A stretch of DNA of 34,209 nt. It comes from Fibrobacterota bacterium (GTDB lineage: Bacteria; Fibrobacterota; Fibrobacteria; UBA11236). Position numbers and translations under genes: made by a program. Positions within the stretch are counted from its first letter, which is position 1, and each line of letters opens with the position of its first letter. Shown here one piece after another: positions 1 through 34,209 of the stretch. Under the pieces are notes generated by a model, which had not been told where the DNA came from, did not search any database, and was given only the letters and a program-made list of their open reading frames with translations. The stretch is from assembly GCA_028287465.1 (NCBI GenBank), contig JAQBPO010000002.1, positions 1 to 34,209 on the forward strand, in the 5' to 3' direction.

Positions 1-37
1 TCATTTGCCGTGGGAGAGTGGGTCTATGCCAGGTTAT
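1..37 (+). rRNA. rrf: 5S ribosomal RNA, 3' end only
   Basis: The first bases match the 3' end of bacterial 5S rRNA. The segment GGGAGAGTGGGTC followed by TATGCCAGG aligns with the E. coli 3' end (GCGAGAGTAGGGAAC then TGCCAGGCAT), including the conserved GAGAGT loop and the terminal helix strand TGCCAGG. Most of the gene lies left of the window, so the 5' partner of the terminal helix cannot be seen. The exact 3' end, around 33-37, is estimated. Two terminator hairpins follow directly, as expected at the end of an rRNA operon. Confidence 0.8.
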
Positions 38-41
38 AAAT

Positions 42-78
42 CAAAGCGGCCATCCTTCGGGATGGCCGTCTTTGTTTC
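42..78 (+). terminator. rho-independent terminator of the rRNA operon (first of two)
   Basis: A perfect 9-bp stem CGGCCATCC / GGATGGCCG with a TTCG tetraloop (47-68) is extended by CAAAG/CTTTG pairing across a one-base bulge and ends in TTTGTTTC. It starts a few bases after the 5S end and is a strong intrinsic terminator. Confidence 0.88.
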
Positions 79-90
79 TACCCGTTTTTA

Positions 91-119
91 CGAGGCCTCC
101 CTTTGGGTGGCCTTTTTTC
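91..119 (+). terminator. second rho-independent terminator after the 5S rRNA
   Basis: The stem AGGCC-T-CCC / GGG-T-GGCCT (93-113, one T.T mismatch, loop TTT) is followed by a six-T run. It lies 20 bp after the first hairpin. Tandem terminators are common after rRNA operons and would insulate the downstream reductase gene. Confidence 0.82.
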
Positions 120-149
120 GTTTCCGCATTTTCTGTTTCCGTATTTTCG
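120..149. repeat. two tandem copies of a 15-nt unit
   Basis: GTTTCCGCATTTTCT is followed directly by GTTTCCGTATTTTCG (two differences). The pair lies between the rRNA terminators and the reductase gene. It may be a chance duplication; no function is proposed. Confidence 0.5.
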
Positions 150-239
150 TTCAGGGATTTACGGACCGATGCGGTTAACGGGTGGGTGGAAGCGAGGTTC
201 TATCTAGCTTTAGGTGAAAACCGAAACCAAGGATAGGGT

Positions 240-1106
240 ATGGCCAGGAAAGTATTGATCACGGGAGCATCGGGTAACGTGGCGGCCGGGGTGCTTCCCC
301 AGTTGATCAAGGAGGGCGTGGAGGTCAAGGCCTATGTCCGAGATGCGGCCAAGGGCGAAAAGTTGAAAGCCTTAGGGGCGGAACCCGTTATGGGCGACTT
401 CCTGGATGGGGCCAAATTGGAAGCGGCCTCCAAAGGCATGGATGCCGTCATTTCCATTACCCCTCCGGGTCCAACCGCGGCAGAACAGGCTTCCGCGATC
501 ACCCAGGCGGCCAAGCGCGCAGGCGTGTCGCACATCATCCGGCTTTCCGCCGTCGGGGCCGCCGCGGATGCGCCCACCGATAACGGCAAATTGCATTACA
601 AGACCGATGCCGAAATCATCGAGTCCGGCATTCCCTATACCATCCTGCGCCCGAATTTCTTCATGCAGAATCTCCTCATGTCCGTGCCCACCATCCAGGC
701 CCAGGGGAGCATGTACTGGGGAATGGGCGAAGGCTCGATCGGGCTCATCGACGTGCGTGATATCGCGGACAGCCTTGCCGCCCTCGGCGCCTTCGGCGGA
801 CACCACGGCCAGATTTATGTCCAGACCGGATCGGAGTCCCTGACCTTCGCCGAAATGGCGGAAATCATTTCCGAAGCCATCGGCAAGCCGGTCAAATACA
901 CGGCCATTCCCGTGGAAGCGGTCGGCGAGGCCATCCGCGGTTTCGGGATGGGGGACTGGTTCGCCCAGGTGATGATGGATTATTCCCGGGCCTATGCCCG
1001 CGGCTGGGGGGATTTCGTGAACGGGAATGTCGAGGCCATCACCGGCAATCCGGCCCGGAGCTTCTCCCAATTCGTGAAGGAAGTGATGGCGCCGGCCTTC
1101 AAATAA
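240..1106 (+). CDS. NmrA-like NAD(P)-binding oxidoreductase
   Basis: This 288-residue protein begins with a Rossmann nucleotide-binding strand and glycine loop (VLITGASGNVAAG, residues 5-17), followed by an acidic second half typical of atypical short-chain dehydrogenases. The internal sequence RPNFFMQNLL and the overall length match the NmrA / quinone oxidoreductase 2-like group, which binds NAD(P)H in the cytoplasm. Members act either as quinone or azo reductases or as redox sensors, and the substrate cannot be told here. No signal peptide is visible. The ATG has a Shine-Dalgarno AAGGA about 6 nt upstream. The gene stands alone between the rRNA terminators and its own terminator. Confidence 0.85.
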   Translation: MARKVLITGASGNVAAGVLPQLIKEGVEVKAYVRDAAKGEKLKALGAEPVMGDFLDGAKLEAASKGMDAVISITPPGPTAAEQASAITQAAKRAGVSHIIRLSAVGAAADAPTDNGKLHYKTDAEIIESGIPYTILRPNFFMQNLLMSVPTIQAQGSMYWGMGEGSIGLIDVRDIADSLAALGAFGGHHGQIYVQTGSESLTFAEMAEIISEAIGKPVKYTAIPVEAVGEAIRGFGMGDWFAQVMMDYSRAYARGWGDFVNGNVEAITGNPARSFSQFVKEVMAPAFK

Positions 1107-1148
1107 CCTTCGGTGAACGGTATATCCGTTTCCGGCATTTCATCCGAC

Positions 1149-1178
1149 AAAGGCCGCCTATCCGGGCGGCCTTTTTTG
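1149..1178 (+). terminator. rho-independent terminator after the NmrA-like gene
   Basis: An 8-bp perfect stem AGGCCGCC / GGCGGCCT (1151-1172) with a six-base loop is followed by TTTTTT. A-tract/T-tract pairing extends the stem by two base pairs. It ends transcription of the reductase gene before the convergent lipoprotein gene. Confidence 0.88.
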
Positions 1179-1212
1179 TTCGAATCCATTCACCCCGCTT
1201 TGGCAGTGGGTT

Positions 1213-2895
1213 TCACTCGAACTTGAGGAAGCGCGAGTCCGGCTTCTGGCTTTCGTATTCGGTACGGATCCAGGCGGCGCTCAGGGCTTTGCGGGAAATC
1301 CGGACCTCGTCGAGGATTCCCCTGAAGTCGGTCTCATGGCTTCCGGAGCCATGACGGCCCATCCATAGATCCTTGCCGTAGGGATAGGTCACCTTTCCGG
1401 GCCTGGCCAGCCTGGCCGCTTCGACGCCGTCCGCGTAAACGCGCATGAGGCTTCCGTCGAATACGCCGGCGACATGGTGCCACTCGCCGTCGAGCAGATG
1501 AAGACCGGTCGTGACGCATTCCTTCCATTGGTTTACGCTGCCGGGAGCGGGATCGCCTTCCCTCCAAAGGCTGTCATGGAACATGAAAAAGCGCAGATTG
1601 CCGTCGGGAAGGACACGTAAGCCGTAGTTGTCCCCGAGGCTGGCGATCTCGCCTCCGGCGGTATCGGCCGTGTCGGCCCGCAGCCATGCGGATATTGAGA
1701 CATGGACGGACGGGCGCAAGGCTCCGGGATCGGGAACAAGGATATATTGGCCGGCCGTAAAGGATGCGCCGACGCCGATGGCGGCCGGATCGTCCGGAAC
1801 CGCCGTTCCCTCCCCGAGGAAAGCGGCCGGAGACGCATCCGCGTATGCGAACCGACCCGAGACATCCGGGGTTCCGCGTAAATGCCATGCGGCCCCGTAG
1901 TTGGATGCGAATACGCGCTTGCCGTCGGACGCGGCCGGGGCGCCGGGTTTGCCCCAATGCATGGTCAGGAACCCATCGGGTTTCGCTCCGATGAGCGTGT
2001 CCGCGGCGACCCATATTTCCGCGCGTTTCCGGACGGGATCGTAGGATTCGATTTCAAAGGCGAGATGGCGATCGTTGCGGCCTGAAAACCGGATGTCCCT
2101 CCCGTCAGTCGCGCTGAAGTCGAAGGTTTCGGAATCCAGGCGGACCAGGATGGGGAAATCCGCCAAGGTGTCCTCGGCGGAGCCATAGCCCGCGGTCAGG
2201 AGGATTTTCCGCGAGCGCATCCATTGGGAGTAGGTTTCCGCGGGAGAGTTCTTCAGGGGAAGCAAGCCCAGGTCCACGGTCGCGCCGGGAACGTCAAGCG
2301 AGGCCGAAAAATCCGGATAGGCCCATCCAGCCAGGGCGGCGACGGGATGGAATCGATGCCGTCCCATCGGAAGGGAACGGAAGGAGAAGTGTCCCATCGA
2401 GTCCGCGCGCACCGCCTGCTCCATCCCGTATACCTGGATGATGCCAGGAGCTGCGGCGCCGGGTATCGCTTCCAGAACGCCTTCGATTTTCCCGACGCCA
2501 CGGAGGGTATCTGCAGGCAGGTTCAAGATCGTGCCCCTGGCCACGTTGACCGATGAGACGGAGGCGCGTCCCTGGCCATCGCGGATCTCAATCAGGTAGG
2601 CGCCCGGGAGGATCGAGTCCAGTTTGAAATCGCCGGACTCATCAGCGAGAGCGTCCGGGCGGATTTCGATCCGATCGACCTTGGAGGTATCCTTGAGGTA
2701 GGCCGTGGTCCTGAGGATGACCGAGGACCATGAAGCCGCTTCGCCATTTCCATAAACCCCTGTTCCGGCTATGGAGCCGTTGGTGGCTTCGGATCCGCCG
2801 CCCTGGGAGACGCGGGACGACATCAGATCGCAGCCCGTCAGGATCAGGGCGAGGACCGTGAACAGGTTGAAGAACGGGATCGGGATCGATTTCAT
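1213..2895 (-). CDS. surface lipoprotein with DUF2341 and LamG-like domains
   Basis: This 560-residue protein has a lipoprotein signal: hydrophobic stretch FTVLALILTGC with the lipobox Cys at residue 22. Next come beta-rich, carboxypeptidase-regulatory-like segments (about 50-210; GAYLIEIRDGQG and MGHFSFRSLPMGRHRF). A DUF2341 domain follows at roughly 220-335 (FPILVRL, DIRFSGRND, IWVAADTL, LTMHWGKPGA). The C-terminus is a concanavalin-A/LamG-like domain (about 375-550) with the hallmark DGEWHHVAGVFDG and LDEVRISRKALSAAWI. DUF2341+LamG proteins are typically secreted and may bind glycans. It should be anchored to a membrane facing outward. Its start overlaps the stop of the TIGR02147 gene (ATGA), so the two are translationally coupled. 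The ligand is unknown. Confidence 0.85.
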   Translation of the reverse strand: MKSIPIPFFNLFTVLALILTGCDLMSSRVSQGGGSEATNGSIAGTGVYGNGEAASWSSVILRTTAYLKDTSKVDRIEIRPDALADESGDFKLDSILPGAYLIEIRDGQGRASVSSVNVARGTILNLPADTLRGVGKIEGVLEAIPGAAAPGIIQVYGMEQAVRADSMGHFSFRSLPMGRHRFHPVAALAGWAYPDFSASLDVPGATVDLGLLPLKNSPAETYSQWMRSRKILLTAGYGSAEDTLADFPILVRLDSETFDFSATDGRDIRFSGRNDRHLAFEIESYDPVRKRAEIWVAADTLIGAKPDGFLTMHWGKPGAPAASDGKRVFASNYGAAWHLRGTPDVSGRFAYADASPAAFLGEGTAVPDDPAAIGVGASFTAGQYILVPDPGALRPSVHVSISAWLRADTADTAGGEIASLGDNYGLRVLPDGNLRFFMFHDSLWREGDPAPGSVNQWKECVTTGLHLLDGEWHHVAGVFDGSLMRVYADGVEAARLARPGKVTYPYGKDLWMGRHGSGSHETDFRGILDEVRISRKALSAAWIRTEYESQKPDSRFLKFE

Positions 2896-3758
2896 GCCGG
2901 GTCCCGGCCCTCGGGAAATGACAAGGGAAATGCCTGCAGGTTGACCTGGTAGACGCAGTCCTCGCCTTCATCCTGCTGGGCCATTTCCAGGATCTCCCGG
3001 CGGAATTGCTTCAAACGGTATTTAAGCTTGTCGAAACCTTGCCGTGACAGGCTCAGGGTCAGGCCCGAGAAATCCCTCTCTTCCGGACCGGCCTCCTTCA
3101 GGGTGCGTAATGCGAGCTCGCCCATGGCCAGGTGCAGATTGTTGACGAAGAGGGCCTGGATGGAATCCCCGGAGGTGATGACGGATTCGGTCAGGCGATA
3201 GCCGCGTTCGGGATCGGGTACGATCAATCCGAGCCCTTCGAGTACGCCCACGGCATGCTTGGCTTCGGCCGGCCTGATGGCGGGCCGGAGCGAACCGGCG
3301 AGTTTCTTCCAATCCCCGTCGAAGGGATGGATGCGGAGCAATTCCCGCAGGGCGGAGTAATACCATTCCTTGTAGAAGGAGTACTGGCGTTCTTCCAGGG
3401 TGCCGATTTTGATGCCGCGCAGGCGGAACAGCCTTTCGAGGAATTGGTTTTTTTCCGCGAGGGATCTGGCCTGGCCATAGAGGACGAGCGCTTCGAAGAA
3501 CTGCTGTTCCCGGGAATCGAGTCCCAGGATCCGGGCAAGCCTGCAGGCCACTTCAGGGTCAAGGTTCCTCTCCCCTTTGAAAATCCTGGATAAGGTGCCG
3601 GAGTCCAATCCCAATTTCCCTGAAATGTAACGGTAGGAAAAGAACGATTGCGCTTCTTTCCGCTCCCGATAAGCATCCCGCAGGAATTCCCGGAAGTCCA
3701 TGTATTCGAAGATCCGCGCGCTTTTCCCGGGCGCGCTTTTCCGCAGCTCGTTTTCCAT
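2892..3758 (-). CDS. TIGR02147-family putative transcriptional regulator
   Basis: This 288-residue cytoplasmic protein matches the TIGR02147 family, described as a major paralogous family of Fibrobacter and also found in Bdellovibrio relatives. The N-terminal signature is present: EYMDFREFLRDAY at about 18-30, then a Cro/XRE-like HTH (SYRYISGKLGLDSGTLSRIFKGER, about 42-65; quoted only to place it, key residues S-L-R-F-K-G), then ILGLDSREQQFFEALV. The C-terminal half is helical with no known catalytic motif. A strong Shine-Dalgarno GGTGGAGG lies 6 nt before the ATG, and a possible -10 TATATT lies 40 nt upstream. It is the first gene of an operon with the DUF2341 lipoprotein. A regulatory role is inferred from the HTH. 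Confidence 0.82.
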   Translation of the reverse strand: MENELRKSAPGKSARIFEYMDFREFLRDAYRERKEAQSFFSYRYISGKLGLDSGTLSRIFKGERNLDPEVACRLARILGLDSREQQFFEALVLYGQARSLAEKNQFLERLFRLRGIKIGTLEERQYSFYKEWYYSALRELLRIHPFDGDWKKLAGSLRPAIRPAEAKHAVGVLEGLGLIVPDPERGYRLTESVITSGDSIQALFVNNLHLAMGELALRTLKEAGPEERDFSGLTLSLSRQGFDKLKYRLKQFRREILEMAQQDEGEDCVYQVNLQAFPLSFPEGRDPA

Positions 3759-4120
3759 GGTCCTCCACCCGTCGCCCGATAGGGAAGCGGGCCATTGAAA
3801 TATACGGGACGGAGGCGGGGGAAACCGCCGGGTTCGCAGGTAAAGCGTTGCGGAAAATGCAGCAAGGATGCTTTTTGGGATCCTAAGGAGTCCGGGGCCG
3901 GTGGGTCAGGATTCGAAAAATACCCAAGGAAATCGGGCTTTCATTCCGGTTCCGGGAGGATTCCGGGACCGCGGGTGCTGCGGAATCCGCATCGCTTTTC
4001 CACAACCTTGCATTCCCCGGGCAGCAATGCGCCTTAGATTCCAAACCAATGAACCATGGTTTCCAGGAGGAGCCGGTTGCCCTGGAACGCCTGAGGACGG
4101 GAAATGAAGAAGGTGGTACC
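3759..4120. promoter_or_regulatory. divergent intergenic region between TIGR02147 and DUF4832 genes
   Basis: No convincing gene is present in these 362 bp. On the minus strand a -10-like TATATT (3799-3804) precedes the TIGR02147 gene. On the plus side there is a perfect 10-bp palindrome AACCATGGTT (4052-4061), and next to it an inverted repeat TTCCAGG (4061-4067) / CCTGGAA (4081-4087), 40-60 bp before the DUF4832 start. These could be operator sites of the neighbouring regulator, but that is only a suggestion. Confidence 0.4.
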
Positions 4121-5887
4121 ATGCATAAAATGAGCAAGCGGGATCCAATGCATCAAAACGGTTTCAGCGGGATTCGGGCCATAGCCTTAACTGGGTTGGC
4201 GGCCTTAGGCGCGATTTACGTCCAGAAGGCCGGCGCCCAGGAGCCCGCCCTTAAGGAAACCCGGTATTCCCTGACCCATGAGGATTTCCCCAATCCCGAG
4301 CGGGGTTGGTACCACTATTCGGAACTCAGCGCGTCTACGGGTTTCAGCAAAGCGAACAACAGCACCATTTCCTTCCTCAAGATCCGGGCCGACGCTTACA
4401 AGACCTCGGCCTTGCCTTCCGGCCTGCTCGACAATCTGCAAAAGGCCTTCGACACCGCCAGGCAGAACGGCATGAAGCTCATCCCCCGGGTCGCGTATAA
4501 CGATGGGCCGGGGGATGGCTGCAACCCATACGGCTGCGACGCTTCCAAGTCCATCATCAAGCAGCATATCGCCCAGTTGGCCCCGCTCTGGAAAAAGAAC
4601 AAGGACGTGATCTATATCATGGATCTGGGATTCATCGGGGGATGGGGGGAGTGGCATTCCTCCTCCAACGGCCTGGACAATAAGGCCGATCGCACGGACA
4701 TCCTTTTCACCCTTCTCGATTCCCTGCCGGCGGACCGAATGACCTACATCCGCTATCCCGCCTTCAAGCGCGAGATCTTCGGCGGATCCTTAGGTTCTGA
4801 GACCGAAGTCCTGGGGCCGGACCGCGCCTTCAACAAGAGCCGGATTGCCCGCGTGGGCCATTTGAACGATTGCTTCCTGTCCGGTCCGGATGATGTCGGG
4901 ACCTACCAACATGCGGATTGGCCCATTTCCAGGGAGATCGCCTATATCGGCGGTGAGGGCCGGTACACCCCTTTCGGGGGGGAAACATGCGCGTTACATG
5001 CCCGCAGCGAATGCGCCAACACCCTGAAGGAGATGGCGGCGCTCCACATCGATCATCTCAACCATGACTATGAAGGGAGCGTGATCACCCGCTGGGGGAC
5101 CCAGGGATGCATCGACACCATCAACCTGAAGCTGGGGCATCGCCTGGCCCTGGAATGGGCGAAAATGCCTGATAGCGTTAAGCCCGGAGGGACCTTGCAA
5201 CTGCGCTTCGCGATCCGGAATCACGGATACGGGGAACTTTTCAATCCGAGGGATGTGGAAGCGGTTCTGTACCAGCAGGGCGGGCGGTCCGAGGCGGCCG
5301 TCTTGGCCGTGGATCCCCGTTTCTGGGCCGGCGGTACCTCGGATACGGTCGAGGCCGCCCTTTCGGTGCCTACCGGCCTGCCTTCCGGCGTCTGGAAGGT
5401 GGGTTTGCGCTTGGCGGATAGGGATGCTTCCATCAAGGCCGACCCGAGGTATTCGATCCGGTTCGCCAATACCGGAACGTGGAATGCCCCTTCCGGGATC
5501 AATGATTTGAAGGCCGACCTGGTGGTTTCCCCCCAGGCCCCCGGCGCTTCCAATCCGGCCAATTCGACCTTCAAGGTGGTGTCCGGGCCGCCGATATGGA
5601 TCCGCATCGGCAAGGAGTCCATCGGGCCGGGGAGCTATGCCTTGATTCGCGAGGGCATGGGCGGCCTCCGCATTTCGACGCCCGTGCCGGATAGGGCCAC
5701 CCGGTTGGACGTCCGATTGTCGACCCTGGATGGCCGTGAAACCCGCCATTGGCGGATCGATGCCGCGGCCAATGGGACGTTCAGGGTGCCGATTGAGGAA
5801 ATCCCGGCTGGACGCTATGTCCTCGAAGCCGGGAAGGGAATCGGTTCACGGAAATGGCCGGTGCTCGTGGGGACCGTCAGGCCTTGA
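4121..5887 (+). CDS. secreted DUF4874/DUF4832 protein with C-terminal sorting-like tail
   Basis: This 588-residue protein starts at the ATG preceded by AGAAGGTGG (4108-4116); an upstream in-frame ATG at 4049 lacks such a site. The N-terminus is a signal peptide (IRAIALTGLAALGAI, cleavage likely after AGA-Q). The next part fits DUF4874: NPERGWYHYSEL, LIPRVAYND, then IMDLGFIGGWGEWH, a TIM-barrel-like motif with acidic residues as in glycoside hydrolases. DUF4832 follows with DHLNHDYEGSVITRWG. The C-terminal 70 residues contain LSTLDGRE and IPAGRYVLEAG, the pattern of type IX secretion sorting or FlgD-like beta domains. A polysaccharide-related function is plausible, but no activity is assigned to these DUFs. 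Confidence 0.83.
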   Translation: MHKMSKRDPMHQNGFSGIRAIALTGLAALGAIYVQKAGAQEPALKETRYSLTHEDFPNPERGWYHYSELSASTGFSKANNSTISFLKIRADAYKTSALPSGLLDNLQKAFDTARQNGMKLIPRVAYNDGPGDGCNPYGCDASKSIIKQHIAQLAPLWKKNKDVIYIMDLGFIGGWGEWHSSSNGLDNKADRTDILFTLLDSLPADRMTYIRYPAFKREIFGGSLGSETEVLGPDRAFNKSRIARVGHLNDCFLSGPDDVGTYQHADWPISREIAYIGGEGRYTPFGGETCALHARSECANTLKEMAALHIDHLNHDYEGSVITRWGTQGCIDTINLKLGHRLALEWAKMPDSVKPGGTLQLRFAIRNHGYGELFNPRDVEAVLYQQGGRSEAAVLAVDPRFWAGGTSDTVEAALSVPTGLPSGVWKVGLRLADRDASIKADPRYSIRFANTGTWNAPSGINDLKADLVVSPQAPGASNPANSTFKVVSGPPIWIRIGKESIGPGSYALIREGMGGLRISTPVPDRATRLDVRLSTLDGRETRHWRIDAAANGTFRVPIEEIPAGRYVLEAGKGIGSRKWPVLVGTVRP

Positions 5888-5917
5888 ACCCGACGGGAGG
5901 CCGGACCTCGAAAAGGA

Positions 5918-5938
5918 TTCCGGCCGGGGCGGCCGGAA
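5918..5938. terminator. possible hairpin between convergent DUF4832 and dnaE genes
   Basis: The 7-bp stem TCCGGCC / GGCCGGA with loop GGGGC lies between two converging genes. No clear T-run follows on either strand, so termination here is uncertain. Confidence 0.3.
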
Positions 5939-5956
5939 ATCCGGTAGTCCGGAACT

Positions 5957-8900
5957 TCAGTAGGACTTGGCGCTGAGCGAGACGTTCCCGGGACCGACGA
6001 TGCCCTCGAGGGAGCGGGTGCAATCCTTGTCCGGGGTGAGGCGCACCTTCTCGCTGACCATGATCATCTCTTCGCCGCCCTGGTGCTCAAGGTGCAGCAC
6101 CAACTGGCACTTCCCCGCGTATTCGGAACAGAGGTCGTGCAACAGCATGACGTTAGGTTCCTGGAGGCCGACGGTCTTCATGCGCACGTGCACGCTCCGG
6201 GTAAGGCGTTCGCGCGACTCGTTCAGGTTGATCACCTTCTGGGCGTTCAGCTTGAACATGGCCAGTTCTTCGTTGAAGGTCAGATTGCCGCGGATGAGGA
6301 CCATGGAATCGATTTCGACCAGGTTCCGCACTTCCTCGAAGACGTCCGACCAAAGGGTCACTTCCACCTTCCCGACGAAATCCTCGAGCTCGGCGAAGGC
6401 GAAGGTCTTATTGTCCTTGGGCGACAACTTGGTCTTGAGGCGCGTGATCATCCCGCCCAATACCACGGGGGCGCCTTGCGGGGCGCGGTATCGCTCGCCG
6501 TCCTTGGGCCTTTCCTGCTTGGTCTCGCCCACGACCATCCGCAGGCTTTCCGGATCAAGGGGGCAAGTGGTGAATCCCTTGAGTTCGATGCGGTAAGGCT
6601 CCAGGGGATGCCCGGACAGGAAGAGGCCCAGGACCTCCTTCTCCTTCTCCAGCATCTCGTTATAGGGCCAGGCCTCCACTTCGGGGGTGGGCGGTTCGCC
6701 GGTGTCCATCGATCCCGCGCCGGTGGAGTCCCCCCCGTCGCCGAACAGGGATACCTGGCCGATGGAACGGTCTTCCTGGAACGAGGAGGCATAGGCGATC
6801 GCGGTTTCGACCACGGCGAACATGCGCGCGCGGTTGACGGGGAATTCGTCCAGGGCGCCCGCAAGGATCAAGGACTCCAGGGCGCGCCGGTTCAGGTATT
6901 GCGCATCCACGCGCTTGCAGAGATCGAAGATGGTCGTGAAGGGGCCGCCCCGGTCGCGCTCTTCGACCATTTTCTCCACCGCCGACAGGCCGACGTTCTT
7001 GATGCCGCCCAATCCGTAGACGATCTTGCCTTCCTTGACCGTGAATTTGGCCTTGCTGGTATTGATGGCCGGGAAGAGCACTTCGATGCCCAGGGACCGG
7101 CAATCATTGAGGAGCACGACCAGGCGGGACGTATCGTGCATTTCCGAGTTCATATTCGCCGCCATGAATTCGGCGGGGTGGTGGGCCTTGAGGTAGGCGG
7201 TCTGGTAGGCCACGGCCGCGTAGGCGGCCGAATGGGATTTGTTGAAGGCGTAGCTCGAGAACGGGACCAGGACTTCCCAGATGCGTTCGGCCAGCTTGGG
7301 ATCGTACCCGCGCTCCTTGGCGCCGCCCACGAACTTGGGCTTCAGGTCGTCCATCTTCTTGAGGTCCTTCTTGGCCATCGCGCGCCGCAAAAGGTCGGCT
7401 CCGCCCAGGGAGAAGCCCGCCAGCACCTGGGCCAGCTGCATCACCTGCTCCTGGTACACGATGACGCCGTAGGTCTCCTCGAGGATGGGCTTGAGGTTGT
7501 CGTGGTAATAGTCCGGCTTCTCGTACCCGTTCTTGCGGGCGATGTACTCCGGGATGTATTCCATGGGGCCCGGCCGGTAAAGCGCGTTCATGGCGATGAG
7601 ATCCTCGATCACGGTGGGCTTGAGCTTGCGCAGGTAGTCCTGCATGCCGCCGGATTCGAACTGGAACACGCCCACGGTAAGGCCTTTGCCCAGCATCTGG
7701 AAGGTGGGCTTGTCCGTTTCGGGAAGCTTGAGCGGATCGATGACCAGGCCCGTCGAGGCTTTCACCTGGGCGAGGCAGTCCTGGATCTCGGAAAGGTTGC
7801 GCAGGCCCAGGAAGTCCATCTTCAGGAGGCCGATGTCCTCCGAGTACGTCTTGTCGTACTGGATCATCACCTGATCGGAACCGGGCTGCTTGAAAAGGGG
7901 GGCGAAGTTCACGATCGCCTTGGGCGCGATGATGACCGCCGCGGCGTGCATGCCCGCCTGGCGCACGAGGCCCTCCAGCTTGAGGGCGATCGCCTTGAGG
8001 TGTTCCAGGCCCGGTTCGCTCTCCATCTCCTTCTTGAGATCCGGTGACTCTTCCATGGCCGTGGACAGGTCCGCGAAGGGATTGAAAGCGGGGAAGAGCT
8101 TGCAGATCTGGTTGAGGCGCTGGGCCTCGAAGCCCATCACGCGGCCCACGTCGCGGAGCACCATCTTGGCCTTCATGCGGCCGTAAGTGACGATCTGGGA
8201 CACGGAATCGGTCCCGTACTTGTCGACCACGTACTGGATCACTTCCTGGCGGCCGTTGTCCGAGAAGTCCGTATCGATATCGGGCATGGACACGCGCTCG
8301 GGATTGAGGAAGCGCTCGAACAGCAGTTTGAAGCGGATGGGATCGACGTCCGTGATGCCGACGGCGTAGGAGACGATGGAACCCACCGCGGATCCGCGGC
8401 CGGGACCGACCGGAATGTCCCTGGCCCGGGCCGCATTGCAGAAGTCCTGCACGATGAGCATGTAGCCCGCGACCTTCATGCGCTTCATGACGTCCAGCTC
8501 GAACTGGGTGCGGTCCTTGAGCATGCGCACCCGGTCCGAACCGGCCTGGGCGGGATCAACGGTCTCGGGATAGCGCTTGGCCAGGCCTTCCCAGGTCAGG
8601 TGCGCCAGGTAGGCGTCGGAATCCGTGAACTCCGGGGGGATGGGGAACTGGGGGTGATGTAGTTTGCCGAACTCGATGGTCACGTTGCACTGCTCCGCGA
8701 TGCGCACCGTGTTCTCCAGCGCGTCCGGATAGTCCCTGAAGAGGGCGGCCATTTCCGAGCCGGAACGCAGGTAGTACTGGTCCGAATTGAAGCGCGGGCG
8801 GTTGGCATCCTTGTGCTTATGGCCGCCTTCGATGCAAAGCATCACGTCGTGGGCTTCCGAATCCTGGCGCTCCAGGTAATGCACGTCGTTCACGGCCACG

Positions 8901-9517
8901 AGCTTCCAGCCCTCGGCCTTGTGGAGTTCCAGGAAGCGGCGGTTGACGGTTTCCTCGTCCGGCAATCCGTGGGACTGCAGGCATAGGTAGACGTTCTCCT
9001 TGCCGAAGAAGGCGGCGTAGGCGTCCAGGATCTCCCTGGCCTTCTTCTCGTTGCCCTTGAGCAGGTAATAGCCGACCTCGCCCTGATGGTTGGACGTGAG
9101 GCAGATGAGGCCTTCGGAACGCCCGCGCAGGGAATCGTGATCGATGCGGGGCTTCTGGAAGAAGCCGTCCATGTACCCGTCCGAGCAGATGTGCATCAGG
9201 TTCTTGTATCCCGCGTCCGTGGCGGCGATCAGGATGACCTTATGGTGGATGGGCTGGTTCTGGGAATAGACCTGGTTCTGCCGCCTGTCCGGCGCCACGT
9301 AGAGGTCGCATCCGATTAGGGCCTTGATGCCGGCCTTCTTGGCGTACATGTGGAATTCCAGCATGCCGAACATGTTGCCGTGGTCGGTCAGGGCGATGGC
9401 GGTCTGCTTGAGCTCGAGGGCCTTCTTCACCAGCCCGGAAATGCGGGCCGAGGACTGGAGCATGGAATATTCGGAATGGGCGTGGAGGTGGACGAACGGG
9501 ACCTGGTTGGTTTCCAT
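5957..9517 (-). CDS. dnaE: DNA polymerase III alpha subunit
   Basis: This 1186-residue protein is the replicative polymerase alpha subunit (C-family), close to the usual length of about 1160. The PHP domain is at the N-terminus with the HLHAHSEYSML motif (His10, His12, His14), and LTDHGNMFG follows. The catalytic palm carries PDIDTDFSD (about 412-420), with GPGRGSAVGS just before it. Further conserved blocks are QYDKTYSEDIGLLKMDFLG, ALYRPGPMEYIP and FNKSHSAAYA. The C-terminal part has an OB fold (VVLGGMITRLKTKLSPKDNKTFAFAELED, shown only as VVLGG to AELED, near residue 1020-1050). It is the second gene of an operon: the upstream gene stops 4 bp before its ATG, and its own Shine-Dalgarno is weak. 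Confidence 0.97.
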   Translation of the reverse strand: METNQVPFVHLHAHSEYSMLQSSARISGLVKKALELKQTAIALTDHGNMFGMLEFHMYAKKAGIKALIGCDLYVAPDRRQNQVYSQNQPIHHKVILIAATDAGYKNLMHICSDGYMDGFFQKPRIDHDSLRGRSEGLICLTSNHQGEVGYYLLKGNEKKAREILDAYAAFFGKENVYLCLQSHGLPDEETVNRRFLELHKAEGWKLVAVNDVHYLERQDSEAHDVMLCIEGGHKHKDANRPRFNSDQYYLRSGSEMAALFRDYPDALENTVRIAEQCNVTIEFGKLHHPQFPIPPEFTDSDAYLAHLTWEGLAKRYPETVDPAQAGSDRVRMLKDRTQFELDVMKRMKVAGYMLIVQDFCNAARARDIPVGPGRGSAVGSIVSYAVGITDVDPIRFKLLFERFLNPERVSMPDIDTDFSDNGRQEVIQYVVDKYGTDSVSQIVTYGRMKAKMVLRDVGRVMGFEAQRLNQICKLFPAFNPFADLSTAMEESPDLKKEMESEPGLEHLKAIALKLEGLVRQAGMHAAAVIIAPKAIVNFAPLFKQPGSDQVMIQYDKTYSEDIGLLKMDFLGLRNLSEIQDCLAQVKASTGLVIDPLKLPETDKPTFQMLGKGLTVGVFQFESGGMQDYLRKLKPTVIEDLIAMNALYRPGPMEYIPEYIARKNGYEKPDYYHDNLKPILEETYGVIVYQEQVMQLAQVLAGFSLGGADLLRRAMAKKDLKKMDDLKPKFVGGAKERGYDPKLAERIWEVLVPFSSYAFNKSHSAAYAAVAYQTAYLKAHHPAEFMAANMNSEMHDTSRLVVLLNDCRSLGIEVLFPAINTSKAKFTVKEGKIVYGLGGIKNVGLSAVEKMVEERDRGGPFTTIFDLCKRVDAQYLNRRALESLILAGALDEFPVNRARMFAVVETAIAYASSFQEDRSIGQVSLFGDGGDSTGAGSMDTGEPPTPEVEAWPYNEMLEKEKEVLGLFLSGHPLEPYRIELKGFTTCPLDPESLRMVVGETKQERPKDGERYRAPQGAPVVLGGMITRLKTKLSPKDNKTFAFAELEDFVGKVEVTLWSDVFEEVRNLVEIDSMVLIRGNLTFNEELAMFKLNAQKVINLNESRERLTRSVHVRMKTVGLQEPNVMLLHDLCSEYAGKCQLVLHLEHQGGEEMIMVSEKVRLTPDKDCTRSLEGIVGPGNVSLSAKSY

Positions 9518-9521
9518 CCGG

Positions 9522-11495
9522 CTATTCCACGATCCTGAGGGCCTTGGCCTGTTCCAGCACGTACTCGTTCCGGTGCCCGGAGTCGAGTTCGATCCCGATG
9601 AACTTGATCGGGTCCTTGTGCTTGAGCAGCAAGAGGGGCTTCAGGGAGATGCGCTTCATGATCGGGGCCGCATAGCTGAACTCGATCTTCTTCTCTTCGG
9701 CGATGGCGTTTTCCAGGGTTTCGATCCGCTCCCTCATCTCCTGCTCTCGCGCTTCCTTGCCGTTCTTGTCCTTGGGCTCCTGCGCGGGCGCGCGCAAGGA
9801 GCCGGGAGACTCGCGGTACGCGGGCGGGCCGGGTTCCGGACGGGGGAGATCCCAGGCGTTCCCGATGCCGGCCAGGGATACGGGCGCCAGGTCCAAAACG
9901 CGGCGCGAATCCTCACCCGGAACCAGGCCGAAATGCTGGAGCAATTCCTTGACGCGGATCTTGTTGTTGCGATTCAGGGTGAACCCGTATTCCGGGATCA
10001 CTTCCGTGATCATCTCCAGGAATTGCGGGATCTCCTGCAGCTCGCGGAACCGGACGGGATCGGAAACCTTTAGGACCAAGGTGTCCATGAACAAGGTGGA
10101 GGCATAGGTGGAGGCCCATTCCAGCAAAGTCTGGGTTGCCGGGCCTTCGAATCCGAGCCAGCCGAGCAGATCCTTGAACTCTTCCATGGTGAGGCCCGCC
10201 TGCAGCCCCTGGATGACGGTCTCCTTGGTGAAGCGATAGCGTCCCATGAACTCGTCATTGCTCTTGAGGCCGACCAGCTCGAGTCGCTGCTGCCAGCCGA
10301 GCGGTGAATCCAAGGGTACCAGGCTTTCCATGTTGGGGAGGCTGATGGGCCGGGTCGGATGCCCGGTATTGCCGATTTCCTCCGGTCGCTGATTGCCCGC
10401 GTAAAAGATGCCGTCTTCGCCCCGCGACGCCATATGAGCCGCCAGTTGGGAAACCATGTCCCGGTCCGGGCGGACCCACGCGATGCGGCCTTTCGACATG
10501 CCGAAATCGACCAGGCCCAGGAGCCACAGTTCCTGGAGCGCCTTGGGCAGGTTCTCCCAGGTAAAGGAGGACTTCGGATCGTGATAACCCTTGCGATGCG
10601 GACCGGAATAGATCCACAGGATATTGGCCCAGGGCGAAACGCGGCCTGCCGCAGGTTCCGATGGGAATTGCGCTACGGCCCTGAGGGTATGGGCCATGCC
10701 ATACATGCGGGATTCCATCCACCATTCCGCGATCCTGCGCCAGGCGTCCCGGCGTTCCCCGCGCAAGAGGCTTTTGCCTTCCGCGGACAGGTGGAGGAGT
10801 CCGTCTTCCTGTTGCACCAGGGAGGCGCCTACCGCGAAGTGGAGGAGGAATTGCACTTCCTCCGCGGGCAGGCCCGAGGAAAGGCGTTCGCTGAAGGTGA
10901 ACCGCTGGGCCAGCTCCTGGGCATCCTTGCGGTGCATCTCGCCGTTCTGGGTGATCTTCACCGCTCCCAACGCCACCTGGCAGAGGAAGTGGCAAAGATG
11001 GGACGTCAGGAAATGGCGGAAGGAGATCCAGCTGGCCGTTTCGGCGCCGGCTCCGGACTGCCCGGCCTTGTCCGCCGAGGGCGTGCCCAGCCATTGGTCC
11101 TTGAGCACCGCCGGCAGCACCAGATCCGCGAGTTCACGGAAACCGTGGAAGGTCCGGCTCTTGTCGGCTTCCCGGGAGAAGATCAGGAGTTCCTGTTCGA
11201 GCTTTCCCAGAAGCATCAATGCTTGCGAGGGGGGGAAGGCTTCCAGGCTACCCAGGAGTTCCGCTTCCGCGGCTCCGCGTTCCTCGGAAGCGTAGACCAG
11301 GGCGATCAGGTGCCGGCCCTGGACGTCCGCGGATTTCAGGGAATCGGCGATGCGATCCGGTTTTACCGCCCAGTCGTACACCAATTGGATGACCTTCGCC
11401 GCCTGCATAAGGCCCTCGCCGGGCTGATCCCGGCGATGCAGTTTGATGACGAAGGATTTTGGGGCTGCCGTCAGGAATTCAAGGAGGGAATGCAA
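9522..11495 (-). CDS. helicase-associated (XPB/Ssl2 N-terminal-like) protein with C-terminal WYL-like domain
   Basis: The reading frame opens with TTG (TTG CAT TCC) preceded by GGGTGA about 7 nt upstream; the next in-frame ATG would drop 28 conserved-looking residues. The 657-residue protein has no ATPase motifs. Residues ~385-515 fit the Helicase_C_3 / XPB-Ssl2 N-terminal-like family: NMESLVPLDSPL, RYRFTKETVIQGLQAGLT and ATQTLLEWAS followed by a winged-helix-like end (RVKELLQHFGL). A Pro/charged linker (about 535-590) leads to a ~65-residue WYL-like end (IEFSYAAPIM, SLKPLLLL, RNEYVLEQAKALRIVE). Such proteins are presumed to bind nucleic acid, partnering XPB-type helicases in some bacteria; no helicase is visible here. 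Its stop is 4 bp from dnaE, implying co-transcription. The domain call is by eye. Confidence 0.72.
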   Translation of the reverse strand: MHSLLEFLTAAPKSFVIKLHRRDQPGEGLMQAAKVIQLVYDWAVKPDRIADSLKSADVQGRHLIALVYASEERGAAEAELLGSLEAFPPSQALMLLGKLEQELLIFSREADKSRTFHGFRELADLVLPAVLKDQWLGTPSADKAGQSGAGAETASWISFRHFLTSHLCHFLCQVALGAVKITQNGEMHRKDAQELAQRFTFSERLSSGLPAEEVQFLLHFAVGASLVQQEDGLLHLSAEGKSLLRGERRDAWRRIAEWWMESRMYGMAHTLRAVAQFPSEPAAGRVSPWANILWIYSGPHRKGYHDPKSSFTWENLPKALQELWLLGLVDFGMSKGRIAWVRPDRDMVSQLAAHMASRGEDGIFYAGNQRPEEIGNTGHPTRPISLPNMESLVPLDSPLGWQQRLELVGLKSNDEFMGRYRFTKETVIQGLQAGLTMEEFKDLLGWLGFEGPATQTLLEWASTYASTLFMDTLVLKVSDPVRFRELQEIPQFLEMITEVIPEYGFTLNRNNKIRVKELLQHFGLVPGEDSRRVLDLAPVSLAGIGNAWDLPRPEPGPPAYRESPGSLRAPAQEPKDKNGKEAREQEMRERIETLENAIAEEKKIEFSYAAPIMKRISLKPLLLLKHKDPIKFIGIELDSGHRNEYVLEQAKALRIVE

Positions 11496-11782
11496 ATCCA
11501 GTCACCCGGTTTCTGAAAAGTGGAAGGAGGTAAATATAACTCCAGGATTGCGTTCGGCTCCCCTCCCACCAAGCCCCTGGTCAAATTCTGCGTACGCAGA
11601 TTCTGCGTCCGGGTCAGAGGATGACCCGCCCGGATCGGGAAAACCCATTATATTTTGGGGTGATGGCCGAAAAACCGGGTCTGGCGCCCCAGGGTCCCTT
11701 GGCCCTGGAATTGCTTTAGAAAACGGTGGATACTAACCCTGTGTATGGCATGAATTCGCAGATCCCGAAGGCAATGGCCCCA
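11496..11782. promoter_or_regulatory. divergent promoter region with a 14-bp palindrome
   Basis: This region separates the dnaE operon (-) from the CBM9-like gene (+). It holds a perfect palindrome TCTGCGTACGCAGA (11587-11600) overlapped by two direct copies of ATTCTGCGT (11585-11593 and 11600-11608). On the minus strand a consensus -10 TATAAT (11647-11652) and a nearer TATATT (11533-11538) are candidates for the dnaE operon. A hairpin CCAGGG/CCCTGG (11689-11708) lies before the plus-strand gene. No additional gene is seen. Confidence 0.45.
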
Positions 11783-13009
11783 ATGTGCCCTAAAATCCGG
11801 TTTCAGTCCCCTGTCCTTGCCCGGTTTCTCCTGATCCTGGCCTTTTTTTGCGGTGCCGCCCATGCCCTCTACACCTTCGACGGGATCACGGCCACCCGTG
11901 TACCCGATGACCGCATCAAGGTGGACGGATCCCCGGATACCCTTTGGAAGGGCATTTACAACCTGACCAATGGCGGTTCCTCGATCCGTTTCAATGAATA
12001 CGGGAAGATGGTCATCCTGCAACCGGATTCGGCCCGGAATGCGGATCCGGCCAAATACGTCGCACCCGCTCCCACCGGTCTCATTTTCATGTTATCCGCC
12101 TACGACTCCAAGGCCCTGTACTTCTACTTCCAGGTGAAGGCGGCCACGGTGGCCAATTCGAAATCCCTATGCACCACGGCGGACAATTTCTGGAAGGCGG
12201 ATGCGCCGGAGATCTTCCTTGATCCCTCCGTCTGGGATCCGGATACGGCTGTCTACCGTTCCTACTTCTCGGCCGACGCGGGGGGGCTGATCTACGGCAC
12301 GTCTCCGAAGACCATCCAAATAGACAAGCCCATCAACGACAAGGATACGCGCGTCTTCTTCCGGAACCGGGCCGCCGGAGACAAGTTCCAACGGCCCGCC
12401 GTCACCCCGGCCGGCATCCTGGCGGTTTCCCAACGAAGCGCATCCGATACGACCCTGGTCTCGGTGGAAATCAAGATCCCCTATTGGAGCGGAGTCTTCC
12501 CGACGAACTTCGGACCGGGGAAATCCATGTTCATATCCTGGGGCTACAATATGTATCCGGCCAGCCTTTGGGCCAATTGCAACGCGGATCCCATCGCCTA
12601 TCGCTGGGCAAAGCATTATCTGAGCTACGAAGACGCCGCCACCAAGCCCCCGGGATGGCGCGCCCATGACAGCACCCATTACGATCCCTTGCGTTCCTGG
12701 GACGGGTGGGGGCGGTTCACGATGAATTCTTCGAGCGTTTTCGATCCGAAGTGCTCATTCACCCTGCCTGCCTCCTGGAATACCGAAGATTGGAAGCGAT
12801 CCAGTTGCGGGCAACCGGTGACCAGCCTTGGGTACCCGGAATCCTCCGGCTCGCGCTTTCGGGCCGGTTCCGGATCCAACCGCAATGCGGAACGCGGCAG
12901 GGACTTGCGTGGCCGCGCGGCCCAGGATCGATCGGGGATGCTCATCTTCCCGTTGGAAGCGATGGACGGAGGACCCAAGGTACGGCCTGAACGTATCGTC
13001 CCTCTCTGA
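11783..13009 (+). CDS. secreted protein with CBM9-like domain
   Basis: From ATG 11783 (AAGG about 10 nt upstream) the protein has 408 residues; in-frame ATGs at 11750 and 11774 are alternatives. The signal peptide is clear (CPKIRFQSPVLARFLLILAFF, here only to residue ~20; cleavage likely after AHA). The mature part is a carbohydrate-binding family 9/DOMON-like beta-sandwich: IKVDGSPDTLWKGIY, then DSKALYFYFQVKA, then DNFWKADAPEIFLDPS, the usual order 'small change from zero, visible in solution, high-value target'. The last 60 residues are rich in Arg/Ser/Gly and contain DLRGR and VRPERIVPL, which resembles a short sorting tail. No catalytic motif was seen. It probably binds polysaccharides outside the cell. 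Confidence 0.72.
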   Translation: MCPKIRFQSPVLARFLLILAFFCGAAHALYTFDGITATRVPDDRIKVDGSPDTLWKGIYNLTNGGSSIRFNEYGKMVILQPDSARNADPAKYVAPAPTGLIFMLSAYDSKALYFYFQVKAATVANSKSLCTTADNFWKADAPEIFLDPSVWDPDTAVYRSYFSADAGGLIYGTSPKTIQIDKPINDKDTRVFFRNRAAGDKFQRPAVTPAGILAVSQRSASDTTLVSVEIKIPYWSGVFPTNFGPGKSMFISWGYNMYPASLWANCNADPIAYRWAKHYLSYEDAATKPPGWRAHDSTHYDPLRSWDGWGRFTMNSSSVFDPKCSFTLPASWNTEDWKRSSCGQPVTSLGYPESSGSRFRAGSGSNRNAERGRDLRGRAAQDRSGMLIFPLEAMDGGPKVRPERIVPL

Positions 13010-13073
13010 GTGGGCGGCACCATGGGTGGAGGACCCGGAAAAACCGCCGGGCGCGGAAAGTCCTGGAATGGAA

Positions 13074-13110
13074 AAGGCCGGTCTCTCGCGAGGCCGGCCT
13101 TATTGTTTTC
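13074..13110. terminator. bidirectional rho-independent terminator
   Basis: A perfect 8-bp stem AAGGCCGG / CCGGCCTT (13074-13101) is followed by TATTGTTTTC on the plus strand and by TTTTCC on the minus strand. It lies between the converging CBM9-like and ferredoxin genes and can serve both. Confidence 0.82.
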
Positions 13111-13137
13111 GAATCCGATTCCGGCGCGGGCCGGAGG

Positions 13138-13365
13138 TTACATCGGGTTGTCGCGCTTGCCGCTATTGTCGTATTCGATGCCGATGGTGCCGACCGGGCA
13201 GCCTTCCGCGGCCTCGACGATTTCATCGGTCAATTCCAGCTTGGCGCCGTTCTTCACCACCATCTTCTCGGGAACCTCGAAGACTTCGGGGCACGTGGCT
13301 TCGCAAGCCCCGCACATGGTGCACTCATTCTCGCTCTCGTCCAGCCAAACCTTGGTAACTGCCAT
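13138..13365 (-). CDS. single-cluster [4Fe-4S] ferredoxin
   Basis: This 75-residue acidic protein carries the ferredoxin pattern C-x2-C-x2-C-x3-C-P (ECTMCGACEATCPEVFEV) and a distal EGCPVGTIGIEY. This is the layout of one-cluster bacterial ferredoxins of the Thermotoga/Desulfovibrio type, where Cys 1, 2, 3 and the distal Cys bind the cluster. The extra Cys that forms a disulfide with the fourth Cys in some relatives is absent. It is a soluble low-potential electron carrier; the redox partner is unknown. The ATG is preceded by AGGAG (9 nt) and by a -10 box TAGAAT. It is a single-gene unit converging on the CBM9-like gene. Confidence 0.92.
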   Translation of the reverse strand: MAVTKVWLDESENECTMCGACEATCPEVFEVPEKMVVKNGAKLELTDEIVEAAEGCPVGTIGIEYDNSGKRDNPM

Positions 13366-13389
13366 GACCTCAAACTCCTGTGTGCTTCT

Positions 13390-13408
13390 CGGGATATTCT
13401 ACATCCCG
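13390..13408 (-). promoter_or_regulatory. ferredoxin promoter -10 inside an inverted repeat
   Basis: On the minus strand TAGAAT (13396-13401) lies about 30 nt upstream of the ferredoxin ATG. It sits in the centre of a perfect inverted repeat CGGGAT (13390-13395) / ATCCCG (13403-13408), so a repressor bound there would block the promoter. No good -35 is visible. Confidence 0.45.
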
Positions 13409-13624
13409 GTCCGCCGATTGGGCGGGGGTTGCCGCCAAATTGGCAGCAAAAGCGCCTTGAAAAATGGAAGCGTTCTTACGCTAAAGAAGATACTAGGCGC
13501 CCGGGCCTTTGGCAAGAGCCCTTTGCGGCCGCTTGTTGCGCCTAAGTCATGCGAATGCGGCGACTTATTTCGCCCAACCCAAGCGGATCCTGCGCCGGCG
13601 CTACAAACCGCGGGGTCTCCTTGC

Positions 13625-13640
13625 TATTTTTGACCTTGCT
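13625..13640 (+). promoter_or_regulatory. -10 box close to argC start (probable leaderless mRNA)
   Basis: TATTTT (13625-13630) lies 10 nt before the argC ATG and no Shine-Dalgarno is present in between. The expected transcription start would be within a few bases of the start codon. The -35 region is not recognisable. Confidence 0.4.
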
Positions 13641-14681
13641 ATGCCAAATACCCAAATACAGGTCGGTATCCTAGGCGCCACGGGTTTCACCGGCTGCGAG
13701 CTGGTCGGCCTGCTCTTGCGCCACCCCCGGGCGGAAATCGCCTGGCTCAGTTCGGAATCCCAGCCGGGAACGGCCTACGGAAAGGTGTATCCGCAATACC
13801 TGGGAAGACTCCCGCCCCAGGTGGAGAAGATGCGCAGCTTCGAGGACGTTAAGGCGACGGTACCCGACGTCGTGTTCTCCTGCCTTCCCCATGGAGCGTC
13901 CGCCGAATGCGCCGCGCCATTCCTCATGAACGGCAAGACCATCGTCATCGATCTCTCCGCGGACTTCCGGCTGAAGGATCCGAAAGCCTACGCCGAGGCC
14001 TACGCGCACACGCATCCCATGCCGGAGCGGTTGAAGGAGAGCCGGTACGGCCTTTGCGAAGTCCACGGAGGGGAAATCAAGGGCGCGCGATTGATCGCGA
14101 ATCCCGGATGTTACCCAACCTCGGCCATCCTCCCGCTTTACCCGCTCATCAGGGACGGCGTCGTATCGCCGGACGGGATCATCATCGACGCAAAGTCGGG
14201 CGTGTCCGGAGCGGGCAAGAAACCCACCGAGACGACCCATTACGTGATGGCGAACGAAAGCGTGACCGCGTACGGAGTGGGGGACAAGCACCGCCATCGG
14301 TGGGAGATCATCGAGCAACTGTCCCTGGCCGCGGGCCGGAAGCTGGACCTGCTCTTCACCGCGCATCTGATCCCGATGGAGCGCGGGATCCTCTCCACCA
14401 TCTATTGCGATCTGGCCGACGGGAAGACCGCTGCCCTCGCCGAGGCCTGCCTGCGCAAGCAATACGAGGGGTCGGACTTCGTGCGCATCCGCGAAGATTT
14501 TCCGCGTACCGGGGACGTGAAGCATTCGAACTTCTGCCACATGAAGGTCTACCAGCCCGCGGGCGGCCGCAAGCTCATCATCGTATCGGTCATCGATAAC
14601 ATGGTGAAAGGCGCCTCCGGGCAGGCTTTGCAGAACATGAACATCGCCCTCGGCCTGCCCGAAACCCTCGGGCTGGCCTGA
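13641..14681 (+). CDS. argC: N-acetyl-gamma-glutamyl-phosphate reductase
   Basis: This 346-residue enzyme reduces N-acetylglutamyl phosphate to the semialdehyde with NADPH, the third step of arginine synthesis. The N-terminal nucleotide loop is GILGATGFTG. The catalytic cysteine is Cys157 in ANPGCYPTSA. Other family blocks are SCLPHGAS, DLSADFRLKD and GVSGAGKKPTE. The length is that of the long (type 1) ArgC. The ATG at 13641 was chosen because the protein should begin just before the Rossmann strand; upstream frame extension reads as Arg-rich, non-homologous sequence. The stop is 8 nt from argB, so the two form an operon. Confidence 0.97.
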   Translation: MPNTQIQVGILGATGFTGCELVGLLLRHPRAEIAWLSSESQPGTAYGKVYPQYLGRLPPQVEKMRSFEDVKATVPDVVFSCLPHGASAECAAPFLMNGKTIVIDLSADFRLKDPKAYAEAYAHTHPMPERLKESRYGLCEVHGGEIKGARLIANPGCYPTSAILPLYPLIRDGVVSPDGIIIDAKSGVSGAGKKPTETTHYVMANESVTAYGVGDKHRHRWEIIEQLSLAAGRKLDLLFTAHLIPMERGILSTIYCDLADGKTAALAEACLRKQYEGSDFVRIREDFPRTGDVKHSNFCHMKVYQPAGGRKLIIVSVIDNMVKGASGQALQNMNIALGLPETLGLA

Positions 14682-14689
14682 GGCCGGCG

Positions 14690-15562
14690 ATGGCCCGCAA
14701 TCCCATGCCTGAATCCCTCCTACGCCCGACCGTCATCAAGATCGGCGGCTCCATGATGGACGATGAAGCCGCCCTGAAGGCCCTGTGCGCGGCCCTGGCC
14801 GGGTTGCGCAAGGCGGACGCGTCCAAGGCGACCGGAAAAGCGACATCCCTGAACGGACCGGAAAAGGCGCCGGCACCCTTGGTGCCAGCACCCTTGGTGC
14901 TCGTGCACGGTGGCGGAAAGGATATCAACCGGCATCTGGCCTGGCTCCAGGAAGACCCCGTTTTCAAGGACGGCCTGCGCGTGACCGGGATCGCCGCCCT
15001 GAAGGTGGTGGAGATGACCCTGAGCGGATTCGTGAACAAGAAGCTGGTCGGCCTTCTCAACGCGGAAGGCGGTTCCGCCGCAGGCATAAGCGGCGTGGAC
15101 GGACCGACCCTCATTTGCGAGAAGATCTCGGAAGAGTTGGGGCAAGTGGGCCGGATCGTCTCCGTCCATACGCAACTGGTCGAAACCCTCCTGGCCGGAG
15201 GCTTCCTTCCGGTCGTGTCGCCCATTTCCGTGGATGCCGCCCAGGCCCATTACAACGTGAACGCCGATGACGCGGCCGCCGCCCTGGCCGCCGCGCTGCA
15301 TGCGGAAAAGCTGATCTTCGTCTCGGACGTGGAGGGCGTGCGCGGCGCGGACGGGGTCCGGATCCCGGAGCTGGACGCGATCGGCATCGAACGTCTCATC
15401 GCCGACGGGACGGCATCCGGAGGCATGATCCCGAAGCTGAATTCCTGCCGCGCCGCGGTAGCGGGCGGTATCGGCCAGGTGCATATCTGCGGTTGGGCCG
15501 GCCCGGAGAAATTCGCCGCGCAGGTGCGGGGCGAGGGGAATACCGGGACCATAATCCGGTGA
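14690..15562 (+). CDS. argB: acetylglutamate kinase with a low-complexity insertion
   Basis: This 290-residue enzyme phosphorylates N-acetylglutamate. Conserved blocks are KIGGS (17-21), VHGGGKDI (from 72), GLRVT, NVNADDAAAALA and the C-terminal SGGMIPKL. Compared with E. coli ArgB, about 22 extra residues lie between the first beta-strand/helix and the VHGGG loop (about 41-65). They are rich in Lys, Ala and Pro and end in a duplicated APLVPAPLV. The ATG is preceded by GAGG overlapping the argC stop. ArgB is often the feedback-controlled step; whether this one is arginine-sensitive cannot be read here. A terminator follows. Confidence 0.96.
   Translation: MARNPMPESLLRPTVIKIGGSMMDDEAALKALCAALAGLRKADASKATGKATSLNGPEKAPAPLVPAPLVLVHGGGKDINRHLAWLQEDPVFKDGLRVTGIAALKVVEMTLSGFVNKKLVGLLNAEGGSAAGISGVDGPTLICEKISEELGQVGRIVSVHTQLVETLLAGGFLPVVSPISVDAAQAHYNVNADDAAAALAAALHAEKLIFVSDVEGVRGADGVRIPELDAIGIERLIADGTASGGMIPKLNSCRAAVAGGIGQVHICGWAGPEKFAAQVRGEGNTGTIIR
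14873..14900. repeat. tandem self-complementary repeat inside argB
   Basis: GCACCCTTGGTGC occurs at 14873-14885 and again at 14888-14900, separated by CA. Each copy is itself an inverted repeat GCACC-CTT-GGTGC. It encodes the duplicated A-P-L-V segment of the ArgB insertion. Confidence 0.75.
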
Positions 15563-15583
15563 TGCTGAAAACCGGGAGAGTCC

Positions 15584-15614
15584 GAGCCCAAGCCTCACCT
15601 GGCATTGGGCTTTT
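15584..15614 (+). terminator. rho-independent terminator after argCB
   Basis: Stem AGCCCAA / TTGGGCT with inner GCC/GGC (one bulged A, loop TCACCT) is followed by TTTTCCCTTC. It separates argCB from argD. Confidence 0.75.
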
Positions 15615-15630
15615 CCCTTCAATTCGCATA

Positions 15631-15651
15631 TTTCAATTTTCAATTTTCAAT
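15631..15651. repeat. three tandem TTTCAAT heptamers upstream of argD
   Basis: TTTCAAT is repeated three times without a gap (15631-15637, 15638-15644, 15645-15651), with a related TTCAATT at 15619-15625. The block is strikingly AT-rich against the surrounding sequence and ends 17 bp before the argD ATG. It could act as an UP-like element, a regulator site or merely be a heptamer repeat. Confidence 0.7.
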
Positions 15652-15668
15652 TTGCAAAGCTGGTTCCC

Positions 15669-16838
15669 ATGAGCGACTACCTCCTCCACAACTATGGCCC
15701 TCGCGACCTCACCATCGTCCGCGGCCAGGGCAGTTGGGTATGGGACGCCCAGGGGAACAGATACCTGGACTGCGTGACCGGCGTGGCCGTGAACGCGTTC
15801 GGGCACCAGCACGCGCCGATCGTGGCTGCCGTCAAGGCGCAACTCGAATGTTACCTGCACGCCAGCAACCTCTACCTGATGGAGCCCCAGGTCCGCCTGG
15901 CCGAGGCCCTTTGCAGGGCCATGGGCATGGACAAGGCCTTCTTCGGCAACAGCGGAACGGAAGCCAACGAAGGCGCCATCAAATTCGCGCGCCGGCATTG
16001 GCTCGAAAAGGGAAAGCCTTCGAAGATCGAGATCCTGACCTTCACCTCGTCCTTCCACGGCCGCACCTACGCCTCCATGGCCGCCACCGGCCAGGAGAAG
16101 ATCCGCGCCGGTTTCGGTCCATTGCCGGAGGGCTTCCGGGTATTGCCCGTGAATGACGCCTCGGCCTTGCGCGCCGCGGTCGGCCCGGATACCGCCGCCA
16201 TCCTCTTCGAACCCATCCTGGCCGAAGGCGGCATCATCACCCTGTCGCAGGAAGTGATTGACGCCCTCAAGGAAGCCCAGGCGAAGGGAGCGCTCCTGAT
16301 CGCGGACGAGATCCAGACCGGCCTCGGGCGCACGGGGGAAATCCTGGCTTCCCGGGCCATGGGACTCGATCCGGACATCATCACCCTGGCCAAGCCTTTG
16401 GGCGGGGGATTGCCCTTGGGCGCCATCCTCCTGCGCGAAGCCGTCGCCGCTTCCATCCATGTGGGCGACCATGGTTCCACCTTCGGCGGAAATCCCGTGG
16501 CCTGCGCCGCCGGGCTGGCCGTGGTCGGCGAGCTTTTGCGCCCCGGATTCCTGGCGGACGTCCGGGAACGCGCCGCTGCGCTCCGCACCGGGCTCGAATC
16601 CCTCATCCAACGCAAATCGGCGCAAGGCATCGATTGCGGTCCCGTGGTGGGGAAGGGATTCCTGACCGGCTTCCGTTTCGGAGGGGATTTGGGCGCTTTT
16701 CAGAAGGCCTGCCGCGCGAACGGGCTCCTGGTGCACCGCGCCGGTCAGGACGTGATCCGCCTGTTGCCCCCGTTGAACATCATGAATGAGGAGATCGCGG
16801 CCTTGATTGACCGCCTGGACCGTTCCATGGTACTATGA
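15669..16838 (+). CDS. argD: acetylornithine aminotransferase
   Basis: This 389-residue PLP enzyme transfers an amino group from glutamate to N-acetylglutamate semialdehyde. Family blocks are LDCVTGVAVNAFGH, FFGNSGTEANEGAIK, TFTSSFHGRT, LIADEIQTGLGRTG and the PLP lysine Lys242 in TLAKPLGGGLPLGA, followed by HGSTFGGNPVAC. The length is normal for the class-III ArgD group. No Shine-Dalgarno is seen before the ATG. It is separated from argB by a terminator and from the following cyclic-nucleotide-binding gene by only 27 bp. ArgD may also serve as succinyldiaminopimelate aminotransferase in some bacteria; that cannot be decided here. Confidence 0.96.
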   Translation: MSDYLLHNYGPRDLTIVRGQGSWVWDAQGNRYLDCVTGVAVNAFGHQHAPIVAAVKAQLECYLHASNLYLMEPQVRLAEALCRAMGMDKAFFGNSGTEANEGAIKFARRHWLEKGKPSKIEILTFTSSFHGRTYASMAATGQEKIRAGFGPLPEGFRVLPVNDASALRAAVGPDTAAILFEPILAEGGIITLSQEVIDALKEAQAKGALLIADEIQTGLGRTGEILASRAMGLDPDIITLAKPLGGGLPLGAILLREAVAASIHVGDHGSTFGGNPVACAAGLAVVGELLRPGFLADVRERAAALRTGLESLIQRKSAQGIDCGPVVGKGFLTGFRFGGDLGAFQKACRANGLLVHRAGQDVIRLLPPLNIMNEEIAALIDRLDRSMVL

Positions 16839-16865
16839 GGCATCGCCTCGCCGGCCAGGGGAACT

Positions 16866-17429
16866 GTGGCTACCAAACTCTTCAAAAAAGTCGTCCGCGC
16901 CTACGCATCGGGGGAGATCATCTTCACCGAAGGCGCCGAGGTGGACGGGATCTATAGCGTCCAAAGCGGACGCGTTTCCGTGTTCAAGACCAAGGCCACC
17001 CCCCAGGGGCCCGTGGACATCGAACTCGTGCAACTGGGTCCCGGCAGCATGTTCGGCGAAATGGGGATGCTGGATCAGACCCGGCGCGATGCTTCCGTCC
17101 GGGCCGTCGATTTCACGGAAGTCCTCATCATCACCAAGGACATGTTCGAGAACCAACTGGCCATGCTGCCCAGCTGGATCGTCAACTTCATCAAGATCCT
17201 GATCAGCCGCCTGCGCATCACCAACGAGAGGTTGGCCGCGGCGATGCAATTGCTCGAGGCCAACGGCCTGAAGCTGGAGGATAAATCCGATAAGGCGGCC
17301 GCCAAGGCCGGCGGGGATAAACCGGCGGAGAAGGCTGCGGAAAAACCTGCGGTTAAACCGGCAGAAAAGCCCACGGAGGGGAAGAGCGGCGGACAAGCGG
17401 TGGCGGGAACCGAAGCGCCGGTGATTTAG
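16866..17429 (+). CDS. cyclic-nucleotide-binding-domain protein without HTH
   Basis: This 187-residue protein starts at GTG with AGGGGAA just upstream. Residues 10-120 form a CRP-type cyclic-nucleotide-binding domain: YASGEIIFTEG, VDGIYSVQSGRVSVF, and the phosphate-binding cassette FGEMGMLDQTRRDASVRA (63-80) with its Gly-Glu and Arg. A helix follows (about 100-138). There is no DNA-binding HTH; the C-terminal 49 residues are a Lys/Ala/Pro-rich low-complexity tail (KPAEKAAEKPAVKPAEKP). It may therefore act as a sensor or adaptor rather than a transcription factor. It lies 27 bp after argD and is probably co-transcribed. Confidence 0.85.
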   Translation: MATKLFKKVVRAYASGEIIFTEGAEVDGIYSVQSGRVSVFKTKATPQGPVDIELVQLGPGSMFGEMGMLDQTRRDASVRAVDFTEVLIITKDMFENQLAMLPSWIVNFIKILISRLRITNERLAAAMQLLEANGLKLEDKSDKAAAKAGGDKPAEKAAEKPAVKPAEKPTEGKSGGQAVAGTEAPVI

Positions 17430-17745
17430 ATTTGAATCGAGCCCTGGGTCTGGAGTCCGGAGTAAAAGGGGTGGGTTCCTTTTCCGGTCGCGAAGGAAGA
17501 TCCGGCCTTTAAACCCTTGGAAGCGGCGTCGAATGCCCCGCCGTATGCCCCAGCCGCCCAATCCCTATTTCTTGCTCCAGACTCCAGACTCATGACCCAG
17601 TCCCGGAACTGAAGCCGCCAGGTGCACCGAGGCCTTTCCCATGCTCCGCGAACCCCTTGCCTTCTCTTCCCTTTGCTTCCAAATACTACATTAGACCCCT
17701 GAAATAGAGCGTTCCGGGCGGTCCCCGGCCGCGATGAAAGGGTCC
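17430..17745. repeat. non-coding region with heptamer-built inverted arms
   Basis: No gene was seen in this 316-bp stretch. The left arm at 17444-17464 reads CTGGGTC-TGGAGTC-CGGAGTA. The right arm at 17572-17600, read on the other strand, gives CTGGGTC-ATGAGTC-TGGAGTC-TGGAGCA. The arms are inverted copies that differ by one 7-nt unit and enclose about 107 bp. The region also carries the argG promoter area (TACATT at about 17686). It may act as a hairpin, a repeat-family member or a small non-autonomous element. Confidence 0.6.
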
Positions 17746-19038
17746 ATGGCGAAGAAGAGCGCGAAGAGCGGAGCGGCGAAAAAGTCCCCGGCGAAGTCCG
17801 GGAAGAAGAGCGGTGGCAAGCCGAAGGTTGTATTGGCCTATTCCGGGGGATTGGATACCTCGGTGATCATCCCCTGGCTGATCGAGAATTACGACGTAGA
17901 GGTCATCGCCTTCGCCGCCGATGTCGGCCAGGGCAAGGTCGAGACGGATCCGCTCATCGAGAAGGCGCTCAAGACCGGCGCCTCCAAGTGCTACGTGCTG
18001 GATCTCAAGAAGGAGTTCCTGGAAGAATACGCCTGGCCCGTACTCAAGGCCGGCGCGCGCTATGAGGGCCAGTACCTGCTGGGCACCTCCATGGCCCGTC
18101 CCCTCATCGCCAAGCACCAGGTATTGATCGCGGAGAAGGAAGGCGCCTACGCGGTTTCCCACGGCGCCACCGGCAAGGGAAACGATCAGGTCCGCTTCGA
18201 GCTAACCTACATGGCCATGAACCCGCGCCTCAAGATCATCGCGCCCTGGAAGGATCCCCTGTGGAAGATCCGTTCCCGCGAAGATGCCATCGAATATGCC
18301 GAGGAACGCAATATCCCTTTGACCGTTTCCAAGAAGAAGATCTATTCCGAGGACGGCAATCTCTGGCACCTTTCCCATGAGGGCGGCTCCCTGGAGCATC
18401 CCGAGCTGGAGCACGGTTGGGACATGCTGAAGCTGACCACGCCGCCGGAAAAGGCCCCGAACACCCCGGGTTACGTGGAGATCGAGTTCGCCAAGGGAAT
18501 TCCCGTGGGCGTGGACGGCAAACGCATGGGCGCGGTGGAGTTGCTCGAGAAGCTGAACGAGCTCGGCGGCAAGCACGGCTGCGGCCTGGTTGACATGGTG
18601 GAGAACCGCCTGGTGGGCATGAAGTCCCGCGGCGTGTACGAGACCCCGGGCGGCTCCCTCCTGTACCGGGCGCATGAATTCCTGGAACAGCTCACCCTGG
18701 ACCGGGACACCCTGATGTACAAGCAGTCCCTGGGCCAGAAGTACGCGCAGATGGTGTACGACGGCCTGTGGTTCACGCCCCTGCGCCAGGCCCTGGACGC
18801 GTTCATCGACAAGACCCAGGAAGTGGTGTCCGGCAAGGTCACCCTCAAGCTCTACAAGGGCAATGCCAGCCTGGCCAAGATGGACAGCCCGTTCTCCCTG
18901 TACGATCCCGGCCTGGGCGGATTCTCGGACGTGGACACCTACAACCAGCAGGATGCGACCGGGTTCATCAAGTGCCTGGGGCTGCCGATGAAGATGCGCG
19001 CCCTGCTCCTGGGCAAGAAGAGCAACGTAAGGATCTGA
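17746..19038 (+). CDS. argG: argininosuccinate synthase with basic N-terminal tail
   Basis: This 430-residue enzyme joins citrulline and aspartate using ATP, the penultimate step to arginine. The pyrophosphatase-type P-loop [12 protein letters not shown] is present; further blocks are [36 protein letters not shown] and [12 protein letters not shown]. About 25 Lys/Ala/Ser/Gly residues precede the usual start ([20 protein letters not shown]), resembling a histone-H1-like tail and unusual for ArgG. ATG 17746 has AAAGGG about 4 nt upstream; ATG 17734 in the same frame would add MKGS. ispD begins 7 bp after the stop. Confidence 0.95.
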
Positions 19039-19044
19039 GGGCAT

Positions 19045-19770
19045 TTGGGTAACATTCCGGATACGGTTCTCCCTTCGGTGGGAGTTGTGCTCCCGGCGGG
19101 CGGCAAGGGCCTCCGCGCAGGGAGCGCCGAACCCAAGCAGTTCCTGCCCCTGCGGCAGGGGAAAGCCATGCTCGCCTACTCGGTGGAGGCCTTCAGCGCC
19201 ATGGACTGCGTCAAGTCCATCGCCCTGGTCCTGCCCAGGGAGCGCATGGCCTCCTTCGCCGGACTCGCCCAGGCCCATCCCAAGCTGAAGCTCGTCGAGG
19301 GCGGTCCGGAACGCTGGGTCTCCGTCCGCAATGGCTTCCAGGTCCTCGATCCCAAGCTCCCTTACATCCTGGTCCATGACGTGGCGCGGCCCTTCGTTTC
19401 CCAAGCGGTCATCCGCCGCTGCCTGGAAGCCGTGGCGCCGAACGCTTGCGTAATCGCGGCCCTGCCCGCCTCGGATACCGTCAAGGAAGTGGCCGAGGGC
19501 CTGGTCTCCCGGACCCTGGATCGCAACCGGCTGATCCTGGTGCAGACCCCGCAGGTCTTCCCGCGTTACGTCCTGGAAGCCGTTTACGGGCGCATCTGGA
19601 CCGGGGATATCCCCACCGACGAGGCCATGATGGCGGAACGGGCCGGCTGCGAAGTACGCTGGGTGATGGGGGCCGACGCCAACCGAAAGGTGACCGGCGC
19701 GGCCGATCTGACCTGGGCGGAATGGGTGGCCGGACGCCTGGCCGCGGGAGAGACGCTCCCGGACGCGTAG
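19045..19770 (+). CDS. ispD: 2-C-methyl-D-erythritol 4-phosphate cytidylyltransferase
   Basis: This 241-residue enzyme makes CDP-methylerythritol in the MEP isoprenoid pathway. Signature blocks are VVLPAGGKGLRAGSAEPKQF (CTP-binding glycine loop), GGPERWVSVRNGF, VHDVARPFV, ALPASDTVKEV and QTPQVFP, ending with TDEAMMAE. The likely start is TTG at 19045, with GAGGG a few bases upstream. No ATG lies before the first beta-strand; a GTG at 19078 is the alternative. It follows argG by 7 bp and precedes ispF by 20 bp, so the three genes are probably one transcript. Confidence 0.94.
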   Translation: MGNIPDTVLPSVGVVLPAGGKGLRAGSAEPKQFLPLRQGKAMLAYSVEAFSAMDCVKSIALVLPRERMASFAGLAQAHPKLKLVEGGPERWVSVRNGFQVLDPKLPYILVHDVARPFVSQAVIRRCLEAVAPNACVIAALPASDTVKEVAEGLVSRTLDRNRLILVQTPQVFPRYVLEAVYGRIWTGDIPTDEAMMAERAGCEVRWVMGADANRKVTGAADLTWAEWVAGRLAAGETLPDA

Positions 19771-19789
19771 CTCCGGAGGGGGAAACCAC

Positions 19790-20281
19790 ATGTTCAAGGT
19801 CGGAATCGGTCAGGACAGCCATCGCATCCAGGAACCCTCCGCGGGCAAGGGCCTGGTGCTCGGGGGGGTAACCTTCAAGGAACCTTATGCCCTGGAGGGA
19901 AACAGCGACTCGGACGTCATCCTGCATGCCGTCACCAACGCGGTTTCCGGCATCACCGGCAAGCCGATCCTGGGGCCCATAGCGGACCGGATGTGCAAGG
20001 CCGGGTTCAAGGACAGCGCCGCTTACCTGCAGAAGGCGCTGGAGGACCTGGACGGCATCGGTTACCGTCTCACCCATGTTTCCGTGACCCTGGAATGCAG
20101 CCGCCCCAAGATCCTGCCCGCGCTCCCGGCCATCACCTCCCGGGTGGCCGAATTGCTCGGCCTGGCCCCGGAGGACGTGGGCATCACGGCCACCTCGGGA
20201 GAAGGCCTGACGGATTTCGGAAAGGGATTGGGGATCCAGGCTTTCGCCATCGCCAGCGCGATGCGGAGCGACGCGGCCTAG
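19790..20281 (+). CDS. ispF: 2-C-methyl-D-erythritol 2,4-cyclodiphosphate synthase, divergent
   Basis: This 163-residue protein has the family length and a strong GGAGGGGG ribosome site. The zinc ligands are in place: Asp9 and His11 (GIGQDSHRI) and His46 (SDSDVILHAV). The CDP side is also present (SRPKILPALP and ATSGEGL). But the canonical GDIG..FPDTD loop after the third ligand is replaced by GKPILGPIADRMCKAG, and the GFTGRGEGI-like end reads TDFGKGLGIQ. It may be a functional variant or have shifted specificity. Location directly after ispD supports the MEP assignment. The stop is 1 bp from the stop of the convergent FHA gene, leaving no room for a terminator. Confidence 0.88.
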   Translation: MFKVGIGQDSHRIQEPSAGKGLVLGGVTFKEPYALEGNSDSDVILHAVTNAVSGITGKPILGPIADRMCKAGFKDSAAYLQKALEDLDGIGYRLTHVSVTLECSRPKILPALPAITSRVAELLGLAPEDVGITATSGEGLTDFGKGLGIQAFAIASAMRSDAA

Positions 20282-20282
20282 T

Positions 20283-20909
20283 TCAGCCGGGGTGGAGGAA
20301 GCGGAAGGCTACCCCGCCCACTTCGATCTCGTCGCCGTCCTTGAGACGCGCGGAATTCACCTCTTCGCCGTTCAACTTGATATGGGAGAACCGCTTCACC
20401 AGCAGGTTGATGACCCAGACCGTGCCTTTGCGATCGATGCTGGCGAACTGCTTGCCGATCATGAGGCCGGGAATGTGGATGTCGTCGCTGCTGCTGTTCC
20501 CGAAATACAGGGTCTCCTTGAGAAGCGGAAAGGACCTGCCCGTGTCCATCCTTTCCAGGCTGGGCTCGCGCCCAATCGCTGCCGCGGCCGGCGCCGGGTT
20601 TCCCCTGGGACGGGGGACCTCTTCGATGTACTCGAGGGCGTGTTGTCCGATGGTGATGACATCGTTGGATTTGAGCATGCACTTGTTGACGCGCTTCTTG
20701 TTCACGTAAGTGCCGTTGAGGCTTTGCAAATCCTCGAGGATGAAGATCTTTTCCTCTATATCCCCGACGATGAAGGCATGGTTCCTGGAAATACCCAGGT
20801 TTTCGATGCAGATGGGATGGGCCGGAAGGCGCCCGATGGTATTGAAACCGGGCCGCAGCTGGGCTTCGCCCAGGATTTGATTCTGATAACGGATGACGAT
20901 TTTCGCCAT
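20283..20909 (-). CDS. double FHA-domain protein
   Basis: This 208-residue protein begins at ATG 20909. The first FHA domain (about 1-95) has the phosphothreonine-binding residues: Gly26-Arg27, SRNH at 41-44 and NGT at 65-67. A Pro/Ala linker (100-115) leads to a second FHA-like fold (about 130-208) with IKLNGEEVN and LKDGDEIEVGGVAFRFL but without the SRxH motif (IGKQFASI instead), so it is likely degenerate. FHA proteins bind phosphothreonine-containing partners; the kinase is not in the window. No signal peptide or membrane segment is seen. No Shine-Dalgarno is present; a promoter lies directly upstream. Confidence 0.9.
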   Translation of the reverse strand: MAKIVIRYQNQILGEAQLRPGFNTIGRLPAHPICIENLGISRNHAFIVGDIEEKIFILEDLQSLNGTYVNKKRVNKCMLKSNDVITIGQHALEYIEEVPRPRGNPAPAAAAIGREPSLERMDTGRSFPLLKETLYFGNSSSDDIHIPGLMIGKQFASIDRKGTVWVINLLVKRFSHIKLNGEEVNSARLKDGDEIEVGGVAFRFLHPG

Positions 20910-20921
20910 GATTGGGTCCCG

Positions 20922-20950
20922 AAAATAACCCCCGCCCGCCCTTTTGCCAA
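20922..20950 (-). promoter_or_regulatory. sigma-70-like promoter of the FHA gene
   Basis: On the minus strand TTGGCA (20945-20950), a 17-nt spacer and TATTTT (20922-20927) form a good housekeeping promoter. The -10 box ends 12 nt before the ATG, so the 5' leader would be only a few bases. Confidence 0.6.
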
Positions 20951-21088
20951 GGCCGGCGGCTCCGGCGTCCGGCTTCGATCGGCGGGAAAGGTCCGAAGAG
21001 GCGCTTTGGGGGCATTTTACCGTACACGGCGCGCCGTGCTGGAGCCGGGGTTCCAATAATGCTAGTATTACCGTATTCCCAACGAAAT

Positions 21089-22201
21089 ATGAAGGTCATC
21101 AAGCCATTTTTCCTCGGCATGCTCGGTGGCCTGGTGCTGGGCCTGCTCCTGTTGCTGGGCCTTTATTTCACGCCCTTGCGCGAGTCCGCGTACTTCGCCG
21201 TCGATCCCGAAATGGCGGATATCCGTTCCAAACTGGACCAATACCAGGAGTGGCTGGCCCAGACCGACCTGCGCATCGCCGAACACCAGCCCGCCTCGGA
21301 CTCCCTGCAAAATGCCCAGACCAAGGCCTGGCGCGACTATAAGGGTTGGCGGAACCGCTTGGGCGAACTCGCCCGCGCCCATGCCAAACCTACGGCGGAA
21401 GGCTTCTGGCCCTGGATCTTCTCCCTCCGGAATTGGAGCCTTCCCATCGCCGTCCTGCTCGCGCTCCTGCCCGGAACCCTCTTCGCCTTGCGCGCACATG
21501 CCCTTTCCCGGACCCACCGCGCGAAGGCCCAGCCCAAAAGCGCCCGGGCCCAGGCCCTTTCCAATTTCGAAGATGCCATCAAAAAGGTCGCCCGTATTTC
21601 CGAGGCCTCGGCAGGGGCGCCCATACAGCAGTCCGTAAGGCGTGAACCGGTGCCACCCGCGGCCGCCTCGAAACGGGTTCCCATCGAACCGCCCACCGCG
21701 GTGCTGCCGATCCCGGAGTTCGCCGAAAGCCCTTCGGTTCCAACCGCGCCGGAACGCCCCACCCCAAGGGATCCGGGCCGGGAAACCGCCTTTTTGCAGA
21801 TGGGCGCTCCCTGGGGCGAGCCCGCGGGTGAGCGCATCGGGAACCCGGCCTCGATCCCTCCGGCAAAGCCCGCGCCGGATCCGTCCGCGACCGCGGATGA
21901 ATCCCGACCGCACGGCCTTTCCATGGAAGACGAGGATGCGCGGGATCCGCGTGACCCATCCGCGGGCACCCGCAAATACGCCTATGGCGACGAGGCCAAT
22001 CCCGAGCTCCCTCCCGAAGACGGCGAGGAAACCCTGGGCGTGATGCCGCCGACGACGGAAGTCGAGCGGGTTGAACGGCGGAAGGCCGAGGTCCTGAAGC
22101 TGGCCCGAAAGGGGATGACGTCTTCGGAGATTTCCCGGCGGATGAGGATCAGCCAGGATCAGGTCGAATTCATCATTCGCCTCAGGCGGGAGAAGGGGTG
22201 A
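21089..22201 (+). CDS. membrane protein with C-terminal HTH (DUF6115/DUF2802-like end)
   Basis: This 370-residue protein has two predicted membrane helices (about 6-28 and 113-134). Between them lies a charged, helical segment (EMADIRSKLDQYQEWLAQ). A long Pro/Ala/Glu-rich low-complexity region follows (about 145-325). The end (about 328-370, RRKAEVLKLARKGMTSSEISRR then QVEFIIRLRREK) is a compact helix-turn-helix like those ending DUF6115/DUF2802 proteins, which often sit near flagellar genes. The next gene downstream is FliK-like, which fits that context. ATG 21089 was chosen because it starts right before the first membrane helix; ATG 21059 is an alternative. The biochemical role is unknown. 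Confidence 0.72.
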   Translation: MKVIKPFFLGMLGGLVLGLLLLLGLYFTPLRESAYFAVDPEMADIRSKLDQYQEWLAQTDLRIAEHQPASDSLQNAQTKAWRDYKGWRNRLGELARAHAKPTAEGFWPWIFSLRNWSLPIAVLLALLPGTLFALRAHALSRTHRAKAQPKSARAQALSNFEDAIKKVARISEASAGAPIQQSVRREPVPPAAASKRVPIEPPTAVLPIPEFAESPSVPTAPERPTPRDPGRETAFLQMGAPWGEPAGERIGNPASIPPAKPAPDPSATADESRPHGLSMEDEDARDPRDPSAGTRKYAYGDEANPELPPEDGEETLGVMPPTTEVERVERRKAEVLKLARKGMTSSEISRRMRISQDQVEFIIRLRREKG

Positions 22202-22232
22202 GCTTGGGTGCGGGTCCCTGTGTCGCTGCGTC

Positions 22233-22431
22233 CGTGGGGGCGGGCGGGGGTGCCGGCTGCAAGCGAATCAGGACGATGCGGTGGGGCTGTCGGGCCTTCC
22301 GCTGCGATGTGCGTCCGTGATTCTTCCCTGTTTCGTCCCGCGGGCCACGGACTAGTCGTCTCCCTGTCGACCGCCATCGCATCGGATGGCCCCCTGCTTC
22401 GCATTCGCCGGAACCCCCGCCCGCCCCCGCG
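22233..22431. repeat. long foldback (inverted-repeat) element, ~200 nt
   Basis: Arms pair in nested order: 22233-22257 with 22407-22431 (25 nt, two mismatches, core GGGGGCGGGCGGGGGT), then GCGAATCAGG (22263-22272) with 22393-22402 (one mismatch), then CGATGCGGTGG (22274-22284) with 22374-22384 (one mismatch). Inside the remaining loop TCCGTG (22314-22319) pairs with CACGGA (22346-22351). It begins about 30 bp after the stop of the HTH membrane gene. It could be a miniature element or a structured RNA; no transposase is nearby. Confidence 0.7.
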
Positions 22432-22590
22432 GCCGCGGTTATCCCATTGGCCTGGGCCCAAGGAGCGGATCCCTTCTCACGTGTTGTAGGCTTTCGTCGG
22501 GTGGGAGTGGGTCGCGATCGCTGAGGTCGGAGGGTTGGGACATGAAGGGTGGGCGTTAGTCTGCGGGGGTGTTGTCGCAGGGGGCTGGGG

Positions 22591-22679
22591 CTTGGCTGCG
22601 GACCTTCGGGTGGGGAGAAGAGGGTTGGCGTGGCTGCGGAGGAGGATGGGGTCTTGGCTGCGGACCTTCGGGTGGGGAG
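22591..22679. repeat. 27-nt exact direct repeat, 62-nt period, G-rich
   Basis: An identical 27-nt segment (starts CTTGGCTGCGGACC, ends GGGTGGGGAG) occurs at 22591-22617 and 22653-22679. A partial third copy (TGGCTGCGGA) lies at 22631-22640. The second copy runs into GGGTGGGGAGGGTGG (22670-22684), close to a G-quadruplex pattern. Confidence 0.75.
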
Positions 22680-22801
22680 GGTGGAGAGTTGACCTAACTG
22701 CGATCGATTGTGTATCGGGTAGGCTCAAGAAACCCAAACCATGGGTGGCCTGTACCCGATGGGCCGGATTTCGGCGTTAAAGGTCCCGCTTCATTGTGCC
22801 G

Positions 22802-22836
22802 TATAATAGAATGCCCCCTTTTCCCATCCGGGGCAT
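22802..22836 (+). promoter_or_regulatory. promoter -10 and 5' leader hairpin of the FliK-like gene
   Basis: A consensus -10 TATAAT (22802-22807) lies about 38 nt before the ATG; the -35 is poor. The short leader contains a perfect inverted repeat ATGCCCC (22811-22817) / GGGGCAT (22830-22836), placed where it could act as an operator or leader hairpin. Confidence 0.5.
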
Positions 22837-22845
22837 TGAGAGCCT

Positions 22846-24867
22846 ATGGATTCCTCCGAAAATTCGATTCAGCCGATTCGGGCGGGCGCTGGCGCGGAGC
22901 GTCCCGCGGGGACCGCCGTGTTCGCCGGTACCGTAACGGGCGTGAAACGGGAGGCGGGGGTGCAGACCCTGGAGGTGCAGTATTCCCAGGGGAAGCTGCG
23001 GTTCCAGGCGGAGGGGGATTTCCAGGCCGGGGAGAAGGTTCGGCTTTCCTTTCCCGGCAATGGATCCGTGCAGGTCGAAAAGGGTCCCGTGGGCGGGGCA
23101 TCGGAGGAGATGCAGGCATCAGGCTATACCTTGCCCGGGAACATGTCCACCCTCAAGGATTTGCGGGCCTTCGAGGAGAACGTGGTTCAGTGGATGGGAT
23201 CGAAACAGGCGGGCGGCGGGACCGGGGCGGGCGCGGCGCAGGATCGCGCGGTCCAGGATCGGCAGGCCATGATGCGGTTGTCCCTTCCCCAGCTGATGAT
23301 GCAGGTGATGGGCAAGGAGGGCGGGAGGGATTTCCTGGCGCAGAACCTGCCGGCCTTGCATCCGGGAGTGGTCTCGGCATTGATCGCGGCGCTGCAGGAG
23401 ACGGACGGCGGGGATGCCGGCGCCAAGGCATCGCTCATCGATTTGCTCAAGACCTTGGGGAAGCCGCAGGAAGTGGCATCGTCCGTTCCCATGCATGCGC
23501 GCGGGGGACGGGCGGACAATCCCGGGGTGTTCATGCCCGGCGAAGCAGGGACGGGTCATGACCCTTGGTTCGGGCGCATCGTGGATAGGCGGCAAGCGGA
23601 TGATTTCCTGACGCCCCGCCAGCGGTTGCAGTTCAGCGGAACGGGGGCGCCTCCCAAGGGCGACCCGATGTTCCGCTACCTGGTGGACATGGGAGGACGC
23701 AACATGGAGGTCTTCTCTTCGCAGGCCAGGGAGCCGGGGGAGTTCGTGGACTTCGAGATGGAACGGCATGGAGGACGGATGGAGGCCCGGTTTTCCGATC
23801 CGACGGCGTCCCTGCCGGCCGGGCTCAAGACGGCCATGGCGGGATCCTCCGCGGAACTGCGCCAGGGGATGCTGCTCGCGTCGCATTTCCTCAAGGACTT
23901 CGAGGCCGAGCCGTATTACGGGAAGCTGGTCGGGGATTTCGGGGAAGTGCTTTCGCAAAGCGGCGCCATGGAAGCCAAACGGGCGGACGGGAAGACGGGG
24001 ATACCGGATCGGCAGGACCTGGATGGATTGCTGAAATTGTTCGTGGCCTATCCCCGGGATACCGATCATCCGGAACGGCAGGCCAAGGTGTGGGGCGAGG
24101 CCCTGAAGGATCCTCAGGCGATGATGCGCTTGCTCAAGACAATACGGCCCGATCAGGAGGCGGCTTTGTTGCGATCGGGCACGTCCTTGCGCTTGGCCGG
24201 CCTGGGAGGCTTTCCGGCGGATCAGGACGCCATGCTGGCCGCGGCGAAAGCGGTACTGACTGGAGAGGCTCCGGCGGCCGATACTCCCGAGGCCACGGCC
24301 GCTTGGCTGAAAAAGGCGCTCCCGTCGGCGTTCCGCGCGGAGGACCTGTTGAAGCTGGCCGGTGACGCCAACCTGGCGGCTCCCGCGGCCAAGGACCATG
24401 ACGCGGTGAAGTTCCTGATCCAGGCGGTGGCGAACGGCTTTCCCCGCGAGGACCAGATCCAGGAAGGGAAGCCTTCCCAGTTCTATTTCTACCAGGGCCA
24501 GGAATGGCGCAACCTGCAGGTGACGTGGCAGAGGGAAGGCGGAGGCGAAGGCCGCGCCAAGGCCGGGCCCAAGGCGCCCTTGCAGGTGAGGGTGGAGACC
24601 AAGGCCAAGCATATGGGCCAGGTGAACGTGGCGGTTTCCTGGGAGCCCAAGGGGGCCAAGCTGGATTTCCGGAACCAGTTCCACGATGTGCGCGACCTGC
24701 TCGGCAAATCCCTTCCGGAACTGGAAAAGAGCCTGGCGCTTTTGGATTTCAAGGTTACGGCCTGGACCTATGAAATGCTGCCCCACGATGCGCCCGGGCT
24801 CCCCGATCCCGGTTGGACGCGGCCGGCGAGCCTTTCGGACGGGGTCAATCTCGATCTGTTCGGCTGA
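22846..24867 (+). CDS. FliK-like protein (flagellar hook-length control C-terminal-like domain)
   Basis: This 673-residue protein has no signal peptide or membrane helix. The N-terminus (20-80) is beta-rich (FAGTVTGVKREAGVQTLEVQ, then GEKVRLSFPGNGSVQVEKG). The centre is long and helical. Residues ~575-650 fit the FliK C-terminal domain: PLQVRVETKAKHMGQVNVAV, then a strand pair and FHDVRDLLGKSLPELEKSLALLDFKVTAW, i.e. 'beta, LG-x-V, beta, helix of L-x2-L' (long stretch described here only by its key residues L, V, LLGKSLPEL). FliK controls flagellar hook length as an export-apparatus ruler, but no other flagellar gene is visible, so an orphan or non-flagellar role is possible. The ribosome site is weak (GAGAG). 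Confidence 0.6.
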   Translation: MDSSENSIQPIRAGAGAERPAGTAVFAGTVTGVKREAGVQTLEVQYSQGKLRFQAEGDFQAGEKVRLSFPGNGSVQVEKGPVGGASEEMQASGYTLPGNMSTLKDLRAFEENVVQWMGSKQAGGGTGAGAAQDRAVQDRQAMMRLSLPQLMMQVMGKEGGRDFLAQNLPALHPGVVSALIAALQETDGGDAGAKASLIDLLKTLGKPQEVASSVPMHARGGRADNPGVFMPGEAGTGHDPWFGRIVDRRQADDFLTPRQRLQFSGTGAPPKGDPMFRYLVDMGGRNMEVFSSQAREPGEFVDFEMERHGGRMEARFSDPTASLPAGLKTAMAGSSAELRQGMLLASHFLKDFEAEPYYGKLVGDFGEVLSQSGAMEAKRADGKTGIPDRQDLDGLLKLFVAYPRDTDHPERQAKVWGEALKDPQAMMRLLKTIRPDQEAALLRSGTSLRLAGLGGFPADQDAMLAAAKAVLTGEAPAADTPEATAAWLKKALPSAFRAEDLLKLAGDANLAAPAAKDHDAVKFLIQAVANGFPREDQIQEGKPSQFYFYQGQEWRNLQVTWQREGGGEGRAKAGPKAPLQVRVETKAKHMGQVNVAVSWEPKGAKLDFRNQFHDVRDLLGKSLPELEKSLALLDFKVTAWTYEMLPHDAPGLPDPGWTRPASLSDGVNLDLFG

Positions 24868-24889
24868 CGCCGCGCCCCCATCCTTTTCC

Positions 24890-24904
24890 TAACTTTCCCA
24901 TACG
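24890..24904 (+). promoter_or_regulatory. possible -10 next to the truA start
   Basis: TAACTT (24890-24895) lies 9 nt before the truA ATG, and no Shine-Dalgarno is present. The -35 is not recognisable. It fits the short-leader pattern seen at several other genes here. Confidence 0.3.
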
Positions 24905-25645
24905 ATGGGACGTTACCGATTCGCCGTGGAATACCTGGGCACGCCCTATGCCGGATGGCAAATCCAGCCGGCCCAGGCCACGGTCCAATCCGAGCTGGAG
25001 AAGGCCCTGGAAGTCTGCCTGCGGGTCCCCGTCCTGGTTGTGGGCGCCGGCCGCACGGACGCCGGGGTCCACGCATCAGGACAGGTCGCCCACTTCGAAT
25101 GCGAGGCGGACCTGGATCCGCGCCGCATCCAACGGTCCGTGAACGCCCTGACCGGGGATTCCATCTTCATCCGCCGCCTGGAAGCCTGCCCGCCTGATTT
25201 CCACGCGCGCTACTCGGCCCTCTCGCGGTTGTACCGTTACCGCATCGCCTTGCGGCCCACCGCCCTGCTGGGGGGGATATCCTGGTACCCGGGCATGCCC
25301 TTGGATGCCGATGCCTTCCGGCGCGCCTTGGCCGATGTGGAGGGGACGCATGATTTTGTTAATTTCTGCGTGCCCCGGGAAGACGGGAAAAGCACTTTAT
25401 GCGAAGTGCTGCGCGCCGATGCGGTCGCGGACGAGGCTTTCCTCACCGTGACCCTGGAGGCCAACCGGTTCCTCCACAAAATGGTGCGCTCCATCGTGGG
25501 CGCCTGCTTCGACGTGGCGCGCGGGGCATTGCCGGGAACCCTGGTTCGGGACATCCTGGCGGGAACCTACCGGGGCGAGCGCACCTGGGCCCCGGCCCTG
25601 GGCCTTTGCCTGGAACGAGTCGGATATAGGGACTATGAATATTAA
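24905..25645 (+). CDS. truA: tRNA pseudouridine(38-40) synthase
   Basis: This 246-residue enzyme isomerises uridines 38-40 in the anticodon arm of tRNAs. The catalytic aspartate is Asp52 in GAGRTDAGVHASGQ. Other family blocks are FAVEYLGTPYAGWQ, FHARYSALSRLYRYRI, GTHDFVNFC and NRFLHKMVRSIVG. Length matches bacterial TruA. Its last 11 bases overlap the start of the htrA-like gene, indicating one transcript and translational coupling. Confidence 0.96.
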   Translation: MGRYRFAVEYLGTPYAGWQIQPAQATVQSELEKALEVCLRVPVLVVGAGRTDAGVHASGQVAHFECEADLDPRRIQRSVNALTGDSIFIRRLEACPPDFHARYSALSRLYRYRIALRPTALLGGISWYPGMPLDADAFRRALADVEGTHDFVNFCVPREDGKSTLCEVLRADAVADEAFLTVTLEANRFLHKMVRSIVGACFDVARGALPGTLVRDILAGTYRGERTWAPALGLCLERVGYRDYEY

Positions 25646-26825
25646 GAACGCATCCCTCATTTCAGCCGGAGCCGCGGGGGCCCTGGCCTTGGCTTTCACC
25701 ATGGGAGCGGGCTCGGTCGCCGTCCCGAATCCCTCCACGGCTCCTGGCGGCGGGTCGTATGCTGCGGGATCCAATCCCGCCGGATCCAATCCGAGCGACG
25801 CCCGCCGGACCGCCATCGTGGTGGCCACGGAAAAGGCCGCGCCTTCCGTCGTTTCCGTGACCGTCCGGCGATCGGCCGTGGTCGCCTACGGGAACCCCTT
25901 TTTCCAGGATCCCTTTTTCGACTTCTTCGGGCCCCAGTACCGCCGCAAGGAGATGAGCAGCCTGGGTTCGGGCGTGATCGTCTCCAAGGACGGGAACGTC
26001 CTCACCAACAGCCACGTGGTGGGCGGCGGAGCGGGGGAGGATGGAGGACAATTGGAAGGCATCACCGTGACCTTGCCGGACGGCCGCCAATTCCCGGCCA
26101 AGCTTGTCGGGGCGGACAATGCCAACGATTTGGCGGTGGTTCGGATACAGGGGGTCTCGGACCTGCCGGTGGCGTCCATCCAGGAGAGGCCGGACAACCT
26201 GATCGGAGAATGGGTAGTGGCCATCGGCAATCCGTACGGCTATCTTATCGGGGATACCAAACCGACCGTCACGGTGGGAGTCATCAGCGCCGTGAACCGC
26301 ACCTTCAGCAGCACCAGCGACATCCATTACCACAACATGATCCAGACCGACGCTTCCATCAACCCGGGCAATTCCGGCGGGGCCCTGATCAACGCGGACG
26401 GAAAGCTCATAGGCATCAACACCTTCATATTCACCGGGGGAGGGCAGTCCCAGGGATCCATCGGGCTGGGCTTCGCCATTCCCATCCAGAAGGCCAAGCT
26501 GGTGATGGACGAATTGATCAAATACGGCCGCATCCGCGAATTCACAACCGGCATCTACGCGGATCCCAATATGGATCAGACCCGCCCGGGGGTGGCCATC
26601 GCCAACCTGGATCCGGGCTCCCCGGGGTCGAAGGCCGGCCTGAAGACCGGCGATATCATCTATGAAGTGGCGGGAAAGCGCATCAACACCCTCCAGGACG
26701 TCCAGGACGTGTTCAAGCTCTTCCAGGTAGGCGAGTCGGTGGAGATTCTCTATCTTCGCGGGCAGGAGAAACGCAAGACGTCCATCCTCCTCGAGGAAAA
26801 GCCCAAGCGGAGGAACCTCTACTGA
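25635..26825 (+). CDS. HtrA/Deg-family periplasmic serine protease with one PDZ domain
   Basis: This 396-residue protein has an N-terminal signal or anchor segment (ISAGAAGALALAFTMGAG). The trypsin-like domain carries the triad His127 (NSHVVG), Asp165 (NDLAVV) and Ser247 (NPGNSGGAL). A PDZ domain follows (about 300-385: PGVAIANLDPGSPGSKAG, DIIYEVAGKRI). One PDZ points to a DegS/HhoA-like rather than a DegP-like protein. It is a quality-control protease or stress sensor of the cell envelope. The ATG lies inside the end of truA and has AGGGA upstream. Confidence 0.95.
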   Translation: MNIKNASLISAGAAGALALAFTMGAGSVAVPNPSTAPGGGSYAAGSNPAGSNPSDARRTAIVVATEKAAPSVVSVTVRRSAVVAYGNPFFQDPFFDFFGPQYRRKEMSSLGSGVIVSKDGNVLTNSHVVGGGAGEDGGQLEGITVTLPDGRQFPAKLVGADNANDLAVVRIQGVSDLPVASIQERPDNLIGEWVVAIGNPYGYLIGDTKPTVTVGVISAVNRTFSSTSDIHYHNMIQTDASINPGNSGGALINADGKLIGINTFIFTGGGQSQGSIGLGFAIPIQKAKLVMDELIKYGRIREFTTGIYADPNMDQTRPGVAIANLDPGSPGSKAGLKTGDIIYEVAGKRINTLQDVQDVFKLFQVGESVEILYLRGQEKRKTSILLEEKPKRRNLY

Positions 26826-26981
26826 AGGGGCCCGCCGACCCGGAAGGGAAGGCGAAGGCGCGGCGGACGGCCGCGCGGGTGGAAATGAGGGCGCGCGGAG
26901 AGCGATAATCCCAGCAAGGATTTCGCACGCTTCGCGTGTCACGATCGAAGCAATGGCGCGCTGCGCCAAGAGGAGCGGAAA

Positions 26982-27293
26982 ATGAACAGAGGCACGGGCA
27001 TCGGCCGGTTGGTGGTTTTCATCCTGTTGGGATTGATCCTGGGCGGGATCCTGGGAGAGGTGCTGGGCCTGGTGCTGGGCCAGATCGGGGTGATGAGCGG
27101 GGGAGATATCAACAATCCCATCCGCAACTTCTTCGTGAAGGCCTGGGAACTCGATCTGGGCTACCGGGACGGATGGGCCTTGGACCTCTACATGGTCAAG
27201 TTCCGCCTGGGCCTTGGCTTCAAATTCAATACCTGCAGCATCCTGGGCCTGGCCCTGAGCCTGTATTTCATGAAGTGGTCGAATCGGGGGTAA
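26982..27293 (+). CDS. DUF4321 small membrane protein
   Basis: This 103-residue protein has a Gly/Leu-rich N-terminal membrane helix (LVVFILLGLILGGILGEVLG, 10-29) and a second hydrophobic segment near the end (CSILGLALSLYFMKW). The order 'ILGGILGE ... helix ... F-LGFKFN' matches the DUF4321 family. Function is unknown; members are inner-membrane proteins in many phyla. The ATG has GAGGAG about 7 nt upstream. It lies 156 bp after the htrA-like gene; the gap contains only GC-rich hairpins (e.g. GCGCGGC/GCCGCGC at 26858-26876) without T-runs. Confidence 0.8.
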   Translation: MNRGTGIGRLVVFILLGLILGGILGEVLGLVLGQIGVMSGGDINNPIRNFFVKAWELDLGYRDGWALDLYMVKFRLGLGFKFNTCSILGLALSLYFMKWSNRG

Positions 27294-27374
27294 GTCCGCC
27301 CGGGGTCCTTGACCCCTTCTTCGTCCCATCCCCCTTTTCTACCTTTCCCCCTTCCTCTTACAAGGCATTCGCTT

Positions 27375-28796
27375 ATGGCAACCGTCGCCGAAACCGCCCG
27401 GAAAGTCCAATCCGGGGAAGTCACCTCCGAATCGCTCGTCAAGGCCTCCCTGGCCAAGATCGAGGCGACCAAGGGCTTGAACGCCTATATCTCCGTGATA
27501 GCGGAAGAGGCCCTGGAGCGCGCGCGCATCCTCGACAAACGGGCTGCCGGCGGCGAGAAGCTGGGGCCCTTGGCGGGCATTCCCGTGGCCGTGAAGGACA
27601 ATATCGTTACGGCCCAGGGTAAGACCACCTGCGGTTCGAAAATCCTCGGCCAGTTCCGTTCGCCCTACGATGCCACCGCCGTCGAACGGCTGATCGCGGC
27701 CGGCGCGGTACCGGTCGGTAAGACCAACATGGACGAGTTCGCCATGGGATCCACCTCAGAGACCAGCGCGTACGGCGCGCCCAGGAATCCCCTGGACGAA
27801 TCGGTGATCGCCGGCGGATCCTCCGGCGGATCGGCCGTGGCCGTGGCCGCGGGCACCGTCGCGGTTTCCCTGGGTTCGGATACGGGCGGTTCCATCCGCC
27901 AGCCGGCATCCTGCTGCGGCCTGGTCGGCGTTAAGCCCACCTACGGGCGCGTTTCCCGGTACGGCCTGGTCGCGTACGCATCTTCCCTGGATCAAATCGG
28001 CACCTTCGGCAATACGGTCGCGGACGCGGCGTTGCTGTTGAACTCGATTTGCGGCTGGGACAAGCATGACAATACCTCCGCCCAGGTGGTGGTGCCGGAT
28101 TTCACGGCCTCCCTGGGCAAGGGCATCAAGGGCAAGGTCATCGGCCTGCCCAAGGAATGCTTCGGCGTGGGGCTCCAGCCGGAAGTGCGCAATGCGGTGA
28201 TGAAGGCCCTGGAGATATTGGAGAAGGAAGGCGCGGTGATGCGCGAGGTCTCCATCCCCAGCTTCCAGTACGCCATCGCCGCCTATTACGTGATCGCCAC
28301 CGCGGAAGCCTCCGCCAACCTGTCGCGTTACGACGGGGTGCGCTATACCATCCGCTCCAAGGAGGCCAAGGATCTCTTCGGCCTCTACGCCAAGACCCGC
28401 TCCGAGGGCTTCGGCGAGGAAGTCAAGAAACGCATCCTGCTGGGGACCTACGTGCTCAGCTCGGGCTTTTACGACGCCTATTACATGCAGGCCCAGAAGG
28501 TGCGCCGGCTGATCACGGACGATTTCAACAAGGCCTTCGCGTCCTGCGACGTGGTGGTGACGCCGACCATGCCGACCTTGCCCCAGAAGGTGGGCGGGAT
28601 CTTCACGGACCCCATGACCCAGTACCTGGGCGACATCTACACGGTGGCGGTGAACCTGGCGGGCCTGCCCGCCCTGTCCCAACCGGTGGGCCGCTTGGGC
28701 AAGCTGTCCGTGGGCATGCAGTTCATCGGCAAGGCTTTCCAGGAGGAAGACCTGTTCCAGGTGGCCGCGGCCACCGAAAAGCTCTGCGCCGCGTAG
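27375..28796 (+). CDS. gatA: Asp-tRNA(Asn)/Glu-tRNA(Gln) amidotransferase subunit A
   Basis: This 473-residue protein is the amidase subunit that supplies ammonia to mischarged Glu-tRNA(Gln) or Asp-tRNA(Asn). The Ser-cisSer-Lys triad is complete: Lys74 (VAVKDNI), Ser149 (GGSSGGSA) and Ser173 (SDTGGSIRQPA), with the same spacing as in characterised GatA. GatA-specific blocks are TNMDEFAMGSTSE and GVKPTYGRVSRYGL, which argue against a general amidase. ATG 27375 has AAGG 9 nt upstream. gatB and gatC are not adjacent and must be elsewhere. A hairpin follows the gene. Confidence 0.95.
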   Translation: MATVAETARKVQSGEVTSESLVKASLAKIEATKGLNAYISVIAEEALERARILDKRAAGGEKLGPLAGIPVAVKDNIVTAQGKTTCGSKILGQFRSPYDATAVERLIAAGAVPVGKTNMDEFAMGSTSETSAYGAPRNPLDESVIAGGSSGGSAVAVAAGTVAVSLGSDTGGSIRQPASCCGLVGVKPTYGRVSRYGLVAYASSLDQIGTFGNTVADAALLLNSICGWDKHDNTSAQVVVPDFTASLGKGIKGKVIGLPKECFGVGLQPEVRNAVMKALEILEKEGAVMREVSIPSFQYAIAAYYVIATAEASANLSRYDGVRYTIRSKEAKDLFGLYAKTRSEGFGEEVKKRILLGTYVLSSGFYDAYYMQAQKVRRLITDDFNKAFASCDVVVTPTMPTLPQKVGGIFTDPMTQYLGDIYTVAVNLAGLPALSQPVGRLGKLSVGMQFIGKAFQEEDLFQVAAATEKLCAA

Positions 28797-28817
28797 ACGT
28801 CTGAGGGGCCCGACTCC

Positions 28818-28847
28818 ATCGTCCCATCCGGGACGATTCCTGGTTTT
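28818..28847 (+). terminator. probable terminator after gatA
   Basis: A perfect 8-bp stem ATCGTCCC / GGGACGAT with an ATCC tetraloop (28818-28837) is followed by TCCTGGTTTT. The T-tract is interrupted, so strength is uncertain. Confidence 0.6.
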
Positions 28848-28908
28848 CCGGCACATTTCCGACCATTGCGGCTCCAACGCCGTTAGGGCATCGGCCCTCC
28901 CGAATGGT

Positions 28909-28925
28909 TAGATTATTAGCCGACC
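28909..28925 (+). promoter_or_regulatory. possible -10 next to the NlpC/P60 gene start
   Basis: TAGATT (28909-28914, or GATTAT 28911-28916) lies about 10 nt before the ATG, with no Shine-Dalgarno between them. It fits the short-leader pattern. No clear -35. Confidence 0.35.
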
Positions 28926-29498
28926 ATGCCGACGATCGAGAACAAGCCGCGTCACCGTGCCTTCCTCAGGGGAATGGGCATCTGCGCGATGCTCAGCCTC
29001 CTGTCCTGCGGCCCCCTGGTCCGTCCCTGGTACAACCGGGACGTGGGCGGCTACGTGCAACCCGATCCTTCGGCTACGCCGACGCCGGAGGTCCCGAAGG
29101 CGCTCGAGGAGACCGATGCCGATCGCCTGCGCCGGACAGCCGAGTCCTACCTGGGAGTCCCCTATAGTTTCGGCGGGCAGAGCCGCTCCGGCATGGATTG
29201 CTCCGGGTTCATCCGCCAGGTCTTCTCGGAGGTTTACGGCCTGGATCTGCCCCACAATTCCAGCCGCATGTTCCGCAAGGGAACGCCGGTCACCCGCGCC
29301 CATCTCAAGCCCGGGGACCTGGTCTTCTTCAAGAACCTGGGATTCATCGATCATGGCGGCATCTACATGGGCGACAACTACTTCATCCATTCCTCTTCGA
29401 GCGTCGGGGTGGGCTATTCCGCCCTCAATGCCCCGTATTTCGGGGAGCATTACGCCGGCGCCCGGCGCTTGATCGCTTCGCCGGACGACCCGCCTTGA
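28926..29498 (+). CDS. NlpC/P60 (C40) cell-wall hydrolase lipoprotein
   Basis: This 190-residue protein has a lipoprotein signal (ICAMLSLLSCG) with lipobox Cys28. The NlpC/P60 domain occupies about 65-185. Catalytic residues are Cys92 (SGMDCSGFIRQVF), His143 (IDHGGIYMG) and His155 (FIHSSSSVGV). GVPYSFGG before the Cys is also typical. These enzymes cleave peptide bonds in peptidoglycan stems. It should act in the periplasm, anchored in a membrane by lipid. Its stop codon lies in the -35 region of pheA. Confidence 0.94.
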   Translation: MPTIENKPRHRAFLRGMGICAMLSLLSCGPLVRPWYNRDVGGYVQPDPSATPTPEVPKALEETDADRLRRTAESYLGVPYSFGGQSRSGMDCSGFIRQVFSEVYGLDLPHNSSRMFRKGTPVTRAHLKPGDLVFFKNLGFIDHGGIYMGDNYFIHSSSSVGVGYSALNAPYFGEHYAGARRLIASPDDPP

Positions 29499-29523
29499 GG
29501 TTGGGCCGCATATCGCCTATTTT
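29495..29523 (+). promoter_or_regulatory. sigma-70-like promoter of pheA
   Basis: TTGAGG (29495-29500, overlapping the stop of the previous gene), a 17-nt spacer and TATTTT (29518-29523) form a good promoter. The -10 ends 6 nt before the pheA ATG, with no Shine-Dalgarno: transcription should begin at or next to the start codon (leaderless). Confidence 0.65.
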
Positions 29524-29529
29524 TAGCCG

Positions 29530-30489
29530 ATGAAAGCCGCATTCCAAGGCGTCCACGGCGCCTATAGCGAGTTGGCCACCCGGCAATTGCTGGGTCCCCG
29601 CACGCAAACCCTTCCCTGCGAGTCCTTCGAAGACGTATTCGAGGCCGTGGCCAAGGGCAAGGCCGAACGCGGCATCCTGCCCATCGAGAACTCCCTGGCG
29701 GGCAGCATCCACCAGAATTACGATCTGCTGCTGGCGCGCGACCTGCATATCGTCGGAGAAGCGCACCTGAAGGTCGAGCATGTCCTCATGTGCCACCCGT
29801 CCGCATCCCTGAAGTCCATCACCCAGGTTCGCTCGCATCCCCAGGCCCTGGCCCAATGCAGCGGGTTCTTCGCGGGAAGCAAGCGGATCAAGCCGGTGGT
29901 GTATTTCGACACCGCCGGGGCGGCCGAATCCCTGGCCAAGGAGGCGCCGGCCCATATCGGCGCCATCGCCAGCGCCTATGCGGCCGAACTGTACGGACTC
30001 AAGGTGCTGAAACGCAACCTGCAGAACCAGCCCAACAATTTCACGCGCTTCCTGGCGGTGGCGAAAAACCCTTCGCGTTCTGCGCGCGCCTCCGGGGCCG
30101 GGAAAAGCGGCAAGGGCGATTCGAAGAACCCCAAGGCCGCGAAGCCTGGACCCGATGGGTACAAGACGAGCATCGTCTTCATGCCCTCCCGTAATCAGGT
30201 GGGCATCCTGTTCAACATCCTCGGCGTATTCGCGCTCCGGGACATCGATCTCCTTAAGATCGAGTCCAGGCCCAATCCCTCTTCGCCATTCGAATACTGG
30301 TTCTACGTCGACTTCGCGGGCGCGTCCACCCAGGGGCTTGCCGGGCAAGGGGCGGGGGATCCCAAGGTGGATCAGGCCCTGGACCAGTTGCGCGGCATGG
30401 CTTCCCAGGTCAAGATGCTGGGGAGTTATCCGGCCGCTGTCTCCGCGGCATCGGGAAAAGCGAAGCCGGCCCGCCGGACGAAACCATAG
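29530..30489 (+). CDS. pheA: prephenate dehydratase
   Basis: This 319-residue enzyme converts prephenate to phenylpyruvate in phenylalanine synthesis. The catalytic domain has AFQGVHGAYSE, GILPIENSLAGSI, and the catalytic Thr172-Arg173 in NFTRFLAV. A regulatory ACT domain follows (from about 212: TSIVFMPSRNQVGILFNILG, then LLKIESRP, the phenylalanine-binding ESRP motif). A 30-residue Lys/Ser/Gly-rich linker (181-210) separates the domains and a Lys/Arg-rich tail ends the protein. No chorismate mutase domain is fused. Feedback inhibition by phenylalanine is expected from the ACT domain. Confidence 0.95.
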   Translation: MKAAFQGVHGAYSELATRQLLGPRTQTLPCESFEDVFEAVAKGKAERGILPIENSLAGSIHQNYDLLLARDLHIVGEAHLKVEHVLMCHPSASLKSITQVRSHPQALAQCSGFFAGSKRIKPVVYFDTAGAAESLAKEAPAHIGAIASAYAAELYGLKVLKRNLQNQPNNFTRFLAVAKNPSRSARASGAGKSGKGDSKNPKAAKPGPDGYKTSIVFMPSRNQVGILFNILGVFALRDIDLLKIESRPNPSSPFEYWFYVDFAGASTQGLAGQGAGDPKVDQALDQLRGMASQVKMLGSYPAAVSAASGKAKPARRTKP

Positions 30490-30498
30490 CCACGGCCG

Positions 30499-30524
30499 CG
30501 CGGGTTTCCCGCGGGGCGGATTTT
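30499..30524 (+). terminator. weak hairpin after pheA
   Basis: Stem CGCGGG/CCCGCG with loop TTT (30499-30513); TTTT follows only 7 bases later. Possible weak terminator. Confidence 0.3.
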
Positions 30525-30554
30525 GATTCAATCGCACAGGAAAGGCAGGCAAGC

Positions 30555-31298
30555 ATGGCCAGAGTCGACGGCCGTAAAAACGATCAGTTGCGCACCATCA
30601 AGATCACGGAGGATTTCGTTTCCACCGCGGAGGCGTCCTACCTCATCGAGGTGGGCAAGACCCGCATCCTGTGCTGCGCCAGCCTGGAAGAGGAAATCCC
30701 CCGCTGGCTCAAGGGCAAGAACAAGGGATGGGTGACCGCCGAGTACAGCCTATTGCCCCGCAGCACCACCACGCGGGTCAAGCGCGAACGCACCGGCGCC
30801 TCCGGCCGGACCCAGGAGATACAGCGCCTCATCGGGCGCGCCCTTAGAGGGGTCGTGGATCTCGAGGCCCTTGGGGAGCGGAGCTTCGTGGTCGACTGCG
30901 ACGTGATCGAGGCCGACGGCGGCACGCGCACGGCTTCTATCGTGGGAGGCTTCCTGGCCCTGGCCAAGGCCTTGCAGCGCATGAAGCAATCCCAACCTTC
31001 ATCGGTCGTGGCCGTCCCGCCCATGCGGCAGATCCTGCGCCATTACGTTTCCGCCGTGAGCGTCGGGATGGTGAATGGGGAAGCCATGCTGGACCTGTGT
31101 TACGTGGAGGATTCCGAGGCCGAGGTGGACATGAACGTGGTCCGCACGGATTCGGGCCACTTCGTCGAGGTCCAGGGCACGGGCGAGGAGTCCGTCTACT
31201 CGCGCCAGCAGTTGAACGCCATGCTGGACCTGGCCGAAAAGGGGTGCAACGAGTTGGTTACCCTCCAGAAGCAGTTCCTGGGATCCGTCCTGCCCTGA
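30555..31298 (+). CDS. rph: ribonuclease PH
   Basis: This 247-residue protein is the phosphorolytic 3'-to-5' exoribonuclease that trims tRNA precursors. It begins with the usual RVDGRKNDQLRTIKIT. Other blocks are TRILCCASLEEEIPRWLKG, GWVTAEYSLLPRSTTTR, GRTQEIQRLIGRALRGVVD, the active-site segment DCDVIEADGGTRTASI and VQGTGEESVYSR near the end. Length is typical (about 240). The ATG has AGGCAAGC upstream. It lies 65 bp after pheA. In many bacteria rph is followed by an XTP/dITP pyrophosphatase gene; here it is not. Confidence 0.97.
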   Translation: MARVDGRKNDQLRTIKITEDFVSTAEASYLIEVGKTRILCCASLEEEIPRWLKGKNKGWVTAEYSLLPRSTTTRVKRERTGASGRTQEIQRLIGRALRGVVDLEALGERSFVVDCDVIEADGGTRTASIVGGFLALAKALQRMKQSQPSSVVAVPPMRQILRHYVSAVSVGMVNGEAMLDLCYVEDSEAEVDMNVVRTDSGHFVEVQGTGEESVYSRQQLNAMLDLAEKGCNELVTLQKQFLGSVLP

Positions 31299-31572
31299 CC
31301 CGCGCCCGGGAGCTTCGTTCCCGCGGGAACTATGTTCCCGGTTCGTCCCTGGACCCGGAACCGCCGGTAAAGTCCTGGTACGGAGCGCTTTTTTTGAGGC
31401 TGTTTTGACCCCATCCCCGGGGGATACGCCATTTATAGCGGGAACTGTCGCCGTACTTTATACTGACGGCGGGGGCCGACGGCGCGACTACGGATTCAAC
31501 AGTCGCTTCATCACCATCCAATAACCGTTTTCCGCTTTGGAGAACGGACCGGCACCAGCAAGGGGGCTTGGC
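31299..31572 (+). promoter_or_regulatory. rph-GH81 intergenic region with CGGGAAC half-sites
   Basis: Four copies of CGGGAAC/GTTCCCG occur: 31317-31323 and 31324-31330 form the palindrome GTTCCCGCGGGAAC, 31334-31340 is a third, and 31439-31445 is a fourth. The second and third make a perfect 7-bp hairpin with loop TAT. The fourth overlaps GGAACT (31441-31446), which with CTGAC (31463-31467, 16-nt spacer) resembles an ECF-sigma promoter. A T7 run at 31390-31396 has no clear stem. No gene is seen. Confidence 0.45.
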
Positions 31573-33981
31573 ATGGCATCGGATACCCGCGCGCGCGAAT
31601 ACCGACCTTCCATTTTCGTTTTATCCATGATCGCCGTCCTATGCGGAGCGGATCGCATATCGGCGCAGACGACCGCCGGCGCCGGGAGTTACGCCACCGA
31701 CGGCGCCTTCGCGGTTCCCACCGCCAAACCCTGGGTCACGGACGATTTCGCCCAAAAGCACAAGTCCGCGCAATGGTGGTCCACCCTCATCACCCAGCAG
31801 TTCTCGGACAACCTGTTCGCCCATCCCGGCTCCTTCAAGGCCACGGCCAAGGGCCTTGAGATGGGATACCCGGGCTCGCCCACCTTCGCGGACAAGGGGG
31901 GATTCTCTTCCTCCCATATCGCGGATCTCACCATCGGGATCGAGGGCATGACCGCCGAGGCGGCGCGGGTCGCTTCGTATTCCCATTGGTCGGTGACGGC
32001 CAGGTGGAAGGATGCGCCCGGGACCAAGGTCATGGAAGCCACCATCGGCCACGGCCTGCCCTTCGCCTATTTCAAGATCACGGGCGGTAAGGCCGTCATC
32101 ACCTCCAGCGCCAAGATCTGGTACGATAAGGACGGTACCCTGGGCATAACCCAGGCGGGAAGATCCTACGGCATCTTCGCGCCGACCGGTTCCTCATGGT
32201 CCGGAATCGGATCCGTTTCATCCACCCTGAACGGCAAGGATTACCTCTCCGTGGCCCTGCTGCCCGACGGCACGCCCGAGACCCTGGCCTTCTACCGGAA
32301 GTACGCCTTCTCCTTCATCAAGAAGACCCGGGTCGATTGGATCTACCGTGAGGAGGATGCGCGCCTGGTTTCCACCTGGTCGGCCGAGACGGAAGCCAAG
32401 GAAGGGACCGAAACCGGCACCCTCTTCGCCCTGTTCCGGCATCAATGGCTGGAGGCGTCTTCGCCCCTGACCCCGTACGTGTACAAGAGCGTGCGCGGCG
32501 ATATGAAGGTGGCCGCGGGACCTTCCTTCCAGACCGTCATGAAGTTCAACGGCATCCTGCCGGCCATGCCCCAGGTGGGCATCGACGCGGCCGCGCTCAA
32601 GACCCTGGTTTCCGGATTCACCGGGGACGTGGGCGGCGGGGACTCCTACGGCACCGGCAAGCAGATGGGCCGCTTGGCGGCCATGGCGCCCATCGCCAAT
32701 CTGGCGGGAGACATCGCCAAGCGGGACGACCTGGTGAAAAAGCTGGAGACCGGCCTGGAGAGCTGGCTTACGGCCGGGGGACAGCAGCAGCTCTTCTACA
32801 ACAAGACCTGGTCCGCCCTCGTAGGTTACCCGGCCTCCTACAATTCCGATACGCGCCTGAGCGACCACCACTTCCATTTCGGGTACTTCCTCATGGGCGC
32901 GGCCGTAGTCGCCCAGTTCGATCCGGCCTGGGCCCAGAAGGAAAAATGGGGCGGCATGGTGGAGATGCTCATACGCGAAGTGAACTCCTGGGACGAGAAC
33001 GATCCGCTCTTCGGCCGCTTCCGCTACTTCGATGCCTATGAAGGCCATGGCTGGGCGGACGGCATGGGTTTCGACAGGGGCAACAACCAGGAGTCCTCCT
33101 CCGAGTCGATGAACTGCAATGCCGGCATCATCCAGTGGGGCATCCATACGGGCAACAAGGCCATCCGGGACCTGGGCATCTTCATGTACGTGAATGAGAC
33201 GCGCGCGATCGAGCAATACTGGTTCGACGTGGACGATGCGGTCTTCCCGGCCGCCTTCACGCATAATGCCGTGGGCATGGTCTGGTCCAACGGCGGCGCC
33301 TACGGGACCTGGTTCTCCGGGGATCCTGGCGCCATCCACGGCATCAACATCCTGCCCATGGCGGCCGGCAGCCTGTACCTGGGACGCCGGCCGGACCACA
33401 TCCTCAAGAATTACGCGGAGGGCAACCAGGGCACATGGACCGATCTGTTCCTGCAATACCTCGCGTTCGCGGACGGGGATCAGGCCGCGACCAAGTACGG
33501 CGCAGGGGTAGGGGCCGAGGGAGGCGATTCCAAGGCCCATGCCACCTATCAGATCAAAAGCCTGCAGGCATCGGGCAAGCTCAATGCCGAAATCGGGGCG
33601 AGCGTTCCCTCCTTCGCCGTATTCGACAAGGGCGCGGTGCGGACCTATACCGCCTATAACGCGACCGCGGCCGCGGCCACCGTCACCTTCACGGACGGAT
33701 TCCAGCTGGATGTTCCGGCTCATGGCCAGGTCACCAAGCAGGGCCCCGTCAAGGCCATCGGCATCCTTTCCCAGGCCCGGTCCGGGCGCAAGTCGCGGAT
33801 ATCGATCTGGAACGGGGTTGCGTATCCCGCAAGTTACCTAGGCCTGCCCGCCGGGTCGGGCATCTACGACCTGGGGGGCCGCGTCCTTTCCGGCCCGGAA
33901 GCCCGGGGCGACCACCGCTCCGGAGCGCCCGTGCCCGCTCCTTCCCAGGGTATTTTCATCACCTTGCCTTCAAGGCCTTAG
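31573..33981 (+). CDS. secreted GH81 endo-1,3-beta-glucanase
   Basis: This 802-residue protein starts at ATG 31573 with AAGGGGG about 6 nt upstream; the in-frame ATG 31537 lacks it. The signal peptide is IFVLSMIAVLCGADRISAQ with cleavage near SAQ. The GH81 body spans about 40-700. The likely acid is Asp431 in DHHFHFGYF and the likely base Glu507 in GNNQESSSESMN, with Glu511 four residues on; this spacing is that of characterised GH81 enzymes. They cut beta-1,3-glucans (laminarin, callose, fungal wall). The end (YDLGGRVLSG) resembles a type IX sorting-type tail. It is preceded by the half-site array. Confidence 0.93.
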   Translation: MASDTRAREYRPSIFVLSMIAVLCGADRISAQTTAGAGSYATDGAFAVPTAKPWVTDDFAQKHKSAQWWSTLITQQFSDNLFAHPGSFKATAKGLEMGYPGSPTFADKGGFSSSHIADLTIGIEGMTAEAARVASYSHWSVTARWKDAPGTKVMEATIGHGLPFAYFKITGGKAVITSSAKIWYDKDGTLGITQAGRSYGIFAPTGSSWSGIGSVSSTLNGKDYLSVALLPDGTPETLAFYRKYAFSFIKKTRVDWIYREEDARLVSTWSAETEAKEGTETGTLFALFRHQWLEASSPLTPYVYKSVRGDMKVAAGPSFQTVMKFNGILPAMPQVGIDAAALKTLVSGFTGDVGGGDSYGTGKQMGRLAAMAPIANLAGDIAKRDDLVKKLETGLESWLTAGGQQQLFYNKTWSALVGYPASYNSDTRLSDHHFHFGYFLMGAAVVAQFDPAWAQKEKWGGMVEMLIREVNSWDENDPLFGRFRYFDAYEGHGWADGMGFDRGNNQESSSESMNCNAGIIQWGIHTGNKAIRDLGIFMYVNETRAIEQYWFDVDDAVFPAAFTHNAVGMVWSNGGAYGTWFSGDPGAIHGINILPMAAGSLYLGRRPDHILKNYAEGNQGTWTDLFLQYLAFADGDQAATKYGAGVGAEGGDSKAHATYQIKSLQASGKLNAEIGASVPSFAVFDKGAVRTYTAYNATAAAATVTFTDGFQLDVPAHGQVTKQGPVKAIGILSQARSGRKSRISIWNGVAYPASYLGLPAGSGIYDLGGRVLSGPEARGDHRSGAPVPAPSQGIFITLPSRP

Positions 33982-34013
33982 GGCTTCCCTGATGGGGTCT
34001 TGAAATGGCCTGG

Positions 34014-34033
34014 AGGCCCCGCTCCCGGGGCCT
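34014..34033 (+). terminator. possible terminator hairpin after GH81
   Basis: Stem AGGCCCCG / CGGGGCCT (loop CTCC) is strong, but no T-run follows (TTCCGGGTTTC). Confidence 0.35.
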
Positions 34034-34175
34034 TCCGGGTTTCAGCCGCATTCCGGCGCCATTCCGGTGCCCGGTTCCGGTCCGATTTGGGTTGTTTGGT
34101 GCCGGGCGTCCGCTGCTGCCGGGTCCTGACCGGGGCCACGTAGATGGGGCTTGCCGTCCCGTCAAGGCCGGCCCC

Positions 34176-34186
34176 TATAATATGCT
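34176..34186 (+). promoter_or_regulatory. -10 next to the last start codon
   Basis: A consensus TATAAT (34176-34181) lies only 5 nt before ATG 34187; TTGCCG (34151-34156, 19-nt spacer) is a possible -35. It is another short-leader arrangement. Confidence 0.5.
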
Positions 34187-34209
34187 ATGGCTGAAAAAAC
34201 CTATCCGAA
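34187..34209 (+). CDS. start of an unidentified gene, cut by the window end
   Basis: Only seven codons are visible (M-A-E-K-T-Y-P), far too few to identify the product. The frame is chosen because a consensus -10 box lies directly upstream and MAEKTYP looks like a normal protein start. An ATG at 34182 in another frame is less plausible. Confidence 0.4.

Follow-up and report, generated by a model that had tools for sequence, protein, structure and literature searches.

The window analysed here is a 34,209-nucleotide stretch of a Fibrobacterota genome (contig JAQBPO010000002.1). On its reverse strand, positions 9522 to 11495 encode a p52-like protein of 657 residues that begins at a TTG codon and comprises a winged-helix array, a clutch domain and a WYL-fold domain. 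The gene is followed on the same strand by dnaE (5957 to 9517), whose 1186-residue product is the alpha subunit of DNA polymerase III and scores 1358.5 bits with the Pol III alpha equivalog of NCBIfam (PRK05673), above the cut-off of 1002. Four base pairs (9518 to 9521, CCGG) separate the stop codon of the first gene from the ATG of the second, the coding strand reading TAG-CCGG-ATG. This linked copy is the main dnaE; a distant second DnaE-like ORF lies elsewhere (G000:C18). Both genes and their boundary had been described in a sequence-only reading of the window, and the ORF coordinates and the four-base gap agree with it.

The TTG start is credible, because the stretch from it back to the preceding in-frame TGA contains no ATG, GTG or TTG and because the N-terminus of the protein is kept in relatives. 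The next large ORFs on either side (4049 to 5887 and 11726 to 13009) lie on the forward strand; the operon therefore consists of the p52-like gene and dnaE only. The operon proposed earlier (5957 to 11495) thus stands as a pairing of these genes, limited to the two. A scan of positions 5600 to 12000 gave no sigma-70-like promoter (0; 1.0 in shuffled sequence), and terminators were found at the background rate (6 against 5.5 in shuffles).

Relation to TFIIH p52

An AlphaFold model of the protein (pLDDT 86.9) was compared with the PDB using Foldseek. With the whole model p52/Tfb2 chains lead (best 8ebs_D, E 7.9e-9; 6trs_B, 'TFIIH subunit p52 in complex with p8', E 1.6e-5), and WYL proteins form the second group. 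With the N-terminal half modelled without the clutch, rows 1 to 6 are p52 chains (best E 2.4e-3). The first winged helix (residues 34 to 136; 11088 to 11396, reverse strand) is ArsR/MarR-like and superposes on SqrR (6o8k; Z 10.1, rmsd 4.0, 92 aligned); its counterpart in the p52 alignment is likewise the first winged helix, residues 27 to 292 of 8ebt_D being aligned to 39 to 353 of the model (Z 8.1, rmsd 14.8, 219 aligned). Further winged helices (137 to 360; 10416 to 11087, reverse strand) are collinear with p52 residues 118 to 319. The N-terminal half of p52 in 6tru_D (121 to 318) matches model residues 127 to 353 with Z 9.2 and an rmsd of 3.6 Å over 157 aligned residues, which together with the Foldseek rows identifies a p52-like winged-helix array. 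In the structure ranking of this half, single winged helices of ArsR type come first and 6tru_D is at row 11; the top rows are tied, since its Z is within 1 of that of the first row.

C-terminal to the winged helices lies the clutch domain, with the Helicase_C_3/XPB-NTD fold, and a small C-terminal module (378 to 525; 9921 to 10364, reverse strand). The XPB NTD (7egb_6) superposes on model residues 379 to 467 (Z 11.1, rmsd 2.1, 88 aligned), and structure and profile agree that the two domains are homologous. The p52 chain 7nvv_2 covers residues 158 to 522 (Z 10.1, rmsd 8.3, 263 aligned). Several p52 alignments reach model residue 522 (p52 458); p52 itself has a C-terminal module that dimerises with p8. 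Superpositions spanning most of p52 have a large rmsd (8 to 20 Å) because the domains are placed differently. Most p52 rows were identified by PDB entry and chain letter; 8ebt_D, 7o4i_2 and 6trs_A were named p52 by profile search, and 6trs and 6tru by their titles. Mean conservation is 0.53 in the clutch core, 0.59 in the following module, 0.47 to 0.49 in the winged helices and 0.40 in the WYL part, where rows without the domain were scored against it.

A profile built from 17 sequences of the family, that of the window protein included, matches p52 (6trs_A) at E 1e-7 through winged helix and clutch, yeast TFB2 at 3.6e-5, human p52 at 0.0023 and the human XPB NTD at 9e-5. The window protein alone gave no match to PDB sequences. 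A profile of Fibrobacterota members only (A3) places p52 at E 0.18, and one of the window's class (A1) does not reach p52, its matches (E 0.067 at best) being for the most part winged-helix regulators. The sequence link to p52 thus runs through homologues in other phyla, and these are reached in turn when the profile is made from Fibrobacterota members outside the window's class (G277, E 5.6e-21). Even with an E limit of 1, Pfam Tfb2 does not match the window protein, and the best bacterial relative scores 20.8 bits against a gathering score of 34.5; we therefore label the protein a p52-like homologue and not a member of Tfb2.

The Helicase_C_3 or XPB-N-like region reported earlier is borne out by the fold and by relatives, the window protein itself scoring 16.2 bits (E 0.011), short of the curated 34.2. 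The family matches 19 of 41 members of the class (best 1.5e-5) and 17 of 20 proteins from other classes (best 1.4e-10), one of which, the dnaE-linked L147, exceeds the cut-off (41.7 bits); in the first scan 10/10 out-of-phylum proteins exceed it. In the model this region is a p52-type clutch, whose fold the XPB NTD shares. It was also correct that ATPase motifs are absent: regular expressions for the P-loop (Walker A) and DExx box and the Pfam ATPase families all came back blank. The protein thus shares the XPB fold at 379 to 467 without the helicase motor and is separate from a complete XPB encoded elsewhere in its genome. That XPB, together with the p52-like residues 1 to 360, rules out an XPB that lost its motor. 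A defence role is rejected as well: the matches of the window protein in PADLOC were weak and partial (MkoB 0.011, WYL 0.028, ZorB 0.038), and two relatives had none.

Taken over most of residues 1 to 525, TFIIH p52 (Tfb2, GTF2H4; PF03849) is the leading structural match, its winged helices likewise preceding the clutch, as well as the profile match given above. The window protein differs from it in being bacterial, in its extra WYL-fold tail, in scoring below the Tfb2 cut-off and in the coupling of its gene to dnaE, with no TFIIH known around it. According to a 2012 paper, bacteria had no known homologue of p52. In our literature searches no paper spoke of a bacterial p52, Tfb2 or TFIIH under those names, and none combined 'XPB' with 'WYL domain'; in either case an earlier report may exist elsewhere.

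Gene neighbourhood and XPB

Within the phylum the p52-like family is present in 158 of 167 genomes and XPB in 159 (89/89 of the good ones); XPB adjoins the p52-like gene in 0 of 74 fetched stretches. Conservation of the neighbourhood with dnaE had been set as a test. Outside the window's class the p52-like gene lies directly upstream of dnaE in 33 of 36 decidable genomes, often with a 4-bp overlap (exactly 4 bp at 15 fetched loci); 8 of the 33 were judged by match coordinates alone, and the 36 are what is left of 41 after setting aside three cut by contig ends (G067, G079, G097) and two without the protein (G073, G087). Within the class, where the succinogenes group is heavily sampled, direct linkage is seen at 14 of the 41 loci fetched. 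At a fifteenth class locus (L049), dnaE lies 1.2 kb downstream. Fibrobacter intestinalis (L146) has the gene linked to dnaE across 105 bp, whereas in F. succinogenes the two are unlinked. Relatives of only about 15–17% identity to the window protein keep the junction, while the remaining neighbours differ between families. The linkage is far beyond chance, and it is old; whole genera have since lost it, and the Fibrobacter succinogenes group is among the lineages that retain the protein without it. Neither outcome named beforehand as contrary, a lack of Helicase_C_3 or WYL similarity or of the linkage in relatives, was found. In Fibrobacteraceae we note signal-peptidase-like, Ig-like and lpxB-like genes in the same stretch (the first and last assigned by eye from the translation).

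In other phyla XPB occurs in 17 of 20 genomes with a p52-like protein and in 8 of 204 without (Fisher p 8e-17), a sample of 224 (391 genomes searched less the 167 of the phylum) in which genomes are not independent and the profile used, A5, contains 11 of the sequences found with it. Matches to A5 were counted only at E ≤ 1e-30 because a weak match, at about 1e-5 to 1e-21, may come from the XPB helicase's own NTD; this dropped G305 (4.6e-27), G274 and other weak rows. XPB was not seen in three of the 20 (G243, G263, G364). For 9 of 14 out-of-phylum homologues the XPB gene lies directly upstream on the same strand, and dnaE adjoins them in 0 of 17 fetched loci.

The linkage to the replicative, main dnaE raises the alternative of a replisome or repair accessory that could bind and act via DnaE without XPB, its winged helices and WYL-fold tail contacting DNA or the polymerase and a clutch-like remnant serving for dimerisation. 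We consider this unlikely: the linkage is dispensable in the succinogenes group and others, homologues in other phyla sit beside XPB and not dnaE, and the clutch core and module are at least as conserved as most other parts of the protein.

The WYL-fold tail

Residues 579 to 657 (9525 to 9761, reverse strand) adopt a WYL fold. PafBC (9fnd_X) superposes on residues 576 to 657 (Z 11.9, rmsd 3.3, 82 aligned) and the DriD-ssDNA structure 7tzv_M on the tail (Z 11.4, rmsd 2.3, 73 aligned). Pfam WYL has no match in the window protein itself and matches 5 of 41 class members (best 6.1e-5); the WYL-like end reported earlier is supported. The nucleic-acid sensing then attached to it is not supported for this clade. 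In the WYL motif, F-x-L is followed by a basic residue that contacts nucleic acid; 14 of 20 proteins from other classes have R or K there, but the equivalent position 648 is basic in 0 of the 36 class sequences that have a residue there, and relatives of about 530 residues (10 of 46 rows of alignment A2) lack the entire domain.

These data bear on a second alternative, a WYL-type transcription regulator of its own two-gene operon that would set the level of dnaE on sensing a ligand, either a nucleic acid or a nucleotide. The ArsR/MarR-type winged helices, the likeness of the tail to the activators and repressors PafBC, DriD and BrxR, and the position upstream of dnaE are consistent with it. 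The dispensable tail, the lost basic residue and the lack of a sigma-70-like promoter in the scanned region make it decidedly improbable, and it leaves the clutch without any place. The resemblance to PafBC, DriD, BrxR and CapW concerns the fold of the C-terminal 80 residues; those proteins are transcription regulators by their entry titles, whereas here the WYL domain follows a p52-like body and, in the window's class, has lost the basic motif residue. It is very unlikely that the protein is a passenger in unrelated housekeeping, held by an ancestral gene order without functional meaning: the Fibrobacteraceae stretch does resemble a mixed housekeeping cluster, but the dnaE junction persists at such low identity, with exact overlaps, while other neighbours vary.

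A candidate partner for bacterial XPB

Human and yeast p52 holds and drives the DNA-opening motor XPB. Since the XPB-N-like region is a p52-type clutch and the N-terminal 360 residues form a p52-like array, the XPB motor is the obvious partner. The protein is a distant relative of TFIIH p52, which suggests that bacterial XPB also has a partner. We think it probable that it serves in bacteria as a p52-type subunit, clamping and regulating XPB, and is produced together with DnaE. The winged helices would be the scaffold bearing the clutch and the WYL-fold tail. The clutch most likely pairs with the NTD of the cell's XPB translocase, as p52 does with XPB in TFIIH, where, according to one study (PMC6422496), the p52 clutch binds the XPB NTD and p52 stimulates the XPB ATPase. 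Similar stimulation is plausible here; by positioning the motor domains the protein may recruit or activate XPB where DNA is damaged or stalled. The Fibrobacterota gene is probably co-translated with dnaE directly downstream, so that an XPB regulator would be made in step with the replicase. A role in repair or fork rescue would fit, XPB opening the DNA before synthesis.

A tentative extension, which we hold to be possible but rather doubtful, is that XPB-carrying bacteria have a small TFIIH-like opening module of XPB and p52, older than or parallel to TFIIH. In Fibrobacterota a translational coupling of the p52 gene to dnaE, and the row dinG (XPD family)–p52–dnaE in part of Fibrobacteraceae, might then tie this module to the replicase, with a single pathway of excision and resynthesis or of fork rescue in which XPB works alongside Pol III and a relative of XPD.

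The archaeal protein Bax1 is a nuclease related to XPG; unlike it, the window protein matched nothing nuclease-like. The two are alike as partners, here a candidate, of a prokaryotic XPB; a 2026 review (PMC13024598) describes Bax1 as the partner protein of archaeal XPB and regards what XPB does in archaea and bacteria as more elusive. With a candidate partner of p52 type encoded in these genomes, that function becomes a question of binding and ATPase activity. A conserved dnaE link would connect XPB to replication or to repair synthesis, and the origin of TFIIH is a further question on which the family bears. The closest bacterial counterparts are the winged-helix plus Helicase_C_3 proteins encoded behind XPB (L169, L171-L173, L176-L178, L192, L193), among which we presume Rv0862c of M. 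tuberculosis to belong. They share a long profile match and the domain order with the window protein but are linked to XPB and not dnaE, and several stop before the WYL tail.

Predicted fold and relationship to p52

The 657-residue protein encoded upstream of dnaE was modelled with AlphaFold2 using a 46-sequence alignment as input (pLDDT 86.9). In a Foldseek search of the PDB the first rows were chains of p52/Tfb2, the TFIIH subunit that pairs with XPB (best E 7.9e-9, 552 alignment columns), followed by WYL proteins. By VIA-align, residues 158–522 align with p52 (7nvv_2; Z 10.1, rmsd 8.3, 263 aligned) and residues 379–467 with the XPB N-terminal domain (NTD; Z 11.1, rmsd 2.1, 88 aligned). A TFIIH study (PMC6422496) describes the p52 clutch (306–399) as having the XPB NTD fold and pairing with that domain. 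This shared fold accounts for the XPB-N-like (Helicase_C_3-like) region of the sequence-only reading, which stands as a p52-type clutch. Residues 1–362 were folded alone (pLDDT 91.7) as a check on whether the p52 match came only through the XPB-like clutch; p52 chains again filled rows 1–6 in Foldseek, but weakly (best 2.4e-3), and the model aligned with the N-terminal half of p52 (157 residues, 3.6 Å, Z 9.2).

By itself the window protein matches Helicase_C_3 only below threshold; relatives match better (19/41 class members and 17/20 proteins from other classes). A profile of Fibrobacterota members from other classes (A3) reaches 12 genomes outside the phylum. All ten proteins scanned from these genomes pass the Helicase_C_3 cut-off, and several give weak Tfb2 matches (best 2e-4). 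Profile A5, built from 11 out-of-phylum proteins and six from the phylum, including the window protein, matches p52 by sequence in the PDB at E 1e-7, spanning winged helix and clutch, with XPB behind at 9e-5. Homology to p52 is therefore supported, by sequence through out-of-phylum intermediates and by predicted structure directly. The Pfam Tfb2 cut-off was tested and not reached, and we thus class the protein as a putative p52-type XPB partner rather than as a Tfb2 member. A 2012 paper (PMC3353954) states that bacterial homologues of p44 and p52 had not been found; our literature search, whose coverage mostly excludes subscription papers, found no report of a bacterial p52 homologue.

The expected WYL-like end is borne out by residues 576–657, which superpose on the WYL domain of PafBC over 82 aligned residues (Z 11.9, rmsd 3.3). 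This tail is dispensable, being missing from relatives of around 530 residues (10 of 46 in the alignment), and the basic WYL motif residue occurs in 0/36 proteins of the window's class versus 14/20 elsewhere. Nucleic-acid sensing, proposed earlier, is consequently not a safe reading here. The ten WYL-less relatives (about 510–540 aa; L101, L109, L111, L122, L129, L130, L133–L135, L137) include several titled Candidatus Fibrimonas or Fibrimonadaceae.

Distribution and candidate helicase partners

The p52-like protein is present in 61/61 genomes of the class relatives set, counting the window's own genome, which has one copy; a profile search places it in 158 of 167 phylum genomes (86/89 of good quality). 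Other classes retain the gene despite only ~15–17% identity to the window protein. A contig filed as 'uncultured Firmicutes RUG521' (L099) carries a Fibrobacter-type copy and is probably misbinned.

A full bacterial XPB of 570 aa is encoded in the window's genome (ERCC3_RAD25_C 174.6 bits, Helicase_C_3 119.3 bits), and XPB occurs in 159/167 phylum genomes; it lies near the p52-like gene in none of the 74 fetched phylum loci. Among ~224 genomes outside the phylum, 20 hold a p52-like protein (E ≤ 1e-30); XPB is present in 17 of these and in 8 of the 204 others (Fisher 8e-17). In 9 of the 14 cases with both genes located, the XPB gene immediately precedes the p52-like gene in the same orientation (gaps −32 to 241 bp), and dnaE is near the p52-like gene in 0/17 out-of-phylum loci. 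The family's usual genomic partner is therefore XPB; in Fibrobacterota it is dnaE.

Clutch and XPB NTD are both present in the window's cell, on two separate proteins. In TFIIH, p52 recruits XPB through the clutch–NTD pair and stimulates the XPB ATPase, as described in PMC6422496. By analogy, the bacterial protein probably recruits XPB in the same manner and raises its ATPase activity, and coupling to dnaE would match its synthesis to that of the replicase.

In 18 of 29 fetched Fibrobacteraceae loci a DinG-type helicase (N-terminal RNase_T exonuclease domain, Helicase_C_2) is encoded directly upstream, within 134 bp (L036, L039–L045, L056, L057, L062, L063, L066–L068, L070, L185, L186; e.g. 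L043:5213–7960), and six Fibrobacteraceae loci have the row dinG–p52–dnaE. DinG belongs to the XPD family and is called the XPD homologue in PMC3353954. This adjacency hints at an excision-type pathway but may reflect chance gene order.

Linkage to dnaE

The p52-like ORF (9522–11495, minus strand) lies 4 bp upstream of dnaE (5957–9517, minus strand), whose product scores above the Pol III alpha equivalog cut-off. The large flanking ORFs, DUF4874/DUF4832 (4049–5887) and one with a weak CBM9-like match (11726–13009), are on the plus strand. The operon claimed for 5957–11495 thus comprises only the p52-like gene and dnaE. The nearest named relative ('Fibrobacteria bacterium', L073) is 81% identical and places the genome in Fibrobacterota.

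Conservation of the linkage in relatives was upheld. Of the 36 decidable genomes outside the class, 33 carry the p52-like gene immediately upstream of dnaE in the same orientation (eight judged from match coordinates alone; exceptions G061, G089 and G090); 41 genomes were considered, less three cut at contig ends (G067, G079, G097) and two lacking the protein (G073, G087). Within the class it is direct in 14/41 fetched loci: it is retained in 6/6 genomes of the window's genus, in the genome that represents the related family f2 and, among the Fibrobacteraceae, in several genera, with F. intestinalis (L146) as one example, and missing in the F. succinogenes (g4) and Fibrimonas (g11) groups and others. 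Fifteen loci show an exact −4 overlap (L148–L153, L159–L165, L183, L189), which suggests translational coupling. Given this pattern, the order is most simply ancestral to the phylum, with several later losses.

In G086 (L179:7291–9301) the p52-like frame ahead of dnaE is split into three overlapping pieces, a pattern expected of gene decay or misassembly. The window's genome has a second, distant DnaE-like ORF (C18:37376–40192; ~32% identity, 1186 aa frame), presumably of the error-prone type. The gap separating the p52-like gene from the divergently oriented ORF next to it contains an 8-pair G+C-rich hairpin (11689–11708); taken together, terminator-like sites are no commoner than in shuffled sequence. 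Ferredoxin-like (75 aa; 13138–13365, minus), argC-like (13509–14681, plus) and argB-like (14690–15562, plus) ORFs, named by eye from translation, recur near the p52-like gene in the window's family.

Follow-up and report, generated by a model that had tools for sequence, protein, structure and literature searches.

The window, the 34,209-nucleotide stretch of Fibrobacterota DNA analyzed here, contains a foldback element of ∼213 nt at positions 22226 to 22438, in the gap between two genes carried on the same (+) strand. The upstream gene (21059 to 22201, start codon uncertain) encodes a membrane protein with a C-terminal HTH, in which the Pfam domain HTH_28 scored above cut-off. The downstream gene (22846 to 24867) is FliK-like, with a Flg_hook match below the curated cut-off. 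Both genes lie outside the element, and since the upstream reading frame stops at 22201 and the next begins at 22846, the foldback sits in non-coding DNA, with the flanking genes that the original prediction had assigned to it. An inverted-repeat search found outer arms at 22228 to 22257 and 22407 to 22436 (30 nt, 90% complementary), middle arms at 22292 to 22309 and 22375 to 22392 (18 nt, 89% complementary), and an innermost match of 8 bp. Extending the arms outward from this core gave the limits of the element, in which the helices measure ∼32 bp (outer), 18 bp (middle), and 7 bp (tip). The nested-arm architecture had been described correctly beforehand, and only the exact arm lengths and mismatch counts came out slightly different on re-measurement. 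RNA folding of positions 22200 to 22460 gave −160.7 kcal/mol against −126.5 ± 5.2 for shuffled sequences (z = −6.5); the reverse strand of the same segment gave a z of −5.3, and folding of 22226 to 22438 with DNA parameters gave a z of −6.6. The predicted long foldback, with self-complementarity above chance, was thus confirmed by the arms themselves and by folding energies far better than those of shuffles with RNA and DNA parameters alike.

All parts of the element are given on the + strand, in the orientation of a covariance model, R1, described below. R1 matched positions 22247 to 22417 with 120.7 bits (E value of 5.8e-17), a score to be read with the knowledge that R1 was built partly from this very copy, and the arm continues for another 21 bp beyond either end of the match. 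The 5′ arm of the outer helix (22226 to 22257) pairs with the 3′ arm (22407 to 22438), which, together with the bases just preceding it, carries GCATTCGCCGGAACCCC, matching other copies. Inside the outer helix is an asymmetric internal loop. Its 5′ side (22258 to 22291), which the consensus leaves unpaired, aligns with GYGAACnnCGCTGG of other copies in the same genome and has diverged at the locus, and its 3′ side (22393 to 22406) aligns with CCGCTYGTAATRCG of other copies. The two arms of the middle helix (22292 to 22309 and 22375 to 22392) show compensatory changes across copies. The tip helix, GTCCGTG at 22313 to 22319 with its partner CACGGAC at 22346 to 22352, lies within the sequence core that is best conserved across the family. 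A candidate 5′ foot tag, GGGTCC at 22212 to 22217, is weak and displaced outward: at this copy, 35 nt separate GGTC from the model edge on the 5′ side, against a typical 20 to 24 nt for the family forms GTGGGTCT and GTGGTCT.

Two further features occupy the same gap. A G-rich stretch 3′ of the hairpin (22577 to 22690) contains an imperfect direct repeat of ∼43 bp, CTTGGCTGCGGACCTTCGGGTGGGGAG, and in species G005 similar units form a tandem series in the interval separating two hairpins (L102, between 938 and 1500). All six species of the genus conserve a CCGTATAAT box, a likely promoter, which in the window lies at 22795 to 22845, ∼40 nt upstream of the FliK-like gene.

As a whole-length BLAST query, the locus copy returned itself, its own arms, and weak matches only. 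Reading this as single-copy occurrence was misleading, because the arms diverge between copies. A sequence-blind scan for long inverted repeats across 834 kb of the same genome identified 8 with spans of 145 to 309 nt, against 0 in locally shuffled sequence, and 7 of the 8 were long and G+C-rich, a density that would correspond to ∼50 per genome. BLAST from one scanned copy, on contig C73, found copies on contigs C21, C87, and C74 at 69 to 72% identity and also weakly matched the right arm of the locus copy. Six copies from this genome were aligned, showing conserved internal motifs and different arms, and R1 was built from these six. Over 168 Fibrobacterota genomes, R1 detected at least 60 copies, confined to five of the six species of the genus, with 6 matches in the genome of the window, 4 in G002, 1 in G003, 40 in G004, and 16 in G005. 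There was no match in G001 or in 15 genomes of other genera, and 0 of the 162 Fibrobacterota genomes outside the genus had one. The blastn search proposed with the original prediction looked negative with the whole-length query, and the family emerged with a covariance model made from copies. R1 counts are lower bounds biased toward the subtype of the genome of the window; the foldbacks C1a, C1b, C100a, and C100b of that genome were missed by R1, so the census is a minimum. Four long foldbacks in this genome without an R1 match were seen at L041:16816-17045, L079:3537-3797, L073:4829-5137, and L073:16053-16279, the two on L073 being 88% alike over 191 nt with different outer arms. The locus foldback belongs to a previously unlisted family of long DNA palindromes that is restricted to the genus; a literature search of partial reach found no report of such repeats in Fibrobacterota.

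From the outside in, family members consist of a 5′ foot tag, an arm of ∼27 to 32 bp, an internal loop, a helix of ∼18 bp, and a tip. The letters of the outer arm and second helix are free between copies, and the asymmetric internal loop is conserved within subtypes. The tag, GTGGGTCT or GTGGTCT, is unpaired at the 5′ foot, and GGTCT was present in 32 of 61 left flanks versus 5 of 61 mirrored right flanks. The tip is conserved as CGCCCGCG...CGCGGGC-TK-TCG with varied loop lengths. Across the six aligned copies, double changes occurred in 22 of 39 pairs, against 8.9 with shuffling and 3 to 6 with slid pairings, and 93.5% of cells were paired. Across 60 copies, double changes occurred in 38 of 39 pairs, 92.5% of cells were paired, and the covariation score reached 0.66; shuffling gave 0.17, and slid pairings did not exceed 0.16. 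The 60-copy alignment had been fitted to the structure, and the cleaner evidence comes from the six-copy result and from the outer arms, which R1 never scored and which were nevertheless Watson-Crick paired in 765 of 875 counted cells. A single copy lacking covariation and folding no better than chance, the outcome named beforehand as speaking against the element, is not what was observed.

Such strong covariation, together with the conserved internal loops and tip sequence and the positions common to several species, would suit a multicopy, large structured non-coding RNA that acts in trans or as 3′ or 5′ UTR elements. A selected RNA fold would, however, tolerate G·U and not A·C, and this was not the pattern seen. 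With a mismatch register that credits Watson-Crick pairs only, G·T and A·C mismatches numbered 10 and 18 in the outer arms, 35 and 22 in the inner helix, and 45 and 40 in both stem regions together; a separate tally over 27-bp arms gave 19 and 29. The tRNA control from the same genome, comprising four tRNAs only, gave 8 and 0. The best Rfam match was a microRNA model at 19.3 and 29.6 bits, against a gathering score of 168, and the elements show neither the curated-model match nor the tolerance of G-U over A-C that mark an Rfam structured RNA. Orientation relative to the adjacent gene was also without preference (30 copies on the same strand, 31 on the opposite one), and no promoter- or terminator-like site was found at the window copy. 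A structured RNA is therefore an unlikely identity for the family. As G·T is no commoner than A·C, the pairing is most simply explained as being kept at the DNA level.

At that level, the arms could be kept paired through recognition of the folded single strand or through template switching between them, and the G·T test fits selection on single-stranded DNA and neutral switching alike. Template switching between arms is known to repair stems, although it also acts on real RNA genes, and its intrastrand form predicts an excess of G-C over C-G and of T-A over A-T in the 5′-to-3′ sense (PMC8794818). In that sense, the arms contained 838 G-C versus 385 C-G pairs and 136 T-A versus 30 A-T pairs, in line with intrastrand switching; base composition could do the same. 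The outer arms also contained 55 C·T versus 14 G·A mismatches. As 49 of the 55 came from G004, the C·T excess there, equivalent to G·A on the complement, offers only a lead that it may be the complementary strand that folds. The predicted pair bias and the strand-neutral pattern of G·T and A·C mismatches would both be expected if the copies were neutral leftovers, old palindromes whose arms stay complementary only through template switching in replication and which no protein recognizes. SbcD, likewise, was not detected above the curated cut-off in G000 to G005 or two sister-genus genomes, which gave weak phosphatase-like matches only. But homogenization alone would erase the internal loops, foot tag, and tip, all of which are conserved, and species of the genus retain copies at the same sites, making purely neutral persistence improbable.

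None of the 61 copies lies inside a gene. The tagged foot lies no more than ∼110 nt from a stop codon or, with few exceptions, ∼30 to 280 nt upstream of a start, distances that are approximate because genes were called with a simple codon-usage script. Among the 30 solo copies with both neighbors called, 28 had the tagged foot closer to a gene than the untagged one; the untagged foot faces the remainder of the intergenic gap. Many copies lie ∼20 nt or less from a stop codon, as cis-acting transcription terminators or insulators at operon ends might. The stem-then-T-run of an intrinsic terminator is nevertheless missing from the element, with no T-run after 22438 and no terminator-like site at the locus copy, as the original prediction had held, and half of the copies precede a gene start. 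At VipB, an ordinary terminator stem and T-run sit between the stop codon and the hairpin, and the hairpin is therefore not the terminator. A function shared by neighboring genes was considered and rejected, the neighbors including T6SS, aldo-keto reductase, phosphatidyltransferase, isocitrate-type dehydrogenase, AA-kinase/GNAT, and M50 protease genes. We regard a terminator or insulator role as very improbable.

In 35 of the 61 copies, including the locus copy, a flank matched the corresponding side of a copy in another species. The orthologue of the upstream HTH membrane protein gene also adjoins an element in G004, where it and the FliK gene flank an inverted pair. The FliK gap measures 93 nt in G005 versus 648 nt in the window. 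The VipB/Hcp gap is 850 to 1,010 nt with an inverted pair in the genome of the window, G004, and G005 and ∼400 nt without the pair in G001 to G003, and the gap between the aldo-keto reductase and SpoU genes holds a solo hairpin and measures ∼490 nt in the genome of the window and G002, against ∼50 nt in G001 and G003. Given these shared positions alongside short empty gaps, the elements seem to be old insertions, some since lost, or to reflect repeated use of the same gaps. That several species carry copies at shared positions could point to a function of the site or a hotspot instead of mere descent. Flanks at the VipB/Hcp and aldo-keto reductase/SpoU gaps, inspected for target-site duplications, were strongly diverged, with blurred boundaries. 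Concerted evolution within genomes was also considered, and descent in place fits better: positional orthologues between the genome of the window and G002 were more alike than non-orthologues (0.705 versus 0.573, from two pairs only). Similarity was saturated for more distant positional pairs. Two separate observations were made at these sites. The FliK-like gene of G004 is flanked on either side by an inverted hairpin pair (L121, G004:C56:10000-20200), and in the VipB/Hcp gap of G002 (L136, ∼3146 to 3164) and G003 (L133, ∼3153 to 3171), a different palindrome, GTCGGGCGCAAAT...ATTTACGCCCGACACCCGACG, occupies the gap that holds the hairpin pair in the genome of the window, G004, and G005.

Solo copies made up 34 of the 61, and the others were arranged in inverted pairs with tags outward. 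All 14 listed pairs faced the same way, with 167 to 563 nt separating the modeled parts. Inverted pairs that bound an insertion in an intergenic gap resemble MITEs or fold-back transposons, and the hairpins could be the terminal inverted repeats of a classical MITE, a non-autonomous DNA transposon of 600 to 800 bp, with solo copies having lost one end. The uniform facing of the pairs accords with this, as do the tagged feet adjoining genes and the occupied gaps, which exceed empty ones by 440 to 700 nt. However, each end is itself a complete hairpin, most copies are solo, and no common sequence was found among the centers of different pairs, nor any conserved 3′ tail among copies, the tails failing to align. 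The family thus lacks the conserved terminal inverted repeats and homologous interior of a MITE; its arms are the most variable part, though MITE ends are normally the conserved part bound by the transposase, and neither an autonomous partner nor any transposon with such ends was found. A classical MITE accordingly seems a poor candidate.

ERIC and YPAL are intergenic palindromic repeats of more than 100 bp that occur in many copies, are confined to lineages, and are known by their conserved sequence. The Fibrobacterota family resembles them in size, intergenic position, palindromy, copy number, and confinement to a lineage, but its arms are rewritten between copies while the pairing is kept. 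REPs are dispersed palindromes of 20 to 40 bp, tagged with GTAG or CGTC and arranged in inverted dimers (PMC3733652), and TnpAREP processes them as single-stranded DNA (PMC8266576). The likeness to REP, BIME, and REPIN elements extends to intergenic dispersal, an unpaired foot tag, the solo and inverted-dimer layout, internal mismatches, and single-strand folding. The differences are that the Fibrobacterota hairpins, at ∼200 nt (193 to 309 nt in the scan), are five to ten times longer, that their tag, GTGGGTCT or GTGGTCT, is GGTCT-like instead of GTAG or CGTC, that their sequence is far more variable than their structure, and that the carriers are without RAYT/TnpAREP (Y1_Tnp). The Y1 transposase (PF01797) was absent from every carrier (the genome of the window and G002 to G005) and its sole occurrence was in G001, a genome that R1 does not match. 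The family is extragenic, dispersed, and arranged in inverted dimers as REP/BIME elements are, and departs from them in length, tag sequence, and Y1 transposase. Reverse transcriptase (PF00078) occurred only in G005 among the genomes examined, which does not fit a retron, group II intron, or DGR. Integron attC sites are imperfect palindromes recognized as folded single-stranded DNA, with structure conserved over sequence (PMC2727003). Greater conservation of structure than of sequence is common to the Fibrobacterota hairpins, as a working analogy only, but these are longer and lie outside cassette arrays, and their identified neighbors are housekeeping genes.

Of the MITE, REP/BIME-type element, and structured RNA originally offered for the locus, a dispersed palindromic repeat was right in kind, because there are many intergenic copies, inverted pairs, and a tag at one foot; structured RNA and a standard MITE are disfavored, and a standard REP does not fit. 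We consider it probable that the feature is a copy of a REP/BIME-like DNA repeat, a long palindrome dispersed between the genes of a single Fibrobacterota genus, inserted into gaps ancestrally, folding as a single strand, and keeping its arms complementary. Copies would have entered gene gaps in ancestors of the genus long ago, and the hairpin would form in single-stranded DNA during replication or repair. The inserting factor might recognize the tag, internal loop, and tip, as occurs with REP, IS200/IS605, or attC hairpins, and arm complementarity may be kept by template switching between arms, by selection for recognition, or by both. More speculatively, the family may represent a new class of structure-recognized single-stranded DNA element, defined by its shape, foot tag, and tip motif and with sequence free to drift, that is spread by a recombinase or kept at gene edges for chromosome biology.

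Covariation is usually read as proof of a functional RNA, and here at least 60 natural copies covary densely without a G-U preference, which is the expected look of hairpin maintenance at the DNA level. The REP/BIME-like repeats described here offer a clean test set for template switching versus single-stranded DNA recognition, and they bring to a little-studied phylum a family of large palindromic repeats that lacks the transposase by which REPs are accounted for elsewhere. Apart from these hairpins, A/T-rich repeats with CAATTTGCAAA units were observed as an inverted repeat at L078:12423-12567 and as a 14-nt tandem array at positions 15618 to 15658 of the window, and they possibly constitute one small repeat family.
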